Shown here: positions 1-64,000 of the stretch, one piece after another
Position numbering within the stretch: position 1 is the stretch's first letter
How the letters are laid out: every line of letters starts with the position of its first letter
Assembly: GCF_003259155.1 (NCBI RefSeq)
Contig: NZ_QGMQ01000007.1
Location: 62,001-126,000 of the forward strand
Origin: Marinimicrobium alkaliphilum
Lineage (GTDB): Bacteria; Pseudomonadota; Gammaproteobacteria; Pseudomonadales; Cellvibrionaceae
Length of the DNA: 64,000 bases
Direction of reading: 5' to 3'
Made by a program: the position numbers and the translations under genes
The notes under the pieces: model-generated
Told to the model about the DNA's origin: nothing
Seen by the model: the letters and a program-made list of their open reading frames with translations, nothing else
Databases searched by the model: none

Positions 1-1163
1 CGATGGTGGCGCTGGGCTGCAAATACCTGCGCATCTGTCACCTGAACAACTGTGCAACCGGTGTCGCTACCCAGCGCAATGATCTGCGCCGGGACCACTA
101 CATCGGCACCGTCGAAATGGCCATGAATTTCTTCACCTTTATGGCCGAAGAGACCCGCGAATGGATGGCCCGCCTGGGCGTGCGCACACTGGCCGAGCTG
201 GTGGGTCGCGTTGACCTGCTCGAGCGTATCGAAGGTCAAACCGAGAAGCAGAAACAGATCGACCTGAGTCCGATGGTGTACACCGATGCGCTGCTCGACA
301 GCAAGCCGCAGCTGTGCGCGGTCGATAAGAACGAACCGTTCGATAAAGGTGAGTTGGCGGAACGCATGGTCGCTACCATGTTGCCCGCGATCGAAGCCAA
401 AGCCGGTGGCGAATTCGAGTTCCGGGTGACCAACTGCGATCGCTCCATCGGTGCGCGTATCAGTGGTGAAATCGCCCAGCGTTACGGCAACCAGGGTATG
501 GCCGAGGTGCCGGTGAAGCTCAAACTCACCGGTGTTGCCGGTCAGAGCCTGGGCGTCTGGAACGCGGGCGGTCTGGAAATCTATCTGGAAGGCGATGCCA
601 ACGACTATGTCGGCAAAGGCATGGCCGGCGGCAAAGTTGTACTGCGTCCGCCGCGCAACTCCAGCTTCAAGTCCCAGGACACCAGCATCATGGGCAACAC
701 CTGCCTGTACGGTGCTACCGGCGGTAAGCTGTTTGCCGCGGGTGTTGCCGGTGAACGCTGTGGCGTTCGCAACTCCGGTGCCCAGGTGGTTGTTGAAGGC
801 GCGGGCGATCACTGCTGCGAATACATGACCGGTGGTGTGGTCACCGTGCTGGGTAAAACCGGCGTCAACTTCGGTGCGGGCATGACCGGCGGTTTTGCTC
901 TCGTGCTGGACGAGGCCAATGACTTTGTCGATCGCTACAACCACGAGCTGGTGGATATCCATCGTATCGACACCGAGTCGCTGGAGGCGTACCGCAATCA
1001 TCTGCGCGGGGTGATTACCGAATTTGTGAATGAAACCGAGAGTGCCTGGGGGCGTGAGTTGCTGGAAAACTTTAACGACTATGTCGGTAAGTTTTGGCTG
1101 GTAAAACCCAAGGCCGCCAGCCTTGCCAGTTTGCTCGACAGCGTGCAAAAGCGCGGCGAATAA
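1..1163 (+). CDS. gltB: Glutamate synthase large subunit, C-terminal part (cut by window edge)
   Basis: This is the last 386 residues of the NADPH-dependent glutamate synthase alpha subunit, which converts 2-oxoglutarate and glutamine-derived ammonia to glutamate. The fragment opens inside the synthase domain: cysteines C6, C12 and C17 (CX5CX4C, ending [10 protein letters not shown]) are the 3Fe-4S ligands of the family. Residues about 170-310 form the glycine-rich right-handed beta-helix typical of the GltB C-terminus ([30 protein letters not shown]). The true start lies upstream of the window, so the first ATG here is not the gene start. gltD follows 32 nt downstream, the usual gltBD operon order. 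Confidence 0.97.
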
Positions 1164-1192
1164 CTCCCGGTTAATCCGTTTTAGAGGCGTAG

Positions 1193-2614
<1,422 letters not shown>

Positions 2615-2624
2615 TCGACCTTCA

Positions 2625-2736
2625 GGTGCCTCAGTGTCGGATTACGCTGCGCTAATCCGACCTACTCGATACGGCGTGCCATTGTTTGAGTAGGTCGGAT
2701 TAGCCCCAAAGGGGCGTAATCCGACACTGAGGCACC
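2625..2736. repeat. REP pair (GTAG-type, inverted)
   Basis: Two oppositely oriented copies of the window's REP hairpin lie at 2636-2665 and 2690-2725. Each has arms GTCGGATTA and TAATCCGAC with a GTAG tetranucleotide at its foot, and the flanking GGTGCCTCAGT/ACTGAGGCACC also forms an inverted repeat. The second copy has a loop of CCCC-AAA-GGGG type. It is intergenic, between gltD and hemE, and could act as a BIME-like mRNA 3' end stabiliser. Confidence 0.85.
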
Positions 2737-2758
2737 CAACCTTCAAGGTGCTACCAAT

Positions 2759-2786
2759 GCCCCGCCCCGAGCGGGGCTTATTTTAT
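2759..2786 (+). terminator. Intrinsic terminator after gltBD
   Basis: Arms GCCCCGC (2759-2765) and GCGGGGC (2771-2777) form a strong 7-bp GC stem with a 5-nt loop, followed by a T-rich run (TTATTTTATTT). It lies after the REP pair and 18 nt before the hemE start, so it should end gltBD transcription ahead of hemE. Confidence 0.75.
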
Positions 2787-2803
2787 TTCCCCAGGTGAAC
2801 AAC

Positions 2804-3871
2804 ATGAGCGAACTCAAAAACGACCGTTTCCTGCGCGCTTTGATGCGTGAGCCTGTGGACGTCACGCCCGTATGGATGATGCGCCAGGCCGGACGCTATC
2901 TGCCGGAGTATCGCGCCTCACGCGAGCGCGCCGGTAACTTCATGGGGCTGTGCGCCAACCCCGACATGGCCTGCGAAGTGACCCTGCAACCGCTCGAGCG
3001 CTACCCGCTGGACGCGGCGATTTTGTTTTCCGATATCCTGACTATTCCCGACGCCATGGGCCTGGGGCTCTATTTCGAAACCGGCGAGGGGCCCAAATTC
3101 CGTAAGCCGGTACGCACCGAGGCCGATATTCAGGCGCTCAAAGTCATGGATCCCTACAAGGATCTCGGCTATGTGATGGACGCGGTGAAAACCATCCGCC
3201 GAGAACTTAACGGCCGGGTGCCGCTGATCGGTTTTTCCGGTAGCCCCTGGACCCTGGCCACCTACATGGTCGAAGGCAGCTCGAGCAAGGATTTTCGCCG
3301 TGCCAAAACCATGGCCTATGATCAGCCGGAGGTGATGCACCAGCTGCTCGACACCCTGGCGCAGTCGGTCACCGCTTACCTGAATGCTCAAATTGAGTCT
3401 GGCGCTCAAGCGGTACAGATTTTCGATACCTGGGGCGGAGCACTGTCTCACGCGGCCTACCAGGAGTTTTCGCTCAAATATCTGCAACAGATCGTATCGG
3501 GTCTGATTCGCCAGCACGATGGCCGGAGGGTCCCGGTGATTCTGTTTACCAAAGGCGGCGGCCAGTGGCTGGAGCAGATGGCTGACACCGGTGCCGACGC
3601 CCTGGGCCTGGACTGGACCACAGACATCGGTCAGGCGCGCAGCCGGGTTGGTCAGCGGGTGGCGCTGCAGGGAAATATGGATCCCACCATTCTGTATGCC
3701 AGTCCCGAGCGTATTCGGGCCGAGGTTGGTCAGATTCTTGAGAGTTACGGCCGGGGCAGTGGCCATGTTTTCAACCTTGGTCACGGGATCACCCCTGAGG
3801 TGGATCCAGCCCATGCCGGGGCTTTTATCGAGGCAGTGCACGAGCTGTCGGCAGTCTATCACGGGGAGTGA
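2804..3871 (+). CDS. hemE: Uroporphyrinogen decarboxylase
   Basis: HemE removes four acetate carboxyl groups of uroporphyrinogen III to give coproporphyrinogen III in haem synthesis, in the cytoplasm. The 355-residue product has the signature [12 protein letters not shown] near residues 26-37 (R27 and R31 bind substrate carboxylates), the catalytic Asp in [10 protein letters not shown] (D77), the conserved tyrosine in [11 protein letters not shown] and the C-terminal NLGHGITP. I chose the ATG at 2804 over an in-frame GTG at 2795: AGGTG sits about 7 nt upstream and the family starts with M-x-E-L-K-N-D-R-F. The order gltB-gltD-hemE matches Pseudomonas. Confidence 0.97.
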
Positions 3872-3959
3872 TAGGCTAACTTGGCGCATTTTTCGCTCTA
3901 GCAAGCCGTAAAATAACCGGCTACACTGGCGTATGGATCAGCGTTAGGTGGAGCGCGGC

Positions 3960-5318
3960 GTGGCCGTAAAACAAGTAAAATTGGACGTCAGCCAAGTCAC
4001 TGTAGGCATGTTTGTCTCCGGTCTCGATAGACCGTGGAGTCAGACTCCTTTTGCCCTGCAGGGCTTTCCGGTCAAGACCCAAGACGATATTCGCCTACTG
4101 CAGAGCCTGTGCAAGCAGGTGAGCATTGACGTGGCACGCTGCGATGCCCCGGCGCGTGCGAACCTGCGCGCCTATGCCTACGCCGATAGAAAACCATCCC
4201 AAGACACTGCTCCCGACACCCGACGTCCTCAGTTGCGCAAGCTGGCCAAGCCGGTTGCCCCGATCAAAGTCGAGCCTGACCGCTACCCGGTAACCCATAA
4301 GCTGTCGCGCGAGATCCAGGTCGCACGGCAAACTCACCTGCAAGCCTGTGAGGTACTGGAGCAAACCTTTGAGCGCCTCAAGGAGGGTGCGGATGGTTCG
4401 GTGGCCGAGCTGCGTGAGGTGGCGGGTGATTTGGTGGACTCGGCGTTGCGCAATCCCGATGCCATCACCTGGGTTGCCCGTATTGAAGGGCATGATCGCC
4501 ACACCTATGATCACGCCGTGCGTGCCAGTGTTTGGGGTATTCTGCTGGGGCGGCATATGGGGCTGTCAAAACCCGACCTGGAGGCGTTGGCCCAGGGCTT
4601 GTTACTCAAGGATGTCGGCAAGACCCGGCTCGATCGGGTGACCCTGGAAAACGCCGAGCGCACGCCTTGGGAAGAAGAACAGTACCGTCGCTTTGTCAAT
4701 TTTGGGGTCGAGATACTGCGTACGGTTCCCAATATCGATCCGCGGGTGATGGGGATAGTCAAAACCCATTGCGAGCGCCTCAACGGTACGGGTTTTCCCC
4801 TCGGGCTCAAAGGCGACAAGATTCCGTTGCTCGGGCGTATTGCGGGTATCGTGACCTTCTACGACGAGATTACCTATCCGCGCGCGGCGCAAGAACCACT
4901 GGCCCCCTCGAAGGCGGTTGCCCGGCTCTACGAGCAGCGTAATATCTTCTTTCAGGAGCAGCTGGTGGTGGAATTTATTCGCGCCATTGGTCTTTACCCT
5001 ACAGGCAGTCTGGTGGAGCTGGATACCGGTGAGATTGCCGTGGTCGTGGAACAGAACTTCAAGTGGCGACTCAAGCCCCGCGTTGTGTGTGTGCTCGACC
5101 GTCGACATCAGCCCGTGTCTGAATACGAAGTGCGTGATCTGGCAGCGTATGCCGGACGCCTGGAGCGCGGTGAGCGCTTCCCGGATCCTGACGGTTACCG
5201 GATCATGCACGATTTACGCAGTGAAGGACTGGCTGTTGATCTGGAGTTGGTACGCGATTTTTACCTGCACAGCCGCCGCTGGCCTACCTGGCTCCCCTCC
5301 CTGGGATTGGCTCGCTAG
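3960..5318 (+). CDS. DUF3391/HD-GYP-type protein with degenerate active site
   Basis: The protein has about 452 residues. The N-terminus (KQVKLDVSQVTVGMFVSGLDRPW) is a DUF3391 domain, normally found ahead of HD-GYP cyclic-di-GMP phosphodiesterase domains. The second half aligns with HD-GYP, but key metal ligands are altered: HDxGK reads KDVGK, the usual HHERxDGxGYP reads HCERLNGTGFP, and the His before 'G..IL' is replaced (FVNFGVEIL). The first His (YDHAVRAS) remains. A normal c-di-GMP hydrolase is therefore unlikely; a binding or scaffold role is my inference. I prefer the GTG start at 3960 because AGGTGGAG lies 7 nt upstream; an in-frame GTG at 3948 is the alternative. It converges with psd across 6 nt. 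Confidence 0.85.
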   Translation: MAVKQVKLDVSQVTVGMFVSGLDRPWSQTPFALQGFPVKTQDDIRLLQSLCKQVSIDVARCDAPARANLRAYAYADRKPSQDTAPDTRRPQLRKLAKPVAPIKVEPDRYPVTHKLSREIQVARQTHLQACEVLEQTFERLKEGADGSVAELREVAGDLVDSALRNPDAITWVARIEGHDRHTYDHAVRASVWGILLGRHMGLSKPDLEALAQGLLLKDVGKTRLDRVTLENAERTPWEEEQYRRFVNFGVEILRTVPNIDPRVMGIVKTHCERLNGTGFPLGLKGDKIPLLGRIAGIVTFYDEITYPRAAQEPLAPSKAVARLYEQRNIFFQEQLVVEFIRAIGLYPTGSLVELDTGEIAVVVEQNFKWRLKPRVVCVLDRRHQPVSEYEVRDLAAYAGRLERGERFPDPDGYRIMHDLRSEGLAVDLELVRDFYLHSRRWPTWLPSLGLAR

Positions 5319-5324
5319 GCAATA

Positions 5325-6173
5325 TCAGATTTTGCGGCCCAGCACCTGGCCCATCACGGTGGTGCTCCCGGCCCCGTATACCGACGACCACTCATTCGCG
5401 TCTTTCGGAAACAATAAAACCACCGTTGAACCGAGTTTAAACCGGCCCATTTCTGCGCCCTTGGCCAGGCTGATATTTTGCTCCGCATAGTGGGCATCGG
5501 TCACCTCGCCCCGGCAAGGCGCCACCTCTCCCGCCCAGACGGTTTCAATACCCGCCACAATCATGGCGCCCACGAGAACCACTGCCATCGGGCCGATATC
5601 CGTGTCGAAGATCGCCACCAGTCGCTCGTTGCGGGCAAACAGTCGCGGGACTTGATTGGCGGTGGCATTATTGACGGAGAACAGCTGTCCGGGCACGCTG
5701 ATCATGCGCGTGAGAGTGCCACCATAGGGCATGTGCACGCGGTGGTAGTCCCGGGGTGAGAGGTAAATTGTCGCAAACTGGCCGCCGTCAAACTGTGCCG
5801 CCAGCTCGGCGTCGCCCCCGAGCAGTTCCCGGGTGCTGTAGTCCTGGCCTTTGGCCTGAAAGATTCGCCCGTCACGAATCGCTCCGAGTTGACTGACAGC
5901 GCCGTCCGCGGGGCAGACAATGGCCCCTGGCTCCTGTGCGATGGGGCGCGCATCGGGCTTGAGGGCGCGCGTAAAAAAGTCGTTAAAGCACTCGTAGGCC
6001 AGAGGGTTCTCCTGTGCGGCCAGGGCCATGTTGACCTGGTAACGGCGTACGAACCAGCGGATAAAGGTGTTCTTTACCCAGGGCTTGCGGCAGTTGGCGA
6101 TTTTCCCCACCAGGCGCGAAAGCGGGTGTTGAGGCGTGATGTACTGCAGGGCAGCGAAGAGTTTCTCGTTCAT
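5325..6173 (-). CDS. psd: Phosphatidylserine decarboxylase proenzyme
   Basis: Psd converts phosphatidylserine to phosphatidylethanolamine at the inner membrane. The 282-residue product carries the autocleavage site LGST at 247-250, where the serine becomes the pyruvoyl group of the alpha chain. It also has the catalytic Asp in CPADG (D90) and the YHRVH histidines (H144, H147). N-terminal MNEKLFAALQYITPQHPLSRL matches proteobacterial Psd starts, so I chose the ATG at 6173 rather than in-frame codons further upstream. Length is normal for the short gammaproteobacterial form. It is monocistronic and convergent with the HD-GYP gene. Confidence 0.95.
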   Translation of the reverse strand: MNEKLFAALQYITPQHPLSRLVGKIANCRKPWVKNTFIRWFVRRYQVNMALAAQENPLAYECFNDFFTRALKPDARPIAQEPGAIVCPADGAVSQLGAIRDGRIFQAKGQDYSTRELLGGDAELAAQFDGGQFATIYLSPRDYHRVHMPYGGTLTRMISVPGQLFSVNNATANQVPRLFARNERLVAIFDTDIGPMAVVLVGAMIVAGIETVWAGEVAPCRGEVTDAHYAEQNISLAKGAEMGRFKLGSTVVLLFPKDANEWSSVYGAGSTTVMGQVLGRKI

Positions 6174-6332
6174 AAACGGCCGGTCATCGTGTCGGAAGGT
6201 TGGCAGGCATCTTAGCAAAAAAAAGCCGCGCTGAAAGGGCCTGTATCACACCGGCCAAGGGGCCAATTTCGGTTATGCTTATACGACTAGCGCTGAAAGT
6301 GTGGTGCACCAGAAGCTGAAAAGAGAGTACGC

Positions 6333-7934
6333 ATGGATCTGATGACCGTCTTTGTCGGCGTGGCCGGCGGTTTGGGCTTGTTTCTGTTGGGTATGGCACT
6401 CATGACCGAGGGCCTGAAGACACTGGCCGGAGACGCCATTCGCGGGGCGCTGATGCGCTTTACCCGGAGCCCCTTCACCGGCATGTTGACCGGCGTTGTG
6501 GGCACGGCGGTGCTCCAATCTTCCAGTGCTACCATCATCGCGACGGTGGGGTTCGTGGGGGCCGGATTGCTGAGTTTTTCTCAGGCCCTGGGCATCATCA
6601 TCGGTTCGGCATTGGGAACCACGTTTACGGGTTGGCTGGTGGCGCTGCTCGGCTTTAAGCTCCAGATTACGGCGGTGGCGGCCGTGCTGGTCTTTGCCGG
6701 TGCGCTGATGCGCCTGTTTGCCGGGCGACGCTGGGGTGGCCTGGGCTACGCCTTGGCCGGTTTTGGTCTGATTTTTATCGGTATCGCCGGGTTGCAGGAG
6801 GGCCTCGACGGCCTGCGAGGCTATGTGGACTTCAGCGGCTTCGCGGTTGACAGCCTTTGGGGTAAGCTCAAGCTGGTGGCGATCGGGGTGATCTTTACCA
6901 TCATCACCCAGTCCTCCAGTGCCGGGGTGGTCGCGGCCTTGACCGCCCTCTTTGCGGGGACCATCAACTTCGAGCAGGCCGCCGCATTGGTCGTGGGGAT
7001 GAATATCGGCACCAGTTTTACGGCGGCTGCGGCGACCATCGGCGGCAATATCCATGTCCGGCGTACAGGCTTTTCCCATGTGCTCTACAACACCACGGTC
7101 AGTAGTCTGGCGGTGTTTCTGATCACGCCCTATATCGCGCTGTGGCAGTGGTGGGCACCGGGGCAGTTGTACGCCAACGCTGAAGTCGCTTTGGTGGCCT
7201 TCCACACGTCTTTCAATCTGCTCGGTGTGGTGTTGGTGCTACCTTTTGCCCGCCAGTTCGCCCACTTTATTGAGCGCCTATTTCCGGACAAAGTGTACCC
7301 TTATCAGAAAATTCTGGATCGGGGTCTTCTGCAATACCCGGAATTGGCGCTGACGGCGGTACATACGGTGTTGACCAAAGAAGTGCAGCGAACCGCTGAA
7401 CAGTTGGCCTATTTGCTGGGCGACAGTTCACGCCCGCGCCCTCTGGGAGAGGGGGACGGTGAACTGGACGCGGTGGAAGACTATATTGATGCTATCCACC
7501 TGGAGCAGACCCAGGGCAGCCAGTGGGAGCGGTTATTGGCGGCTCTGCATGTGGTCGATCATCTGCAACGCCTGCAGGATCGGAGCGAAAATAAAAGTAT
7601 CCGTATGGCGTTGCGCAGCGAAGAGCGCATGCTTGAGGCTAAACAGTTGGTGTCGCAAATGGCGGCGGAGCTGCTCCATCCCAAGGGATTAACAGCCGAA
7701 CAGGTGCGTGAATGGGTCGACGAACTGACGGTAATGGAAGACAATGTGCGCCAACTGACCTTACAGCAAGTGGCTCAGGGCCGCATGGAGCTCAAACAGG
7801 GCGTGAGCATGATGGACCTGATCCGCTGGTTGCAGCATGTCGCGGTGCACATCGAGAAGATCGGCGCCTATATGCGTGAGCTCAATTACCGACAACCCCA
7901 AAGTGCCGACCCCGGCTCAGGACATCATGACTGA
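6333..7934 (+). CDS. Na/Pi cotransporter family protein with PhoU-like C-terminus
   Basis: This 533-residue inner-membrane protein belongs to the PNaS (NptA/YjbB) family of sodium-phosphate transporters. The two QSSSA signature repeats are visible at 62-66 (VLQSSSATI) and 193-197 (ITQSSSAGV), each within an inverted set of hydrophobic helices spanning about residues 5-315. Residues about 330-525 are a soluble helical region resembling PhoU. Phosphate export or uptake is the family function; the direction cannot be read here. The stop overlaps the next start by 8 nt (ATGACTGA), which implies translational coupling. Confidence 0.9.
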   Translation: MDLMTVFVGVAGGLGLFLLGMALMTEGLKTLAGDAIRGALMRFTRSPFTGMLTGVVGTAVLQSSSATIIATVGFVGAGLLSFSQALGIIIGSALGTTFTGWLVALLGFKLQITAVAAVLVFAGALMRLFAGRRWGGLGYALAGFGLIFIGIAGLQEGLDGLRGYVDFSGFAVDSLWGKLKLVAIGVIFTIITQSSSAGVVAALTALFAGTINFEQAAALVVGMNIGTSFTAAAATIGGNIHVRRTGFSHVLYNTTVSSLAVFLITPYIALWQWWAPGQLYANAEVALVAFHTSFNLLGVVLVLPFARQFAHFIERLFPDKVYPYQKILDRGLLQYPELALTAVHTVLTKEVQRTAEQLAYLLGDSSRPRPLGEGDGELDAVEDYIDAIHLEQTQGSQWERLLAALHVVDHLQRLQDRSENKSIRMALRSEERMLEAKQLVSQMAAELLHPKGLTAEQVREWVDELTVMEDNVRQLTLQQVAQGRMELKQGVSMMDLIRWLQHVAVHIEKIGAYMRELNYRQPQSADPGSGHHD

Positions 7935-9063
7935 CACTGCCGACGATATTGCACTACGCAGCGCTCAAGCGCAGGACCTCGACGCCTTGTTGGCGTTGGA
8001 GAAGCGCTGCTTTGAAAGCGACCGCCTGAGTCGGCGCAGTTTCAAGCGTTGGCTCGACAGTGACCAGAGCGTCTTTCTGGTGGCTGAGAAGGCTGGGGCA
8101 CTGGTGGGTTACTGCCTGGTGCTGTTTCACCGGGGCACACGCTTGGCCCGACTCTATTCGCTCGCGGTCGATCCTCAGTGGCGCGGGCGAGGATTGGCCG
8201 CGCGCCTGATTGCGGCGGGCGAGCAGGGCGCCAGCGCCAGTGGCCGGTTGGAGATGCGCCTGGAGGTGAGCAGCCTCAATACCGGGGCCATTCGCCTGTA
8301 TGAAACGCTCGGTTATCGGCGTTTTGGCCTGTATCACGATTACTACGAAGATCACAGTGATGCCTTGCGCTATCAGAAGCGTATCCGTGTCTATGCGGGT
8401 GAAGGTAGCAGTCACGGTGCCATTCCCTGGCTGGCCCAGACCACACACTTCACTTGTGGCCCGGCGTCCCTGATGATGGCAATGACGGCTCTCGATCAAA
8501 ATTATCAAGCCTCGCAGATGGAAGAGCTGCGCATCTGGCGTGAAGCGACCACGATTTTTATGACCTCTGGGCATGGCGGGTGCCACCCCATGGGCTTGGC
8601 CGCTGCTGCGGCCAAGCGTGGATTCAGAGTCGAGGCTTGGGTCAGTCAGGAGGGGCCGCTGTTTCTCGATGGTGTGCGCGACGAACACAAGAAAACCGTC
8701 ATGGCGAGCGTGCACGAAGACTATCGTCAGGCGCTGGTGCAGGCGGAGATTCCGGTGCATTACCGGGAAGTGCGTCAGGAGGATCTGATCGCGGCCTTCC
8801 AGCAGGGCGCGGTTCCCCTGATCCTGATCAGCACCTGGCGTATGGATAGCAAAAAGGCGCCCCACTGGGTAGTCATGAGCGGTTACGACGATGATTGTAT
8901 TTATGTGCATGATCCCGACCCTGACGATAACAGCCAGACCGCGCTCGACTGTCAGTTTATGCCGCTGGCGCGCAGTGATTTTGAACATATGACCGCCTTT
9001 GGTCGCAGCCGCTTGCGTACGGCGGTGATGGTGTACGGGCAAGAGGAAACGCCGCGCACATGA
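7927..9063 (+). CDS. Bifunctional GNAT acetyltransferase / C39-like peptidase
   Basis: This 378-residue fusion has a RimI-type GNAT N-acetyltransferase at about 8-155, with the acetyl-CoA loop QWRGRGLA at 84-91. A papain-like C39-type domain follows at about 165-370. Its likely catalytic residues are C177 in TTHFTCGPASL, H313 in APHWVVMSGY and D329 in YVHDPD, the Cys-His-Asp order of C39 peptidases. The substrate is unknown; similar fusions exist in other gammaproteobacteria. I chose the ATG at 7927, overlapping the cotransporter stop, over a longer upstream reading because the GNAT fold begins directly after it. The stop overlaps the next gene start in an ATGA. Confidence 0.85.
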   Translation: MTDTADDIALRSAQAQDLDALLALEKRCFESDRLSRRSFKRWLDSDQSVFLVAEKAGALVGYCLVLFHRGTRLARLYSLAVDPQWRGRGLAARLIAAGEQGASASGRLEMRLEVSSLNTGAIRLYETLGYRRFGLYHDYYEDHSDALRYQKRIRVYAGEGSSHGAIPWLAQTTHFTCGPASLMMAMTALDQNYQASQMEELRIWREATTIFMTSGHGGCHPMGLAAAAAKRGFRVEAWVSQEGPLFLDGVRDEHKKTVMASVHEDYRQALVQAEIPVHYREVRQEDLIAAFQQGAVPLILISTWRMDSKKAPHWVVMSGYDDDCIYVHDPDPDDNSQTALDCQFMPLARSDFEHMTAFGRSRLRTAVMVYGQEETPRT

Positions 9064-9755
9064 CTTTGCCGTTCGACTACACCCTCCGCCATTCGGACCG
9101 GCGGCGCACCATTGGCCTGGAAGTGAACAAAGGTCAGGTGATTGTGCGAGCGCCTCGGGCGATTCCCCAGGCGAATGTACTGGCTTTACTTCAGGCGCGC
9201 GTGCCTTGGGTGCTGGATAAACTTGCCCGCCAGCGCAAGCGCCTGGCGGAAATACCCGAGCGCCGTTACCATGCAGGCGAGTCGCTGCCGTTTTGCGGTG
9301 AGTCACTGTCGCTGGTGATCGAGCGCGCGACGAGAGCCAATATCGAACGAGCGGGAACAGCGTTGCGTGTGGTGCTTTCCACACGCAGCCGGCTCAACGA
9401 TACCGAGCAGGCCCGGCGTCTGGTGGAGCAGTGGTACAGGACCGAGGCGCTGAACCTGCTCGCAGCCAAGAGCCACGCTCTGGCCGAACGCATGGGGCTT
9501 CGTGTTGCCAATGTAAAAGTGCGGGCTACGCGCAGCAAGTGGGGCCATTGCACCCACCGGGGCGAGCTGCAGTACAATTGGCACATTCTGCTGGCACCCG
9601 CATCGGTGATCGACTACCTGGTGGCGCACGAAGTGTGCCATTTGCGCCACCCGAATCACAGCAAAGCCTATTGGCAGTGTGTGGCCAGTGTCTGTCCCAA
9701 CTATCGTGCCGAGCGCGACTGGCTAAAAACTCAAGGTCATACTCTGGTGCTATGA
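9060..9755 (+). CDS. YgjP-like zinc metallopeptidase (DUF45/M48 type)
   Basis: This 231-residue protein has the YgjP/SprT-like metal-dependent hydrolase architecture: RSKWGHC at 158-164, then the zinc motif HEVCH at 190-194 (within VAHEVCHLRHPNHS), with H200 as a likely third ligand. The N-terminal half is the beta-rich region usual for the family. No signal peptide is visible, so it should be cytoplasmic. The biological substrate of this family is not settled. It begins in an ATGA overlap with the GNAT/C39 gene, so the two are probably translated together. Confidence 0.88.
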   Translation: MTLPFDYTLRHSDRRRTIGLEVNKGQVIVRAPRAIPQANVLALLQARVPWVLDKLARQRKRLAEIPERRYHAGESLPFCGESLSLVIERATRANIERAGTALRVVLSTRSRLNDTEQARRLVEQWYRTEALNLLAAKSHALAERMGLRVANVKVRATRSKWGHCTHRGELQYNWHILLAPASVIDYLVAHEVCHLRHPNHSKAYWQCVASVCPNYRAERDWLKTQGHTLVL

Positions 9756-9783
9756 CCCCCGGATGCAACCCAAAGGAATCACT

Positions 9784-10146
9784 ATGGAACCCCTGAGCGA
9801 TGATCTGACCGAAAATTTCGACCGCTTTGTTGTCGAAGCCATAGCGACCGGCTGTGTTTGGGGGCTTGAAGGCGCGGAGGGTTGGGCTTTGTGTCCGTCC
9901 GAGGTCTGGAATACCAGCGATGTCATGCCGCTTTGGTCACAGCAGGAATTCGCGCTCGCGCACTGCCAGGACGAATGGAAAGACTACAAGCCGCAACCGA
10001 TTTCTCTGGAAGAGTTGCTCGACGACTGGCTGCCGGGGATGCACGATGACGGACTGCTGATCGGCGTCAATTGGAATGATGAGCTCGAAGGTGAAGAAAT
10101 AGAGCCCCTCGATCTGCTCCACGAATTCGAACAAGAACTGAGCTGA
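9784..10146 (+). CDS. DUF2750 family protein
   Basis: This acidic, soluble product of 120 residues shows the DUF2750 pattern: FVVEAIATGCVWGLEGAEGWALCPSE, then PLWSQQEFA..C..EW..Y and a C-terminal DDWLPGMHDDGLLIGVNW. The function of the family is unknown. AAAGGA at 9771-9776 fixes the ATG at 9784; an in-frame ATG at 9763 lacks a ribosome site. It lies 28 nt after the YgjP gene in the same direction and is the last gene of the row, followed by a REP cluster. Confidence 0.8.
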   Translation: MEPLSDDLTENFDRFVVEAIATGCVWGLEGAEGWALCPSEVWNTSDVMPLWSQQEFALAHCQDEWKDYKPQPISLEELLDDWLPGMHDDGLLIGVNWNDELEGEEIEPLDLLHEFEQELS

Positions 10147-10196
10147 AACGCCCCGCAGCAGCGCGGCACTCACCCCAAGTAGATCGGCATTCGGTG

Positions 10197-10370
10197 CTCC
10201 ATTGTCGGATTACGGCTGCGCCTAATCCGACCTACTTGAACAATGGCGCGCTGTCTCCTGTAGGTCGGATTAGGCGCAGCCGTAATCCGACAGTCAGGCA
10301 CCCAACCCAAAACACCGTGCCCATGCCCAAGTAGGTCGGATTAGCCCGCAGGGCGCAATCCGACAGTTGG
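10197..10370. repeat. REP cluster, three units
   Basis: Three GTAG-REP hairpins lie at 10204-10235 (reverse), 10260-10291 (forward) and 10331-10364 (forward). The first two have loops of CGGCTGCGCC and GGCGCAGCCG type; the third has GCCCGCAGGGC and one mismatch in its right arm (CAATCCGAC). The cluster fills the gap between the convergent DUF2750 and mannanase genes, so it may also act at both transcript ends. Confidence 0.85.
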
Positions 10371-10396
10371 GCACCCAAATCCAGCAAGGGAAGCTA

Positions 10397-11824
10397 TCAA
10401 TTACCCTGTGAATTGCAGGTATTCACGCCGATACAGCTCTGCTCATTCTCCCAACCCCAGCCATCGCTTTGTTGTTGGCACATGGGGAAGAGCGAGCCGT
10501 ACCAGTCGCAGGTGGTGGGGTCGGTATCGCCATTGTCATCGTTGTCGTTGATGACACAACTGCGCCCGTCCTCCCAGCCCCAGCCGTCTCCGGTGGCCGA
10601 TGAGGAGTCGCAGCAGTAGGGGTAGCCGTTGTCGGCTGTGCCGCAGGCTGGTTCGGTGTCGCCAACAATATCCTGGCAAATCTCTGATCCGATACAGCTC
10701 TGATTGTTTTCCCAGCCCCAACTGTGATCTTGCGCTTCGCACAGTGGGTAGAGTGAGCCGTACCAGTTGCATTGTTGTCCCTCGGTGCCGCTATCCTCGT
10801 CACCATTGCCATTGCCATTGCCATTGCCATTGCCATTGCCATTGCCATTGCCATCATCGTCCTCGGTAAAGATACTGGCGATTTGTGCGGTATGGCTGAT
10901 GCCGTTGGTGCTGTTAAAAAGCAGTTCGCCCCAAGGGGTGAGGTCGTTGCTGAAGTTGTAGACGATGTCGAGGGAGGCCAGCTCCGGGTTGTTGCCGGAC
11001 CAGGACCAGCCCAGGTAGCCGTAGCCATATTCTTCCGCCCGGGTAATGGCCGCCTCGGCAGCGACGGCCACCCCGTAATGGTCGGCAGCGAACTCGCCGA
11101 TCACGAGAGGCAGGTTCATGTCCTGAAAAGCGGATAGGTAACTGTTGACGGCGGCATCATCCGGATAGACCTCGTACATGTGTACGCTGAACACAATGTT
11201 GCGTTCCGGGTCAGCCTCGAACACGGTGGGGGCGTTGTTGAGCATGATCTGCTCCCAGTCCTGGCCCCAGTTGGCGGCATCCACCATCAAGGTGTGGCTC
11301 AGGCCGGCATTGCGCAAACGCTGGATTGCGGTGATGTGGCCGTCGGTCCAGTCGTTGGCTGAGGGTCCGTTGCCAAAGGGCTCGTTGCCGATGTTGATAA
11401 TGACATAGCGTTCCTGACCGGCCAGGACATCCTGAATGTCCAGCCAATAATCCACGGCCTGGGCCAGAGTCGAGGCGGTTTGCTCGCCCCAGCCGGTGGT
11501 GTCGTGAATCTCCAGTACCGCGATCATATTTCTGGCCTTGGCCATCGCAATGATATCGGCCACCTCGGCGGCGCTGGTGCGCTGCCAGAGGACGCCATTG
11601 CTGAGCACCACGCGTACGCTGTTGGCCCCGCGGGCAGCAGCGTTTTCAAAGGATTGTGCCGTTTGATGAGTGAACCAGGCGTGCGGGACGTTGACCCCGC
11701 GCATCACAAAGGGGTTGTCGTTGGCGTCCAGCAATTGGGTGCCAGAGACGCTAAAGCCAGCCTGCGCGGAGAAGCTCAACAACAGTGCGGTGATCGCGAG
11801 TAGTGTTTTTACGGATCTTATCAT
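10397..11824 (-). CDS. Secreted GH5 (mannanase-like) glycoside hydrolase with three CBM10-type modules
   Basis: The protein has 475 residues. A signal peptide (1-22, cut after SAQA) leads to a GH5 catalytic domain at about 23-318. The acid/base is likely E148 in NIGNEPFG and the nucleophile E244 in LVIGEFA. The opening [18 protein letters not shown] resembles GH5_8 beta-1,4-mannanases, so mannan is my best substrate guess; cellulase is the alternative. A Gly-Asn repeat linker (about 322-348) joins three cysteine-rich CBM10-like modules at about 352-383, 394-423 and 439-470, each with a (S/D)GWGWE-type core that normally binds crystalline cellulose. It is monocistronic, with candidate LacI-type operators upstream. 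Confidence 0.92.
10803..10850. repeat. Hexanucleotide microsatellite (8 x CCATTG) inside the mannanase linker
   Basis: Eight perfect tandem copies of CCATTG on the plus strand encode the (Gly-Asn) linker on the minus strand. The unit is a multiple of three, so slippage would change linker length without breaking the frame. Confidence 0.95.
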
Positions 11825-11853
11825 CGTTATGCATCCTCAGAGTTGGTCTTGTT

Positions 11854-11869
11854 TTGTAACCGGTTACAA
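11854..11869. promoter_or_regulatory. Candidate LacI-family operator upstream of the mannanase gene
   Basis: TTGTAACCGGTTACAA is a perfect 16-bp palindrome with the central CG and flanking half-sites typical of LacI/GalR-family operators. It lies 30 nt upstream of the mannanase start codon on the minus strand. No LacI-type regulator gene is in the window. Confidence 0.6.
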
Positions 11870-11918
11870 GTTCGAGGTATGCTATCCCTTAGGGTATTCA
11901 ATTCCGGGGAGCTCAAAG

Positions 11919-11933
11919 TGACTACCGGTTACG
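11919..11933. promoter_or_regulatory. Second, half-matching operator copy
   Basis: TGACTACCGGTTACG repeats the core TACCGGTTAC of the 11854-11869 palindrome about 65 bp further upstream. Only one half-site is fully conserved. Two spaced copies would fit looping by a LacI-type repressor; this is inference. Confidence 0.35.
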
Positions 11934-12076
11934 TTCAGGGCCAGAGTGTAGTCATGTCAAAGAGAAAATCTGCGAATCTGTTGGCAAAAACGGCTTTTGT
12001 CAGCGAAGTCGCTATTCTGCATTTATCCGCCAACGAGTGGCCGGAGTGATCTCAGGGGGGCTGCGGAAGTGAGCGG

Positions 12077-13984
12077 TTACCCTTTTGAGGGTAAGGCGCT
12101 GCTCAAGGGCAGACCAGACAAGTGTGTACGCACGGCCTGCTCAAGTCCCTCGGCATCCAATCCTTGATCGGCCAGTTGTTGCCTTTGAGTGTCATGCTCT
12201 ACAAAGGTATCGGCAAAGCCCAGATGCAGCACCGGTGTATTTCGTCCCTGGGTGCTCAGGTATTCACTCACGGCGCTGCCCGCGCCCCCGGCAATGGCAT
12301 TCTCTTCCACGGTGACCAGCAGTGCATGGCTTTCTGCCATCTGGTCGATCAACGCCGTATCCAGGGGTTTCACAAAGCGCATATCGCAGACGCTGGCATT
12401 GAGGGCTTCGGCGGCACTGAGCGCGGCGGGCAGGGAAGTGCCGAAATTCAGTATCGCGACCTGCTCCCCGACTCGAAGCTGTCGGCCTCTACCCAGGGGC
12501 AGCGGCGCAAGTGCCGGGTCGATCTCGGCGCCGGGGCCGGTGCCCCGGGGGTAGCGTACGGCCGCCGGGCCGGCGTGCTGATAGGCGGTGGTCAGCAGTT
12601 GGCGACATTCGTTTTCGTCACTGGGGGTGGCGACTACCATATGGGGCACACAGCGCAGATAGCTGATATCAAAGGCCCCGCTGTGAGTGGCGCCGTCTTC
12701 ACCGACCATGCCGGCCCGGTCGATGGCAAAGGTCACATCCAGATTCTGTAGCGCGACATCGTGAATCAGTTGATCGTAGGCGCGCTGTAAAAAGGTGGAG
12801 TAGATGGCCACCACCGGCTTTTGATTTTCACAGGCCATGCCCGCCGCCAGGGTCACCGCGTGTTGTTCGGCAATGGCGACATCGTAAAAGCGCTCGGGGT
12901 ACTGTCTGGCAAAGTCCACCATGCCCGAGCCCTCGCACATGGCGGGAGTGATCCCGACCAGGCGCGGGTCCTGTGCCGCGGTGTCGCACAGCCATTGTCC
13001 GAACACCTGTTGGTATTTGGGGCGTTTTGTTGTCGTGGCGGCCGGGGCTTTGCGCGGCTCGATTTTGGTGAGCGCGTGGTAACCGACCGGGTCATCCTCC
13101 GCTGGCCCAAAACCCTTGCCCTTGCGGGTGATCACATGCAGCAGTTTGGGGCCTTTGACCGCGCGCAGGTTGCGCAGGTAGTGCGTGAGTTCGCCCAGGT
13201 CGTGGCCGTCGATGGGGCCAACATAGTTGAAACCCATTTCCTCGAACAGGGTGCCCGGGGAGACAAAGCCTTTGAGGTGCTCCTCGGTGCGCCGGGCAAA
13301 CTCCCAGGCGGTGGGGATTTTGGTGAGTACCTGTTTGCTGCCTTCGCGCAGGGAGTTGTAAAACTTGCTGCCCCAGACTTTCGACAGGTAGGTGGCCAGC
13401 CCGCCGACGTTGGGCGAGATGGACATGTTGTTGTCGTTGAGTACCACCAGCATGTCAGTGTCGGTGTGGGCGATATGGTTCAGGGCTTCATAGGCCATAC
13501 CTGCGGTCATGGCGCCATCGCCGATGATGGCGGCACATTTGCGCTTGCTGCCCGCCATTTCGCTGCCGATGGCCATGCCCAATGCGGCGCTCAGGGAGGT
13601 GCTGGAGTGGCCGACACCAAAGGTGTCGTAGTCGCTTTCGTCGCGCTTGGGGAAGCCCGACAGCCCGCCCTGTTGACGCATGGTGAACATGCGCTCGCGC
13701 CGCCCGGTCAGGATTTTGTGGGGATAGGCCTGGTGGCCAACGTCCCATACCAGGCGGTCGTCGGGGGTGTGGTAGATGTAGTGCAGCGCGATGGTCAGTT
13801 CGACCACGCCCAGACCGGCACCGAAGTGTCCCCCTGTCTGGCCTACGCAGTAGAGCATAAATGCCCGCAGCTCTTCGGCCAGTCGGGGCAGGTCCTTCTC
13901 CGCCAGTGCACGCACGTCTATCGGTGAATCGATGGCGTCCAGCAGGGGAGTGCGGGGGCGGCTTGTGGGTATCTCGTCAAACAT
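12077..13984 (-). CDS. dxs: 1-deoxy-D-xylulose-5-phosphate synthase
   Basis: Dxs condenses pyruvate and glyceraldehyde 3-phosphate to DXP using thiamine diphosphate, the first step of the MEP isoprenoid pathway. The 635-residue protein shows [11 protein letters not shown] at about 81-91, the ThDP motif GDGAMTAG at 155-162, and the transketolase-type second half with EQHAVT and [15 protein letters not shown]. Length and motifs are normal. It is the last gene of the minus-strand operon xseB-ispA-dxs, 60 nt after ispA. Confidence 0.97.
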
Positions 13985-14044
13985 CGCGACTTATCTTGAC
14001 CGAAAAACGGTACATTGTAGGGAGTTTGCCCGGTTGTGCCTAGC

Positions 14045-14932
14045 TCAGTTGCCCCGGTCGACAATATATTGCGCCAGTTGGCGCAGCGCGTCGGCCCGAT
14101 CATCGAAGGGGCGTAGGCTGTTCAGGGCCCGATCGCGCAGCTCGTCGGCTTTGGTGCGAGCACCCTCGAGTCCAAGCAGGGCGACATAGGTGGGTTTGTT
14201 GCGGGCGACATCGGCGCCCTGTTGCTTGCCCAGCACGGCAGTTTCCGTGGTGACGTCGAGGATGTCATCCTGCACCTGAAAGGCCAGACCGATGGCGTCT
14301 GCGTAGTCATCCAGCGCCTGCAACTGGGTCGCGTCAGCATCGCCCAGCAGCCCACCGATGGTAACGCTGGCGCGGATCAGGGCACCGGTCTTGTGTTGGT
14401 GCATCCGTTCAAGCTGAGCCAGGTCCAGGGTTTTGTCCACGGCGGCCAGGTCAATGGCCTGCCCGAGCACCATGCCCTGCGCGCCGCTCGCCTGGGTCAG
14501 CGTTCGCAGGGCCTGCAGGCGGGCTGTTGCGGCGGTCGCGGGTAAGGTGGTCAACAGTTCGAACGCCAGAGTCTGGAGCGCATCGCCGGTGAGAATGGCG
14601 GTCGCTTCGCCAAAACGGATGTGGCAGGTGGGCTGCCCGCGGCGTAGGTCGTCGTCGTCCATGGCGGGAAGGTCATCGTGGACCAGGCTGTAGGCGTGGA
14701 TGGCCTCAAGTGCGCAAGCCGCCTGATCCACCGTGGCATCGGCGCTGCGGCCCAGCGCCCGGGCAGCGGCGTAGACCAATAACGGGCGTACCCGTTTGCC
14801 GCCGTTGAGCAGCGCGTAGCGCATGGCGCTCAGGAGCGGATTGTCCTCGGTGATGTCGAGCAGGCAGGCGTCCAGTGCCCGATCCACACGTTCGCGGCAG
14901 GTTTGGGCGTAGTGCGTAAAGTCGTCGCTCAT
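14045..14932 (-). CDS. ispA: Farnesyl diphosphate synthase (geranyltranstransferase)
   Basis: IspA elongates DMAPP and GPP with IPP to farnesyl diphosphate, feeding quinone and undecaprenol synthesis. The 295-residue protein has both aspartate-rich motifs, DDLPAMDD at 86-93 and DDILD at 222-226, and the conserved NGGKRVRP at 43-50. Length is typical of the bacterial enzyme. It starts 7 nt after the xseB stop and precedes dxs, so substrate supply and chain elongation are co-expressed. Confidence 0.97.
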   Translation of the reverse strand: MSDDFTHYAQTCRERVDRALDACLLDITEDNPLLSAMRYALLNGGKRVRPLLVYAAARALGRSADATVDQAACALEAIHAYSLVHDDLPAMDDDDLRRGQPTCHIRFGEATAILTGDALQTLAFELLTTLPATAATARLQALRTLTQASGAQGMVLGQAIDLAAVDKTLDLAQLERMHQHKTGALIRASVTIGGLLGDADATQLQALDDYADAIGLAFQVQDDILDVTTETAVLGKQQGADVARNKPTYVALLGLEGARTKADELRDRALNSLRPFDDRADALRQLAQYIVDRGN

Positions 14933-14939
14933 GCGGCCC

Positions 14940-15191
14940 TCAGCCCTCGGCGCTGTCGGGCTCGGCGTCGAACGCCTGCAGCGTCAGCTCGCCCTGGTTT
15001 TCGGTCAGTTTCTGTACCTGCTGTTCGGCGGCCGCGAGTCGGGCCTGGCAGTCGCGGGTCAGGGCAATACCTTCCTCAAAGGCCTTGAGGGACTCCTCCA
15101 GGCTCAAGTCGCCGCTTTCCATACGGTTGACCAGGCCTTCAAGAGCGCTCAAGCTCTGCTCAAAATCGGCCGATTTCTTCTTTGTTGGCAT
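14940..15191 (-). CDS. xseB: Exodeoxyribonuclease VII small subunit
   Basis: This 83-residue, mostly helical, charged protein is the small subunit that joins XseA to form exonuclease VII, which degrades single-stranded DNA. The conserved core [13 protein letters not shown]-type sequence (here [20 protein letters not shown]) and the following [15 protein letters not shown] are clear. It is the first gene of the xseB-ispA-dxs operon, the standard proteobacterial order, and is divergent from pomA across a 169-bp gap. Confidence 0.95.
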
Positions 15192-15360
15192 AATGTGTCT
15201 CTGACAGGTTGAGAATTTGGCGTTGCCGCCGATGACCTAGTATAAACCTGCAGCGGCCATCTTGGCAGGGCAGTTCGGTCAGCGGTGTACAACAAGATGA
15301 CCTGCGCCCGGCGATAGCGGATAATGGCCGGCAATGTGTGATTAACTGGGGAGTCGTTCT

Positions 15361-16125
15361 GTGGATCTGGCAACACTCATAGGGCTGGTCGGCGCGGTCG
15401 GCCTGATTTTCGTGTCCATGTACATGTCGGGGGAGTTTGGCATGTTTGTCAACCCGGCTTCCCTGGTGATCGTGATCGGGGGCAGTACCTTTGCGGTCAT
15501 GGCCAAATACAGCCTGGGCCAGTACTTTGGCGCCTTCAAAGTCGCCGGCAAGAGCTTCGTGTTCAAAAACGATGACCCGATGGACCTGATTGATGAGATC
15601 GTTGACCTGGCGGACAATGCCCGCAAAGGCGGTCTTCTGTCCCTGGAGAACCGCGAGGTCAGCAACCCCTTTCTGGCCAAGGGCATCCAACTGCTGGTGG
15701 ATGGTCACGAGGCGGATGTGGTGCGCACCATGCTGCAGAAGGACAAGTCCCTGGCGGAGCAGCGGCACTACAACGGTTCCTCCATTTTTGCCTCCCTGGG
15801 GGAAGTGGCCCCGGCCATGGGGATGATCGGTACCCTGATCGGCCTGGTGGCGATGCTCGCCAATATGGACGACCCCAAGGCCATTGGCCCGGCCATGGCC
15901 ATCGCCCTGCTGACCACCCTCTACGGCGTACTTCTGGCCAATGCCATATTCCTCCCCATTGCCGACAAGCTCAAGCTGCGTGCGGCAGAGGAGTCTATGA
16001 ACAAGAACATGATTATCGATGGTATGTTGGCGATTCAGCAGGGCCAGAACCCCCGGGTGATCGATGCCATCCTGCGTGCTTACCTGCCCGAGAACAAGCG
16101 CGATGTTATTGACGCTGGAGGCTGA
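15361..16125 (+). CDS. pomA: Flagellar motor stator protein PomA (MotA family)
   Basis: This 254-residue inner-membrane protein forms the sodium-driven stator ring with PomB. It matches Vibrio PomA from the start (MDLATLIGLVGAVGL) to the end (GQNPRVIDAILRAYL). Four membrane helices are visible at about 2-22, 32-50, 150-172 and 180-200, including the conserved APAMGMIGTLIGLVAML. The start is GTG, as often in this family. GGGGAG lies 9-12 nt upstream. pomB follows 11 nt later. Adjacency to xseB-ispA-dxs is also seen in Vibrio. No other flagellar structural operon is in the window. Confidence 0.93.
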   Translation: MDLATLIGLVGAVGLIFVSMYMSGEFGMFVNPASLVIVIGGSTFAVMAKYSLGQYFGAFKVAGKSFVFKNDDPMDLIDEIVDLADNARKGGLLSLENREVSNPFLAKGIQLLVDGHEADVVRTMLQKDKSLAEQRHYNGSSIFASLGEVAPAMGMIGTLIGLVAMLANMDDPKAIGPAMAIALLTTLYGVLLANAIFLPIADKLKLRAAEESMNKNMIIDGMLAIQQGQNPRVIDAILRAYLPENKRDVIDAGG

Positions 16126-16136
16126 CGGCTGGCGCC

Positions 16137-17117
16137 ATGAGTGACGATACCGAGTTCAAGCCGCCCGAGGCCCGTTCGCTGCCACCCTGGATGGCCACCT
16201 TTGCCGACCTGATGGCACTCTTGATGTGCTTTTTTGTGTTGCTGTTGTCGTTTTCCGAGATGGACGCCATGCAATTCCGGCGTTTGGCCGGTTCGCTGGC
16301 ACAGGCGTTTGGTGTGCAACAGGAAATTCGGGTCGATGAGGTCCCCAAAGGCACCAGTATCATCGCCCAGGAGTTCAGCCCGGGGCGCCCGGAGCCGACC
16401 CCAATCAATGAGATTTTCCAGAGCACCGACGACATCACCCAGATGAGCCTGGAAGTCCTGTGTGCGCAAGAGTATGACATTCAGCGCGGCGAAATTGATG
16501 AGACCGGGCGAGAGGCGGTCACCCAGCGGCTGGAAGCGCTGATTGCCCAGACCGAGGAGGCCGCGGCGGATCTGGCTCAGCGGCTCGAGAGTCGTATCGT
16601 TTCCGGGCAAATCGAGATCGAAACCCGCGGCCGACAGATTATCATCCGTATTCGTGAGCAGGGCTCATTTCCCTCGGCGTCGGCTCAGCTCAACCCCGAT
16701 TATTTTGACGTGATGGACGAGATTCGGGCGGTACTGATGCTCAAGCCCGGGGGCATTCAAGTCCACGGTCATACCGACAGCTTGCCCATCAGCTCGGAGC
16801 GCTTCCGTTCGAATTGGGATCTGTCCTCGGCGCGCGCCGTGTCGGTGGCACACGAGCTGATGCGCGGAGACTATCTGGAGGAGCGGCGCTTTCAGGTATC
16901 CGGGTTCTCCGATACCCGGCCACTGGCGACCAACGCTACCCCGGATGGTCGAGCGCGCAACCGGCGCGTCGAGATTGTCATTCGTCAGGGCCTGGACGAC
17001 GAACTCACGGACGAAGAGTTGGAGCTCCTGCGCAGTACCGAGGGGGAGGACATCATGCGCGATCTGGACTTGGAGCCGGATTACATCTTTGATCTGGACG
17101 AGGATGAGGTCTTCTGA
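16137..17117 (+). CDS. pomB: Flagellar motor stator protein PomB (MotB family)
   Basis: This 326-residue protein has one N-terminal membrane helix (about 19-41) with the ion-binding aspartate D24 in TFADLMALLMCFFVLLLSF. A linker follows, then an OmpA/MotB peptidoglycan-binding domain at about 185-285 (VHGHTDSLPIS, SSARAVSVAHEL, GRARNRRVEIVI). The C-terminus is an unusual acidic tail rich in Asp and Glu after residue 285. It pairs with PomA to form the stator. Sodium rather than proton coupling is inferred from overall resemblance to PomAB. Confidence 0.92.
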   Translation: MSDDTEFKPPEARSLPPWMATFADLMALLMCFFVLLLSFSEMDAMQFRRLAGSLAQAFGVQQEIRVDEVPKGTSIIAQEFSPGRPEPTPINEIFQSTDDITQMSLEVLCAQEYDIQRGEIDETGREAVTQRLEALIAQTEEAAADLAQRLESRIVSGQIEIETRGRQIIIRIREQGSFPSASAQLNPDYFDVMDEIRAVLMLKPGGIQVHGHTDSLPISSERFRSNWDLSSARAVSVAHELMRGDYLEERRFQVSGFSDTRPLATNATPDGRARNRRVEIVIRQGLDDELTDEELELLRSTEGEDIMRDLDLEPDYIFDLDEDEVF

Positions 17118-17187
17118 TTGGTGAATTCATACTGTCTGCACATTTAACCGCTAGTCTGGCCGACAGTGTTACTACCGGATCCCGGTT

Positions 17188-18612
17188 ATGCGTATCCGTC
17201 TGAGGTACAAACTCTTCGCGCTCCTACTGCTCGCCAACGCGGCTCTGGCGAGCGCTATTCTGTATGCCAACAGTCGCGCTTTCAGCGACAGTTTCGATAC
17301 TTATTTGAACCAGGTGCAATACCGGCGGCTTTCGCCTTTACTCGACCGTCTGGCGGACGAGTACCGGCGCGAGGGCAGCTGGGACTTTGTCGATGACCGC
17401 GCCGAACACCTCGCCCGGATCGGGCGGCGTTTTTTCTGGCCAGAGCACCGCAGAGGCCGCAGTGAGCGCCCCGGCGAGCCGGACTATCGGCGCGCCCGGC
17501 AGGGGAGCGGTGACAAGCCCGACCCGCCCATGCAATTACGCAGTGCCAGTGGTGAGTTGGTATGGCGTATCGGCGCATCCGACAAAGCGCTGAGCTGGTA
17601 TGCCATTGAGGTCGATGGCGAGGCGGTGGGCGAGCTCGGGGTGCCGCGCAATCTGCGCTTGATGCATGAGTTTGATCAGGTCTTTGCCGAGCAGCAGCGT
17701 CGACAGCTGTTTTGGATCACCCTGATTGCCCTCAGTCTCGCGGCGGCGATTGCCATTCCGTTCGCGGCCGCCATCGTGCGCCCGATCAGTCGCTTGCAAG
17801 GTGCGAGTGCGCGCCTGGCCGCGGGTGACTACAGCCAGCGCTTGCCTGAACAGGGCCGCGATGAGTTGGCCGACCTGGCCCGTGACTTCAATCATTTGGC
17901 CGCGGCGTTGGCAGACAATCTCAGCGCTCGTCAACGCTGGGTTGCGGATATTTCCCACGAGTTGCGCACCCCCGTGGCGGTGCTGCAAGCGGAGCTCGAA
18001 GCCCTGCGCGACGGCATCAGTCGACCCGACCCCGAGACCCTCAATTCATTGCATCAGGAAATTCTCCGCCTGGGGCGCCTGATCGGTGACCTGCACGAAC
18101 TGTCGCTCGCCGACGCCGGGGCGCTCAGCTACCGCATGCATTCCCTCGACCTCATGGCGGTGCTGCGCCAGGCTCTGGAACACGCCCGCCCGCTGATGGC
18201 GCAGCGGTGTATCAGCTGTACGCTCAAGGGGCCCGACACAGCCGTGCCGGTGCGTGGCGACAATGAACGCCTGACCCAGTTGTTCAACAATCTGATACGC
18301 AACACCCTGGACTACACCGAGGGCAGTGCCGAGCAGCCGGGAACATTGGTGATTGAGGTTCAGGTAACCCCGGAGCAGGTCTGGGTGTCCTGGCAGGACT
18401 CACCCCCGGGCGTGCCGGACGAGGCCTTGAGCCATTTGTTTGAGCGTCTGTACCGGGTCGATGGGTCGCGCGACCGCGCCAGTGGCGGGTCGGGCCTGGG
18501 CCTGGCCATTGCCCGGGAAATTGTGCACGCTCACGGTGGTGAGATTCGTGCGACCCACTCCCCGTTGGGCGGTCTGGCCCTGCGACTGACACTGCCTGCC
18601 GCGAGGGTGTGA
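17188..18612 (+). CDS. Sensor histidine kinase, BaeS-like
   Basis: This 474-residue membrane kinase has a helix at about 8-28, a periplasmic sensor of about 145 residues, a second helix at about 174-196 and a HAMP domain (RPISRLQGASARLAAGDYSQRLP). The H-box is WVADISHELRTP with H257, and the ATPase domain has an N-box (NNLIRNTLDYT) and GGSGLGLAIA. The periplasmic region is rich in Arg at about 85-105. The response regulator follows 1 nt after the stop, and a Spy-like gene comes next. An envelope-stress role like BaeSR is likely but inferred from that neighbourhood. Confidence 0.9.
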   Translation: MRIRLRYKLFALLLLANAALASAILYANSRAFSDSFDTYLNQVQYRRLSPLLDRLADEYRREGSWDFVDDRAEHLARIGRRFFWPEHRRGRSERPGEPDYRRARQGSGDKPDPPMQLRSASGELVWRIGASDKALSWYAIEVDGEAVGELGVPRNLRLMHEFDQVFAEQQRRQLFWITLIALSLAAAIAIPFAAAIVRPISRLQGASARLAAGDYSQRLPEQGRDELADLARDFNHLAAALADNLSARQRWVADISHELRTPVAVLQAELEALRDGISRPDPETLNSLHQEILRLGRLIGDLHELSLADAGALSYRMHSLDLMAVLRQALEHARPLMAQRCISCTLKGPDTAVPVRGDNERLTQLFNNLIRNTLDYTEGSAEQPGTLVIEVQVTPEQVWVSWQDSPPGVPDEALSHLFERLYRVDGSRDRASGGSGLGLAIAREIVHAHGGEIRATHSPLGGLALRLTLPAARV

Positions 18613-18613
18613 G

Positions 18614-19282
18614 ATGTCCCATATTCTGATTGTCGAAGACGAGCAAAAACTGGCACAGGTGCTTGAACAGTATCTCATCCGCGAGGGGTACGCGGTGCAG
18701 TGCTGTTACCGGGGCGACAGCGCGCTCGATTGGCTCGCCCGCAACAGCACAGACCTGATCCTGCTTGATCTGATGTTGCCGGGTGTCGACGGTCTGTCCC
18801 TGTGCCGGGAGCTGCGCAAAACCAGAACCACACCGGTGATCATGACCACCGCCCGGGTCGAGGAAATTGACCGCCTGCTGGGGCTGGAGCTGGGCGCCGA
18901 CGATTATATCTGCAAACCCTACAGTCCGCGGGAAGTGGTTGCGCGCGTGCGCGCCGTATTGCGCCGAACGCAAAGCTTGCCCGAGCCGGAGAACAGCGAG
19001 GCATTGAGGCTCGAGCCCGACAGCAATCGGGTGCACTTGGCGGATGCCTCCGTGGAGCTGACGGCCATTGAAATGCGCCTGCTGGACACGCTGATTCAAC
19101 GTCCGGGGCGCATCTATTCACGCGATCAGTTGATGGATGTGGTCTACCCGGACCAGCGGGTGGTCAGCGACCGCACCATCGACAGCCACATCAAAAATCT
19201 GCGCAAAAAACTCCAGCAACTCGCGCCACAGCAGGAGTTTGTGCGCTCGGTATACGGCGCCGGTTACAAATACGAAGGCTAA
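18614..19282 (+). CDS. OmpR-family response regulator, BaeR-like
   Basis: This 222-residue regulator has a receiver domain at about 3-115 with acidic pocket E8/D9, phospho-acceptor D52 in LLDLMLPGVDG and the conserved lysine in CKPYSPRE. A winged-helix DNA-binding domain of OmpR type follows (about 125-220, RTIDSHIKNLRKKL). It is the cognate partner of the kinase directly upstream. The downstream spy-like gene is a plausible target. Confidence 0.92.
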   Translation: MSHILIVEDEQKLAQVLEQYLIREGYAVQCCYRGDSALDWLARNSTDLILLDLMLPGVDGLSLCRELRKTRTTPVIMTTARVEEIDRLLGLELGADDYICKPYSPREVVARVRAVLRRTQSLPEPENSEALRLEPDSNRVHLADASVELTAIEMRLLDTLIQRPGRIYSRDQLMDVVYPDQRVVSDRTIDSHIKNLRKKLQQLAPQQEFVRSVYGAGYKYEG

Positions 19283-19383
19283 GTTCCTCGGTTTCTCCAC
19301 ACTCTGTGCAAATGTGGTGGGCATAGTGGCTACGGTGAGAGGGCAACCCCCGCCCCGATTATCAAACCCCTGAGGAAACAGCC

Positions 19384-19791
19384 ATGAAACTGATGACCAT
19401 TGCCTTGCTGAGCGCCGCCCTGATGACCAGTGCCGTTCCGGCCCTGGCCGATAGCCAACAGCACCCCCGTGCCGAGCGCTTCACTTACATTTTTGAGCAG
19501 CTTGAGTTGACCGATGCCGAGCGCGAGCAGGTGCGCGAGGTCATGCGTGAGGTGATGCAGGAACGACGTGAGATGATGCGCGCAGCGCGTACAGCCGGCG
19601 CTGAACGCCCGAGCCGTGAGGACCGACAACAAGCACGCGCCGAAGCCAGAGAGACCCTCACCTATCGCCTGGGTGAAGTCATCTCAGCCGAGCAAGTGGA
19701 CGGTTTGTTGACCTATATGGATGCCCATCGAGGCGAGCGTGGCCACGCCCGTCAGCACCGGGGCAAACGCGGTGAGTGGCGCTCGCGCTAG
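19384..19791 (+). CDS. Spy-like periplasmic protein (LTxxQ family)
   Basis: This 135-residue protein has a signal peptide cut after ALA at residue 22. The mature part is a charged helical protein with LELTDAEREQVREVMREVMQERREMM, which resembles the LTxxQ motif of the Spy/CpxP family of periplasmic chaperones. It lies about 100 nt downstream of a BaeSR-like pair, as expected for a stress-induced target; in E. coli spy is controlled by BaeR and CpxR. The basic C-terminus (RGKRGEWRSR) is unusual. Assignment to the family rests on pattern and context. Confidence 0.75.
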   Translation: MKLMTIALLSAALMTSAVPALADSQQHPRAERFTYIFEQLELTDAEREQVREVMREVMQERREMMRAARTAGAERPSREDRQQARAEARETLTYRLGEVISAEQVDGLLTYMDAHRGERGHARQHRGKRGEWRSR

Positions 19792-19808
19792 TTCAGTTCT
19801 CCGATGCA

Positions 19809-19832
19809 GTCGAGCCCGGACCCGGGCTCGAC
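19809..19832. terminator. Hairpin between convergent spy-like gene and ahpF
   Basis: Arms GTCGAGCCCGG (19809-19819) and CCGGGCTCGAC (19822-19832) are perfectly complementary. There is no T-run on either side, so termination is plausible but not certain; it is the only strong hairpin in this 57-nt convergent gap. Confidence 0.45.
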
Positions 19833-19848
19833 GTTCAACCACGGAGTA

Positions 19849-21441
19849 CTAGGCGGGTTCGGCTTCCGCTGTTTCGGGTGCCGCGACCTCGTCGTCGACC
19901 GACTGACGAATCAGGTAATCAAAGGCACTCAGCCCCGCAGTCGCACCGGCACCCATGGCAATGACAATCTGCTTGTGGGGGATGGTGGTGGCATCACCGG
20001 CGGCAAACACACCGGGCATTGAAGTCGCGCCGTGAGCGTCGATCTCAATCTCGCCAAAGCGGTTCAGTTGCAGGTCGCTGCCCTTGAGCCACTCGGTGTT
20101 GGGCACCAGACCGATCTGGACAAAGATGCCTGCCAGTTCGATGCTTTTCAGTTCACCGCTGACCCGATCCTTGTAGGTGATGCCGGTCACTTTCTCGCCG
20201 TTGCCGTTCACTTCGGTGGATTGGGCGTTGAGGATGATGTCGACGTTCTTGAGCGAACGGGCTTTGCGCTGGAGTACGTCGTCTGCCTTCAGGGTGTCAG
20301 CAAATTCGAGTACGGTGACATGCTCGACAATGCCCGCCAGATCAATGGCCGCTTCAATGCCGGAGTTACCGCCACCGATCACCGCCACGTGCTTGCCTTT
20401 ATAGAAGGGGCCGTCGCAGTGCGGGCAGTAGGCCACGCCCTTGTTGCGGTACTTGGCTTCGCCGGGTACGCCCAGTTCGCGCCAGCGGGCACCGGGGGCC
20501 AGGACGATGGATTTACTCGACAGGGTGGCACCGCTTTCGAGTTCAACATCGACCAGCTTGTGGCGGGCGACGCTGGCCGCGCGCTGCTCGGTGATGATGT
20601 CGACACCGTATTCCTTGACGTGCTGCTCCAGGGCGGCAGACAGCTTCGGTCCTTCGGTGTAGGACACGGAAATAAAGTTCTCAATGCCCATGGTGTCCAT
20701 CACCTGGCCGCCAAAACGCTCGGCCAGTAGGCCTGTGCGAATGCCTTTGCGCGCGGCATAAATGGCCGCTGCGGCGCCGGCAGGTCCGCCGCCAACGATC
20801 AGCATGTCATAGGGTTCCTTGTCGTTCAGGGCCTCGGCGGCGCGCTGGGCGGCGCCAGTATCGACCTTGTTGACGATCTCCTGCAGGCTCATCCGGCCTT
20901 GGCCAAAGTGCTCGCCGTTGAGGTACACTGCGGGTACTGCCATCACCTGGCGCTGCTCGACTTCTTCCTGGAACAGGCCGCCGTCGATCATCACGTGGGT
21001 GATGCCGGGGTTCAGGGTCGCCATCAGGTTCAAAGCCTGGACCACGTCCGGGCAGTTCTGGCAGGACAGGGAAATATAGGTCTCAAAATGGTACTCGCCC
21101 TTGAGTTCGCGAATCTGCTGGAGCAGTGCGGGGTCCGCCTTGGACGGGTGGCCGCCGGCTTGCAGCAGGGCGAGTACCAATGAGGTAAATTCGTGGCCCA
21201 TCGGGATGCCGGCAAAGTTGACTCGCGGCTGCTCGCCCGCAGGCCCTACTGCCATGCTCGGGGTGCGCTTGTCAGTACCTGGCTGGAGGGCGATTTTGTC
21301 AGAAAGCCCGGCGATTTCTTCCGCGAGGCTTTGCAGTTCTTTGGCTTTGTCACTGTCGTCACTGGACACACGGATTTCAATCGGTTTGACGATATTCTGC
21401 AGGTAGGTGTCCAGTTGCTTCTTCAGATTGGCATCCAACAT
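19849..21441 (-). CDS. ahpF: Alkyl hydroperoxide reductase subunit F
   Basis: AhpF is the NADH-dependent flavoprotein that re-reduces AhpC. The 530-residue protein has the N-terminal double-thioredoxin domain with the redox pair C127/C130 (SCQNC), the FAD motif [11 protein letters not shown] at about 216-226 and the thioredoxin-reductase-like pair C339/C342 (YCPHC). A second nucleotide motif VIGGGNSG follows. Length is normal, with a short acidic C-terminal extension. It lies downstream of ahpC on the minus strand, separated by 149 nt holding a terminator. Confidence 0.96.
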
Positions 21442-21487
21442 CGGTGTGTCCTGTCGTCGATAGGGTGGCTAAAAAGGGGGTAAAAAA

Positions 21488-21510
21488 GCCCACCTTGCGG
21501 TGGGCAAAAA
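21488..21510 (-). terminator. Intrinsic terminator/attenuator between ahpC and ahpF
   Basis: On the minus strand GCCCACC-GCAA-GGTGGGC is followed by TTTTTT. A second hairpin (CCCGGC/GCCGGG, 21525-21546) lies just before it. Together they should reduce read-through from ahpC into ahpF and so set more AhpC than AhpF. Confidence 0.75.
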
Positions 21511-21590
21511 CACGAGCTTACATACCCGGCTAAAAGACTGGCCGGGCACAGGTTCCGGGCAGCGGGGGCGCCGCCCGAAGAGGGCAAAGC

Positions 21591-22157
21591 TTAGATTTTG
21601 CCAACCAGGTCCAAAGACGGCTCCAGAGTGGCCTCGCCTTCTTTCCATTTGGCCGGGCAAACTTCACCGGGGTGAGCGGCAACGTACTGAGCAGCTTTGA
21701 TCTTGCGCAGCAGCTCTTCGGCGTTGCGGCCGATACCACCGGCAGTGATTTCAACGATCTGTACGCGGCCTTCGGGATCGACAACAAAGGTACCGCGATC
21801 GGCGATGCCTTCTTCTTCGATCAGAACACCGAAGCTGCGGCTCAGTTGACCCGTGGGATCAGCCAGCATCGGAAATTGCAGCTTGCCGATGGTTTCAGAA
21901 GAGTCGTGCCACGCTTTGTGGGTGAAGTGGGTGTCGGTAGAAACCGAGTAGATCTCTACGCCCAGCTTCTGGAATTCGGCATAGTTGTCCGCCAGGTCAC
22001 CCAGCTCGGTGGGGCATACAAAGGTGAAGTCAGCGGGGTAAAAGAAGAATACAGACCACTTGCCTTTAACGCTGGCGTCATTGACGTCGACGAACTCGCC
22101 GTTGTGGTAGGCTTTGGCGGAAAAGGCTTGCAGTTCAGAGTTGATATAACGTGACAT
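21591..22157 (-). CDS. ahpC: Alkyl hydroperoxide reductase subunit C (peroxiredoxin)
   Basis: AhpC is the 2-Cys peroxiredoxin that reduces hydrogen peroxide and organic peroxides. The 188-residue protein carries the peroxidatic cysteine C48 in FYPADFTFVCPTE and the resolving cysteine in HPGEVCPAKW near residue 167. The rest matches E. coli AhpC closely, including the KEGEATLEPSLDLVGKI C-terminus. I list the ATG at 22157 (MSRYINS), the normal family start; an in-frame ATG at 22163 is also possible, 4 nt after AAGGAG. It is the promoter-proximal gene of the ahpC-ahpF pair. Confidence 0.96.
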   Translation of the reverse strand: MSRYINSELQAFSAKAYHNGEFVDVNDASVKGKWSVFFFYPADFTFVCPTELGDLADNYAEFQKLGVEIYSVSTDTHFTHKAWHDSSETIGKLQFPMLADPTGQLSRSFGVLIEEEGIADRGTFVVDPEGRVQIVEITAGGIGRNAEELLRKIKAAQYVAAHPGEVCPAKWKEGEATLEPSLDLVGKI

Positions 22158-22296
22158 AGTCATGAAGCTCCTTGTTCATAGATGGGTGGAATAAGTGATA
22201 ACGGTGCGTATCCTATTAAATCTGCTGATTTAATTGAAGTAACAAATACCAATAGCGGTAATAGCCTTAGGTAATAACCGCCGAAGACGTCCGGCG

Positions 22297-22314
22297 TGTA
22301 GGAGATATCCCACA
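22297..22314. promoter_or_regulatory. GacA/UvrY-like upstream activating box
   Basis: TGTAGGAGATATCCCACA is an 18-bp imperfect palindrome (7 of 9 pairs). It fits the GacA box TGTAAG-N6-CTTACA with transitions only (TGTAGG-N6-CCCACA). It lies upstream of a GGA-rich non-coding stretch ending in a terminator, the arrangement seen at rsmX/rsmY/rsmZ and csrB/csrC promoters. Confidence 0.5.
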
Positions 22315-22360
22315 GTAATCTCCGCCTTTTGCCTCTGGAATCAAACGGTTAAAACGGGAA

Positions 22361-22492
22361 AACTGATCAGCGTAGGGATACGGCACAAGGAGTGTGAGCG
22401 AGGGAAAGGATGAATGCAACTACAGGGCCAGGCAAGGCCCATCCTGTAAGTGAGCCCCATACGGCATCCCCCTGTCGTATGGGGCTTTTTTT
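22361..22492 (+). ncRNA. Candidate RsmY/RsmZ/CsrB-type small regulatory RNA
   Basis: The 450-bp gap between ahpC and the HNH gene has no credible protein gene but ends in a strong plus-strand terminator (arms 22453-22463 and 22476-22486, then seven T). No plus-strand gene lies upstream, so the terminator needs its own transcript. Four GGA motifs occur between 22361 and 22452, one in a CAC-AAGGA-GTG hairpin loop, the form bound by CsrA/RsmA; two more lie just upstream. A GacA-like box is centred near 22305. The 5' end is a guess from a TTAAAA at 22349-22354, giving about 130 nt, like known Rsm RNAs. Expected role: sequestering CsrA/RsmA. Confidence 0.5.
22453..22492 (+). terminator. Strong intrinsic terminator
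   Basis: AGCCCCATACG (22453-22463) pairs perfectly with CGTATGGGGCT (22476-22486), followed by a run of T. The minus-strand reading has no T-run after the stem, so it acts on plus-strand transcripts, the proposed small RNA. Confidence 0.85.
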
Positions 22493-22613
22493 GTGGGTTT
22501 GGCAGGCAATATGCACAAAAAACTGGCGCTTTGGTCATTAAATGTTCATAGTTATCCGTAAGAGTATTTAGGTGTAAGAGCCGGCGTCAAAGCCTGTTTA
22601 CCCGGGGGTGTTG

Positions 22614-23174
22614 ATGGAAGCGAGAATTCTGCGACTCAATGCGGCGGGGCAGCCCATCGAATGGCTGCACTGGAAAGATGCGGTCTGTCTGTATGCCCGT
22701 GATCTGGTCTGCTGGAGCCTGGGTGGCTTTGTGCGCCGGGTACACGGCGGGCGCTCGCGCATCACCGGCCAGCAGACCACCATGGACTTACCGGCCATCA
22801 TCGCCTGCGGCGGCGGGCGTCTGGCCCAAATGCGGCGGGTGCCGCCCCTGACCAATCGGGCATTGTTTGCCCGTGATCACCATCAATGCCTGTACTGCGG
22901 CCGCCTGTTTGAATTTGGCCTGCTCTCGCGTGACCATGTCCACCCGATCAGCCGCGGCGGGCGCGACATCTGGAGCAACGTGGTCACGGCGTGCAAACGT
23001 TGCAATCAGCACAAAGGCAACCGCCTGTTGAGTGATATCAACATGGAGTTGCTGGCACTGCCCTTCTGTCCCAATACCGCCGAGTACCTGGCGCTGATCA
23101 ACAGCGACCGGATTCGCGGTGATCAGATGGAGTTTTTACGCCCGCAGTTTAGTCGGCGACGGGATTGGCACTAG
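22614..23174 (+). CDS. HNH endonuclease-family protein
   Basis: This 186-residue protein has a C-terminal HNH module: zinc pairs C92/C95 (CLYCG) and C127/C130 (CKRC), and the active-site-like DHVHP at 107-111 followed by [15 protein letters not shown]. The N-terminal part ([27 protein letters not shown]) is a conserved extension found in chromosomal HNH proteins of many gammaproteobacteria; its role is unknown. I chose the ATG at 22614 over GTG/TTG codons just upstream. Its stop overlaps that of the convergent chemoreceptor gene (shared CTAG). Confidence 0.85.
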
Positions 23175-24697
23175 CGGTCGGAGTCGCCCCCTGACACCTG
23201 AAAGCGGTTGGCCAGTCGCTCCAGCGCTTGCGCCAAGGCGATCAGCTCTTGCCCCGCATTGGCGGCGTTGCCGGCATTGCTCAGATTCTGGGCGCTGCTG
23301 CTGACAATATTGCCAATGCTGGCGCTTACTTCTCCCGCCGTACTTTCCTGCTCTTCCGTGGCTTGGGCTACCTGGGTATTGAGCTGGGTGATCCGATCCA
23401 TGGCGCTCACGACTTGGGCCAAACGCGCCTGGCTGCTTTTGATGTGGTCCACGCAGGTTGCGACCTGGGTCTGGCTGGTATCGATCGCGGCCACAGCCTG
23501 CTTGCTGCCATCCTGAAGGTCCTGAATGATGGTGCGAATTTCCTGAGTTGACTCCTGGGTGCGTCGGGCCAGGGTGCGCACTTCGTCGGCGACCACGGCA
23601 AAGCCGCGCCCTTGCTCCCCGGCGCGCGCCGCTTCGATGGCGGCGTTAAGTGCCAACAGATTGGTCTGTTCCGCGACTCCCTGGATGACTTCCAGTACCC
23701 GGTCGATATCGGCGGTGCGCTGGTCCAGAGCCCGAATGGTGTCGGCGGCTGAGCGGATGTCTTCGGCCATCAGGTTAATGGCTTCTTCGGTCTGTTGGCC
23801 TGCGTTGCTGGCGGCATCGATGTCCCGATCGATCTCATTGACGGTTTCGGCCGCACGTTGGGCGCTGCCCGAGATGTCGCGTGCGGTTACAGAAAGCTCT
23901 TCGGCTGCCCGCGCTACCCGGTCGGTATCCTGTTGCTGGGCGCTGGCGCGGGTGTGAATATCGGCGGTGAGTTCACCTACGCGCCGGCCGCTGATGCCAA
24001 CCGCCTGGTTGACACTTTTGACTTCGCTCACCAACTGATCAAGGGCGTCCGCATAACGGTTGAAGTGCACCAGGGCTGGCTGCGAGCCATCGGTGCGCGG
24101 GCGCAAGTCGACCACCCTCGGGTCCCGAGTGCTCTCGTCGATGGCGGCCATCAAGGCCTGCCCCTGGATGGCGTCGCCTCGTGCGCGCAATGCAATCCAG
24201 ATCAGAATCAGGGCCTCGGCGGTGGCGTAGCCGGCGTGTACCCAGATGATCCACCAGCCCGTTGCGGTGTCGGTCACCAGCCACACCCCGGCGCCCTGGC
24301 TCTGAAGGTAAAAAAAGCTCAAGTGGTGAACAGCCACCACCGCGAGAGCGGCGACAATGGGCACCCAGTCACGGTAGTAGAGCAGTACTGCCATCAATGC
24401 AAAAATGCCGAAATGAAACTCCACCATGCCGTGAGCCTGGTGAATATTAAGGGCGGAAAAGACCATCAGGCCGGCGCCCATCACCGCGCGCGTCAGGATC
24501 TCCCCGGGGGCGATGAGGCTGAGGGCGTGCATGGCGGCGAGGGTGGCACCGCCAACGATCAGGGCCTCCGCCCAGGTGTTGTACCAGAAGGCCAAGAGCA
24601 GGCTGTACACCATCAGACCATAGGCCACGGCAAGGACCAGTCTGTCCGCGTTGGCGTAATGGGTTTGCAGGTGGGCGTGCAGGGAGGCGTTGTTCAT
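23171..24697 (-). CDS. Methyl-accepting chemotaxis protein
   Basis: This chemoreceptor of about 508 residues has an N-terminal membrane region of several helices (about 20-185) with only short loops, so no classic periplasmic sensor domain; the signal may be sensed in or near the membrane. The C-terminal signalling hairpin contains [34 protein letters not shown], the CheW/CheA contact tip. No kinase genes are nearby. The ATG at 24697 starts MNNASLHAH; a GTG at 24721 is possible. No clear ribosome site supports either. Confidence 0.88.
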
Positions 24698-24779
24698 AAA
24701 AGTACCGTAACTATAGAACACAAGGGGGAGTGCGAGTGCTTACCAACAAGATCGGCCGTGTCGGTTAAAACTGAAATAC

Positions 24780-25322
24780 TCAGTTATGAGCAAGTGGCCA
24801 CTGGCAGTAACAGCCGACCGCTTCCTGATTGACCCAGTGCGGGTTCTCGCCGCTTTCCAGGGCGATCATCACCCGCGCTACCAGGTCGTCGCCGACACCG
24901 CAAATGACGCCGCTGTTATAGGGGCCCAGGTAAGCGAGGTCGCCTTTGGCGTCCCAGATTGCAACAGCGGGTGAAGCCGGGATCCAATCAAAGTCAGTTG
25001 CTTTGGCGTCTGAAGCATCAATACGCAGGCTGTGTACGGCAGGATCATATTGAGCTTCTAATACGTCGATGTGTGGCAAGCTGAAGCGGGTGCAAGGGCA
25101 ACGGCGGTCAACAAAATGCACCATTACAATCTGCCCGTCGGGGGCTGTTGCAGGCGGGGGCGGCGGCGTGCCCTCGGTGCGGAAGGTGTACCACTGGTTA
25201 TTGTCGTAGGCGCCGGTCCAGCGGGCCTGAAAATACCAGAAGGCGACCGCGCAGATAAGCAGCCAGGAACCAACCACCAGCCAGGCGAGGGCGCGATGTC
25301 GAAGGGTGGCTGGGCGTGTCAT
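24780..25322 (-). CDS. Membrane-anchored thioredoxin-like protein (DUF6436-like)
   Basis: This 180-residue protein has one N-terminal membrane helix (about 12-31) and an extracytoplasmic domain. The segment IVMVHFVDRRCPCTRFSLPHI holds a CPC motif (C75, C77) at the place where thioredoxin folds carry CXXC. A later ASPAVAIWDAKGDLAYLGPY and paired cysteines in GVICGVG and VGCYCQW suggest further redox or disulfide chemistry. The family is uncharacterised to my knowledge. It stands alone between a chemoreceptor and a small hypothetical gene, all on the minus strand. Confidence 0.7.
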   Translation of the reverse strand: MTRPATLRHRALAWLVVGSWLLICAVAFWYFQARWTGAYDNNQWYTFRTEGTPPPPPATAPDGQIVMVHFVDRRCPCTRFSLPHIDVLEAQYDPAVHSLRIDASDAKATDFDWIPASPAVAIWDAKGDLAYLGPYNSGVICGVGDDLVARVMIALESGENPHWVNQEAVGCYCQWPLAHN

Positions 25323-25402
25323 GAGGGTACCTGGTCGGCATGGGTGCGGCTGGCCCTATTGTAGCGGCCCGGGCACATGCTGTCAGCCTGACGGTGTCGA
25401 GC

Positions 25403-25741
25403 TCAGTCGATCGCCCGCCCCCGATACATCCGCTTGGGTTTGGCGGCGGTATCGCCGCTGGGCTTGCTGTCGGTCAAGGTCACCTGGCCCCGGTAGACTT
25501 TTGTGGTCTGCTTGGGCAGCTCTGGTTGGTGTGCCGCCAGCACCCCGGTCCAGGGTTCGCCGGCCAGCTCAAACAGTTCCTTGATCAGGGTTTTGCTGAT
25601 AACGTCCTTGCTTTGATGGTAAAACGCGGCCAGCTCATGGAACATGTCCGGGTTGGCCATTTTTATGCTTGGTTTCATATCCGAAGGTACCCGGCGTCTG
25701 ATTTCGTAAACCAGTTCGATCATGGCTCTGGTATATTGCAT
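25403..25741 (-). CDS. Conserved-looking small hypothetical protein
   Basis: I do not recognise this 112-residue protein. It is soluble and basic with no signal or membrane segment. The first 70 residues look helical (YTRAMIELVYEIRRRVPSDMKPSIKMANPDMFHELAAFYHQ), and the C-terminus is a Lys/Arg-rich tail (AAKPKRMYRGRAID). The sequence TKVYRGQ recurs as KRMYRGR. GGAG lies 6 nt ahead of the ATG at 25741, so the start is well supported. It is monocistronic on the minus strand. Confidence 0.65.
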   Translation of the reverse strand: MQYTRAMIELVYEIRRRVPSDMKPSIKMANPDMFHELAAFYHQSKDVISKTLIKELFELAGEPWTGVLAAHQPELPKQTTKVYRGQVTLTDSKPSGDTAAKPKRMYRGRAID

Positions 25742-25921
25742 GGGTGACTCCAACGACTAGGGCATAAGCGCATTGGCTTTTATGCAGCAAGAATCTGGCC
25801 ATGCTGTACCGGGTGCCCGGTCGCTGGGCCAGGTCTCCGTGCGGGCGCACCAATTTGGTGCAAGGTGATCTGTTTTCTGCCTTAATGTGGGCTTCCAATA
25901 GGATTGACTGGGGAGTAGTCA

Positions 25922-27568
25922 GTGTTAGATACCAGCTTATTAGCCGATAACCCGTTCCTGGAGTTCTCGGCCTTGTTGCTGTTGGCGGCGGTGTTTGGCA
26001 TCGCTGCCCGTTTCTTGAAGCAGCCGCTGATCGTGGCGTTTATCGCACTGGGTATTATCGCGGGCCCTTCCGCGCTCGACCTCATCTACTCCACCGATCA
26101 GGTGCACCTGCTGGCGGAGGTGGGTATTGCCATACTGCTCTTCGTGGTGGGGCTTAAGCTCGACGTCAGCCTGATAAAAACCACCGGTGGGGTGGCGCTG
26201 TCGACGGGGCTGGGGCAGGTCCTGTTTACGTCCCTGTTTGGCTTTCTGATTGCCCTCGCGCTCGGTTTCAGCGCGATGGCCGCGCTCTATATTGCTATCG
26301 CGCTGACGTTCTCCAGTACCATCATCATTGTCAAACTGCTCTCGGACAAGCGCGAGATCGACGCCTTGCACGGGCAGATCGCCATCGGCTTTTTGATCGT
26401 TCAGGACATCGTCGTGATCCTTGTGATGATCGTGCTTTCGGCCATGGCGCTGGAGGGGACCGGCAGTATGGGGATGATTGTTGGTGGCGTGGTGCTCAAA
26501 GGGTTTGCGCTTGTGGTTTTCACCGGCCTGATGATGAAGTATGTGTTGCCGCGTTTTACCAACTACCTCGCGGGCAACCAGGAATTGTTGGTGCTCTTTG
26601 CCATCGCTTGGGCGGTGGCGCTGGCCGCCGGTAGCGATCTGATGGGGTTCAGCCGGGAGGTGGGAGCCTTCCTTGCCGGTGTTTCATTGGCATCGACCCA
26701 CTATCGGGAGGTCATCAGTGGCCGCCTGGTCAGTATCCGGGATTTCCTGCTGCTGTTCTTCTTTATCCACCTGGGCTCTCAGCTGGACCTGTCGCTGCTC
26801 GGGGCGCAGGTCTGGGCGGCGTTGGCGTTGTCAGTTTTTGTGCTCGTGGGCAACCCGATCATTGTCATGGTGATTATGGGGTTGATGGGCTATCGCAAGC
26901 GCACCGGGTTTCTCGCCGGTTTGACGGTGGCGCAGATCAGTGAGTTCTCTTTGATTTTTGCGGCCCTGGGGTTGACCCTTGGCCATATCAGTGACGAGGT
27001 GGTCGGCTTGATTACCCTGGTGGGGTTGATCACCATCGCCATGTCTACCTACATGATTCTCTATTCCCATCCGCTGTTCGAGCGCTTGTCGCCCCTGCTC
27101 AGTATTTTCGAGCAAGATCGGCCGCATCGGGAGTCGGAGGAACGCAAAAATGCCGGGCGCCAGTTCGACGTGATTGTGTTTGGGCTGGGCCGCTATGGCG
27201 GCAGCATGGCCCGCAAACTCAAGGCTCAGGGTAACAGTGTGCTGGCGGTGGATTTTGATCCCCAAGCCGTGCGTCTGTTTCAGGAGGAGGGCATCGATAC
27301 CCAGTATGGCGACCTGGAGGACCCGGACCTGGCGGAGCAGTTGCCCATCAGCGGCGCGCGCTTCGTGATCAGCTCCGTGCCCATGGTGCATGGCAATCGC
27401 AGCTTGGTAAAAAGCCTACGCGCGAATGGCTTTGAGGGTAAAGTCATTGTTACCGCTCACCATGAAGGCCAAGCTGCGGTGCTGCGCCGTGAACCCGGTA
27501 TTGACCGGGTGTTGATGCCCTTTATCGATGCTGCGGAACAGATTTGCGAGCATCTGGAGAAAGCCTGA
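25922..27568 (+). CDS. Cation:proton antiporter, KefB/CPA2 family with RCK domain
   Basis: This 548-residue inner-membrane protein has 12-13 helices over about 10-385, including the CPA2 motif GFLIVQDIVVILVMIV. A cytoplasmic TrkA-N/RCK domain follows (about 415-540) with the nucleotide loop VFGLGRYGGSMARKL. Such proteins exchange K+ or Na+ for protons under nucleotide control. GGGGAG sits 6 nt before the GTG start. It converges with cysE across 8 nt. A separate KefF/KefG-type ancillary gene is not present. Confidence 0.88.
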   Translation: MLDTSLLADNPFLEFSALLLLAAVFGIAARFLKQPLIVAFIALGIIAGPSALDLIYSTDQVHLLAEVGIAILLFVVGLKLDVSLIKTTGGVALSTGLGQVLFTSLFGFLIALALGFSAMAALYIAIALTFSSTIIIVKLLSDKREIDALHGQIAIGFLIVQDIVVILVMIVLSAMALEGTGSMGMIVGGVVLKGFALVVFTGLMMKYVLPRFTNYLAGNQELLVLFAIAWAVALAAGSDLMGFSREVGAFLAGVSLASTHYREVISGRLVSIRDFLLLFFFIHLGSQLDLSLLGAQVWAALALSVFVLVGNPIIVMVIMGLMGYRKRTGFLAGLTVAQISEFSLIFAALGLTLGHISDEVVGLITLVGLITIAMSTYMILYSHPLFERLSPLLSIFEQDRPHRESEERKNAGRQFDVIVFGLGRYGGSMARKLKAQGNSVLAVDFDPQAVRLFQEEGIDTQYGDLEDPDLAEQLPISGARFVISSVPMVHGNRSLVKSLRANGFEGKVIVTAHHEGQAAVLRREPGIDRVLMPFIDAAEQICEHLEKA

Positions 27569-27576
27569 CCGGATGA

Positions 27577-28380
27577 CTATTTGTCCTGCAGCCGGTGGTC
27601 CATGGAGCGCGACGGTTGGTTGCAGTTGCTGTCACCTACGACGGTAGCCGGGACGCCCGCGACCACTTTGCGCGCGGGCACCGGTTTGAGTACGACGCTG
27701 CCTGCCCCCACCTTGGCACACTCGCCAATTTCGATATTGCCCAGAATTTTCGCGCCGGCACTGATGAGTACGCCGCGGCGCACTTTCGGGTGGCGATCGC
27801 CGCTCTCTTTACCGGTGCCGCCCAAGGTCACCGATTGCATCATCGACACATCGTCTTCGACGACGGCGGTTTCGCCGATGACAATGCCCGTGGCATGATC
27901 GAACATGATGCCCTTGCCGATGACCGCGGCCGGGTGGATATCCACACCGAACACCACCGAAATCCGGTTCTGTAAATACAGCGCCAAGGATTGCTGGTTC
28001 CGTTGCCAGAGCCAGTGGGCAATACGGTAGCTCTGTAAAGCATGAAAGCCCTTGTAGAACAGAAAGGGTGTGGTCAGAGCGTGGCAGGCGGAGTCGCGCT
28101 CGTTTACCGCCATCAGGTCGGCGCGTACCGCAGCGCCGATGGCGGGATCATCCGCCAGGGCCTGCTCGATCACTTCGCGCACCAGCATGGCGGGTACCGC
28201 CGGGCTGTCGAGCTTGTTCGCCAGGTGGAAGCTCAGCGCTGCCTCCAGGGTGTCGTGATTGAGAATGGTGGTGTAGAGGAAGCTCGCCAGCACCGGCTCG
28301 GCCTGGGCTTGGTCCCGGGTGTGGCGACGAATCTCTTCCCAGACGGGGTCATTGCTCAGCGGCGCGACGGTGGCAGTCAT
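27577..28380 (-). CDS. cysE: Serine O-acetyltransferase
   Basis: CysE acetylates L-serine with acetyl-CoA to O-acetylserine, the first step of cysteine synthesis. The 267-residue protein has the N-terminal helical domain and the left-handed beta-helix of hexapeptide repeats, with DIHPAAVIGKGIMFDHATGIVIGETAVVED holding the catalytic Asp/His, and GGTGKESGDRHPKVRRGVLI. The C-terminal tail ends in a short extension (SMDHRLQDK) and not the usual terminal Ile that docks CysK, so cysteine synthase binding may be weaker; this last point is inference. Confidence 0.95.
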   Translation of the reverse strand: MTATVAPLSNDPVWEEIRRHTRDQAQAEPVLASFLYTTILNHDTLEAALSFHLANKLDSPAVPAMLVREVIEQALADDPAIGAAVRADLMAVNERDSACHALTTPFLFYKGFHALQSYRIAHWLWQRNQQSLALYLQNRISVVFGVDIHPAAVIGKGIMFDHATGIVIGETAVVEDDVSMMQSVTLGGTGKESGDRHPKVRRGVLISAGAKILGNIEIGECAKVGAGSVVLKPVPARKVVAGVPATVVGDSNCNQPSRSMDHRLQDK

Positions 28381-28466
28381 GGCGGTTCCTGATTCTCATA
28401 AGTGTCAGGTCCCCATTATTGGGGGTGGGCGGCGGAATTTCTACCCCCGGCGTTGCCATCGCGCGG

Positions 28467-28495
28467 TTGACAGCAAGGGCCAGAGTCATTACATT
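28467..28495 (+). promoter_or_regulatory. Sigma-70 promoter of the tetR gene
   Basis: A consensus -35 TTGACA (28467-28472) is separated by 17 bp from the -10-like TACATT (28490-28495). The tetR start is 41 nt downstream. Confidence 0.65.
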
Positions 28496-28496
28496 A

Positions 28497-28514
28497 ACGG
28501 ACTGACCAGTCCGT
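28497..28514. promoter_or_regulatory. Inverted-repeat operator for the TetR regulator
   Basis: ACGGACTG-AC-CAGTCCGT has perfect 8-bp arms. It lies immediately after the -10 element, over the expected transcription start, where TetR-family repressors of efflux pumps usually bind. Autoregulation of tetR is the simplest reading. Confidence 0.65.
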
Positions 28515-28535
28515 CCGTATTGAGGCCAGCCCGAA

Positions 28536-29153
28536 ATGACCGAGCTTAAACCGAAGCGAGTCCATAAGCCCGCAGATCAGCGCCGTTCCGAAATTCTCGC
28601 AGCCGCCTGTCGCGTCTTTGCCGAGCAAGGCTATCAGCGGGCCGATATGCAGGCGGTGGCCGATGCCGCCGGGGTTGGCAAGGGTACGGTGTATCGGCAT
28701 TTGGCGAGCAAGGAGGAGCTGTTTTCGGCCGTGCTGGATGATTGTCTGGAGCGCCTGATGCAGGCGATTGCCGAGGGCGTAGAGAGCCGAGAGGACCCCA
28801 TTGAGCAGCTGCGCGAGCTGATGCGTGCCTACCTGTTGTTCTTTGAAAACAATCCCGAGGTTATCGAGTTGCTCGCCGAGGAGCGGATTGCCTTTCCGGA
28901 TCGCAAGGCCTCGAGTTATTTTGCCCGTGCCCCCGAAGGGCGCGAGGAAATCGGCTTACCGCTGTTCGAGCGTCTGGCACAGACCTGTGAGCTGCGAGAT
29001 TTTGCGCTGGAGGACATTATGGATGCGGGAGCTGACCTGATCCATGGCGCGGTTTTCTTGCAATGTTCGCCGCACCGGACCAAGCCCCTGAGCGAGCGCT
29101 TTGACACCTTGTTCGAGATTTTCATGCAGGGGATTCTGAAGCCTCCGCACTGA
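28536..29153 (+). CDS. TetR-family transcriptional regulator of the RND efflux locus
   Basis: This 205-residue regulator has an N-terminal helix-turn-helix (about 17-62: RRSEILAAACRVFAEQGYQRADMQAVADAAGVGKGTVYRHLASKEELF) and a variable helical ligand domain. It lies just upstream of and in the same direction as an adaptor-pump-outer-membrane-factor operon, so repression relieved by a toxic ligand is likely. A strong promoter and an 18-bp operator precede it. The pump operon starts 93 nt after its stop and may be read through from this promoter. Confidence 0.9.
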   Translation: MTELKPKRVHKPADQRRSEILAAACRVFAEQGYQRADMQAVADAAGVGKGTVYRHLASKEELFSAVLDDCLERLMQAIAEGVESREDPIEQLRELMRAYLLFFENNPEVIELLAEERIAFPDRKASSYFARAPEGREEIGLPLFERLAQTCELRDFALEDIMDAGADLIHGAVFLQCSPHRTKPLSERFDTLFEIFMQGILKPPH

Positions 29154-29246
29154 GTCTTGTTGGACCCCTCTGGGTGCCGTGCGCAAGATTGACTGATTTA
29201 CCGCTATCACTTTGACATCTAAACCAAACCATTGGAGCGTCTGACA

Positions 29247-30377
29247 ATGAACCAATTTTCATTTTCCCGGGTTGCGATTCGCGCCTGTCTGCCTCTGTGT
29301 GCGCTGGCACTGATCAGCGCCTGTAGCAGCGAGCAGCAAACGCAGGGTCAGCAGGGGATGCCGCCCGCGCCGGTTACCGTCCAGACCGTTGACCGGCAGA
29401 GCCTGACTCACCGCGCCGAGTATGCTGGACGAGTGCGTGGCCTGCGAGAGGTGGATGTCCGCGCGCGGGTACCGGGCATCCTGCAGGAGCGCCGTTACCG
29501 GGAGGGCGACGTGGTCGAGCAGGGCCAGACCCTTTTTCAGATTGAGCCCGAGTCCTACGAGCTGGCGGTGCGCAGTGCGGAGGCCGAGCGGGCCGATGCC
29601 CGTGCCGCTAACGCCCAGGCCGAGCGCGAGTGGGAGCGGGTCTCTGGTCTGTATGAGCGCGACGCGGTGAGTCGGCGTGAGCGCGATCAGGCCGAAGCCA
29701 ATCGCGAGGCGGGCAAGGCGCGCCTGGCGAGAGCTCAGTCGGCGCTCGACGATGCCCGGCGCAATTTGCGCTATACCCGGGTGGAGGCACCCGTGAGCGG
29801 CATCGCCGGTATCGAAGGCTTCAACGAAGGCAACCTGGTGGAGCCGGGCATGCATTTGACCACCCTGACTCAGCAGGATCGGGTACACCTGCATTTTGCT
29901 TTGCCCGAAACCGACGCGGCGATTCAGCGTGCGCACGGCGATCGAGAAGGGGCGAGAGCGGCCCAGCTAATTCTGTCGAGTGGCGAGGATTATCCCGCGC
30001 AGGGTCAGATTGATTTCACCGACAGCCGGATCGATCCAGCCACCGGCAGCGTGCGCATGCGTGCTGAATTTCCCAATCCCGAGGGTGACCTGGTGCCAGG
30101 CCAGTTTGTGCGCGTGCGGGTGACCCTGGCGGTCTACGACGATATTTTTCTTATCGATCCGGCGGCGGTGAGCCAGGGCCCGGAGGGTCCTCAGGTCTTT
30201 GTTGTCGCCGATGACACCGCCGAAGCTCGTCCCGTGCGCCTCGGTCCGGTGGTCGACGGCAAGCAGGTGGTGCACGAGGGGCTGTCCGGCGGCGATCGCC
30301 TGGTGGTGAACGGGCACGTGGCGCTGGGGAATGGCGCGCCGGTGCAGGTGGTTCACACCCTGGGCGAGGAGGCGTAA
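29247..30377 (+). CDS. RND efflux periplasmic adaptor (membrane fusion protein)
   Basis: This 376-residue lipoprotein has lipobox LISAC with C26 as the lipidated residue. Two lipoyl half-motifs flank a coiled-coil hairpin (about 95-165, EAERADARAANAQAEREWERV... and KARLARAQSALDDAR), then beta-barrel domains. It links the RND pump to the outer-membrane channel, as MexA/AcrA do. GGAG lies 9 nt before the ATG at 29247. The pump gene starts 2 nt after its stop. Confidence 0.93.
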   Translation: MNQFSFSRVAIRACLPLCALALISACSSEQQTQGQQGMPPAPVTVQTVDRQSLTHRAEYAGRVRGLREVDVRARVPGILQERRYREGDVVEQGQTLFQIEPESYELAVRSAEAERADARAANAQAEREWERVSGLYERDAVSRRERDQAEANREAGKARLARAQSALDDARRNLRYTRVEAPVSGIAGIEGFNEGNLVEPGMHLTTLTQQDRVHLHFALPETDAAIQRAHGDREGARAAQLILSSGEDYPAQGQIDFTDSRIDPATGSVRMRAEFPNPEGDLVPGQFVRVRVTLAVYDDIFLIDPAAVSQGPEGPQVFVVADDTAEARPVRLGPVVDGKQVVHEGLSGGDRLVVNGHVALGNGAPVQVVHTLGEEA

Positions 30378-30379
30378 GT

Positions 30380-33300
30380 ATGTCGCGGTTCTTTATTGAC
30401 CGGCCAATTTTTGCGTCGGTCATCTCGATTCTGATCGTGCTCGCGGGCTTTGCGGCCTTGCGCGGCCTGCCTGTGGAGCAGTACCCGGATGTGGTGCCGC
30501 CCCAGGTTGTGGTTTCGGCCACTTATCCGGGTGCCAGCGCCGACGTTCTGGCTGAGGCCGTGGCCGCACCGTTGGAGCAGGAAATCAACGGTGTGGACGA
30601 CATGATTTACATGGAGTCCACCAGTACCGATGCCGGTTCGCTGCAAATTTCTGTGTCCTTTGAAATGGGGACCGACCCGGATCAGGCAGCGATCAACGTC
30701 AACAACCGGGTGCAGGCGGCATTGCCGCGCTTGCCTCAGGTGGTGCGCGACATGGGGGTGCGGGTGCAGTCCCAGAACACCAATATCCTGTTGGTGGCGG
30801 TACTGACCTCACCCGATGGCAGCCTGAGTTCACTCGACATGAGTAACTATGCGCTGCTCAATGTGCTCGACGAACTGGTGCGCCTGGAGGGTGTCGGTGA
30901 CGCCTCCTTGTTCGGTGCTCAGGACTACGCCATGCGCATCTGGCTTGATCCGGAAAAGCTGGCCCAGCATCAACTCAATCCCACCGATGTGGCCGCCGCG
31001 ATTCGCGAGCAGAATGCTCAGTACGCCGCTGGCCGTATTGGCGCCGAGCCCACAACCAACGGTCAGGCGTTTACCTTTACGGTAACCAGTCAGGGCCAGC
31101 TGGACAGCGCAGAAGCCTTTGAGCGGATTATTCTGCGCAGTGATTCAGACGGTGCCACGTTGCGCCTGGGCGATGTCGCCCGCGCCGAGTTGGGTCCCCA
31201 AGGCTACGACTTTTCCGCTACCTATAACGGGCAGTCCACAGTGCCCATGGGCGTCTACCTGCAGCCGGGCGCGAACGCCCTGGAGACCGCCGAGCGGGTG
31301 CACGCGACCTTTGAGGATTTGGCGACGCGCTTCCCGGACGGGCTCGAATTCAATGTCCCTTACGACACCACCGAATTTATTCAGGTGTCCGTGCGCGAAG
31401 TGATCATCACTTTGTTGATTGCCGTGGCGTTGGTCGTGGCGGTCACTTTTCTTTTTCTGCAGCACATTCGCGCTACGTTGATTCCGGTCGCGGCTATTCC
31501 CGTGTCTCTGATCGGCACCTTCGCGGGTATGCAGGCCCTGGGTTTCTCGGTCAATATGTTGACCCTGTTCGGATTGGTGCTGGCCATCGGTATTGTCGTG
31601 GACAATGCCATCATTGTGATGGAAAACGTTGAGCGCCTGATTGTGGAAAAATCCATGAAGGCGCGCGAGGCGGCCGTTGAAACCATGAAGCAGGTGTCCG
31701 GCGCGGTGGTGTCATCAACCCTGGTGCTGGTGGCGGTGTTTGCCCCGGTGGCTTTCCTCGGTGGTCTGAGTGGAGAGTTGTATCGCCAGTTTGCGGTCAC
31801 CATTGCGGTATCGGTGGTGGTTTCCGGGGTTGTGGCGCTAACGCTGACGCCGGCCATGTGCGCGCTCTTGCTCGATAAGGAACCGCACACCGTCGCCAAG
31901 CCCTTCCAGCTGTTTAACCGCTGGTTCGACAAGCTCACCCATGGCTTTGTGGCTGCAGTCAGTTGGTTGTTGCGCCGCTGGATCATCGGTGTTGCGCTTT
32001 TTGCCGGATTTTGTCTGCTTACCGTGTTGCTTCTGGTGCGCATGCCCTCTGGCTTGGTGCCCCAGGAAGATCAGGGCGTGGCCATGGCCGTGGGGCAATT
32101 GCCAGCGGTGTCTGCGCTGGGTCGCACAGAAGCCGTGCGCGACCAACTGGCCGAACAGCTGGTGGCGCTCGACGGGATTGAAGAGTTCACCGCCTTTGCC
32201 GGCTTCGACATGATTGCGGGCTCTCTGCGCACCAACGCGCTGGCGGGCTTTATCAACCTGAGCGACTGGAACGAACGTACCAGCGAGGGCCAGAGTGCCG
32301 CCGAGATTGCCCAGCAGGTGATGGGCATGGGTTTCGGTATTCAGGAAGCCAATGTCTTTGCCTTCACGCCGCCTCCGATTCAGGGGCTGTCATTGACCGG
32401 TGGGGTTGAGGGTTACTTGCAGGTGCGCGAAAGCGCCGATACGGCGGGCATTGCCCGGATTGCCAACCAGGTGGCGGCGAAAGCCAATGAGCACCCGGCG
32501 CTCACCAATGTGCGCACCACCCTGGAGACCAATATTCCCCGCTACCACGCCGAGGTCGACCGGGAAAAAGCCAAGGCCATGGGGGTGCCCATCAATGAAA
32601 TTTTCAGTACGTTGCAGAGCACCTTCGGCGCCATGTATGTGAATGATTTCACCTACCAGGGCCGTCTGTGGCGGGTGAACCTGCAATCGGAAGCCCAATA
32701 CCGGAGCCAGCCCGACGATCTGCGCCATGTGTTTGTGCGCAGCAGCAGCGGCGAGATGGTGCCCCTCAGTTCGGTGGTCACGCTTGAACGTCGCGCCGGG
32801 GCGGACATCATCAACCGCTTCAATGTCTTTCCCGCCGCCAAATTGATGGGTGATCCGGCGCCGGGCTATACCACGGGTGAGGCCAAGGCAGCGCTGGAGC
32901 AGGTCGTCGCTGAGCTGCGGGAGGCGTACGACATGCAGCTGGGCTGGACCGGCGAAGCCTACCAGTTGGACGTGGCTGCGGGCACCGGCGGCGCCGCCTT
33001 TGCCATGGGGTTGTTGATGGTGTTTTTGATTCTCGCCGCGCAATACGAGCGCGTCACCTTGCCTCTGGCAGTGGCCACAGCCGTGCCCTTCGGTGTCCTC
33101 GGCGCGGCGCTCGCAGGGACCTTGCGCGGCTTTCCCAACGATATTTATTTTCAGGTGGGGCTGTTGGTATTGATCGGCCTGGCGGCCAAAAACGCGATTC
33201 TGATCGTAGAGTTCGCCGCTCAAAACCGGCGTGCGGGAATGACCTCGCACGAGGCGGCAGTGACCGCGGCGCGCCAGCGCTTCAGGGCCATCATCATGAC

Positions 33301-33523
33301 CGCTGCCACTTTCATCATCGGCACCTTGCCGCTGATGTTTGCCACCGGTGCCGGTGCCGCCAGTCGGCAGGAAATCGGTACAGTGGTGGTAGGTGGCATG
33401 GTGGCCGCCAGCACTCTGGCGCTACTGTTTGTTCCCTTGGCTTACAAACTTTTGGAAGACCTTGCGACCTGGCGTCAGGCGCGCAAAGACCACACCGAAG
33501 CAGGAGATGCGAAGCATGCGTAA
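30380..33523 (+). CDS. RND multidrug efflux pump, HAE-1 family
   Basis: This 1047-residue inner-membrane transporter starts MSRFFIDRPIFASVISILIV as AcrB/MexB/MexF do. It has two large periplasmic loops and 12 helices. TM4 contains GIVVDNAIIVMENVERL with the proton-relay aspartates, and the second half has LLVLIGLAAKNAILIVEFA. The family expels drugs, dyes and detergents by proton antiport. It is gene 2 of a complete tripartite operon; the next gene overlaps its end by 8 nt. Confidence 0.95.
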   Translation: MSRFFIDRPIFASVISILIVLAGFAALRGLPVEQYPDVVPPQVVVSATYPGASADVLAEAVAAPLEQEINGVDDMIYMESTSTDAGSLQISVSFEMGTDPDQAAINVNNRVQAALPRLPQVVRDMGVRVQSQNTNILLVAVLTSPDGSLSSLDMSNYALLNVLDELVRLEGVGDASLFGAQDYAMRIWLDPEKLAQHQLNPTDVAAAIREQNAQYAAGRIGAEPTTNGQAFTFTVTSQGQLDSAEAFERIILRSDSDGATLRLGDVARAELGPQGYDFSATYNGQSTVPMGVYLQPGANALETAERVHATFEDLATRFPDGLEFNVPYDTTEFIQVSVREVIITLLIAVALVVAVTFLFLQHIRATLIPVAAIPVSLIGTFAGMQALGFSVNMLTLFGLVLAIGIVVDNAIIVMENVERLIVEKSMKAREAAVETMKQVSGAVVSSTLVLVAVFAPVAFLGGLSGELYRQFAVTIAVSVVVSGVVALTLTPAMCALLLDKEPHTVAKPFQLFNRWFDKLTHGFVAAVSWLLRRWIIGVALFAGFCLLTVLLLVRMPSGLVPQEDQGVAMAVGQLPAVSALGRTEAVRDQLAEQLVALDGIEEFTAFAGFDMIAGSLRTNALAGFINLSDWNERTSEGQSAAEIAQQVMGMGFGIQEANVFAFTPPPIQGLSLTGGVEGYLQVRESADTAGIARIANQVAAKANEHPALTNVRTTLETNIPRYHAEVDREKAKAMGVPINEIFSTLQSTFGAMYVNDFTYQGRLWRVNLQSEAQYRSQPDDLRHVFVRSSSGEMVPLSSVVTLERRAGADIINRFNVFPAAKLMGDPAPGYTTGEAKAALEQVVAELREAYDMQLGWTGEAYQLDVAAGTGGAAFAMGLLMVFLILAAQYERVTLPLAVATAVPFGVLGAALAGTLRGFPNDIYFQVGLLVLIGLAAKNAILIVEFAAQNRRAGMTSHEAAVTAARQRFRAIIMTAATFIIGTLPLMFATGAGAASRQEIGTVVVGGMVAASTLALLFVPLAYKLLEDLATWRQARKDHTEAGDAKHA

Positions 33524-34952
33524 GCTGATGACAGTGACGGTCGCCATTGCCCTGCTTGGTGGCTGTAGCCTCGGGCCTGACTATCAGGCCCAAACCCTTG
33601 ATTTGCCCGATGCCTGGCCCGAGCACGACCTGCTTGAGGGGGCCGCGCAAGGTCAGGCGCTGCTCGATTGGCAAGCGTGGTGGACGCGCTTTGACGATCC
33701 GGTGCTCAACCAACTGGTCGAGCGGGCGCTGGACGATAACCTGACTCTACGTGCCCAGGTCCAGCGTATTGAACAGGCCCGCGCCCAGCTTGGTCTGGCT
33801 CGGGCCAATCGCTGGCCAAGCTTGAGTGGCCAGGCCGATGCCAGCCGCGAACAGCAACCGGAAGCCTTGATGCCCCCGGGTCTGGGTGGTGGCGAAGCGC
33901 GCAATCAATTCGTGGTGGCCGGTGCTCTGAGTTATGAACTCGATCTCTGGGGTCGTCTGGCGCGCGAGCGCGAGTCGGCCAGTGCCCAGCTGGAGCAATC
34001 AGCTTTTGGCGCGCAAGCGGTGCGCTTGAGTCTGATTGCCGATGTGGTCACGGCGTACTTTAATTTGCGCGCGGTGGAGCAGCAGTACGCGCTCGCCCGG
34101 GATGCCCGCATCTCGCGCGAGCGTACGCTGGAGATCGAGCGGGCCCGCTACGACAGTGGCGCGAGCAACCCACTGGCAATACGTCAGGCGGAAGCCCAGC
34201 TTGAGGGTGTGCGTGCTCAGTTGCCCGCGTTGCGCCAGCAGGCTGCGATGAGCCGTAATACCCTGGCGATGCTGGTGGGCTACTCGTCGGCGGAGCTGCT
34301 CGGGGAATTGGATTTTGGCGAGACCCGTCTGACCGACATTCGCTTGCCCGACAGTGTGCCGGCGATCATGCCTTCGGCGCTGTTGCGTCGTCGCCCGGAT
34401 GTACGTGCCGCCGAGGCGGGGTTGATCGCGGCCAATGCTCAAATTGGCGTGGCCGAAGCGTCCCGCTGGCCCAATCTCAATCTCACCGGCATGGTGGGCA
34501 GTGCGGCCCTTGATACCAGCGATCTTTTTACCGCACCTGCACAGACCTGGAGTCTGGGGGCCAACCTGGCGGCGCCCTTGTTTGACTTTGGTCGCACACG
34601 GGCCCGCGTTGAGGCTGCCAAGGCTGGATACGAGGTGGCACAAACCGAGTATCAGTTGGCCGTGACGGGTGCCTTTCGCGATGCCCGGGATGCACTCACG
34701 TTGTATGACAGTGCGGAGGAACGTATAAGCGCTATTCGGCGCCAAGTTGAGGCGGTTGAGCAGACCTTGGTGTTGGCCGAGCTGCAATACGAGCGCGGCG
34801 CCATTGGGTTTTACGAGTTATTGGATGCACAGCGAGCATTGCTCGATGCTGAAATGGCATTGAGCGAAGCCCTCAGCGATCGCCTGGCCGCAACCGCCAC
34901 CTTATTTAAAGCGATGGGGGGTGGCTGGCAGCCGGATGCAATGGCTCTGTAA
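33516..34952 (+). CDS. Outer-membrane efflux lipoprotein (OprM/NodT family)
   Basis: This 478-residue protein has a lipoprotein signal with lipobox LLGGC (C17), then GPDYQAQTLDLPDAWPE typical of OprM-like proteins. Two OEP repeats follow, each a long helical hairpin with ALDDNLTLRAQVQRIEQARAQLG and the later LIAANAQIGVAEASRWPNLNL. It forms the outer-membrane duct of the tripartite pump. AGGAG at 33502-33506 supports the ATG at 33516, overlapping the pump stop by 8 nt. Confidence 0.93.
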   Translation: MRKLMTVTVAIALLGGCSLGPDYQAQTLDLPDAWPEHDLLEGAAQGQALLDWQAWWTRFDDPVLNQLVERALDDNLTLRAQVQRIEQARAQLGLARANRWPSLSGQADASREQQPEALMPPGLGGGEARNQFVVAGALSYELDLWGRLARERESASAQLEQSAFGAQAVRLSLIADVVTAYFNLRAVEQQYALARDARISRERTLEIERARYDSGASNPLAIRQAEAQLEGVRAQLPALRQQAAMSRNTLAMLVGYSSAELLGELDFGETRLTDIRLPDSVPAIMPSALLRRRPDVRAAEAGLIAANAQIGVAEASRWPNLNLTGMVGSAALDTSDLFTAPAQTWSLGANLAAPLFDFGRTRARVEAAKAGYEVAQTEYQLAVTGAFRDARDALTLYDSAEERISAIRRQVEAVEQTLVLAELQYERGAIGFYELLDAQRALLDAEMALSEALSDRLAATATLFKAMGGGWQPDAMAL

Positions 34953-35099
34953 GCGTGATGTACACGTTTTTACAGAGTTTTGCTTCGCACAGCCGGCGGA
35001 TTCTACTAGGCTATCCAACAATTTTTGGGCCTTTTCAATACTCATGTATTCGCGTAGCTGAGTGTTCAGCGGCCGGTCCATTCAGTGAGGGATCAACGT

Positions 35100-35302
35100 A
35101 TGAAAAGTAATGCGGGTGTTGCAGTGACGGTGTTACCCTGATGGGAATGACCGGTGGAACCGGCAGCATCACCGAGCCTGGAGTTTATGCTTCGCCTCTG
35201 CCGGCCCAGCCGGTGGGTCAGTGGCGCCGGAATACCGTTCGTTATACCCAGCTCGACGACATCGTCAAGCGCCTCAAACACCTGGAGAAGCGTGCCCATT
35301 AA
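35100..35302 (+). CDS. Candidate small protein, read in two overlapping frames
   Basis: An ATG at 35100, with GAGG 9 nt upstream, opens 13 codons ([13 protein letters not shown]) ending in TGA at 35139-35141. That TGA shares its A with an ATG at 35141 that opens a 53-residue frame to 35302 containing [36 protein letters not shown]. The second frame has amphipathic, protein-like composition but no ribosome site of its own. Either the two are coupled, or one protein of about 66 residues was split by a frameshift or sequencing error. The 3' end overlaps the proposed hydrolase start by 11 nt. I do not recognise the protein. Confidence 0.4.
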
Positions 35303-36629
35303 GCGTTCATCGTTGTTGTGTGTCAAAGCTCATGTGTTGCTGGCGCTCTTGGTTTTGGCAGCGAGCGGGCATGGTGGAGAGTCTGCGCCCGATACCGTGC
35401 CGGGGAATACGATTCCCGAATCGCTCGCGACCCGCGCGGCCTTGACGCGCACAGTCCATGGCCCCGCTCTCGACGATAGAGCTCAACTGCCCGACCGTAT
35501 CAACGCCCGGGAGCTTTTGGTGCAAATAGACACCGGCCGCCCGTTGCCGGATGTGTTTTGGTTTAACCGTGATGTGCGTGTCTGGTACGCCGCTCAGTCC
35601 CAGCCGGCACCATTGGTAATTGTTGTTGCGGGTACCGGTGGCGGCGCCAATACTCAAAAAAATCAGCTCTTACGCAGGGCGTTATACCAGGCCGGTTACC
35701 ATGTGCTGACCGTGCCTTCTCCGACCTTTCCCGGTTTTATCGTGGGTGCGTCCAGTACCGGTGTCGCGGGGGACCTTCTGCAGGATGCGGAGGATCTTCA
35801 CCGGTTGCTGGCCGAAGTTCTTGTGCAACTGTCTGGGCGCTTGGAAATCGACGGCCTGCATGTGGTTGGTTACAGTTTGGGTGGCGCCCACGCTGCCGCA
35901 CTCAAGGCGCTCGATCAACGCCCCGATGGCCTGGGTATTGAGCGTGTCGTGATGATCAACCCACCGGTGAGTCTGTTTACTTCCATCAGTCGGCTGGACG
36001 AACTGTTTTCGGTCAGCATTGGTGACCAGCAGGAAGACATCGAAGCGCTGTTTCGCTGGCTTTATTCGGATCTGGTCAGGATGTATCGCCAGTCTGGATC
36101 GCTCGAAATGGATGAACAGTTTCTGCTCGAGGCCGCAGCCCGGTTACTCGAAGGTAGCCGAGAGTATGCGGCGGCAATCGCGCTCACGTTTCGGGTGTCG
36201 CTCGTGAATATGTTCTTTGCCGGCGATTATTTTGCCGGCACCGGTGTGGTGGTCGATCCGGATGATCCTCCTACTCGCAGTAGCTCGCTAGAACCGGTTT
36301 TACGTGAACTACGAGCCCGCCCCTTTGCGGATTACATGCGTCATGTTTTTGTGCCTTTTTATCTGGCGCGGGAGCCTGAACTGACTGAAGAGGCGTTGAT
36401 TGCGCGCAGTCACTTGCGAGTGCTCGAGCCTCTGCTCAGTGACGGCTCAGATATTTTTGCGCAGCATTCACGCGACGACTTTATTCTCGGGCCAGACGAT
36501 ATGACCTGGCTGAAAGGTGCGCTTGGCGAGCGTCTGAAAGTGTATCCTGTCGGGGGGCACCTGGGCGGGCTGGGCGAGCGTGAGCAGGTCGACGATCTGC
36601 TCAGAATGCTTGAAGGGCGGTGGCCCTAG
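35292..36629 (+). CDS. Secreted alpha/beta hydrolase next to mlaA
   Basis: A GTG start at 35292 gives about 445 residues with a signal peptide ([12 protein letters not shown]). GGAG lies just upstream; longer in-frame starts lack a signal sequence. An alpha/beta-hydrolase core follows: [13 protein letters not shown] (oxyanion region), then the nucleophile elbow GYSLGG with S195. A candidate late His lies in [13 protein letters not shown], with Asp in [12 protein letters not shown]. The substrate is unknown. The stop directly abuts the mlaA start, so the two are one transcript, which suggests a lipid-related role; this is inference. Confidence 0.75.
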
Positions 36630-37436
36630 ATGCGCAAGCGTTGTGTATTTCTGCTTATGGTTTTTTCGGCTTTTCTGAGTGGGTGTAGCAGCACCGCCAG
36701 TCATGATCTCGACGCCTGTCATGACGACAGCGTGGCGGTGGATAATGGCGCTGATCTGATGTTTGATATCTACGACCCGATGGAGCGGATGAATCGGGCC
36801 ACTTACCGCTTCAATGCGCGCTTTGACGAGGCGATTCATTGGCCCGTAGCGGTGCGCTACCGACGCTATGTCCCTCGGGAGGCGCGCGCGGGTATTCGCA
36901 ATGCCTTCAGCAACCTGCGCGAGATCCCCAACACCGCCAACCACATTCTGCAGGGGCGACTCGGGCGCGGTGTACGTACCACAGGCCGCTTTACGCTCAA
37001 TACCACGCTGGGCCTGCTCGGGTTGTTTGACGTCGCATCGTCGATGGGCATCGACCCGGCGCCGACGCGCTTCGGCGATACTCTCGGGCGCTGGGGATTG
37101 GGGGCGGGGCCCTACCTGGTGGTGCCGGTGCTGGGCCCGTCCAATCTGCGTGACGGGGTTGGCGAATTGGCAGACCTGGGGATCGGACGTGTTGTCAATG
37201 TCGGTGGCATCTACTCCGGCAAAGAGTCCTGGGCCATGGGTACCCTGCTGGCGGTGGACCTGCGTGAAGGGATTAATTTCCGCTACTACGAAAGCGGGTC
37301 GCCGTTTGAATATGAGCTGCTGCGTTTTTTGTATATGCAGAAGCGCGCGATAGAGGTTGAGGGCGCCCGTGCTCGGCGCCCGTCCTTGTGGGGGCGCGCG
37401 CCTGAGTGTGAGCCCGGTGAGCGATCTGGATTTTGA
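36630..37436 (+). CDS. mlaA: MlaA (VacJ) family outer-membrane lipoprotein
   Basis: This 268-residue lipoprotein has lipobox FLSGC (C19). The MlaA core is clear: DIYDPMERMNRATYRFNARFDEAIHWPVA, then REIPNTANHILQGRL, GRFTLNTTLGLLGLFDVA, and GPYLVVPVLGPSNLRDGVG. MlaA removes mislocalised phospholipids from the outer leaflet of the outer membrane and hands them to MlaC. It starts at the base after the hydrolase stop (TAGATG), so the two are tightly coupled. The mlaFEDCB transporter genes are not in the window. Confidence 0.93.
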   Translation: MRKRCVFLLMVFSAFLSGCSSTASHDLDACHDDSVAVDNGADLMFDIYDPMERMNRATYRFNARFDEAIHWPVAVRYRRYVPREARAGIRNAFSNLREIPNTANHILQGRLGRGVRTTGRFTLNTTLGLLGLFDVASSMGIDPAPTRFGDTLGRWGLGAGPYLVVPVLGPSNLRDGVGELADLGIGRVVNVGGIYSGKESWAMGTLLAVDLREGINFRYYESGSPFEYELLRFLYMQKRAIEVEGARARRPSLWGRAPECEPGERSGF

Positions 37437-37629
37437 TCGTTTTGCGTCTTCTCTGCGTACCCCTATAAATGCTTCCCTCAACAACCAAAGGCCAGCTAAC
37501 ACCGGCTAACCATTCTTTACGTTGCTTGTGCCGATCGTGCTGGTGTTGCCCTCGCCATTTGTATGATTTTAACGTAGGGTAGTGAGTCGCCCTTTACCCG
37601 GGCCCCATGCAATCTGATAAACGTCTACG

Positions 37630-38751
37630 ATGATGAATATTCCACTGTGTAAGGCTGTGGCGCTGGCCGCGCTTTTTGTGCCGCTGATGTTTGCAACGGC
37701 GTGCTCCCAGTCTGACCAGGACGCCAATGAGCCGGGCGGCCGCTCTGAGCGCAAACAACCGGTGATGACCGAAGGTATCGTCTACCAGCGCGAGCTGACG
37801 CGGGTTGAGGCCGTTGCCTCCTCGCGCGCGCTGCGCTCAATCGAGCTGCGCCCCTCGGTGACGGGCGAAGTGATGAGTGTCGAGTTCAGCCCGGGCCAGC
37901 GGGTGGCTCGCGGGGACGTACTTTTGCGCCTGGATGATCGCGACCAGCGCCTGGCGGTCGAGTTGGCCCAGGTGGAGCTGGAAGATGCCGAGCGCCGTCT
38001 CGATCGTTACCGCCGTAGCGCCGGTGCCGGCGGTGTCACCGAGAGCATGCTCGACGACGCGCGCAGCGAAGTCGAGCGCGCACGGATTGCCTTGCGTCGG
38101 GCTGAAGTGGATCTGGCGTACCGCACTATCGAAGCGCCTTTTTCCGGTTATGTGGGGTTCACCAACGTCGATCCCGGGGCCTGGGTTTCCACTGCCGATG
38201 TCATCACCACCTTGGATGATCGAGACACCTTGTTGGTCAGCTTCCAGTTGCCGGAGACGCTGTTCGGACGCCTGAGCGAAGGTGAGAGGATTGAGTTGCG
38301 CACCTGGAACGATAATGCCCTGCGCCTTGATGGCGAAGTGGTCGATGTGGATTCGCGGGTGAATGAAAGCCGGCGTACCTTCACCCTGCGCGCCCACGTG
38401 GATAATCCCGGCGATCTGTTGCGACCGGGCATGAGCTTTCGAATTGCGCTCAACCTCGAGGGTAATCGTTATCCACTGGTGCCGGATATTTCCCTGCAGT
38501 GGGGTAGTGAAGGGGCCTACGTCTGGACCGTAGAAGACGGCGAAGCCGTGCGGACCTATGTCAATGTGGTACAGCGCACGGACCGTGGCGTCCTGGTGGA
38601 TGCCGATTTACCGGAAGGCCTGCCGATCGTGACCGAGGGCGTGCACATCGTGCGTGCGGGGATGGATGTGCAGGTGGTCAATACCGCACTGACCCGGAAG
38701 GAGCTTAAAGCGCCGCCCAAGGTAGAGGCTGAGAGCGGAGCCGAGTCGTGA
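37630..38751 (+). CDS. RND efflux periplasmic adaptor (second system)
   Basis: This adaptor of 373 residues has lipobox FATAC (C25). It has a short coiled coil (about 115-160, ELAQVELEDAERRLDRYRRSAG...VTESMLDDARSEVERARIALRRAEV), the lipoyl segment TIEAPFSGYVGFTNVDPGAWV, and a beta-barrel region. A second ATG follows directly. The pump gene overlaps its stop (GTGA at 38748). It differs clearly from the 29.2-kb adaptor and resembles adaptors of MdtC/Vex-like pumps. Confidence 0.9.
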   Translation: MMNIPLCKAVALAALFVPLMFATACSQSDQDANEPGGRSERKQPVMTEGIVYQRELTRVEAVASSRALRSIELRPSVTGEVMSVEFSPGQRVARGDVLLRLDDRDQRLAVELAQVELEDAERRLDRYRRSAGAGGVTESMLDDARSEVERARIALRRAEVDLAYRTIEAPFSGYVGFTNVDPGAWVSTADVITTLDDRDTLLVSFQLPETLFGRLSEGERIELRTWNDNALRLDGEVVDVDSRVNESRRTFTLRAHVDNPGDLLRPGMSFRIALNLEGNRYPLVPDISLQWGSEGAYVWTVEDGEAVRTYVNVVQRTDRGVLVDADLPEGLPIVTEGVHIVRAGMDVQVVNTALTRKELKAPPKVEAESGAES

Positions 38752-41700
38752 GCGCTGCGCAGCAACCCCCCGAAGTCAACGATCTTCCCAGCCTGAGTAT
38801 TCGCCGGCCGATTCTGGTGCTGGTGATCAATCTTCTGATTGCCCTGGCGGGCCTGGCCGCGCTGCTGGCGGTCGAGGTGCGCGAACTGCCCGATGTCGAT
38901 CGTCCCATCGTTGTAGTGCGCGCCGAGTACCCGGGTGCCTCGCCCGAAACCATGGATGCGGAAGTCACCAGCATCGTTGAGGGCGCTGTCTCACGGGTTA
39001 CCGGTCTGCGCAATATTCGTGCACGCAGTGAGGAAGGCAACTTCCGCATGGTGCTCGAGTTCTCCCCGGGGGTATCGATCAACGATGCCGCCTCGGAGGT
39101 GCGCGAGGCGGTCAGCCAGGTACAGCGTCGACTGCCCGAAGATGTCGAGCAGCTCTCGATTGTCAAAGCGGACCCCGATGCGCGCTCCATCATCAATATT
39201 GCCGCCATCAGTGACACTCTCTCGGACACAGAGCTTACCGAGCGCATCGAGCGCGATATCGTCCCGGAATTGATTTCCGTTGAAGGTGTAGCCGACATCC
39301 AGGTGTTTGGCGGGCGCGCCCGCTCCTTGCGGGTGGTCATCGACCCGTTACGCCTGGCCAGCCATGGCCTGGGGATGTCCGATGTGGCTGATGCCCTGCG
39401 CACCGCCCCTTTTGACGTCCCCAGTGGCAGTTTTCGTGGGAGCGATCAGGAGCTGCTGGTGCGCGCTGATGCGACCGCAGTCACTGAAGAAGATCTTCGC
39501 GACATAGTGATTAGCGGCAATACCCGAGTGGGTGATGTGGCGCGGGTGTTCTTTGCGCCGCGCAATGCCAACTCACTGGTCCGTTTTAACGAACAGCCTG
39601 TGGTGGGTATGGGCGTCATCCGCCAGGCGCAATCGAACACGTTGGAAATTTCTGACAGTATTCGCCAGGTTCTCGGCCCGCTGAACGAACGCTTCGCCGA
39701 TATCGAGCTGACCGTGACGGAAGACGACGCGATTGTTATCAAGAGCTCGGTGCGGGAAGTCATCACCAGCTTGTTGCTGACGGTGGCGATTGTTGTGGCC
39801 ACCATCTGGTTGTTTATCGGGTCGCTGCGGATCACCCTGGTCCCGAGTGTGGCCATTCCCATTGCCCTGATCGGCACCGTCGCGGCCATCTGGATGATGG
39901 GTTTTTCGATCAATGTGCTCACTCTCCTGGCGCTGGTGCTGGCCACCGGGCTGGTGGTGGATGACGCGATTGTGGTGCTGGAAAATATCCAGCGCCGGCG
40001 TCAGCAGGGTTTGGGCGCGCGCGCGGCGGCGGTGCTCGGTACCCGGCAGGTGTTTTTTGCGGTGGTAGCCACCACCGCAGTGTTGATTTCGGTCTTCGTG
40101 CCGATTGCGCTGTTGCCGAGTACTGCCGGGCGCCTGTTCCGCGAGTTTGGGTTGGTGCTCGCGGTGGCGGTGGCCATCTCTTCGTTTGTCGCCCTGTCGC
40201 TGGTGCCGGCGGCGGCCGCCCGGATTTCTCCGGAACCTGCCGGTCGGGCGCATCCGCTGCGCGATCGCCTGGAGCGTTTCGGCCACGCCCTGGCGAACGG
40301 CTATCAATGGTTGATCGAGCGGGCCTTGCGCTACGCCTGGGTCACCTTTGGGCTGGCGCTACTGATTGTGGCGGCGGCGGGCTATGCCTACACCCAGGTG
40401 CCTCAAGAATTGTTGCCGGAAGAGGATCGCGGCATTCTCTACATCGGTGCGCGCGGCCCCGAAGGCGTGGGAATCGAGTACATGGAGCGCCAGGTCAACG
40501 CCATGCACGATATCATTCACCCGATCCTCGAGTCGGGTGAGGCGCGCCTGGCGTTTTCCATCATCGGCTGGCGCGATCCCAACCGCTCGCTGATCGTATT
40601 GCCGCTGGCGGACTGGAGTGAGCGCGAACGCACGCAACAGCAAATCGCCGACGAAATTCGCGAACCGCTGCGGGACCTGCCGGGCGTCAGCCTGTGGGTG
40701 GGCGCAGGCAACAGTCTGAACCTGCGCGGCGGCGGTGGCGGCAGTAGCGTCGAGCTGGCCCTGACCGGCCCTGACTACGAGAGCATCTACGCGGCCGCTC
40801 GCACCCTGATGCGCGAAGTTGAAGAGCGCTACGAACACCTCTCTGATCCGGATATTGACTACGATCCGAACAAGCCGCAATTGTCCGTGGATATTGATCG
40901 GCGTCGGGCGTCGGAGCTGGGGGTCGACCTCAACGATGTGGCGACCACCCTGCGCGCCATGGTGGACGGCTTCCGGGTGGTGGATCTGAGTATTGATGAC
41001 GAGGCGGTTCCGCTGATGCTCGAATCTGCCACGGGGCAGATTCGCAGTCCCAACGACCTGAACAATCTTTACGTCACCACCCGCGACGGTGAGCTCTTGC
41101 CGCTGTCGAGTGTGGTGCGTTTGCGCGAAGACAACATAGCCGCGGAACTGGAGCGCAATGCCCAGCGGCGCTCTATCGAGATGGACTTCAACCTCGACAG
41201 CGATTATCCCCTGCGGGCGGCGGTGGAAGATGTTCGCGCTGTGGCCAACGAGGTGCTTCCCAACGGCATCGGTCTGGTGTTCCAGGGTGAGGCCCAAACC
41301 CTCGACGAAACCTCGCGCGAAGTGGCGCTGACCTACATCATCGCGCTGTTGGTGGTGTTCCTGGTGTTGTGTGCCCAGTTCGAAAGTTTCACCAGTGCGG
41401 TGATCGTGATGGTGACCGTGCCCTTCGGTATTGCCGCTGCCATCCTGGCGCTGGTGATTACCGGCACCAGCATCAACATCTATTCCCAGATCGGGCTGGT
41501 GATGCTGATCGGGTTGATGGCCAAAAACGGTATTCTGTTGGTGGAGTTCGCCGATCAGCTGCGCGATCAGGGGCACTCTGTCTACGACGCGGTACGCACG
41601 GCGGCCCAGGTGCGCCTGCGCCCGATCGCCATGACCCTGATGTCCACGGTGCTCGGCGGCCTGCCCTTGATTCTCAGTACCGGAGCCGGCGCGGAAGCCC

Positions 41701-41894
41701 GTTGGGCCATCGGCTGGGTGATCTTCGGCGGGCTGGGGTTGGCCGCGATGTTCACGCTGTTCCTCACGCCAGTGGTCTATTTCGGGCTGGCCCGCTTTGC
41801 CAAGCCGCGCGCCGCCGAAGGCGATCGTCTGGCGCGGGAGATGAGCGCAGCGCTCACCATCCCCGACACCGCCACCCAGCGCCGGGATTCGTAG
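38748..41894 (+). CDS. RND efflux pump (second system)
   Basis: This 1048-residue inner-membrane transporter starts at a GTG within a 4-nt overlap with the adaptor. TM4 carries GLVVDDAIVVLENIQRR, with two adjacent aspartates, and the second half has LVMLIGLMAKNGILLVEFADQLRDQG. The periplasmic loops hold a poly-Gly stretch (LRGGGGGSSVEL). No outer-membrane factor follows, so it probably shares a TolC/OprM-like channel, possibly the one encoded at 33.5-35.0 kb. A REP unit overlaps the stop codon. Confidence 0.93.
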   Translation: MSAAQQPPEVNDLPSLSIRRPILVLVINLLIALAGLAALLAVEVRELPDVDRPIVVVRAEYPGASPETMDAEVTSIVEGAVSRVTGLRNIRARSEEGNFRMVLEFSPGVSINDAASEVREAVSQVQRRLPEDVEQLSIVKADPDARSIINIAAISDTLSDTELTERIERDIVPELISVEGVADIQVFGGRARSLRVVIDPLRLASHGLGMSDVADALRTAPFDVPSGSFRGSDQELLVRADATAVTEEDLRDIVISGNTRVGDVARVFFAPRNANSLVRFNEQPVVGMGVIRQAQSNTLEISDSIRQVLGPLNERFADIELTVTEDDAIVIKSSVREVITSLLLTVAIVVATIWLFIGSLRITLVPSVAIPIALIGTVAAIWMMGFSINVLTLLALVLATGLVVDDAIVVLENIQRRRQQGLGARAAAVLGTRQVFFAVVATTAVLISVFVPIALLPSTAGRLFREFGLVLAVAVAISSFVALSLVPAAAARISPEPAGRAHPLRDRLERFGHALANGYQWLIERALRYAWVTFGLALLIVAAAGYAYTQVPQELLPEEDRGILYIGARGPEGVGIEYMERQVNAMHDIIHPILESGEARLAFSIIGWRDPNRSLIVLPLADWSERERTQQQIADEIREPLRDLPGVSLWVGAGNSLNLRGGGGGSSVELALTGPDYESIYAAARTLMREVEERYEHLSDPDIDYDPNKPQLSVDIDRRRASELGVDLNDVATTLRAMVDGFRVVDLSIDDEAVPLMLESATGQIRSPNDLNNLYVTTRDGELLPLSSVVRLREDNIAAELERNAQRRSIEMDFNLDSDYPLRAAVEDVRAVANEVLPNGIGLVFQGEAQTLDETSREVALTYIIALLVVFLVLCAQFESFTSAVIVMVTVPFGIAAAILALVITGTSINIYSQIGLVMLIGLMAKNGILLVEFADQLRDQGHSVYDAVRTAAQVRLRPIAMTLMSTVLGGLPLILSTGAGAEARWAIGWVIFGGLGLAAMFTLFLTPVVYFGLARFAKPRAAEGDRLAREMSAALTIPDTATQRRDS

Positions 41895-41924
41895 GTCGGA
41901 TTAGCCCGCCGGGCGTAATCCGAC
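41891..41924. repeat. Single REP unit overlapping a stop codon
   Basis: One forward GTAG-REP hairpin (loop GCCCGCCGGGC). Its GTAG foot includes the TAG stop of the upstream RND gene (41892-41894), so the element begins exactly at the coding end. Confidence 0.85.
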
Positions 41925-41935
41925 TTCGCGGCGTC

Positions 41936-42151
41936 TTACACTGTCTCGGCAAAGAAGGTTTGCAGCGTCTCTTTGTGGCTCTCCATTTTCTTCCACAGGA
42001 CTTCGTGGAAGTAGTAGGCCACGGTGTTCACTGCTGGCTCAATCAACGCCACCGCGCCGCCAATAACCAGATCGCCGGTAATCGCATAGGTCACAGAAAA
42101 GGCCACAAGGACATGGACAAAGCCGAAGGACAAGGTTTTGGTCTTGGTCAT
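41936..42151 (-). CDS. DUF2061 small membrane protein
   Basis: This 71-residue protein matches DUF2061: KTLSFGFVHVLVAFSVTYAITGDLVIGGAVALIEPAVNTVAYYFHEVLWKK, with two membrane helices and the conserved Glu-Pro-x-x-Asn and Tyr-Tyr-Phe-His-Glu. The function of the family is unknown. GGAG precedes the ATG at 42151. The AT-rich stretch upstream (42180-42250) probably holds its promoter. Confidence 0.85.
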   Translation of the reverse strand: MTKTKTLSFGFVHVLVAFSVTYAITGDLVIGGAVALIEPAVNTVAYYFHEVLWKKMESHKETLQTFFAETV

Positions 42152-42263
42152 TATCGTTCTCCAGGGAAGGCACCAGGTTCTTCACCATAATAACCAAGCA
42201 ATATTTTTAATAAAGTTAATTGATTTTATATCTTTGATTGTAAAAAGGTATGGATTCGGCCTG

Positions 42264-42983
42264 TCACTCCGTTTTCTCCGAACTTATCTCGTCCACCAAC
42301 GTTTGCAGCGGCTTGGAGCGAAACTCCCGTCGGTAAAGCACCGCCATGACTAGGGTCGTGGCCAATACAAATAGCCAGGTATTGAGCATCCAGGGCAACA
42401 CCGCCAGGGAGAAATAGTAGGCGCGCAGGCCGTAATTGTAACTGTGTCCGGCCTGGTCGATGATTTTGGCCGAGTGATTGGCGTAGCGGTGCCGGGCCTC
42501 GTCGGACACAGTGGCATCGTTGTGCAGTGGTGCCGCGCCCAGCAGGATGGCGCTAAAGCCGTACTGGCGCACGGCCCAGGTCAGGGTGAAAAAGGCATAG
42601 GCGTAGATGCCCAGCATCAGCATGATTTTAAACTGCAGGTGCCGTGGGGTCATGTCGCTGTTGGCAAAGGGCAGGCTCACCAGGGTGTTATGTACCTGCT
42701 CGATTGAGGCCATGATCGTGACCAGACCGGCAATAATAAAAATCGAGGTAGAGGCCAGAAACGTGGCTTGGCGTTCCAGCTCCGCCAGCAGTGCGGTGTC
42801 GCCGATCCGGTTATCCCGGCGCAACATGTTGTGCATCCATTGCTTGCGATAGATTTGCAGCACCGAGGACAGGTTGTAAGAGCGCCGGGCTCGGTGTCGG
42901 GCAAAGCTGGCATAGCCAAGCCAGACGGTAAAAAACCAAAGCACGGCGGCCAGGGTGGTCAGATCCTGTGGCGTCATCGACAT
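42264..42983 (-). CDS. DUF599 inner-membrane protein
   Basis: This protein of about 239 residues has four hydrophobic helices and the DUF599 pattern: an N-terminal TM followed by YNLSSVLQIYRKQWMHNMLRRDNRIGDTALLAELERQATFLASTSI, and a later YYFSLAVLPWMLNTWLF. Its function is unknown. The start may be ATG 42983 or 42977, since GGAAC lies between the usual spacings for both; longer upstream codons are unlikely. It is followed by DUF2061 on the same strand. Confidence 0.8.
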   Translation of the reverse strand: MSMTPQDLTTLAAVLWFFTVWLGYASFARHRARRSYNLSSVLQIYRKQWMHNMLRRDNRIGDTALLAELERQATFLASTSIFIIAGLVTIMASIEQVHNTLVSLPFANSDMTPRHLQFKIMLMLGIYAYAFFTLTWAVRQYGFSAILLGAAPLHNDATVSDEARHRYANHSAKIIDQAGHSYNYGLRAYYFSLAVLPWMLNTWLFVLATTLVMAVLYRREFRSKPLQTLVDEISSEKTE

Positions 42984-43108
42984 CGTTCCGCTGGAGGGGG
43001 TTGTTTTAGCGAGCATAGCACAGCCTTGCAACAGCGTTACCGGACAGCGGGTTGCGCGGGCGCTCTCGTTCGCCTATATTGTACTATCATAATATTTTAA
43101 GGTGGTTG

Positions 43109-44533
43109 TTAGAGGTAGCTTGAAAACAGCCAGAACGCAGCGTCGCGTATACGTTGCCACAGCGGACGCCCGTCGAGTGACTCGAGGGTTACCGGGGTGC
43201 TGACAGCGATCGCTCGCTGGACGTGAGCCTGCAGCTCCAGCGCCAGTTCGTCATCGAAGACTTCGACGCCCAGCTCAAAGTTCAGGCGCAGACTGCGCGC
43301 ATCCAGATTGGCCGAACCGGCCAGCACATAGTGGTCGTCCACAATCACCAGTTTGGTGTGCGCAAAAGGCGCGGGCTTGTAGTAGACCGCCACGTCCCAG
43401 AGCACCAGCTCCCAGAGCATGTTGCGGGAGGCCCAGTCGACATAGGGCAGATTGCTGCGTTCGGGCAGCACGACGCTGACCTGTACACCGCGCAGCACGG
43501 CCGCCTGGAGCATGGCAATCATATCGGCGCTGGGGAGAAAGTACGGCATCATGATGGTGATGCGCTTGCGCGCTGCGGCAAAGACGCCGTTCAAGGTCAT
43601 AGCCAGGTGATTAAGGGTATCGTCCGGGCCGTCGTCGATCACCCGGCAGCGGGTATTGCCGCTCGGCTCCGGGGGGGTGGGGGGAGGAACTTCGGTACCG
43701 GTCACCATGTGCCAGTCGCGCCCGAACAGTTCATGCAGGGCGCTGACCACTGGCCCGCGGGCCTGAAAGTGTACATCTTCGGTGGGGTGGCGGTTGTCCT
43801 CCGCTTCGACCATGTGCCGGTGATCAACATTGATGCCGCCAAAGAAACCGACCCGGTTATCGATTACCGCAATTTTGCGGTGGTTGCGCAGATTGATATC
43901 GAGTGTCGGCGGGAGCAATTGCGGCGGCGCGAAGAGCGCGACCTTCACGCCGGCGCGACGCAGCGGTCGCAGGGCACGGCGAAACGAATAGAGTGCGCCC
44001 ACGCCATCAATCATCACGCGGGTGTCGACACCGCGCTCGGCGGCCCGACAGAGCGCGTCGATGACCTCGCGGGCGACGCCGTTGGCGGCGAATAGATAGC
44101 TGGAAACAAAAGCCAGGTTCTCGGCGTCGTCGAGGGCGCCGATCAGGCGCGGGAAAAACGCTTCACCGTTATAAAGCGCGGTGACATGGCTGCTTTTGAT
44201 CAGTGGGTGACGGGTCGCCCGGCCTCCGACTTCAGCCAGGTGTGGGTGGGGCATATGGCCAAGTAGCGGCTCGTGAAAAGGCCGATCGGTGCGGGTCGAG
44301 CGTTCATAACCAAAATGCAAGGCGGGTATACGGCGACCGGTAAACGACTTGGCCTTGGTGCGCACCCGATTGATGCCGAAGAGAAAGTACAGCAGCGGTC
44401 CGGCGATGGGAAAGATAATGATCACCCCCATCCAGCCCAGCGCAGCGCGGTGATCGCGCTTGCAGATGAGTGCGTGCAGAACCGCCGCTGACATGACGAC
44501 CAAATGAAAAACGGCTATTAGCCAGTAGAGCAT
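43109..44533 (-). CDS. cls: Cardiolipin synthase (ClsA-type phospholipase D superfamily)
   Basis: Cls joins two phosphatidylglycerols to cardiolipin at the inner membrane. From the ATG at 44533 the protein has 474 residues: two N-terminal membrane helices (LYWLIAVFHLVVMSAAVLHALI and ALGWMGVIIIFPIAGPLLYFLFG), then two HKD motifs. HRKIAVIDNRVGFFGGIN is the first and HTKLVIVDDHYVLAGSANLDARS the second. Upstream in-frame codons would overlap the divergent lipoprotein gene and add a non-membrane extension, so I reject them. It is divergent from the beta-helix lipoprotein. Confidence 0.92.
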   Translation of the reverse strand: MLYWLIAVFHLVVMSAAVLHALICKRDHRAALGWMGVIIIFPIAGPLLYFLFGINRVRTKAKSFTGRRIPALHFGYERSTRTDRPFHEPLLGHMPHPHLAEVGGRATRHPLIKSSHVTALYNGEAFFPRLIGALDDAENLAFVSSYLFAANGVAREVIDALCRAAERGVDTRVMIDGVGALYSFRRALRPLRRAGVKVALFAPPQLLPPTLDINLRNHRKIAVIDNRVGFFGGINVDHRHMVEAEDNRHPTEDVHFQARGPVVSALHELFGRDWHMVTGTEVPPPTPPEPSGNTRCRVIDDGPDDTLNHLAMTLNGVFAAARKRITIMMPYFLPSADMIAMLQAAVLRGVQVSVVLPERSNLPYVDWASRNMLWELVLWDVAVYYKPAPFAHTKLVIVDDHYVLAGSANLDARSLRLNFELGVEVFDDELALELQAHVQRAIAVSTPVTLESLDGRPLWQRIRDAAFWLFSSYL

Positions 44534-44606
44534 AGGCGCACCCGTCCTTTGATGATTTTCGTGAAGTAATCTGTGAAACCAATAACAAGCGACAAGGAGC
44601 TTAACA

Positions 44607-45839
44607 ATGAATAATTTTCGACACCTGTCTCTGGGGGTTCTCGTGAGCCTGCTGCTGGCCGCCTGCGGCAGTGATAGTAGCCCGCCGCCCGCTACTCCCG
44701 AGGACCAGTCCGGGCATAGTAGCAGCGCTTCATCCGAGCCGCCACTGGACGATATTCCCCGGGCAGAGTTTGAGCATACCTTGGAGTGGGATCTGTCGGC
44801 GTCTCTCAATGCGCTTGAGGCGGGCGTGGTGGCGGATGACGGCACGGATCAAACCGACGCGCTCAATGCGGCCGTCGATCAGGTCTACGACGACCAGGGG
44901 CTCGATACCCTGTATATCCCCGAAGGTGTGTATCGGGTAGCGGGTAATCTGAGGCCGCGCGCCGGGGTCAATATTGTCGGTGATGGTATCGGCAAAACGG
45001 TACTGGTGCGCAACAACCCCGATGGCTATCTGGTGGCCGCCGCTCGCGACCGGGATCTTGCGGACGTGGTCATCGCCAAACTCAGTTTGCACAACCCGGT
45101 GCGCACCGTACTGTTGCAGAATGTCAGCAACCTGGCCTTTCGGGAAGTGGAGTTTCACGGCGGCCTGGTGCGTTTTGAAGGCAGCAGTTACGTCACTATC
45201 GACAGCAGCTTGTTCCTGGAAAACCAGGCGTCCGCCGCCTACTCCAGCGACCAGTGCGAGCACATGACTCTCACCAATAACACCTTCAACTCAATCGTCG
45301 ATGGCAGTATCAATCTCAGTCGCCATTCCCACAGCTACGTGGCGAACAATACCATTACGGCCGATCACGTGATCCAGTCCGGGTATGCGGGTATTCGATT
45401 GCCCAACAATGCGCACAACAACCTGGTTGAGAACAACACCATTACCAACCACGGTCGAGGGTTATTTGTATTGTCCAGCTCGACCCATAACACGCTGCGC
45501 AACAACGTCGTGGATACCACCGCCTATCAGGGTGTCTTTATTGAGGCGTCGGACAACGTCTTTGAGGGCAATACGGTAATCAATGCCGGGGATGAGGCGT
45601 TCCTGGTGCAGGATGCGGTGGCCGAATCGTCGCCCACGCCGTCAATCGCCGATCGCAATGTGATTCGGGATAATATCATTGAAGATACTCGTGCTATGGG
45701 TGGAGAGCGCAACTACGGGCTGCGGATTTATGGGGATAACAATACCGTGACCGGCAACTCGGTTTCGACTGAATTTGGTCGAATCTGCAAGGACATTGGG
45801 GCGACTAATACCGAGAGCGATAATGTCTGCGTTGAATAG
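44607..45839 (+). CDS. Right-handed parallel beta-helix lipoprotein
   Basis: This 410-residue protein has lipobox LLLAAC (C20) and a Ser/Pro-rich spacer (about 21-50). The opening DGTDQTDALNAAVDQVYDDQGLDTLYIPEGVYRV is the pectate-lyase-3/GH28-like entry. About ten beta-helix coils follow with the NN-x-x-x-N-N pattern (NNTFNSI, VANNTITADH, VENNTITNHG, LRNNVVDTT, FEGNTVINAG). The fold is shared by polysaccharide lyases, epimerases and GH28 enzymes; no clear catalytic set is visible, so the substrate is open. Its place in a polysaccharide-degrading organism suggests carbohydrate binding or cleavage at the cell surface. Confidence 0.8.
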   Translation: MNNFRHLSLGVLVSLLLAACGSDSSPPPATPEDQSGHSSSASSEPPLDDIPRAEFEHTLEWDLSASLNALEAGVVADDGTDQTDALNAAVDQVYDDQGLDTLYIPEGVYRVAGNLRPRAGVNIVGDGIGKTVLVRNNPDGYLVAAARDRDLADVVIAKLSLHNPVRTVLLQNVSNLAFREVEFHGGLVRFEGSSYVTIDSSLFLENQASAAYSSDQCEHMTLTNNTFNSIVDGSINLSRHSHSYVANNTITADHVIQSGYAGIRLPNNAHNNLVENNTITNHGRGLFVLSSSTHNTLRNNVVDTTAYQGVFIEASDNVFEGNTVINAGDEAFLVQDAVAESSPTPSIADRNVIRDNIIEDTRAMGGERNYGLRIYGDNNTVTGNSVSTEFGRICKDIGATNTESDNVCVE

Positions 45840-45892
45840 CGGGAGCTGCTAAGCTAGGGTTTCTGCCAATCGACCCCGGAGGTTTATCCAGC

Positions 45893-46648
45893 ATGAGCGG
45901 CACCGCCCGGTCTCGTACAGCTCAACCCCAGGCGCTTTGGATCAGCCATCGCGGCGCCTGCGCGACGGCGACGGAAAATACCGCTGAGGCGTTTCGCGCG
46001 GCACGCGCCCGGGGCTTTACCCACCTGGAAACCGATTTGCGCTCGACGGTTGACGGCGAGCTGGTTCTGGCTCATGACCGGAACCTGCGCCGCATCAGCG
46101 ACTGGGATCTCGACGTGTGTGAAAGCACCCGCGAGCAATTGGCCGAAGTGCGTCTGAACGGCGGCGAGGCGCTGCTGTTTTTTGATCAGTTTTTGCCCGA
46201 GTTTGCCGACGTCCACTGGATTTTTGATATCAAGCCCGAGCAAGGTATGCGCACGCTCGATACGCTGTTTGACTGGTGGCAGAAGCCGGATTGGCGCGAG
46301 TTTTTCAAGCGTCGAGTGCGCTTGCTGCTCTGGGATAAACGTCAGCAGCAATACCTGCTTGAGCGCCACCCGGAGGCCGTTTGTCTGGCCAGTGTCAGTG
46401 AGTGCCGGCGTGCCGGTGTTGCCTGCTTGTTGGGGCTGCCGGTGTTTGGTGGGATTGAACCGGGAAAAACTTATGCCCTGCCGCCACGCCTGGGGGGGAT
46501 CAACCTGATGCGCCCGGCGATGATCGCACGTTTCCGTCGGTACGGTGGCCGGGTGTTGTCCTATCTGCCGGAGACCGAAGACGATGTTCGCCACTCGTTG
46601 GCGGTGGGGGTCGATGAGGTGCTCACCAACCACGATATTATTGAATAG
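45893..46648 (+). CDS. Glycerophosphodiester phosphodiesterase
   Basis: This 251-residue cytoplasmic GDPD has the TIM-barrel signatures SHRGACATATENTAEAF (catalytic His and Glu-Asn), ETDLRSTVDGELVLAHDRNLRR (metal-binding Glu and Asp, second His) and FDIKPEQG. It lacks a signal peptide, so it is of the UgpQ-like type that cleaves glycerophosphodiesters to glycerol 3-phosphate and an alcohol. GGAGG lies about 9 nt before the ATG. Cardiolipin synthase nearby gives a loose phospholipid context. A REP cluster follows. Confidence 0.88.
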   Translation: MSGTARSRTAQPQALWISHRGACATATENTAEAFRAARARGFTHLETDLRSTVDGELVLAHDRNLRRISDWDLDVCESTREQLAEVRLNGGEALLFFDQFLPEFADVHWIFDIKPEQGMRTLDTLFDWWQKPDWREFFKRRVRLLLWDKRQQQYLLERHPEAVCLASVSECRRAGVACLLGLPVFGGIEPGKTYALPPRLGGINLMRPAMIARFRRYGGRVLSYLPETEDDVRHSLAVGVDEVLTNHDIIE

Positions 46649-46652
46649 GATA

Positions 46653-46832
46653 GGTGCCTCAGTGTCGGATTACGCCCTGCGGGCTAATCCGACCTACGCG
46701 ATACACCGTGCCATTGCTTGAGTAGGTCGGATTAGCGAAGCGTAATCCGACAATAAGGCACCCAACCCGATACCCCGCACCATCGTCCGAGTAGGTCGGA
46801 TTAGCGAAGCGTAATCCGACACTGAGGCACCC
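46653..46832. repeat. REP cluster, three units
   Basis: GTAG-REP hairpins lie at 46664-46697 (reverse, loop GCCCTGCGGGC), 46722-46751 (forward, loop GCGAAGC) and 46791-46820 (forward, loop GCGAAGC). The 71-bp stretches containing the last two are nearly identical, consistent with local duplication. The cluster fills the gap between convergent GDPD and srkA. Confidence 0.85.
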
Positions 46833-46843
46833 AAGCAAAAAAC

Positions 46844-47821
46844 TTAAAACAACGCCAACGGCGGCTCGTCCAACGCCGCCAGCTGCTCGCGCAACTCCAG
46901 AATATGCTCGCCCCAATAACGCTCGGTATTGAACCACGGAAAACTGTGCGGAAATGCCGGGTCATCCCAGCGCCGGGCCAACCAGGCGCTGTAATGCATG
47001 ATGCGCAGGCTGCGCAGCGCCTCGATCAGATTCAGCTCGGCAAAATTGAAATCACAAAATTCCTGATACCCCTCCATGATCTCCGACAGCTGCGCGGTCT
47101 GCTGCTCGCGCTCGCCCGATAACAGCATCCACAAATCCTGCACCGCCGGGCCGTTGCGGGCATCGTCGAAGTCCACAAAGTGAGGCGCGTCGTGGCGCCA
47201 GAGAATATTGCCCGGGTGGCAATCCCCGTGCAGGCGGATGGGGGTGTACTCGACCTGCTCAAACACCCGTTCGAGGCGCGCGATCAGGTCGGCGCCCAGA
47301 GTGCGGTAGGATTCGCGCAGGTTGTCCGGAATAAAAGCGTTATTGAGCAGGAAGTCGTAGCTGTCTCGGGCGTAGCTTTGGATATCGACCGAAGGCCGCT
47401 CGGCAAAGGGGCGGGTTTGACCCAGCGCGTGAATGCGCCCGATCACCCGGCCCAGGGTGAGCAACTGGTCGAAGTCGTCGAGGTTCGGCGCGTGGCCACC
47501 CTGGCGCGGGTAGAGGCTGAAGCGGTAGTCGCTGAAGCTGTGTAGGGTCTCGCCCTGGGCGTTGGCCAATGGCGGCACTACCGACACTTCCAGATCCGCC
47601 AATGCCTGGGTAAACACATGCTCTTCCAGAATCTGCGCGTCGCGCCAGCGGGCCGGCCGGTAAAATTTCGCAATGAGCGGTTCTGCGCCCTCAATACCCA
47701 CCTGGTAGACGCGATTCTCGTAGCTGTTCAGGGTCAGCACCCGGGCATCACTCAGATAGCCGCAGGCCTCAACGGCGTCGAGCACCAGGTCCGGAGTCAG
47801 GCGTTCGTAGGCGTGGGTCAT
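46844..47821 (-). CDS. srkA: Stress-response serine/threonine kinase SrkA (YihE/RdoA)
   Basis: This 325-residue APH-fold protein kinase matches E. coli SrkA throughout: LNSYENRVYQVGIEG and LIAKFYRPARWRDAQILEEH near the N-terminus, the catalytic loop RLHGDCHPGNILWR, and the metal motif FVDFDDARNGPAVQDLWMLLSGE. In E. coli it supports survival under envelope and oxidative stress and counters programmed death. I use the ATG at 47821 (MTHAYERL), in line with the family length. The comF gene lies 46 nt upstream on the same strand. Confidence 0.95.
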   Translation of the reverse strand: MTHAYERLTPDLVLDAVEACGYLSDARVLTLNSYENRVYQVGIEGAEPLIAKFYRPARWRDAQILEEHVFTQALADLEVSVVPPLANAQGETLHSFSDYRFSLYPRQGGHAPNLDDFDQLLTLGRVIGRIHALGQTRPFAERPSVDIQSYARDSYDFLLNNAFIPDNLRESYRTLGADLIARLERVFEQVEYTPIRLHGDCHPGNILWRHDAPHFVDFDDARNGPAVQDLWMLLSGEREQQTAQLSEIMEGYQEFCDFNFAELNLIEALRSLRIMHYSAWLARRWDDPAFPHSFPWFNTERYWGEHILELREQLAALDEPPLALF

Positions 47822-47867
47822 GATCAATGGGCGCTCTGGCAAATGGGTGGAGCGCCATTGTACGCAC

Positions 47868-48665
47868 TTATGCTTCGGGATGTTGAGCCGGGTCCCGGCG
47901 GTCGGGCTCGGGCGTGCGCGCCAGCGCCCACAAGTGCACCTCTGCCGCGCCTGCACCCAGCAGGACCTGGCTCACCACTCGGGCAGTGCTGCCGGTGGTG
48001 ATCACATCGTCGAGCAGCGCCACACACTTGCCCTTGACCGCTGCCAGTGTCGACGGGTTGATGCGAAAGGCGGAGTGCAGGTTGTGCAACCGCTGACGAC
48101 GGCTCAGCCCCTGTTGCGTGGACGTGCGGCGTACCCGGCGGCATACCCGCGTCGCCACAGGGATGTCCAGGGCCCGTTGCAACTGTCGGGCGAGCAGGTC
48201 GCTCTGGTTGTAGCCCCGCGCCAGTCGGCGACTCCAGTGCAGCGGTACAGGGACGATCAGCTCGGGCCAGGTTAGCTCAGGGTGTTCGTCGTAATGGTGC
48301 TCTATGTGGGCGGCCAGACATTGTCCCAGGGCGCGCCCAGCCGCCAGTTGGTGCTTGTGCTTGAAGTTGTGGATCAGAGCGTCGAGGGGAAAGGCGTACC
48401 GAAAAGGCACCACAGCGTGCTCAAATCCGGGTGGTTGCTGCAGACATTGCCCGCAGCGTTCGGCGGCACTGTCCAGAGGCAGGGCGCATTGGACGCAGTG
48501 GTGGGTATCGAGATAGGGCAGATGATGGACACAGTCCGGGCACAGCAGTTCGCCCCCCAGCGGGGTCGTGCACAACAGGCAGCGGGTCGGCAGCAACTGA
48601 TTGCCGAGCGTCGGCACGGCGCGCCACAGGCGTTGGGAGACGCGGTGAAGAGGGAAGGTGAGCAT
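47868..48665 (-). CDS. comF: ComF-family phosphoribosyltransferase-like protein
   Basis: This 265-residue protein has an N-terminal zinc-ribbon region with paired cysteines (CLLC, CPDC, CVQC, CGQC) and a PRTase domain with the PRPP motif ALLDDVITTGSTA. ComF proteins support uptake of DNA in natural competence and, in gammaproteobacteria, often lie beside bioB as here. GGAGG lies 8 nt before the ATG at 48665, which decides the start over a GTG/ATG further upstream. It is divergent from the biotin operon. Confidence 0.92.
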   Translation of the reverse strand: MLTFPLHRVSQRLWRAVPTLGNQLLPTRCLLCTTPLGGELLCPDCVHHLPYLDTHHCVQCALPLDSAAERCGQCLQQPPGFEHAVVPFRYAFPLDALIHNFKHKHQLAAGRALGQCLAAHIEHHYDEHPELTWPELIVPVPLHWSRRLARGYNQSDLLARQLQRALDIPVATRVCRRVRRTSTQQGLSRRQRLHNLHSAFRINPSTLAAVKGKCVALLDDVITTGSTARVVSQVLLGAGAAEVHLWALARTPEPDRRDPAQHPEA

Positions 48666-48740
48666 CGTTGTGACCTCCGTGTTACCAATGCCAGGGCTTA
48701 ACATTATAGATCGGATCGCCCGTCACGCAAGTTTGCGTCA

Positions 48741-48769
48741 GTTAACCCTTTTTCAGTTTTTTGGTTGAC
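48741..48769. promoter_or_regulatory. BirA-like operator of the biotin operon
   Basis: Half-sites GTTAACC (48741-48747) and GGTTGAC (48763-48769) are separated by 15 bp, the spacing of the BirA box (TTGTAAACC-N14..16-GGTTTACAA). The right half overlaps the -35 of the bioB promoter, so biotinyl-AMP-loaded BirA would block transcription. Confidence 0.55.
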
Positions 48770-48792
48770 AGCGGTTTGGGGGCCGCTAAGAT
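48765..48792 (+). promoter_or_regulatory. Promoter of bioBF-bioHC-bioD
   Basis: -35 TTGACA (48765-48770) and -10 TAAGAT (48787-48792) are 16 bp apart, 50 nt before the bioB start. Confidence 0.65.
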
Positions 48793-48841
48793 AGAGGGCT
48801 TTGACATTTGACAGCCCTTTTTACGATTGACCGGAGCGGTT

Positions 48842-49900
48842 ATGAACGCAACTCACCAAGCCCCGATACGCCACGACTGGACACGCGCTGAAGTACAGGC
48901 CCTGTTTGATCTGCCTTTTAGCGACCTGATGTACCAGGCCCAGACCGTGCACCGGGCGTTTTTCAACCCCAATGAGGTTCAGGTGAGCACGCTCTGCTCC
49001 ATCAAAACCGGCGCCTGCCCGGAAGACTGCGCCTACTGCCCCCAATCGGCCCGCTACGATACCGGCCTGGAGCGGGAAAAACTGATGGCGGTGGAGAAGG
49101 TCATCGAAGAAGCCAAAGCGGCCAAAGCCGGTGGGGCTACCCGCTTTTGTATGGGGGCCGCCTGGCGCTCTCCCAAGGGCAAGGACATGGGTTATGTCAC
49201 CGAGATGGTCAAGGGTGTCAAATCCCTGGGCCTGGAGACCTGTATGACCCTGGGGATGCTGAGTGAAGAACAGGCCGGTGAGCTGGCCGGCGCCGGGCTC
49301 GACTACTATAACCACAACCTGGATACCTCGCCGGAATTTTACGGCGACATCATCACCACCCGCACCTACCAGGATCGCCTCAATACCCTCAGCAATGTGC
49401 GCAAAGCGGGCATGAAAGTCTGCTGTGGCGGCATTGTGGGCATGGGTGAAGAAGCCAGCGACCGCACCGGTCTGCTGTTGCAGTTGGCCACCATGAGCGA
49501 GCACCCGGAGTCGGTGCCGGTAAACATGCTGGTCAAGGTCGAGGGCACGCCCCTGGCGGATCAGGCGGATCTCGATCCCTTCGATTTTATCCGCACCATT
49601 GCGGTGGCCCGCATTCTGATGCCGGCCTCCCATGTGCGCCTGTCCGCCGGGCGCGAACAGATGAACGACCAGATGCAGGCCATGGCCTTTCTGGCGGGCG
49701 CCAACTCCATTTTCTACGGCGAGAAGCTGCTTACCACCGCCAACCCGGAAGCCAACGAGGATATGCAGCTGTTCAAGCGCTTGGGCATCCAGCCTGAGGC
49801 CTATGAGGTTCACCAGGACGAAGAAGAGCAGGAAGCGGCGCTTTTGGGCGCGGTGCAGGAGGCCCAGCTCGACGAGTTTTTCTACGACGCGGTCAAGTAA
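48842..49900 (+). CDS. bioB: Biotin synthase
   Basis: BioB is the radical-SAM enzyme that inserts sulfur into dethiobiotin. The 352-residue protein has the 4Fe-4S motif C59-x3-C63-x2-C66 ([13 protein letters not shown]) and the ligands of the second, sulfur-donating cluster, including conserved Cys and Arg in later strands ([22 protein letters not shown]). GGAG before the ATG at 48842 fixes the start. It is the first gene of the biotin operon. Confidence 0.97.
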
Positions 49901-49927
49901 GCCTTTGCGCACGTGGGATATCGGGCG

Positions 49928-51130
49928 ATGAACCCCTCTCAACACCTGGACAGCGTCTTGGGCCCGGCGCTGATACAGCGCAAGGTTGAGCACCGCTACC
50001 GGCACCGGCGCACCCTGGGCTCGGCTCAGGGGCCACTGGTGCGCGTCGATGGCCGGGACTATCTGGCCTTTTGCAGCAACGATTACCTGGGCCTGGCCAA
50101 TCACCCGGCGGTGACCGCCGCCCTGCACGCCGGTGCCGAGCGCTGGGGCGTGGGCAGCGGCGCCTCCCATCTGGTCAACGGTCACTCCCTTGAGCATCAC
50201 GCCCTTGAAGAAGAGCTGGCGGCCTTTTGCGGGCGTGAGCGCGCGCTGCTGTTTTCCACCGGTTATATGGCCAACCTGGGGGCGGTGAGTGCCCTGGTGG
50301 GCAAGGGCGATGGGGTGTTTGAGGACAAACTCAACCACGCCTCCCTACTCGACGCGGGGCTGGCCAGCGGCGCCCGCTTTCAGCGCTTTCTGCATAATGA
50401 CACCGATAACCTGGCTCGGCGCCTGGGCGCCAGCGATGCCCGGCGCAAGCTGATCGTGGTCGACGGGGTATTCAGCATGGATGGCGACACCGCGCCCTTG
50501 CCGGCCCTGGCTGATCTGGCGGAGCGCGAGGGTGCCTGGCTGATGGTGGACGATGCCCACGGCTTTGGCTGTCTGGGGGCCACCGGCGCCGGGTGCGCCG
50601 AGCACTTCGGACTCGGTCAGGACCGGCTGCCGGTCCTGATGGGCACCCTGGGCAAGGCCTTTGGTACTGCCGGAGCTTTTATCGCCGGCAGTGAGACCCT
50701 GATCGAGACGCTGATCCAATTTGCCCGTACCTACATTTACACCACCGCCATGCCGCCCGCCGTGGCGGCTGCGAGCCGGGTCAGCTTACGCCTGATGGCC
50801 GAGGAGCCCTGGCGCCGTGAACACTTACATACCCTGATCGCCCGATTTCGTCGGGGGGCGCAATCTCTGGGGCTGCAACTCATGGACTCGGCGACCGCCA
50901 TTCAACCCATCGTGATTGGCTCGGATGCCGATACGCTGGCGATGAGCGATGCTCTGGCTGCGCGCGGCCTGCTGGTCATCCCGATCCGGCCGCCCACCGT
51001 ACCCGAAGGCACGGCGCGCCTGCGTGTCACCTTGAGCGCCGCCCACACCGAGGCCCAGGTGGATCAGCTGCTCGACGCTCTGGCAGACTTGGTGCCGCGC
51101 ACCCTGACACAACGAGGAGTAACGTCTTGA
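49928..51130 (+). CDS. bioF: 8-amino-7-oxononanoate synthase
   Basis: BioF condenses pimeloyl-ACP with L-alanine in a PLP-dependent reaction. The 400-residue aminotransferase-fold protein has [33 protein letters not shown], the [10 protein letters not shown] motif and the PLP lysine in [17 protein letters not shown] chose the ATG at 49928; a GTG at 49913 is possible. It lies 27 nt after bioB, and its stop overlaps the bioHC start. Confidence 0.97.
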
Positions 51131-52761
51131 TGGCGCTAACCGCCGCCCGACCCGAGCGCCTGTCACTGGCCGTACAGCGCCACCCGGCCACCCGCCCCGA
51201 GCAGGCACTGGCCGAGCCGCTGGTACTGCTGCACGGTTGGGGCTGCGATAGCCGCAGCTGGGCGCCTCTACTGCCGCACCTGCAACAACTGGGGGAAGTC
51301 TGGACGTTGGATCTGCCAGGCTTTGGGGGCAGCGAGCCCCTGCTCGACGGGGCCGGTCAGGGTGCATTGGAGGCCCTGTTGACCCGTATTGAAGACAGCC
51401 TGCCCGCCCGGGCCGTGCTTCTGGGCTGGTCGTTTGGAGGAATGCTCGCTACCGCCCTGGCCGCACGCCAACCCGAGCGGATCACGCACCTGGTGACCTT
51501 GGCAAGCAACCTGTGCTTTGTCGCCCGCCCTGAGTGGCCAGCGGCGATGCCCAAGGCTGTCAACCGCCAGTTCAATAAGAGCTTTGAGCAGCAGCCCGAG
51601 CAGACCCTGAAGCATTTCGCCGGGCTGCTCGCCAAGGGCGACGGCGCCGAGCGGGCTCTGCTCAAACAGCTTCGACCGCTGTTCACCGACGCTCGATTGA
51701 CACCGGATTGGGCTGCTGCGCTGGCGCTGCTGGCGCGTATGGACAACCGCGCCGCCTATGCGCAACTGCGTCAGCCGGGCCTCCACCTGCTGGCAGAGCA
51801 GGACGCGCTGGTACCTGCCGAGGCCCTGGGCGCCATGCAGACATTCAATCCGGCTCAACAGTTGGCGCTGATCCCCAGTGCGGCTCATGCTCTACATTGG
51901 AGTCAGCCGGAGGCGGTAGCGCAGGAGATTGCCCAGTTTTTGCGTCCGGCCACGCTTGATAAGCGCCGGGTCGCCCAATCTTTTAGCAAGGCAGCGGCGA
52001 CCTACGACAGCGTGGCCCGGCTACAGCGCGCTGTGGGTGAGCACTTGCTGACCCAACTGCCTTCGACGACTTTTGTGTCGGACGCGCAGGCGCCCATGAT
52101 TCTCGACCTCGGTTGCGGCACCGGCTATTTCACCGAGCAATTGGCCCTGCGTAGCCCGGGCGCTCAAGTGATCGGCCTGGACATCGCCGAGGGCATGTTG
52201 CAGTTCGCGCGGCGCGAGCGCCCGGGTCCCGGCTACTGGCTCGGGGGCGACGCCGAGAGCCTGCCGCTGGCGGACGCGAGCATAGACATCATCTATTCGA
52301 GCCTGGCCATTCAGTGGTGCAGCGACCTGCCGGCGTTGTTCGCGGAGCTGCGCCGGGTGCTGAAACCCGGGGGCCACCTGCTGTTCAGTACCTTGGGTCC
52401 GCAGACCTTGTGGGAGCTCAAACGGGCCTGGCAGCAAGTCGATGGCTATACCCATGTCAATCGCTTTGCCACCGCCACGGCCGTGCGTCAGGCCTTGGAT
52501 GCCGCAGGGTTGGCGGAGCGCGACTGGCAGGCGCAAACACGTGTTTTGGGGTACCCGAAACTGCACGAGCTGACCCGGGAGCTGAAAGCGCTGGGGGCTC
52601 ATAACATCAATAGTGGCCAGGCCGCGGGACTGACCGGTCGGCACAAGATCGACGCCCTGAAGTTGGCCTACGAGCAGCACCGGGATGCCGAGGGCTGGCT
52701 GCCGGCCAGCTACCAGGTGTTTTATGGCCAAGCCCAAGCCCAAGTAACGAGTGATAGCTGA
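51130..52761 (+). CDS. bioHC: BioH-BioC fusion: pimeloyl-ACP methyl esterase and malonyl-ACP methyltransferase
   Basis: This 543-residue fusion joins two steps at opposite ends of the pimeloyl pathway. Residues 1-270 are BioH, an alpha/beta-hydrolase with LLHGWG, nucleophile S101 in GWSFGG, D225 and H253, which removes the methyl group from pimeloyl-ACP methyl ester. From about 278 (KRRVAQSFSKAAATYDSVARLQR) the protein is BioC, with the SAM loop LDLGCGTGYF at about 325-334, which adds that methyl group to malonyl-ACP. The same fusion is known to me from Saccharophagus and Teredinibacter. The ATG at 51130 overlaps the bioF stop; GAGGAG lies 11 nt upstream. Confidence 0.93.
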   Translation: MALTAARPERLSLAVQRHPATRPEQALAEPLVLLHGWGCDSRSWAPLLPHLQQLGEVWTLDLPGFGGSEPLLDGAGQGALEALLTRIEDSLPARAVLLGWSFGGMLATALAARQPERITHLVTLASNLCFVARPEWPAAMPKAVNRQFNKSFEQQPEQTLKHFAGLLAKGDGAERALLKQLRPLFTDARLTPDWAAALALLARMDNRAAYAQLRQPGLHLLAEQDALVPAEALGAMQTFNPAQQLALIPSAAHALHWSQPEAVAQEIAQFLRPATLDKRRVAQSFSKAAATYDSVARLQRAVGEHLLTQLPSTTFVSDAQAPMILDLGCGTGYFTEQLALRSPGAQVIGLDIAEGMLQFARRERPGPGYWLGGDAESLPLADASIDIIYSSLAIQWCSDLPALFAELRRVLKPGGHLLFSTLGPQTLWELKRAWQQVDGYTHVNRFATATAVRQALDAAGLAERDWQAQTRVLGYPKLHELTRELKALGAHNINSGQAAGLTGRHKIDALKLAYEQHRDAEGWLPASYQVFYGQAQAQVTSDS

Positions 52762-53438
52762 TGAGTAAACGCACCTACTTTGTGACCGGCACCGATACCG
52801 GTGTCGGCAAGACCCTGGTGGCCTCGGCCCTGCTATACAAGGCCGGGCAACAGGGTCTGAGTACCGCAGCCCTCAAGCCGGTGGCAGCGGGCTGCGAAGA
52901 CACGCCGGACGGACTGCGCAACGACGACGCCCTGCAATTGCAGGCGGTCATCAATACCCCGCTCACCTACGAGCAGATTAACCCGGTGGCGCTGGCGCCG
53001 GCCATCGCGCCCCATATTGCCGCTCAGCACGCCGGCAAAATGCTTTCGGTCTCGCGCCTGGCGGGCTACTGCCGGGGCGTGTTGGGGCAAGCCGATTTCT
53101 CCCTGGTTGAAGGCGCAGGCGGCTGGCGGGTGCCACTGAACCCGACCGAAACCCTGGCGGATCTGGCCCGGGAGCTCAAGTTGCCGGTGATTCTGGTGGT
53201 GGGGATGCGCCTCGGGTGCCTCAACCATGCCTTGCTCACCGCCGAGGCGATCCGCCGCGATGGCCTGACGTTGGCGGGCTGGGTAGGCAGCATTCTCGAA
53301 CCGGATATGCCCTGTCTGAAGGAAAACCTGGGCACTTTGGGGCTGATGCTTAAGGCACCCTGCCTGGGCATCCTGCCCCATTTGGCGCCTGTTTCTGCAG
53401 AAAACGCGGCAGAGTATGTGGAGCTGGGTGAAATTTGA
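52761..53438 (+). CDS. bioD: Dethiobiotin synthetase
   Basis: BioD closes the ureido ring of dethiobiotin from diaminopelargonate, CO2 and ATP. The 225-residue protein has the P-loop GTDTGVGKT at 9-17, LKPVAAGCE, and VEGAGGWRVPL. It overlaps the bioHC stop by 1 nt (TGATG). The bioA aminotransferase that should supply its substrate is not in this operon and must lie elsewhere. Confidence 0.96.
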   Translation: MSKRTYFVTGTDTGVGKTLVASALLYKAGQQGLSTAALKPVAAGCEDTPDGLRNDDALQLQAVINTPLTYEQINPVALAPAIAPHIAAQHAGKMLSVSRLAGYCRGVLGQADFSLVEGAGGWRVPLNPTETLADLARELKLPVILVVGMRLGCLNHALLTAEAIRRDGLTLAGWVGSILEPDMPCLKENLGTLGLMLKAPCLGILPHLAPVSAENAAEYVELGEI

Positions 53439-53509
53439 ACAATGCCGGGTTATACTGGCACCAGAACGCGTTAAACTTTCCTGTAAGACAGCCTACCGAG
53501 GAGGCCGCG

Positions 53510-53776
53510 ATGGATATTGGTTCAGCGACAAATCAAGCCCTGATCGGCATGCAGTCCAGTCAGCGTGAGATGGTCAATTCTGCCCAGCAGATAGCGGCTG
53601 CGGGTACCACCCAGACACAGTCCCAATCTGCCGCCCAGCCCGTCGCTGGCAACACCATGGATGTGGTCGAGCCTCTGATCAATATCACACAGCAGCAGCA
53701 AGTGTTTGATGCTTCTGCGCGGGTCGTCAGTGCCGAGAGCGAGAACCTCGGCCGCCTGATCGACACCGAGGCCTGA
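53510..53776 (+). CDS. Small protein with a flagellar-rod-like C-terminus
   Basis: GAGGAGG lies just ahead of the ATG at 53510 and gives an 88-residue protein. The N-terminal half is Gln/Ser/Thr-rich. The C-terminus (DVVEPLINITQQQQVFDASARVVSAESENLGRLIDTEA) resembles the heptad-rich C-terminal helix of FlgE/FlgF/FlgG rod-hook proteins (Flg_bbr_C), but the rest of those proteins is missing. Function is unknown. It lies downstream of bioD and ahead of a SprA-like metalloprotease. The flagellar likeness is by eye. Confidence 0.6.
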   Translation: MDIGSATNQALIGMQSSQREMVNSAQQIAAAGTTQTQSQSAAQPVAGNTMDVVEPLINITQQQQVFDASARVVSAESENLGRLIDTEA

Positions 53777-53801
53777 CGCTTCAGGGCGTAGGTATCGAGC
53801 C

Positions 53802-54599
53802 GTGATCCCAAGCGTGCCCTTGACGGGTTACAGTGCCAGCGCTATTACGCCCTACACCCCAGCAGGGGGCCAGCCTGTCGGGCTGGAAACGCCCGATCAA
53901 CGTCCCACGACACTCAAGCCGCTCGAACAGTCCGCCGAGAGCGCGCGTCAGGAGAACTACCGTTCTCCCGACGAGCGCAATGGTCAGGACAGTGAACGCG
54001 AGCGTTTGAAGGAGCGCCAGCGTGAACAGGAGCAGCAGCGCGAGCGCCAGGAGCGGGAACAGATACGTGAATTGGCCGCCCGCGACCGCGAAGTGCGTGC
54101 CCATGAGCAGGCCCACGCCGCGGCCGGCGGGCGCTATACCGGCGCTCCGAGCTACCAGACTGTGCGCGGCCCCGATGGGGTCAGTTATGCCGTCGCGGGT
54201 GAAGTGCCGATAGATACGAGCGAGATTCCTGACGACCCCGAAGCAACCATCGAAAAAGCCCAGCAAATCCGGCGCGCAGCCTATGCTCCGGTCGAGCCGT
54301 CAGATCAAGACCGCCGCGTTGCTATGGAGGCCATGCGTATGGAGCAACAGGCTCGCGCCGAGTTGAGCCGTCGGGAGCGTGAAGAAGTGGTCGAGCAGGA
54401 ACAGGAGCGGATTGAAAAGCGGGAGGCGCGGGCAGAAGCCGAGGCCGAGCGTAAGGCCCAGGAGCAAGCTCGCGAAGAGCGGCGCAATGAGCTGATGGGC
54501 GAATCCGTGCAGCGCAATATGGATATTAACCGCCGATTGGTCGAGATCGGCATCACCACTGGTAGTGCCCCGGGCGCATTTTTTGATCAGCACGCCTAG
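53802..54599 (+). CDS. Putative SprA-like metalloprotease
   Basis: This 265-residue protein starts at a GTG. An N-terminal Pro-rich region is followed by a Glu/Arg/Gln-rich coiled coil (about 62-92). A compact conserved block comes next: AARDREVRAHEQAHAAAGGRYTGAPSYQTVRGPDGVSYAVAGEV (about 92-135), with the zinc-type motif HEQAH at 101-105. This block is the signature of the putative metalloprotease CJM1_0395/SprA-related family. A second charged coiled coil (about 165-235) follows. No signal peptide is visible. The substrate is unknown. It is 25 nt after the flagellar-rod-like small gene. Confidence 0.7.
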   Translation: MIPSVPLTGYSASAITPYTPAGGQPVGLETPDQRPTTLKPLEQSAESARQENYRSPDERNGQDSERERLKERQREQEQQRERQEREQIRELAARDREVRAHEQAHAAAGGRYTGAPSYQTVRGPDGVSYAVAGEVPIDTSEIPDDPEATIEKAQQIRRAAYAPVEPSDQDRRVAMEAMRMEQQARAELSRREREEVVEQEQERIEKREARAEAEAERKAQEQAREERRNELMGESVQRNMDINRRLVEIGITTGSAPGAFFDQHA

Positions 54600-54708
54600 G
54601 ATTCCCCGCTTTGTTCTTTACACCTGTCTTTCTATGGAGTGAGAGGTGGTTTTGGTGAGCCCCGATTTCCTCTAGAATGACCGCATTGTTTACGCCTCGG
54701 AGAAAGAC

Positions 54709-54888
54709 ATGCCCAGCAAGCTGTACCCAGAAGATCAGGCCAGAGTTGATGAATATCTGAAAACCGGTGTCAACAGCGTTGAGCGCAAGCCCTTTCGGAT
54801 GTGGACTCTTCTGGGCGTGATCGTTCTGGTGATGTTTGCGTTGGGCGGTGTGAGCCTGATGTTGGCACGTATGGAAGGGGTTATTTAG
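54709..54888 (+). CDS. DUF3094 small membrane protein
   Basis: This 59-residue protein has a soluble N-terminus (LYPEDQARVDEYLKTGVNSVERKPFR) and one C-terminal membrane helix (MWTLLGVIVLVMFALGGVSLML), the DUF3094 pattern of Pseudomonas and relatives. GGAG sits 6 nt before the ATG. Its stop overlaps the convergent DUF3530 gene by 4 nt. Function is unknown. Confidence 0.8.
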   Translation: MPSKLYPEDQARVDEYLKTGVNSVERKPFRMWTLLGVIVLVMFALGGVSLMLARMEGVI

Positions 54889-55841
54889 AACCCGGGGTTG
54901 ACTGGATTGGGGATTTCGATTCCCTCGGCGTGGCGCGCCATAAAGCCGCGCACCCGCTGGCTCCAGTAGTGCATATGATCCTCCCGTCGGGCCAACTCCG
55001 GACCTGGCAGCAGCAGCGGCTGGTAGTGCTCGACGCCCGCGCGCATGGCCGCAGCCCGCTGGCGCCGGCGCTGTTCGGCTTGCCCGGCCGGTTCCGGCGT
55101 CAGAAAAATATCCAGTACCGGCAGCGCCGGTGCCGCAAATACTGCTTCCAAGCCTTCTCGATCCAGCAAATTTCCGCGCAACAGATTGATCATCACCAGG
55201 GCCCGAATCTGCCCCTCCAGCGGATTGCCGTCGGTGCTGATATGGTTGGTACCCGCCGCTACAACACCCGCCGCCGAACCATTGTCCACTAGCAGCGTGA
55301 TGTTGAGCTGACCCTGATCGCGCAAAAACGCCAGAGCCGCGTCCAGGCGGGCGGCAATGATCGGATTGCGCTCTTCGGCACCCGGGGAGGGCAGGTTGAG
55401 CGCCAGCGTGGCCCAGCCGTGGCGGGGCAGTTGGCGCCGCAGTTGCTCCAGCGGCAGGGGCCAGCCCGGTGGCTGGTCGGCGGTATGCAATAACAGTAGA
55501 GCACCTTTGGTGACCCGGGTCTCGGCCAGTGTGAACAGGGCGGGGACGGTTCCCTGAGGGGTCTCCAGCCAGCGCACCTGCTCGGGTTCGGCCGCCGCCA
55601 GCAGACGGTTGTCGCGCGCCTCCCGAGACGCATCGATGGGTTCCTCGGGAGGCACTTCCGGTTCCGGCTCGGGGGCATCGACCTCCGCTGCGGCGGCTTC
55701 GCCATTGTCGGGGACGCCGTTGTCCGGTGCCTCCTCGTCCTGGGCCAGACTGTTCAGACTCCAGAGCAACAGGAGTCCAAACAGCAGCGGCAGGCCGCGC
55801 AGGCCGGAGCGAAAGGCTGAATTCAGTGGCTGGCGAGTCAT
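54885..55841 (-). CDS. DUF3530 family secreted protein
   Basis: This 318-residue protein has a signal peptide ending near SLAQ and an acidic, Pro/Glu-rich spacer (about 38-75). An alpha/beta-hydrolase-like domain follows: GALLLLHTADQPPGWP in place of the oxyanion loop, and LLVDNGSAAGVVAAG where a nucleophile elbow would be. The usual G-x-S-x-G serine is not obvious (NGSAAG), so catalysis is uncertain. DUF3530 proteins are common and uncharacterised. It is divergent from rpe. Confidence 0.78.
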   Translation of the reverse strand: MTRQPLNSAFRSGLRGLPLLFGLLLLWSLNSLAQDEEAPDNGVPDNGEAAAAEVDAPEPEPEVPPEEPIDASREARDNRLLAAAEPEQVRWLETPQGTVPALFTLAETRVTKGALLLLHTADQPPGWPLPLEQLRRQLPRHGWATLALNLPSPGAEERNPIIAARLDAALAFLRDQGQLNITLLVDNGSAAGVVAAGTNHISTDGNPLEGQIRALVMINLLRGNLLDREGLEAVFAAPALPVLDIFLTPEPAGQAEQRRRQRAAAMRAGVEHYQPLLLPGPELARREDHMHYWSQRVRGFMARHAEGIEIPNPVNPGF

Positions 55842-55928
55842 TCGGTTCAGGGTGGCCCCGGTTGCGCGTTTCGGTTATGGGTAACTTTGAGTACAATGGC
55901 TGGCTAATACTAGGTCATCGGGTGGTTT

Positions 55929-56612
55929 ATGCAGAACTTTACCAGGGATTTCAAAATTGCACCCTCAATCCTCGCCGCCGACTTCGCGCGCCTGGGTGAA
56001 GAGGTGGATGCGGTGCTCGCGGCGGGCGCGGATATCGTGCATTTTGACGTCATGGACAACCACTATGTGCCCAACCTGAGTTTTGGTCCGATGATCTGCA
56101 AGGCGCTGCGTGACTATGGCGTTGAGGCGCCCATCGACGTGCACCTGATGGTCGAGCCGGTGGATGCGCTGATTGAGCAGTTTGCTGATGCCGGCGCGAC
56201 CTATATCACCTTTCACCCGGAAGCCTCGCGCCACGTCGACCGCTCGCTGCAACTGATTCGCAGCAAAGGGTGTAAGCCGGGGCTGGTACTCAATCCCGCG
56301 ACACCACTGAGCACCATCAAACACGTGCTCGAGCAGTTGGATATGCTGCTGTTGATGTCGGTGAACCCGGGTTTTGGTGGTCAGACGTTTATTCCCTATA
56401 CTCTGGACAAACTGGCAGAGGCTCGGGCGCTGATTGACGCGAATGGCACCGCCACACGCCTGGAAGTCGACGGTGGCATCAGCGTCGAGAATATTCGTGC
56501 CGCCGCCGAAGCCGGTGCCGACACTTTTGTGGCGGGTTCCGCCATCTTTAATGCGTCCGATTACGGACAGGCCATCGGTGCCCTGCGCGCTGAGCTGGCC
56601 CACGTCAAATAA
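55929..56612 (+). CDS. rpe: Ribulose-phosphate 3-epimerase
   Basis: Rpe interconverts ribulose 5-phosphate and xylulose 5-phosphate in the pentose phosphate pathway. The 227-residue TIM barrel has [30 protein letters not shown] (metal His and Asp), [20 protein letters not shown] and EVDGGI. It is directly followed by trpE. In Pseudomonas a phosphoglycolate phosphatase (gph) sits between the two; it is absent here. Confidence 0.97.
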
Positions 56613-56621
56613 GGCTTTGTG

Positions 56622-58109
56622 ATGACTCCGGAACATTTTCAGGCATTGGCCGATCAGGGCTACAACCGCATCCCGGTGATGCGCGAAGTGCTCGCGGATC
56701 TGGATACGCCGCTCTCCTCCTATCTCAAGCTCGCGCGCGGGCGATACTCCTACCTGTTTGAATCGGTGCAGGGCGGTGAGAAGTGGGGCCGCTACTCCAT
56801 GATCGGTTTACCTGCACGAACGGTGCTCAAAGCCTGGGGCGAAAACATTCAGGTGGAGCGCGACGGCGAAGTGGTCGAACGCGTGGAGCAGGCCGACGCG
56901 CTGAGCTTTGTGGAGACGTTTCGTGAGCGTTACAAAGCGCCGGAAGTCGACGGCTTGCCGCGCTTTACCGGGGGGCTGGTGGGCTACTTCGGTTACGACT
57001 GTGTACGTTATGTGGAGCCGCATCTGCGCGCCACCATGCCCGAGGACGTGATTGGCAGCCCGGACATTCTGCTGACTGTGTCCGACGAAGTGCTGGTGTT
57101 CGACAATCTTGCGGGCAAACTGATTCTGGTGGTGCACGCCAACCCGGAGGTAAAAGATGCCTTCAACAAGGCCAACGCCCGCCTGGATGAACTGGTCACA
57201 CGCTTGCGCGGTGAGACGCCGCCCACGGCCAACCTGAGTCTGGCTCACAGTGGCTTGAGCGAAGATAACTTCACCTCCAGCTTTGGCGAAGAGAATTTCC
57301 TGCGCGCCGTGACCCGGATCAAGGATTACGTGCTCGCCGGAGACACCATGCAGGTGGTGATATCCCAGCGCCTGTCGGTGGATTTCGAGGCCGAGGCGCT
57401 CGATCTGTACCGGGCGTTGCGCAACCTGAACCCCTCGCCCTATATGTACTTTATGGATCTCGGGGATCATCAGGTGGTGGGCGCGAGTCCGGAGATTCTC
57501 GCGCGCCTGGAAGACGGCGAAGTCACCGTGCGTCCGATCGCCGGTACCCGTCGACGCGGGCACACGCCCGAAGAAGACAAACTCATGGAAGAGGACCTGG
57601 TCAACGATCCCAAAGAGATCGCCGAGCATTTGATGTTGATCGATCTGGGGCGCAACGACGTTGGTCGGGTTGCGGAAATTGGCAGCGTCAAGCTCACGGA
57701 CAAGATGGTGGTCGAGCGCTATTCCCACGTGATGCACATTACCTCCAATGTCACCGGTAAACTCAAGCCCGGGCTCAAAGCCATGGACGTGTTGCGTGCG
57801 GCACTGCCCGCGGGCACCTTGTCCGGCGCTCCAAAAATCCGCGCCATGGAAATCATCGACGAACTGGAAAGTGAAAAGCGCGGTATTTACGGTGGCGCTG
57901 TCGGCTATATCGCCTGGAACGGCAATATGGATACCGCCATCGCCATCCGCACCGCGGTGATTCAGGACGGCAAACTCTACGTGCAGGCCGGTGCCGGCGT
58001 AGTCGCCGATTCGGTGCCCGAGTTGGAGTGGAAGGAGACCATGAACAAGGCGCGCGCCATCTTCCGGGCGGTGGATATGGTCAACCGTGGCCGCAACGAG
58101 CCGCATTGA
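56622..58109 (+). CDS. trpE: Anthranilate synthase component I
   Basis: TrpE makes anthranilate from chorismate using ammonia supplied by TrpG. The 495-residue protein has the N-terminal tryptophan-binding segment ([37 protein letters not shown], with the LLES-type feedback site as LFES). The catalytic core has [28 protein letters not shown] and [21 protein letters not shown] 56622 follows an in-frame GTG at 56619. rpe precedes it by 9 nt, so no leader peptide or attenuator of the E. coli type is visible. Confidence 0.97.
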
Positions 58110-58146
58110 CGGCTAGTCCCGGGTTAGTACGCGCGGCTTCTGGAAG

Positions 58147-58479
58147 GGTGCCTCAGCGTCGGATTACGCCCTGCGGGCTAATCCGACCTACGCGAACATT
58201 GGCGCGTTGATGCCGGGTTGGTGCCACATTGTCGGATTACGCCCTGCGGGCTAATCCGACCTACGCGGACATTGGCGCGTTGATGCCGGGTCGGTGCCAC
58301 ATTGTCGGATTACGCCCTGCGGGCTAATCCGACCTACGCGGACAATGGCGCGTTGATGCCGGGTTGGTGCCACATTGTCGGATTACGCCCTTCGGGCTAA
58401 TCCGACCTACGCGAACATTGGCACGCTGTTTCCAGTAGGTCGGATTAGCCCGCAGGGCGTAATCCGACACTGAGGCACC
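58147..58479. repeat. Tandem 73-bp REP array plus inverted copy between trpE and trpG
   Basis: Four direct REP copies begin at 58158, 58231, 58304 and 58377, exactly 73 bp apart, with near-identical spacers (TGCCGGGTTGGTGCCACATT). A fifth copy at 58435-58468 is inverted, and GTGCCTCAG/CTGAGGCAC flanks the whole. It fills most of the 491-nt gap from 58110 to 58600; nothing else recognisable is in the gap except the trpG leader. Confidence 0.9.
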
Positions 58480-58600
58480 GCCCTCTCCCATAACCATGAC
58501 GCCCCCAACCCCCGTCCATTCCATGCTAAAATCCGCCTGATTCCGATATTTGGCCCACCCCCGCGACCTTGGGCCCAAGGCAGCCAGAGGGCTCGAACCC

Positions 58601-59179
58601 ATGATTTTGATGATCGACAATTACGACTCCTTCACCTACAACGTGGTCCAGTACCTCGGGGAGCTGGAGGCGGACGTCAAGGTGGTGCGCAACGATGAAA
58701 TCACCGTTGACGAAATCGCGACTCTGGCGCCGGAAAAGATCGTGATTTCTCCCGGTCCCTGCACACCCAATGAAGCGGGCATCTCGGTGGCAACCATTGA
58801 GGCCTTCGCGGGCAAGATCCCGCTTCTGGGCATCTGCCTCGGCCACCAGAGTATCGGCCAGGCTTTCGGTGGCAAGATCATTCGCGCCCCGCAGGTCATG
58901 CACGGCAAAACCTCTCAGGTCTATCATGCCGACAAAGGTGTGTTTGCGGGTCTGAGCAATCCCTTCGAGGCCACCCGTTACCACTCTCTGGTCATTGAAA
59001 AAGAAAGCCTGCCGGACTGCCTGGAAGTGACCGCCTGGACTCAGGACGAGGAGGGCAATCGCGGCGAGATCATGGGCGTGAAACACAAGACCCTGGCGGT
59101 GGAAGGCGTCCAGTTTCACCCGGAATCGATTCTGACTCAGCACGGGCACGACCTGCTGCGTAATTTTTTGAATTCCTGA
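58601..59179 (+). CDS. trpG: Anthranilate synthase component II (glutamine amidotransferase)
   Basis: TrpG hydrolyses glutamine and channels ammonia to TrpE. The 192-residue class-I amidotransferase has DNYDSFTYN near the start, the nucleophile C79 in LLGICLGHQ, and the His-Glu of FHPES near residue 170. Further upstream in-frame codons add a non-conserved, Pro/Arg-rich extension, so I use ATG 58601. First gene of trpGDC. It probably needs its own promoter because the REP array separates it from trpE. Confidence 0.96.
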
Positions 59180-59236
59180 ATGATGAAGAAGAACCGGCCG
59201 AGCGCCGGTATCCACGCAGAATAACGAGGCTGATTT

Positions 59237-60271
59237 ATGGACATTAAACAGGCACTGGCGAAGGTGGTCGAGCATATCGACCTGAGTACCGATGAAATGA
59301 CGCAGGTGATGCGCCAGGTCATGACCGGCGAAGCCACCCCCGCCCAGATCGGCGCGCTGCTGGTGGGCCTGCGTATGAAGGGTGAGAGCCTGGACGAGAT
59401 CACCGGCGCCGCCAGCGTCATGCGCGAACTGGCCACGCCGGTGGTGATCGATGTCGAACATCTGGTAGACACCTGCGGCACCGGTGGCGATGGCGCCAAC
59501 CTTTTTAATGTTTCCACCGCCAGTGCCTTTGTGGTGGCCGCCGCCGGTGGTCGCGTGGCCAAACACGGCAACCGCTCCGTTTCCAGCAGCACCGGCAGTG
59601 CCGACGTGCTCGAAGCCGCAGGCATCAATCTCAGTTTGACACCCGAACAGGTGGCGCGCGCGGTACAGGATATCGGTGTGGGCTTTATGTTTGCACCGGC
59701 GCATCACAGCGCCATGAAACATGCGATTGGCCCGCGCAAAGAGCTGGGCCTGCGCACCATTTTCAATATGCTCGGCCCCATGACCAATCCGGCCAAGGTT
59801 AAACGCCAGGTGATTGGTGTCTTCAACGGCAAGCTCTGTCGGCCCATGGCGGAAGTGCTCGGACGCCTGGGCAGTGAACATGTCATGGTGGTACACGCCC
59901 AGGACGGGCTGGATGAAATCAGTATTGCCAGTGCTACCCAGGTGGCCGAACTCAAAAACGGCAGCGTTACCGAGTACACCATCACCCCGGAAGATTTTGG
60001 TTTGCAGAGCCAGAGCCTGATTGGCTTGAGCGTCACCGACGCCCAGAGCTCGCTCGCCCTCATTCGCGATGCCCTGGGTAAGCGCAAAGGCGAGCACGGG
60101 GAAAAAGCGGCGGACATCATTGCCCTCAACGCCGGCGCGGCCATCTATGTCAGTGGCGTGGCCAGCAGTCTGGCTGAAGGCGTGGATATGGCCCGCGATG
60201 CCATCGGCAGCGGGCTGGCAAAAGAAAAAATTCAGGAGCTGGCAGACTACACCTCTGTGTTTGCCGATTGA
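59237..60271 (+). CDS. trpD: Anthranilate phosphoribosyltransferase
   Basis: TrpD transfers the phosphoribosyl group of PRPP to anthranilate. The 344-residue protein has the PRPP/diphosphate motif [18 protein letters not shown] and [18 protein letters not shown], then GPMTNP. Length and motifs are normal. It lies 57 nt after trpG and 12 nt before trpC. Confidence 0.97.
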
Positions 60272-60283
60272 CGAGTAGTGACC

Positions 60284-61084
60284 ATGGCTAACGAAACCCC
60301 GACCGTACTGCGCAAGATCATCGCGCGCAAGCACGAAGAAATTGCCGAACGCAAAGCGCGCACCAGCGCCCACGATCTGCAACACCAGATTCTGGAGCAG
60401 AGCGCCCCGCGCGGGTTTGTCGACGCGATCGCGAAAAAAATTGAAGCCGGTGAAGCCGGTGTCATCGCCGAGATCAAAAAGGCTTCGCCCAGCAAGGGCA
60501 TCATTCGCGAGCATTTTGTCCCGGCGGAGTTGGCACGCAGCTACGAGCGCGGCGGGGCCGCCTGCCTGTCGGTGTTGACCGACGTGGATTTTTTTCAGGG
60601 CGCGGACAAGTATCTGCAGCAAGCCCGGGAGGCCACGGAGCTGCCGGTGATCCGTAAAGACTTTCTGGTAGATGAGTACCAGATTTATGAAGCCCGCGCG
60701 CTCGGTGCCGACTGTGTGTTGTTGATTGTGTCGGCGCTGGAGCGCCAGCAGTTACATGATCTCAATACCCTGGCGCTGGAGTTGGGGCTGGATGTGTTGG
60801 TGGAGGTGCACGATGCGGCGGAGTTGGAGCGGGCGCTGGAGCTGCCCAATAAGCTGATCGGTATCAACAACCGCAACCTGCACACCTTTGATGTGACTTT
60901 GCAGACCACCTACGATCTGCTGCCGCAGATTGGCCCTGAGCGTATTGTGGTGACCGAAAGCGGAATTCTGTCTCCCGCTGATGTGCAGGCGATGCGTGCG
61001 CACCATGTGCATGCGTTTCTGGTAGGCGAAGCCTTTATGCGCGCCCGAGACCCCGGCGCCGAGCTGAAGACGTTTTTTAGCTGA
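60284..61084 (+). CDS. trpC: Indole-3-glycerol phosphate synthase
   Basis: TrpC closes the indole ring from the Amadori product CdRP. The 266-residue TIM barrel shows [15 protein letters not shown] (catalytic Glu and Lys), [30 protein letters not shown] and TESGI. It is monofunctional, without the TrpF fusion of E. coli. ATG 60284 is preferred to GTG 60278. Its stop codon lies inside the left 12-bp terminal repeat of the palindromic element that follows. Confidence 0.97.
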
Positions 61085-61255
61085 TTTTTCAGTATTGGAG
61101 TGGGGGCGCCCTGCGGGGGTAAGGGGTGCGGGACACGCCGTGAATACATCCTTGTAGGCTTGTAGTCGGCCGTCCAGGCCTCCTACAGTCCCGCACCCCT
61201 TACCCCCGAAGGGCTTCGCATCGCGTCTGCGCGCTGTAGAAATAAAATCAGCTAA
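61077..61255. repeat. Composite palindromic element A after trpC
   Basis: Outer arms TTAGCTGATTTT (61077-61088) and AAAATCAGCTAA (61244-61255) are perfect inverted repeats. Inside are a perfect 21-bp inverted repeat (61114-61134 and 61188-61208) and an inner TGTAGG/CCTACA pair (61153-61158, 61182-61187). The left outer arm contains the trpC stop. It has no coding capacity and looks like a MITE or a large REP-like element; it may also end trp transcription. Confidence 0.75.
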
Positions 61256-61356
61256 TAAAACGGGGGAAGGAAGTGTTGAAGCAAGGGTCGAGCTACGAAG
61301 CCGCCTTTCACTTTCACCCTCAAGCGCTAAGGGTTGCGGTGGTGAAGTAACGTGGA

Positions 61357-61536
61357 GGCCTTGGGGGCTTGCTCCCGGGACCGTAGGAGGCATGGGTGAG
61401 GCCGAGCGTTTGCAAAGCACAGCTTTGCGCTTGGCTGAACGCCCGGAGCTTTAGCGGAGGGCCGGGCCGCTTGCGGCCGACTTCGAGCGTACAGGGACGT
61501 ATTTACAGCGAGTCCCGGGAGCAAGCCCCCAAGGCC
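61357..61536. repeat. Palindromic element B, related to A
   Basis: Perfect 25-bp arms lie at 61357-61381 and 61512-61536, with an inner GCAAAGC/GCTTTGC hairpin (61412-61428). The block at 61488-61510, read on the minus strand, matches the block at 61136-61158 of element A in 18 of 23 positions, and both follow a ...GGGAC arm. So A and B are members of one family. The rest of the 61085-61569 gap holds no gene I can support. Confidence 0.75.
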
Positions 61537-61569
61537 GTAAACCGGCTTAAGCACGAAAAGAACCCAACC

Positions 61570-62205
61570 TTAGCGTGTCCCATACACCACCATGGTTTTG
61601 CCTTTCACGGCCACCAACCCCTGATCCTCCAGCGTCTTCAACACCCGCCCGACCATCTCCCGCGAACAACCCACAATCCGCCCGATTTCCTGGCGGGTGA
61701 TCTTGAGCTGCATGCCGTCCGGGTGGGTCATCGCATCGGGCTCGTCGCACAAGTCCAACAGCGTGCGTGCCACCCGGCCGGTAACATCGAGAAACGCCAG
61801 GTCGCCGACTTTGCGGGTGGTGTTGCGCAACCGGCGGGCCATCTGGCTGCCGAGGGCGAACAAAAATTCAGGGTGGTTTTCAGCCAGCTCCTGGAATTTT
61901 TTGTAGCTGATTTCAGCGACTTCGCAGGCGGCCTTGGCGCGCACCCAGGCGCTGCGGGAGTCCTGTTGGTCGAACAGACCCATTTCTCCAAAAAAGTCGC
62001 CGTCGTTCAGGTAGGCTACGATCATTTCGCGGCCTTCGTCGTCCTCGATCAATACCGAGACTGAACCCTTGACGATAAAAAACAGCGAGTCACTCTTGTC
62101 CCCGGCGTAGATGATGGTGCTCTTGGCGGGGTAGCGGCGGCGGTGGCAGTGGCTAAGGAATTCGTCCACATTCGTGAGTTGGGGTGAAAATGAGACGGCG
62201 ACCAA
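61570..62205 (-). CDS. crp: cAMP receptor protein (Crp/Vfr)
   Basis: This 211-residue global regulator has a cyclic-nucleotide-binding barrel with [11 protein letters not shown] and [21 protein letters not shown] (the Arg-Ser contacts to cAMP phosphate), the dimer helix, and a winged helix with [21 protein letters not shown]. The recognition helix residues RE..GR match Crp and Vfr. The gene order trpGDC-crp-yhfA-coq7 follows Pseudomonas vfr. It is divergent from yhfA across 262 nt. Confidence 0.96.
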
Positions 62206-62243
62206 GTGTCAACTCCTGATTCTATTTGTAATGTAGTGCAAAC

Positions 62244-62249
62244 ATTGTA
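62244..62249 (-). promoter_or_regulatory. -10 element of the crp promoter
   Basis: On the minus strand TGCTACAAT is an extended -10 (TGn-TACAAT) about 40 nt before the crp start. No good -35 is visible, as is common with extended -10 promoters. The overlapping AATGT-N7-ACATT is palindromic but is not a clear CRP site. Confidence 0.4.
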
Positions 62250-62467
62250 GCAGTATTGAGACACAGACCATAATCCGAATGGGGGCGTATGGCAAGCGTC
62301 TGTACTCGCGCTGCGGTTGGGCTGGAGGCGGCGTTTGACCCGTATTGTCGGAAGAATGTTCCCCAGTGACTTGAGGTGTTGATTAGGGCGACATTATTGT
62401 TCCCATGACCAGTGTGATAACCTTGCCGCCAATTGATTCAGTCAGTGACCAAATTGAGGGTAGACGC

Positions 62468-62890
62468 ATGCAGGCAACCGTAAAATGGGTTGATGGAAAA
62501 ATGTTTTTGGGTGAGTCCGGCAGTGGCCACACGGTGGTGATGGATGGGCCGCCGGATCACGGCGGGCGCAACCTTGGGGTGCGGCCGATGGAGATGCTGC
62601 TGCTCGGGTTGGGTGGCTGCTCGACCTTTGACGTTATGAGTATTCTGGAAAAGTCCCGCCAGGCGGTGACTGATTGCCGAGTGGAGCTGCAGGCTGAGCG
62701 CGCGGAGGGGGTGCCGTCGCCGTTTACCAGCATTCATCTGCACTTTGTGGTGACCGGCAAGAACCTGAAGGAAAATCAGGTGAAGCGGGCGGTGGAACTG
62801 TCGGCCACCAAATACTGCTCGGCCTCGATTATGCTCGAAGCGGGTGGTGTCGACATCACCCACGATTACGAGATTGTCGAAACCCCGTAA
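62468..62890 (+). CDS. yhfA: OsmC-family protein YhfA
   Basis: This 140-residue protein matches E. coli YhfA from its start (MQATVKWVDGKMFLGESGSGH) through PMEMLLLGLGGCSTFDV and SATKYCSASIMLE. The two cysteines in GGCS and KYCS are the peroxidatic pair of the OsmC/Ohr fold, though YhfA's own reaction is not settled. GAGGG lies 8-9 nt before the ATG at 62468; a longer in-frame start at 62405 lacks family support. It sits divergent to crp, as in E. coli and Pseudomonas. Confidence 0.93.
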   Translation: MQATVKWVDGKMFLGESGSGHTVVMDGPPDHGGRNLGVRPMEMLLLGLGGCSTFDVMSILEKSRQAVTDCRVELQAERAEGVPSPFTSIHLHFVVTGKNLKENQVKRAVELSATKYCSASIMLEAGGVDITHDYEIVETP

Positions 62891-62920
62891 TCTGCACGGG
62901 GTCGGGTCGGTGGTGTTATT

Positions 62921-63022
62921 GTCGGATTACGGCTGCGCCTAATCCGACCTACGTGGACAATGGCGCGCTGTCCCGAGTAGGTCGGATTAGCCCGCAGGGC
63001 GTAATCCGACACCTGAGGCACC
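62921..63022. repeat. REP pair (inverted) between yhfA and coq7
   Basis: Two GTAG-REP hairpins in opposite orientation, 62921-62952 (loop CGGCTGCGCC) and 62977-63010 (loop GCCCGCAGGGC), lie in the gap between the convergent yhfA and coq7 genes. Confidence 0.85.
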
Positions 63023-63064
63023 CAACCCAACTCAAAACGCCAACCACAACCCTGTAGGCCCGCC

Positions 63065-63712
63065 CTACACCCGATAACTACTCTCGGTCATGACCTTGGA
63101 CACAAGCCCCATGGCCGCCTTCACCGGCCGGGGAAACACCATGCCCCCCGCATCCAAGGCCGCCTGGCCGTGCTTGGCCTCATCCTCCAGCATCTGCGCG
63201 ACAATCCGCCGACTCTTGTCATCGTCCACCGGTAGGCGCTGGAGGTGCTCCTCGAGATGACGGCACACCCGGTCCTCCGTGGCCGCCACAAACCCCAGAC
63301 TGACCCTGTCGCTGATCAAACCCGCTCCGGCCCCGAGGGTAAACGACAGCCCGTACCATACCGGGTTGAGGTAGCTGGTATGGCTCCCCAGCTCCTTCAC
63401 TCGTGCCTCACACCACACCAGATGATCAATCTCCTCGGCGGCGGCCTGTTCCATCTCGGCACGGACGGTGGGCAGTTTGGCAGTCAGGGCCTGGCCCTGA
63501 TAGAGCGCCTGGGCGCACACCTCGCCGGTATGATTGACCCGCATCAGGGCCGCGGCGCGCTTGCGTTCGCGCCGGGTCAGGTCCGGCTCCGGCATGTCAT
63601 GGGCGGGGGAAGGGCGCTCAGTACCCGCCTGGGTGCCGCCGGTAATGGTGCGCAGGGCGTGGTCAAAACCGTCAATCAGACGGTCGATACTGTTCAATGT
63701 GCGCTGGGTCAT
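63065..63712 (-). CDS. coq7: Demethoxyubiquinone hydroxylase (Coq7)
   Basis: Coq7 is the di-iron monooxygenase that adds the last hydroxyl to the ubiquinone ring. The 215-residue protein has the paired iron motifs [27 protein letters not shown] and LEDEAKHG, giving the Glu and Glu-x-x-His ligands. It has a short hydrophobic hairpin for membrane attachment ([22 protein letters not shown]). I chose ATG 63712; upstream codons lack support. In Pseudomonas speD lies between the yhfA homologue and coq7; it is missing here. Confidence 0.95.
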
Positions 63713-63802
63713 GGCAGAAAAACCCCCGTTGGCATAATCTTTGGTTCCCAGTATTCTACGTGAAATTCCATAACGACAACAAAAGCTCAAGGACCGATGT
63801 GC

Positions 63803-64000
63803 ATGCAAGACCTCAAAGACCTGCAGCTGCTGCTCGATTCACGGGTACCGCTGGTGGTGATTGAAACCCACGAAGAGAAGAAAGCTCTCGACATGCTCCA
63901 ACGCCTGGCGCGCCAGCGCGCCCACGATCTCTATCGCTGGTCGCTCACCGACGGCCTCAGCCAGATGAGTTTTGGCCCTCAATTGGTGCCCAAGGGTGCC
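63803..64000 (+). CDS. AAA-family ATPase, N-terminal fragment (cut by window edge)
   Basis: The first 66 codons ([32 protein letters not shown]...) match the N-terminus of the Ycf46-like AAA ATPases found beside coq7 in Pseudomonas. The Walker motifs lie beyond the window. AAGGA is 9 nt before ATG 63803; another ATG 6 nt earlier is less well spaced. Confidence 0.7.

Follow-up and report, generated by a model that had tools for sequence, protein, structure and literature searches.

A predicted Gac/Csr-type small RNA gene conserved upstream of an HNH nuclease gene in Cellvibrionaceae and Microbulbifer

Introduction

Does the gap between the minus-strand ahpC gene and the plus-strand HNH nuclease gene of Marinimicrobium alkaliphilum hold a small RNA gene of its own, and if so, of which kind? 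A sequence-only reading of this DNA had proposed a Gac/Rsm-type RNA behind a GacA box. Here, we examine that proposal in the window, i.e., the whole stretch of 64,000 nucleotides that was analysed (contig NZ_QGMQ01000007.1, positions 62,001 to 126,000), in the rest of the genome, and in related genomes. The best explanation, to which we assign a probability of roughly 0.87, is that the stretch is a Gac/Csr(Rsm)-type small RNA gene, belonging to a family that is absent from Rfam and whose members in Cellvibrionaceae and Microbulbifer precede an HNH gene. The family, its conservation and structure, the box, and the presence of csrA and gacA were all established computationally.

Architecture of the locus

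The features of the locus are as follows (window coordinates).

22297–22314, plus strand: GacA/UvrY-type palindromic box TGTAGG-AGATAT-CCCACA (TGTAGGAGATATCCCACA), with zero mismatches to TGTRRGNNATNNCYYACA
22350–22355, plus strand: alternative −10, TAAAAC
22358–22363, plus strand: probable but weak −10, GAAAAC, placed by alignment A1 and inference (TAAAAT/CATAAT in relatives)
22371–22492, plus strand: predicted CsrA-sequestering small RNA of ~120 nt, from covariance models R2 and R1
22371–22382, plus strand: predicted hairpin CGUA-GGGA-UACG, whose loop holds GGA (fold)
22383–22395, plus strand: predicted hairpin with an AAGGA loop (core CAC-AAGGA-GUG, 22384–22394; fold)
22398–22417, plus strand: double GGA segment GCGAGGGAAAGGAUGAAUGC, equivalent to the two-GGA loop of relatives, the stem here being only GC/GC
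22425–22440, plus strand: predicted hairpin GGGCC-AGGCAA-GGCCC (fold and alignment with relatives)
22441–22450, plus strand: conserved motif AUCCUGUAAG, the reverse complement of the CAGGAU CsrA-site core (alignments A1–A3 and upstream flanks)
22453–22492, plus strand: intrinsic terminator with 14-nt arms (22453–22466 and 22473–22486), a 6-nt loop, and a T tract
22617–23174, plus strand: HNH nuclease gene (Pfam HNH_5), the conserved 3' neighbour outside the RNA, used as synteny anchor

The palindrome, which stands 5' of the predicted promoter, is the sole match to TGTRRG-N6-CYYACA in the window; shuffled windows held 0.06 matches on average, and 5 of 100 held at least one. The earlier claim that the site fits TGTAAG-N6-CTTACA by transitions only was correct: three transitions separate the two, making this an imperfect box. 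Across the whole 3.79 Mb genome, the pattern occurs four times, while a reversed control pattern occurs once. A central AT is present in two of the four sites, the window's and one in apparent coding DNA (L014). Of the three sites outside the window, one lies ~130 nt 5' of the start codon of a ComEA-like gene and two lie in apparent coding DNA; only the window site is followed by a GGA-rich, RNA-like stretch. Allowing up to one mismatch, no box-like site in this genome other than the window's leads a GGA-rich RNA. Near-perfect long inverted repeats were also observed 5' of the ComEA-like gene (L012, 1081–1400; C1 near 363000), adjoining the GacA-box-like TGTAAGCCAAATCCCACA.

Four GGA motifs (at 22376, 22389, 22403, and 22408) fall within 22371–22452, where ~1.1 would be expected from the window rate of 1.37 per 100 nt, and most of them are placed in loops or single strands of an untranslated RNA. 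The loop of the third hairpin carries a GGA in nearly all relatives, while the window's AGGCAA does not. Several elements of the sequence-only reading were recovered here: its GGA-rich stretch, with all four GGA inside the predicted RNA; its CAC-AAGGA-GTG hairpin, which displays a GGA in the predicted fold; and its strong plus-strand terminator, in which 13 of 14 stem positions are paired and a T run follows. That reading had also seen no plus-strand gene ahead of the terminator, and we likewise found no plausible one, ahpC being a minus-strand gene and the HNH gene starting at ~22617. These features describe an independent gene with its own intrinsic terminator. The folding energy of the window RNA is not exceptional (z = −1.7). 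Taken on its own, the single-sequence evidence (0.06 boxes expected per window, z = −1.7) is modest; the case for an RNA gene is made by conservation.

Conservation upstream of the HNH gene

A DNA search of 57 relatives with the window sequence gave zero matches, because the primary sequence diverges too fast. HNH orthologues are present in most family members, and in several relatives a match to the box pattern lies ~500–1000 nt 5' of the HNH coding region. A common layout was found there: the box is separated by ~60 nt from a TATAAT-like −10, after which come an RNA containing 4–8 GGA, the motif ATCCTGT(G/A)AG, and a terminator. It precedes the HNH orthologue in Marinimicrobium, more than 20 Microbulbifer, Exilibacterium, Simiduia, Teredinibacter, and others. 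The box is 74 bases ahead of the predicted RNA in the window, and the same kind of box is ~72–75 nt ahead of it in relatives. When box and motif were required to be 135–180 nt apart, 33 of 80 HNH-upstream flanks contained the combination, while no downstream flank (0 of 80) and no shuffle (0 of five) did. GGA density was 5.5 per 100 nt in the RNA versus 1.3 in the surrounding DNA. The conservation among relatives that the sequence-only reading had proposed to check is thus evident: box, GGA, hairpins, and terminator are kept 5' of the HNH orthologue in at least five named genera.

On the other side of the RNA, the genomes differ. Marinimicrobium, Simiduia, Teredinibacter, Gilvimarinus, and Pseudomaricurvus have upstream what we take, from reading the sequences, to be a motB-like flagellar motor gene, whereas the window has ahpF-ahpC, implying that the upstream side was rearranged in the window. 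A perfect palindrome, ATTAAATC-TGCT-GATTTAAT, lies 5' of ahpC at 22215–22234 and is possibly an operator.

Alignment of all members with MAFFT and RNAalifold was rejected since it misaligned the stems; we turned instead to a seed of Microbulbifer type and to covariance models. Model R1, built from 15 Microbulbifer-type sequences, matched the window at 22371–22489 (21.1 bits, E = 0.047 over 378 kb); on whole genomes under strict filters, it missed the window's own copy and most of the distant members. Model R2 was built from 21 diverse members, with the window and Marinimicrobium left out. Its sole match in the 64 kb was at 22371–22490 (38.1 bits, E = 2e-6), and it also recovered further members left out of its construction, among them both Marinimicrobium RNAs and Simiduia. 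The window copy combines a held-out model match with AUCCUGU(G/A)A and the box at the family spacing.

In alignment A4, both partners had changed in 25 of 27 pairs, and the paired share of cells was 94.5%, versus 81% for shuffled and 32–40% for slid partners. Because the fitting of A4 and A5 followed the structure of the model, the pair counts lean towards that structure, and more weight rests with the slid control and the held-out match. Twelve diverse members, including the window's, gave the same covariation picture.

A conserved motif complementary to CsrA sites

AUCCUGU(G/A)AG, which separates the last hairpin from the terminator, is nearly invariant. Outside the terminator, no part of the RNA is better conserved than these 10 nt, and they have no compensating partner. 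The motif is the reverse complement of CsrA sites of the form ACAGGAU/CAGGAUG, as known from the CsrA consensus and the repeat of CsrB. Such a Gac-controlled sponge family might carry its own anti-CsrA-site, AUCCUGU, either as a built-in regulator of the number of open CsrA sites or as an antisense seed against CsrA-type ribosome sites, an idea that we hold tentatively and consider somewhat less probable than its negation. If it is true, one RNA would both titrate CsrA and compete for CsrA's targets.

The antisense version of this idea would make the RNA dual in function, a CsrA sponge whose AUCCUGU(G/A)AG also acts as a seed against ACAGGAU-type Shine-Dalgarno/CsrA sites in at least one mRNA. 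The high conservation of the motif, its lack of a compensating partner, and its exact complementarity to the CAGGAU core all speak for such a seed. However, RNAfold pairs the motif with the RNA's own GGA in 26 of 28 members (with the 5'-most GGA in 20 of 28), and leaves it unpaired less often than shuffled motifs (0.37 versus 0.49). Among the ACAGGAT sites within the window, none was recognised as a target. We consider the dual function unlikely, and slightly favour a motif that would, by these predicted folds, mask one of the RNA's own GGA or form a closing helix with it, in most cases with the GGA nearest the 5' end. Covariation is uninformative on this pairing, as both sides are conserved for other reasons.

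CsrA and GacA in the same genome

The genome encodes one CsrA and one clear GacA orthologue. The latter adjoins uvrB, has 50% identity to a UvrY query (an E. coli sequence used as probe), and has a recognition helix nearly identical to that of the query (SPKTVNSYRYRIFDKLGI). A search of this genome (G000) for BarA's sCache_4 domain gave no match. This does not imply that GacS is absent, because the periplasmic loop is one of the least conserved parts of Teredinibacter GacS (PMC2699552); the GacS kinase here may have a divergent sensor part. GacS, GacA, and CsrA have been noted in Teredinibacter (PMC2699552), and our literature search found no description of Teredinibacter Csr RNAs.

Alternative explanations

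Two further readings of the stretch were weighed. On the first, the family is real but the window's copy is a decaying, non-functional one, with another Rsm RNA serving the organism. The window copy is indeed the weakest among the copies examined, with the fewest GGA, a poor −10, a third loop without GGA, and an imperfect box, and relatives do have large GGA-rich RNAs behind GacA boxes. Yet this copy has kept its box core, motif, terminator, and spacing, a model that never included it still scores it at 38 bits, and no second GGA-rich RNA follows a box-like site of up to one mismatch in this genome. We therefore regard a dead copy as improbable, while the window copy may be weaker or partly degraded. 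That the stretch is a mere leader or attenuator of the HNH gene is far less probable still. The two share a strand and the neighbour is conserved, but the terminator ends ~125 nt ahead of the HNH start, and the distance between RNA and HNH varies by hundreds of bases in relatives, reaching ~6 kb in Gilvimarinus. An independent small RNA gene of the Gac/Csr type is the reading we retain.

Proposed mechanism and implications

By analogy with known sponge RNAs, the window RNA is presumably transcribed under GacA control and binds CsrA, and its conserved motif presumably has a role. Phosphorylated GacA would bind the palindrome, whose centre lies at about −65 by the start of the model, and would activate a single promoter. 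The ~120-nt untranslated RNA would then be made, ending at the terminator. Its GGA motifs, displayed in hairpin loops and short linkers, would bind and sequester CsrA, and CsrA-controlled mRNAs would be released once CsrA is titrated.

Among degraders of marine and plant polysaccharides, Cellvibrionaceae and Microbulbifer are prominent. The RNA could be a central switch for polysaccharide degradation, acting on biofilm, motility, and secreted polysaccharidases, and one gene of ~120 nt would offer a direct handle on Gac/Csr control in these degraders. The family also extends the sponge principle to RNAs that library models miss. Its invariant anti-GGA motif raises the question of whether sponge RNAs control how far they are occupied by CsrA, or additionally base-pair with mRNAs.

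Comparison with known Rsm and Csr RNAs

The sequence-only reading had described an rsmY/rsmZ/csrB locus of about 130 nt. The Gac/Rsm-type layout stands, conserved and ~120 nt long, but the RNA is not recognisable as RsmX/Y/Z or CsrB/C. The Rfam 15 models gave no family match on the window, RsmX, RsmY, PrrB_RsmZ, CsrB, and CsrC included at gathering score, so the covariance check proposed by that reading detected none of these. Weak matches to sX13, SorX, and similar Rfam families were terminator-driven and were rejected. The RsmY and RsmZ models matched nothing in the window's genome, and neither these models nor a survey of box-like sites revealed there the clearer rsm-type RNA that the reading had named as possible counterevidence. 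The weak RsmY/RsmZ matches inspected in relatives were terminators or coding regions, save in the sister-family genome G055 and probably in G049. R2, in turn, did not match the RsmZ, RsmY, and RsmX-like RNAs of G055. The RNA thus represents a new, predicted Rsm/Csr-type sponge family absent from Rfam, with AUCCUGU(G/A)AG as its hallmark.

Like RsmX, RsmY, and RsmZ of Pseudomonas (RF00195, RsmY; RF00166, PrrB_RsmZ), the window RNA is ~120 nt long and has a GacA-type box, GGA in hairpin loops, and an intrinsic terminator, in a genome that encodes CsrA and GacA. Unlike them, it has AUCCUGU(G/A)AG, which is absent from the three RNAs of G055, and lies upstream of an HNH gene in a genome without an RsmY/RsmZ model match. 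With CsrB and CsrC of E. coli it shares the sponge principle and the form of the 18-nt palindromic UvrY site, published for csrB as TGTGAGAGATCTCTTACA (PMC4682653). It differs from these two in being much shorter, with few GGA and no Rfam match, and its box is ~65 bp from the start rather than at about −183 as in E. coli csrB.

Tandem and expanded copies were seen in relatives: two small RNAs in tandem in Microbulbifer hainanensis (L148, 1543–1986); in two other Microbulbifer, a second copy that carries additional GGA hairpins (L157, 1985–2103; L159, 1992–2107); and, in Pseudomaricurvus (L184), a large RNA (1695) followed by a small-type copy (2006–2128). Such copies suggest that sponge RNAs grow by hairpin duplication. 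Large GGA-rich RNAs behind GacA boxes were observed at L112 (minus strand, from 547), L113 (plus strand, 549), L115 (plus strand, 545), L117 (plus strand, 567), L104 (minus strand, 559 and 890), and L184 (plus strand, 1695); those of L112, L113, L115, L117, and L104 were scanned and had no Rfam match. These Cellvibrionaceae RNAs differ from the small RNA in length (200–350 nt or longer), in GGA content (8–14 per ~200 nt), and in lacking AUCCUGU(G/A)AG. They resemble it in being GGA-rich behind the same kind of box at the same spacing, and are probably its CsrB-like companions.
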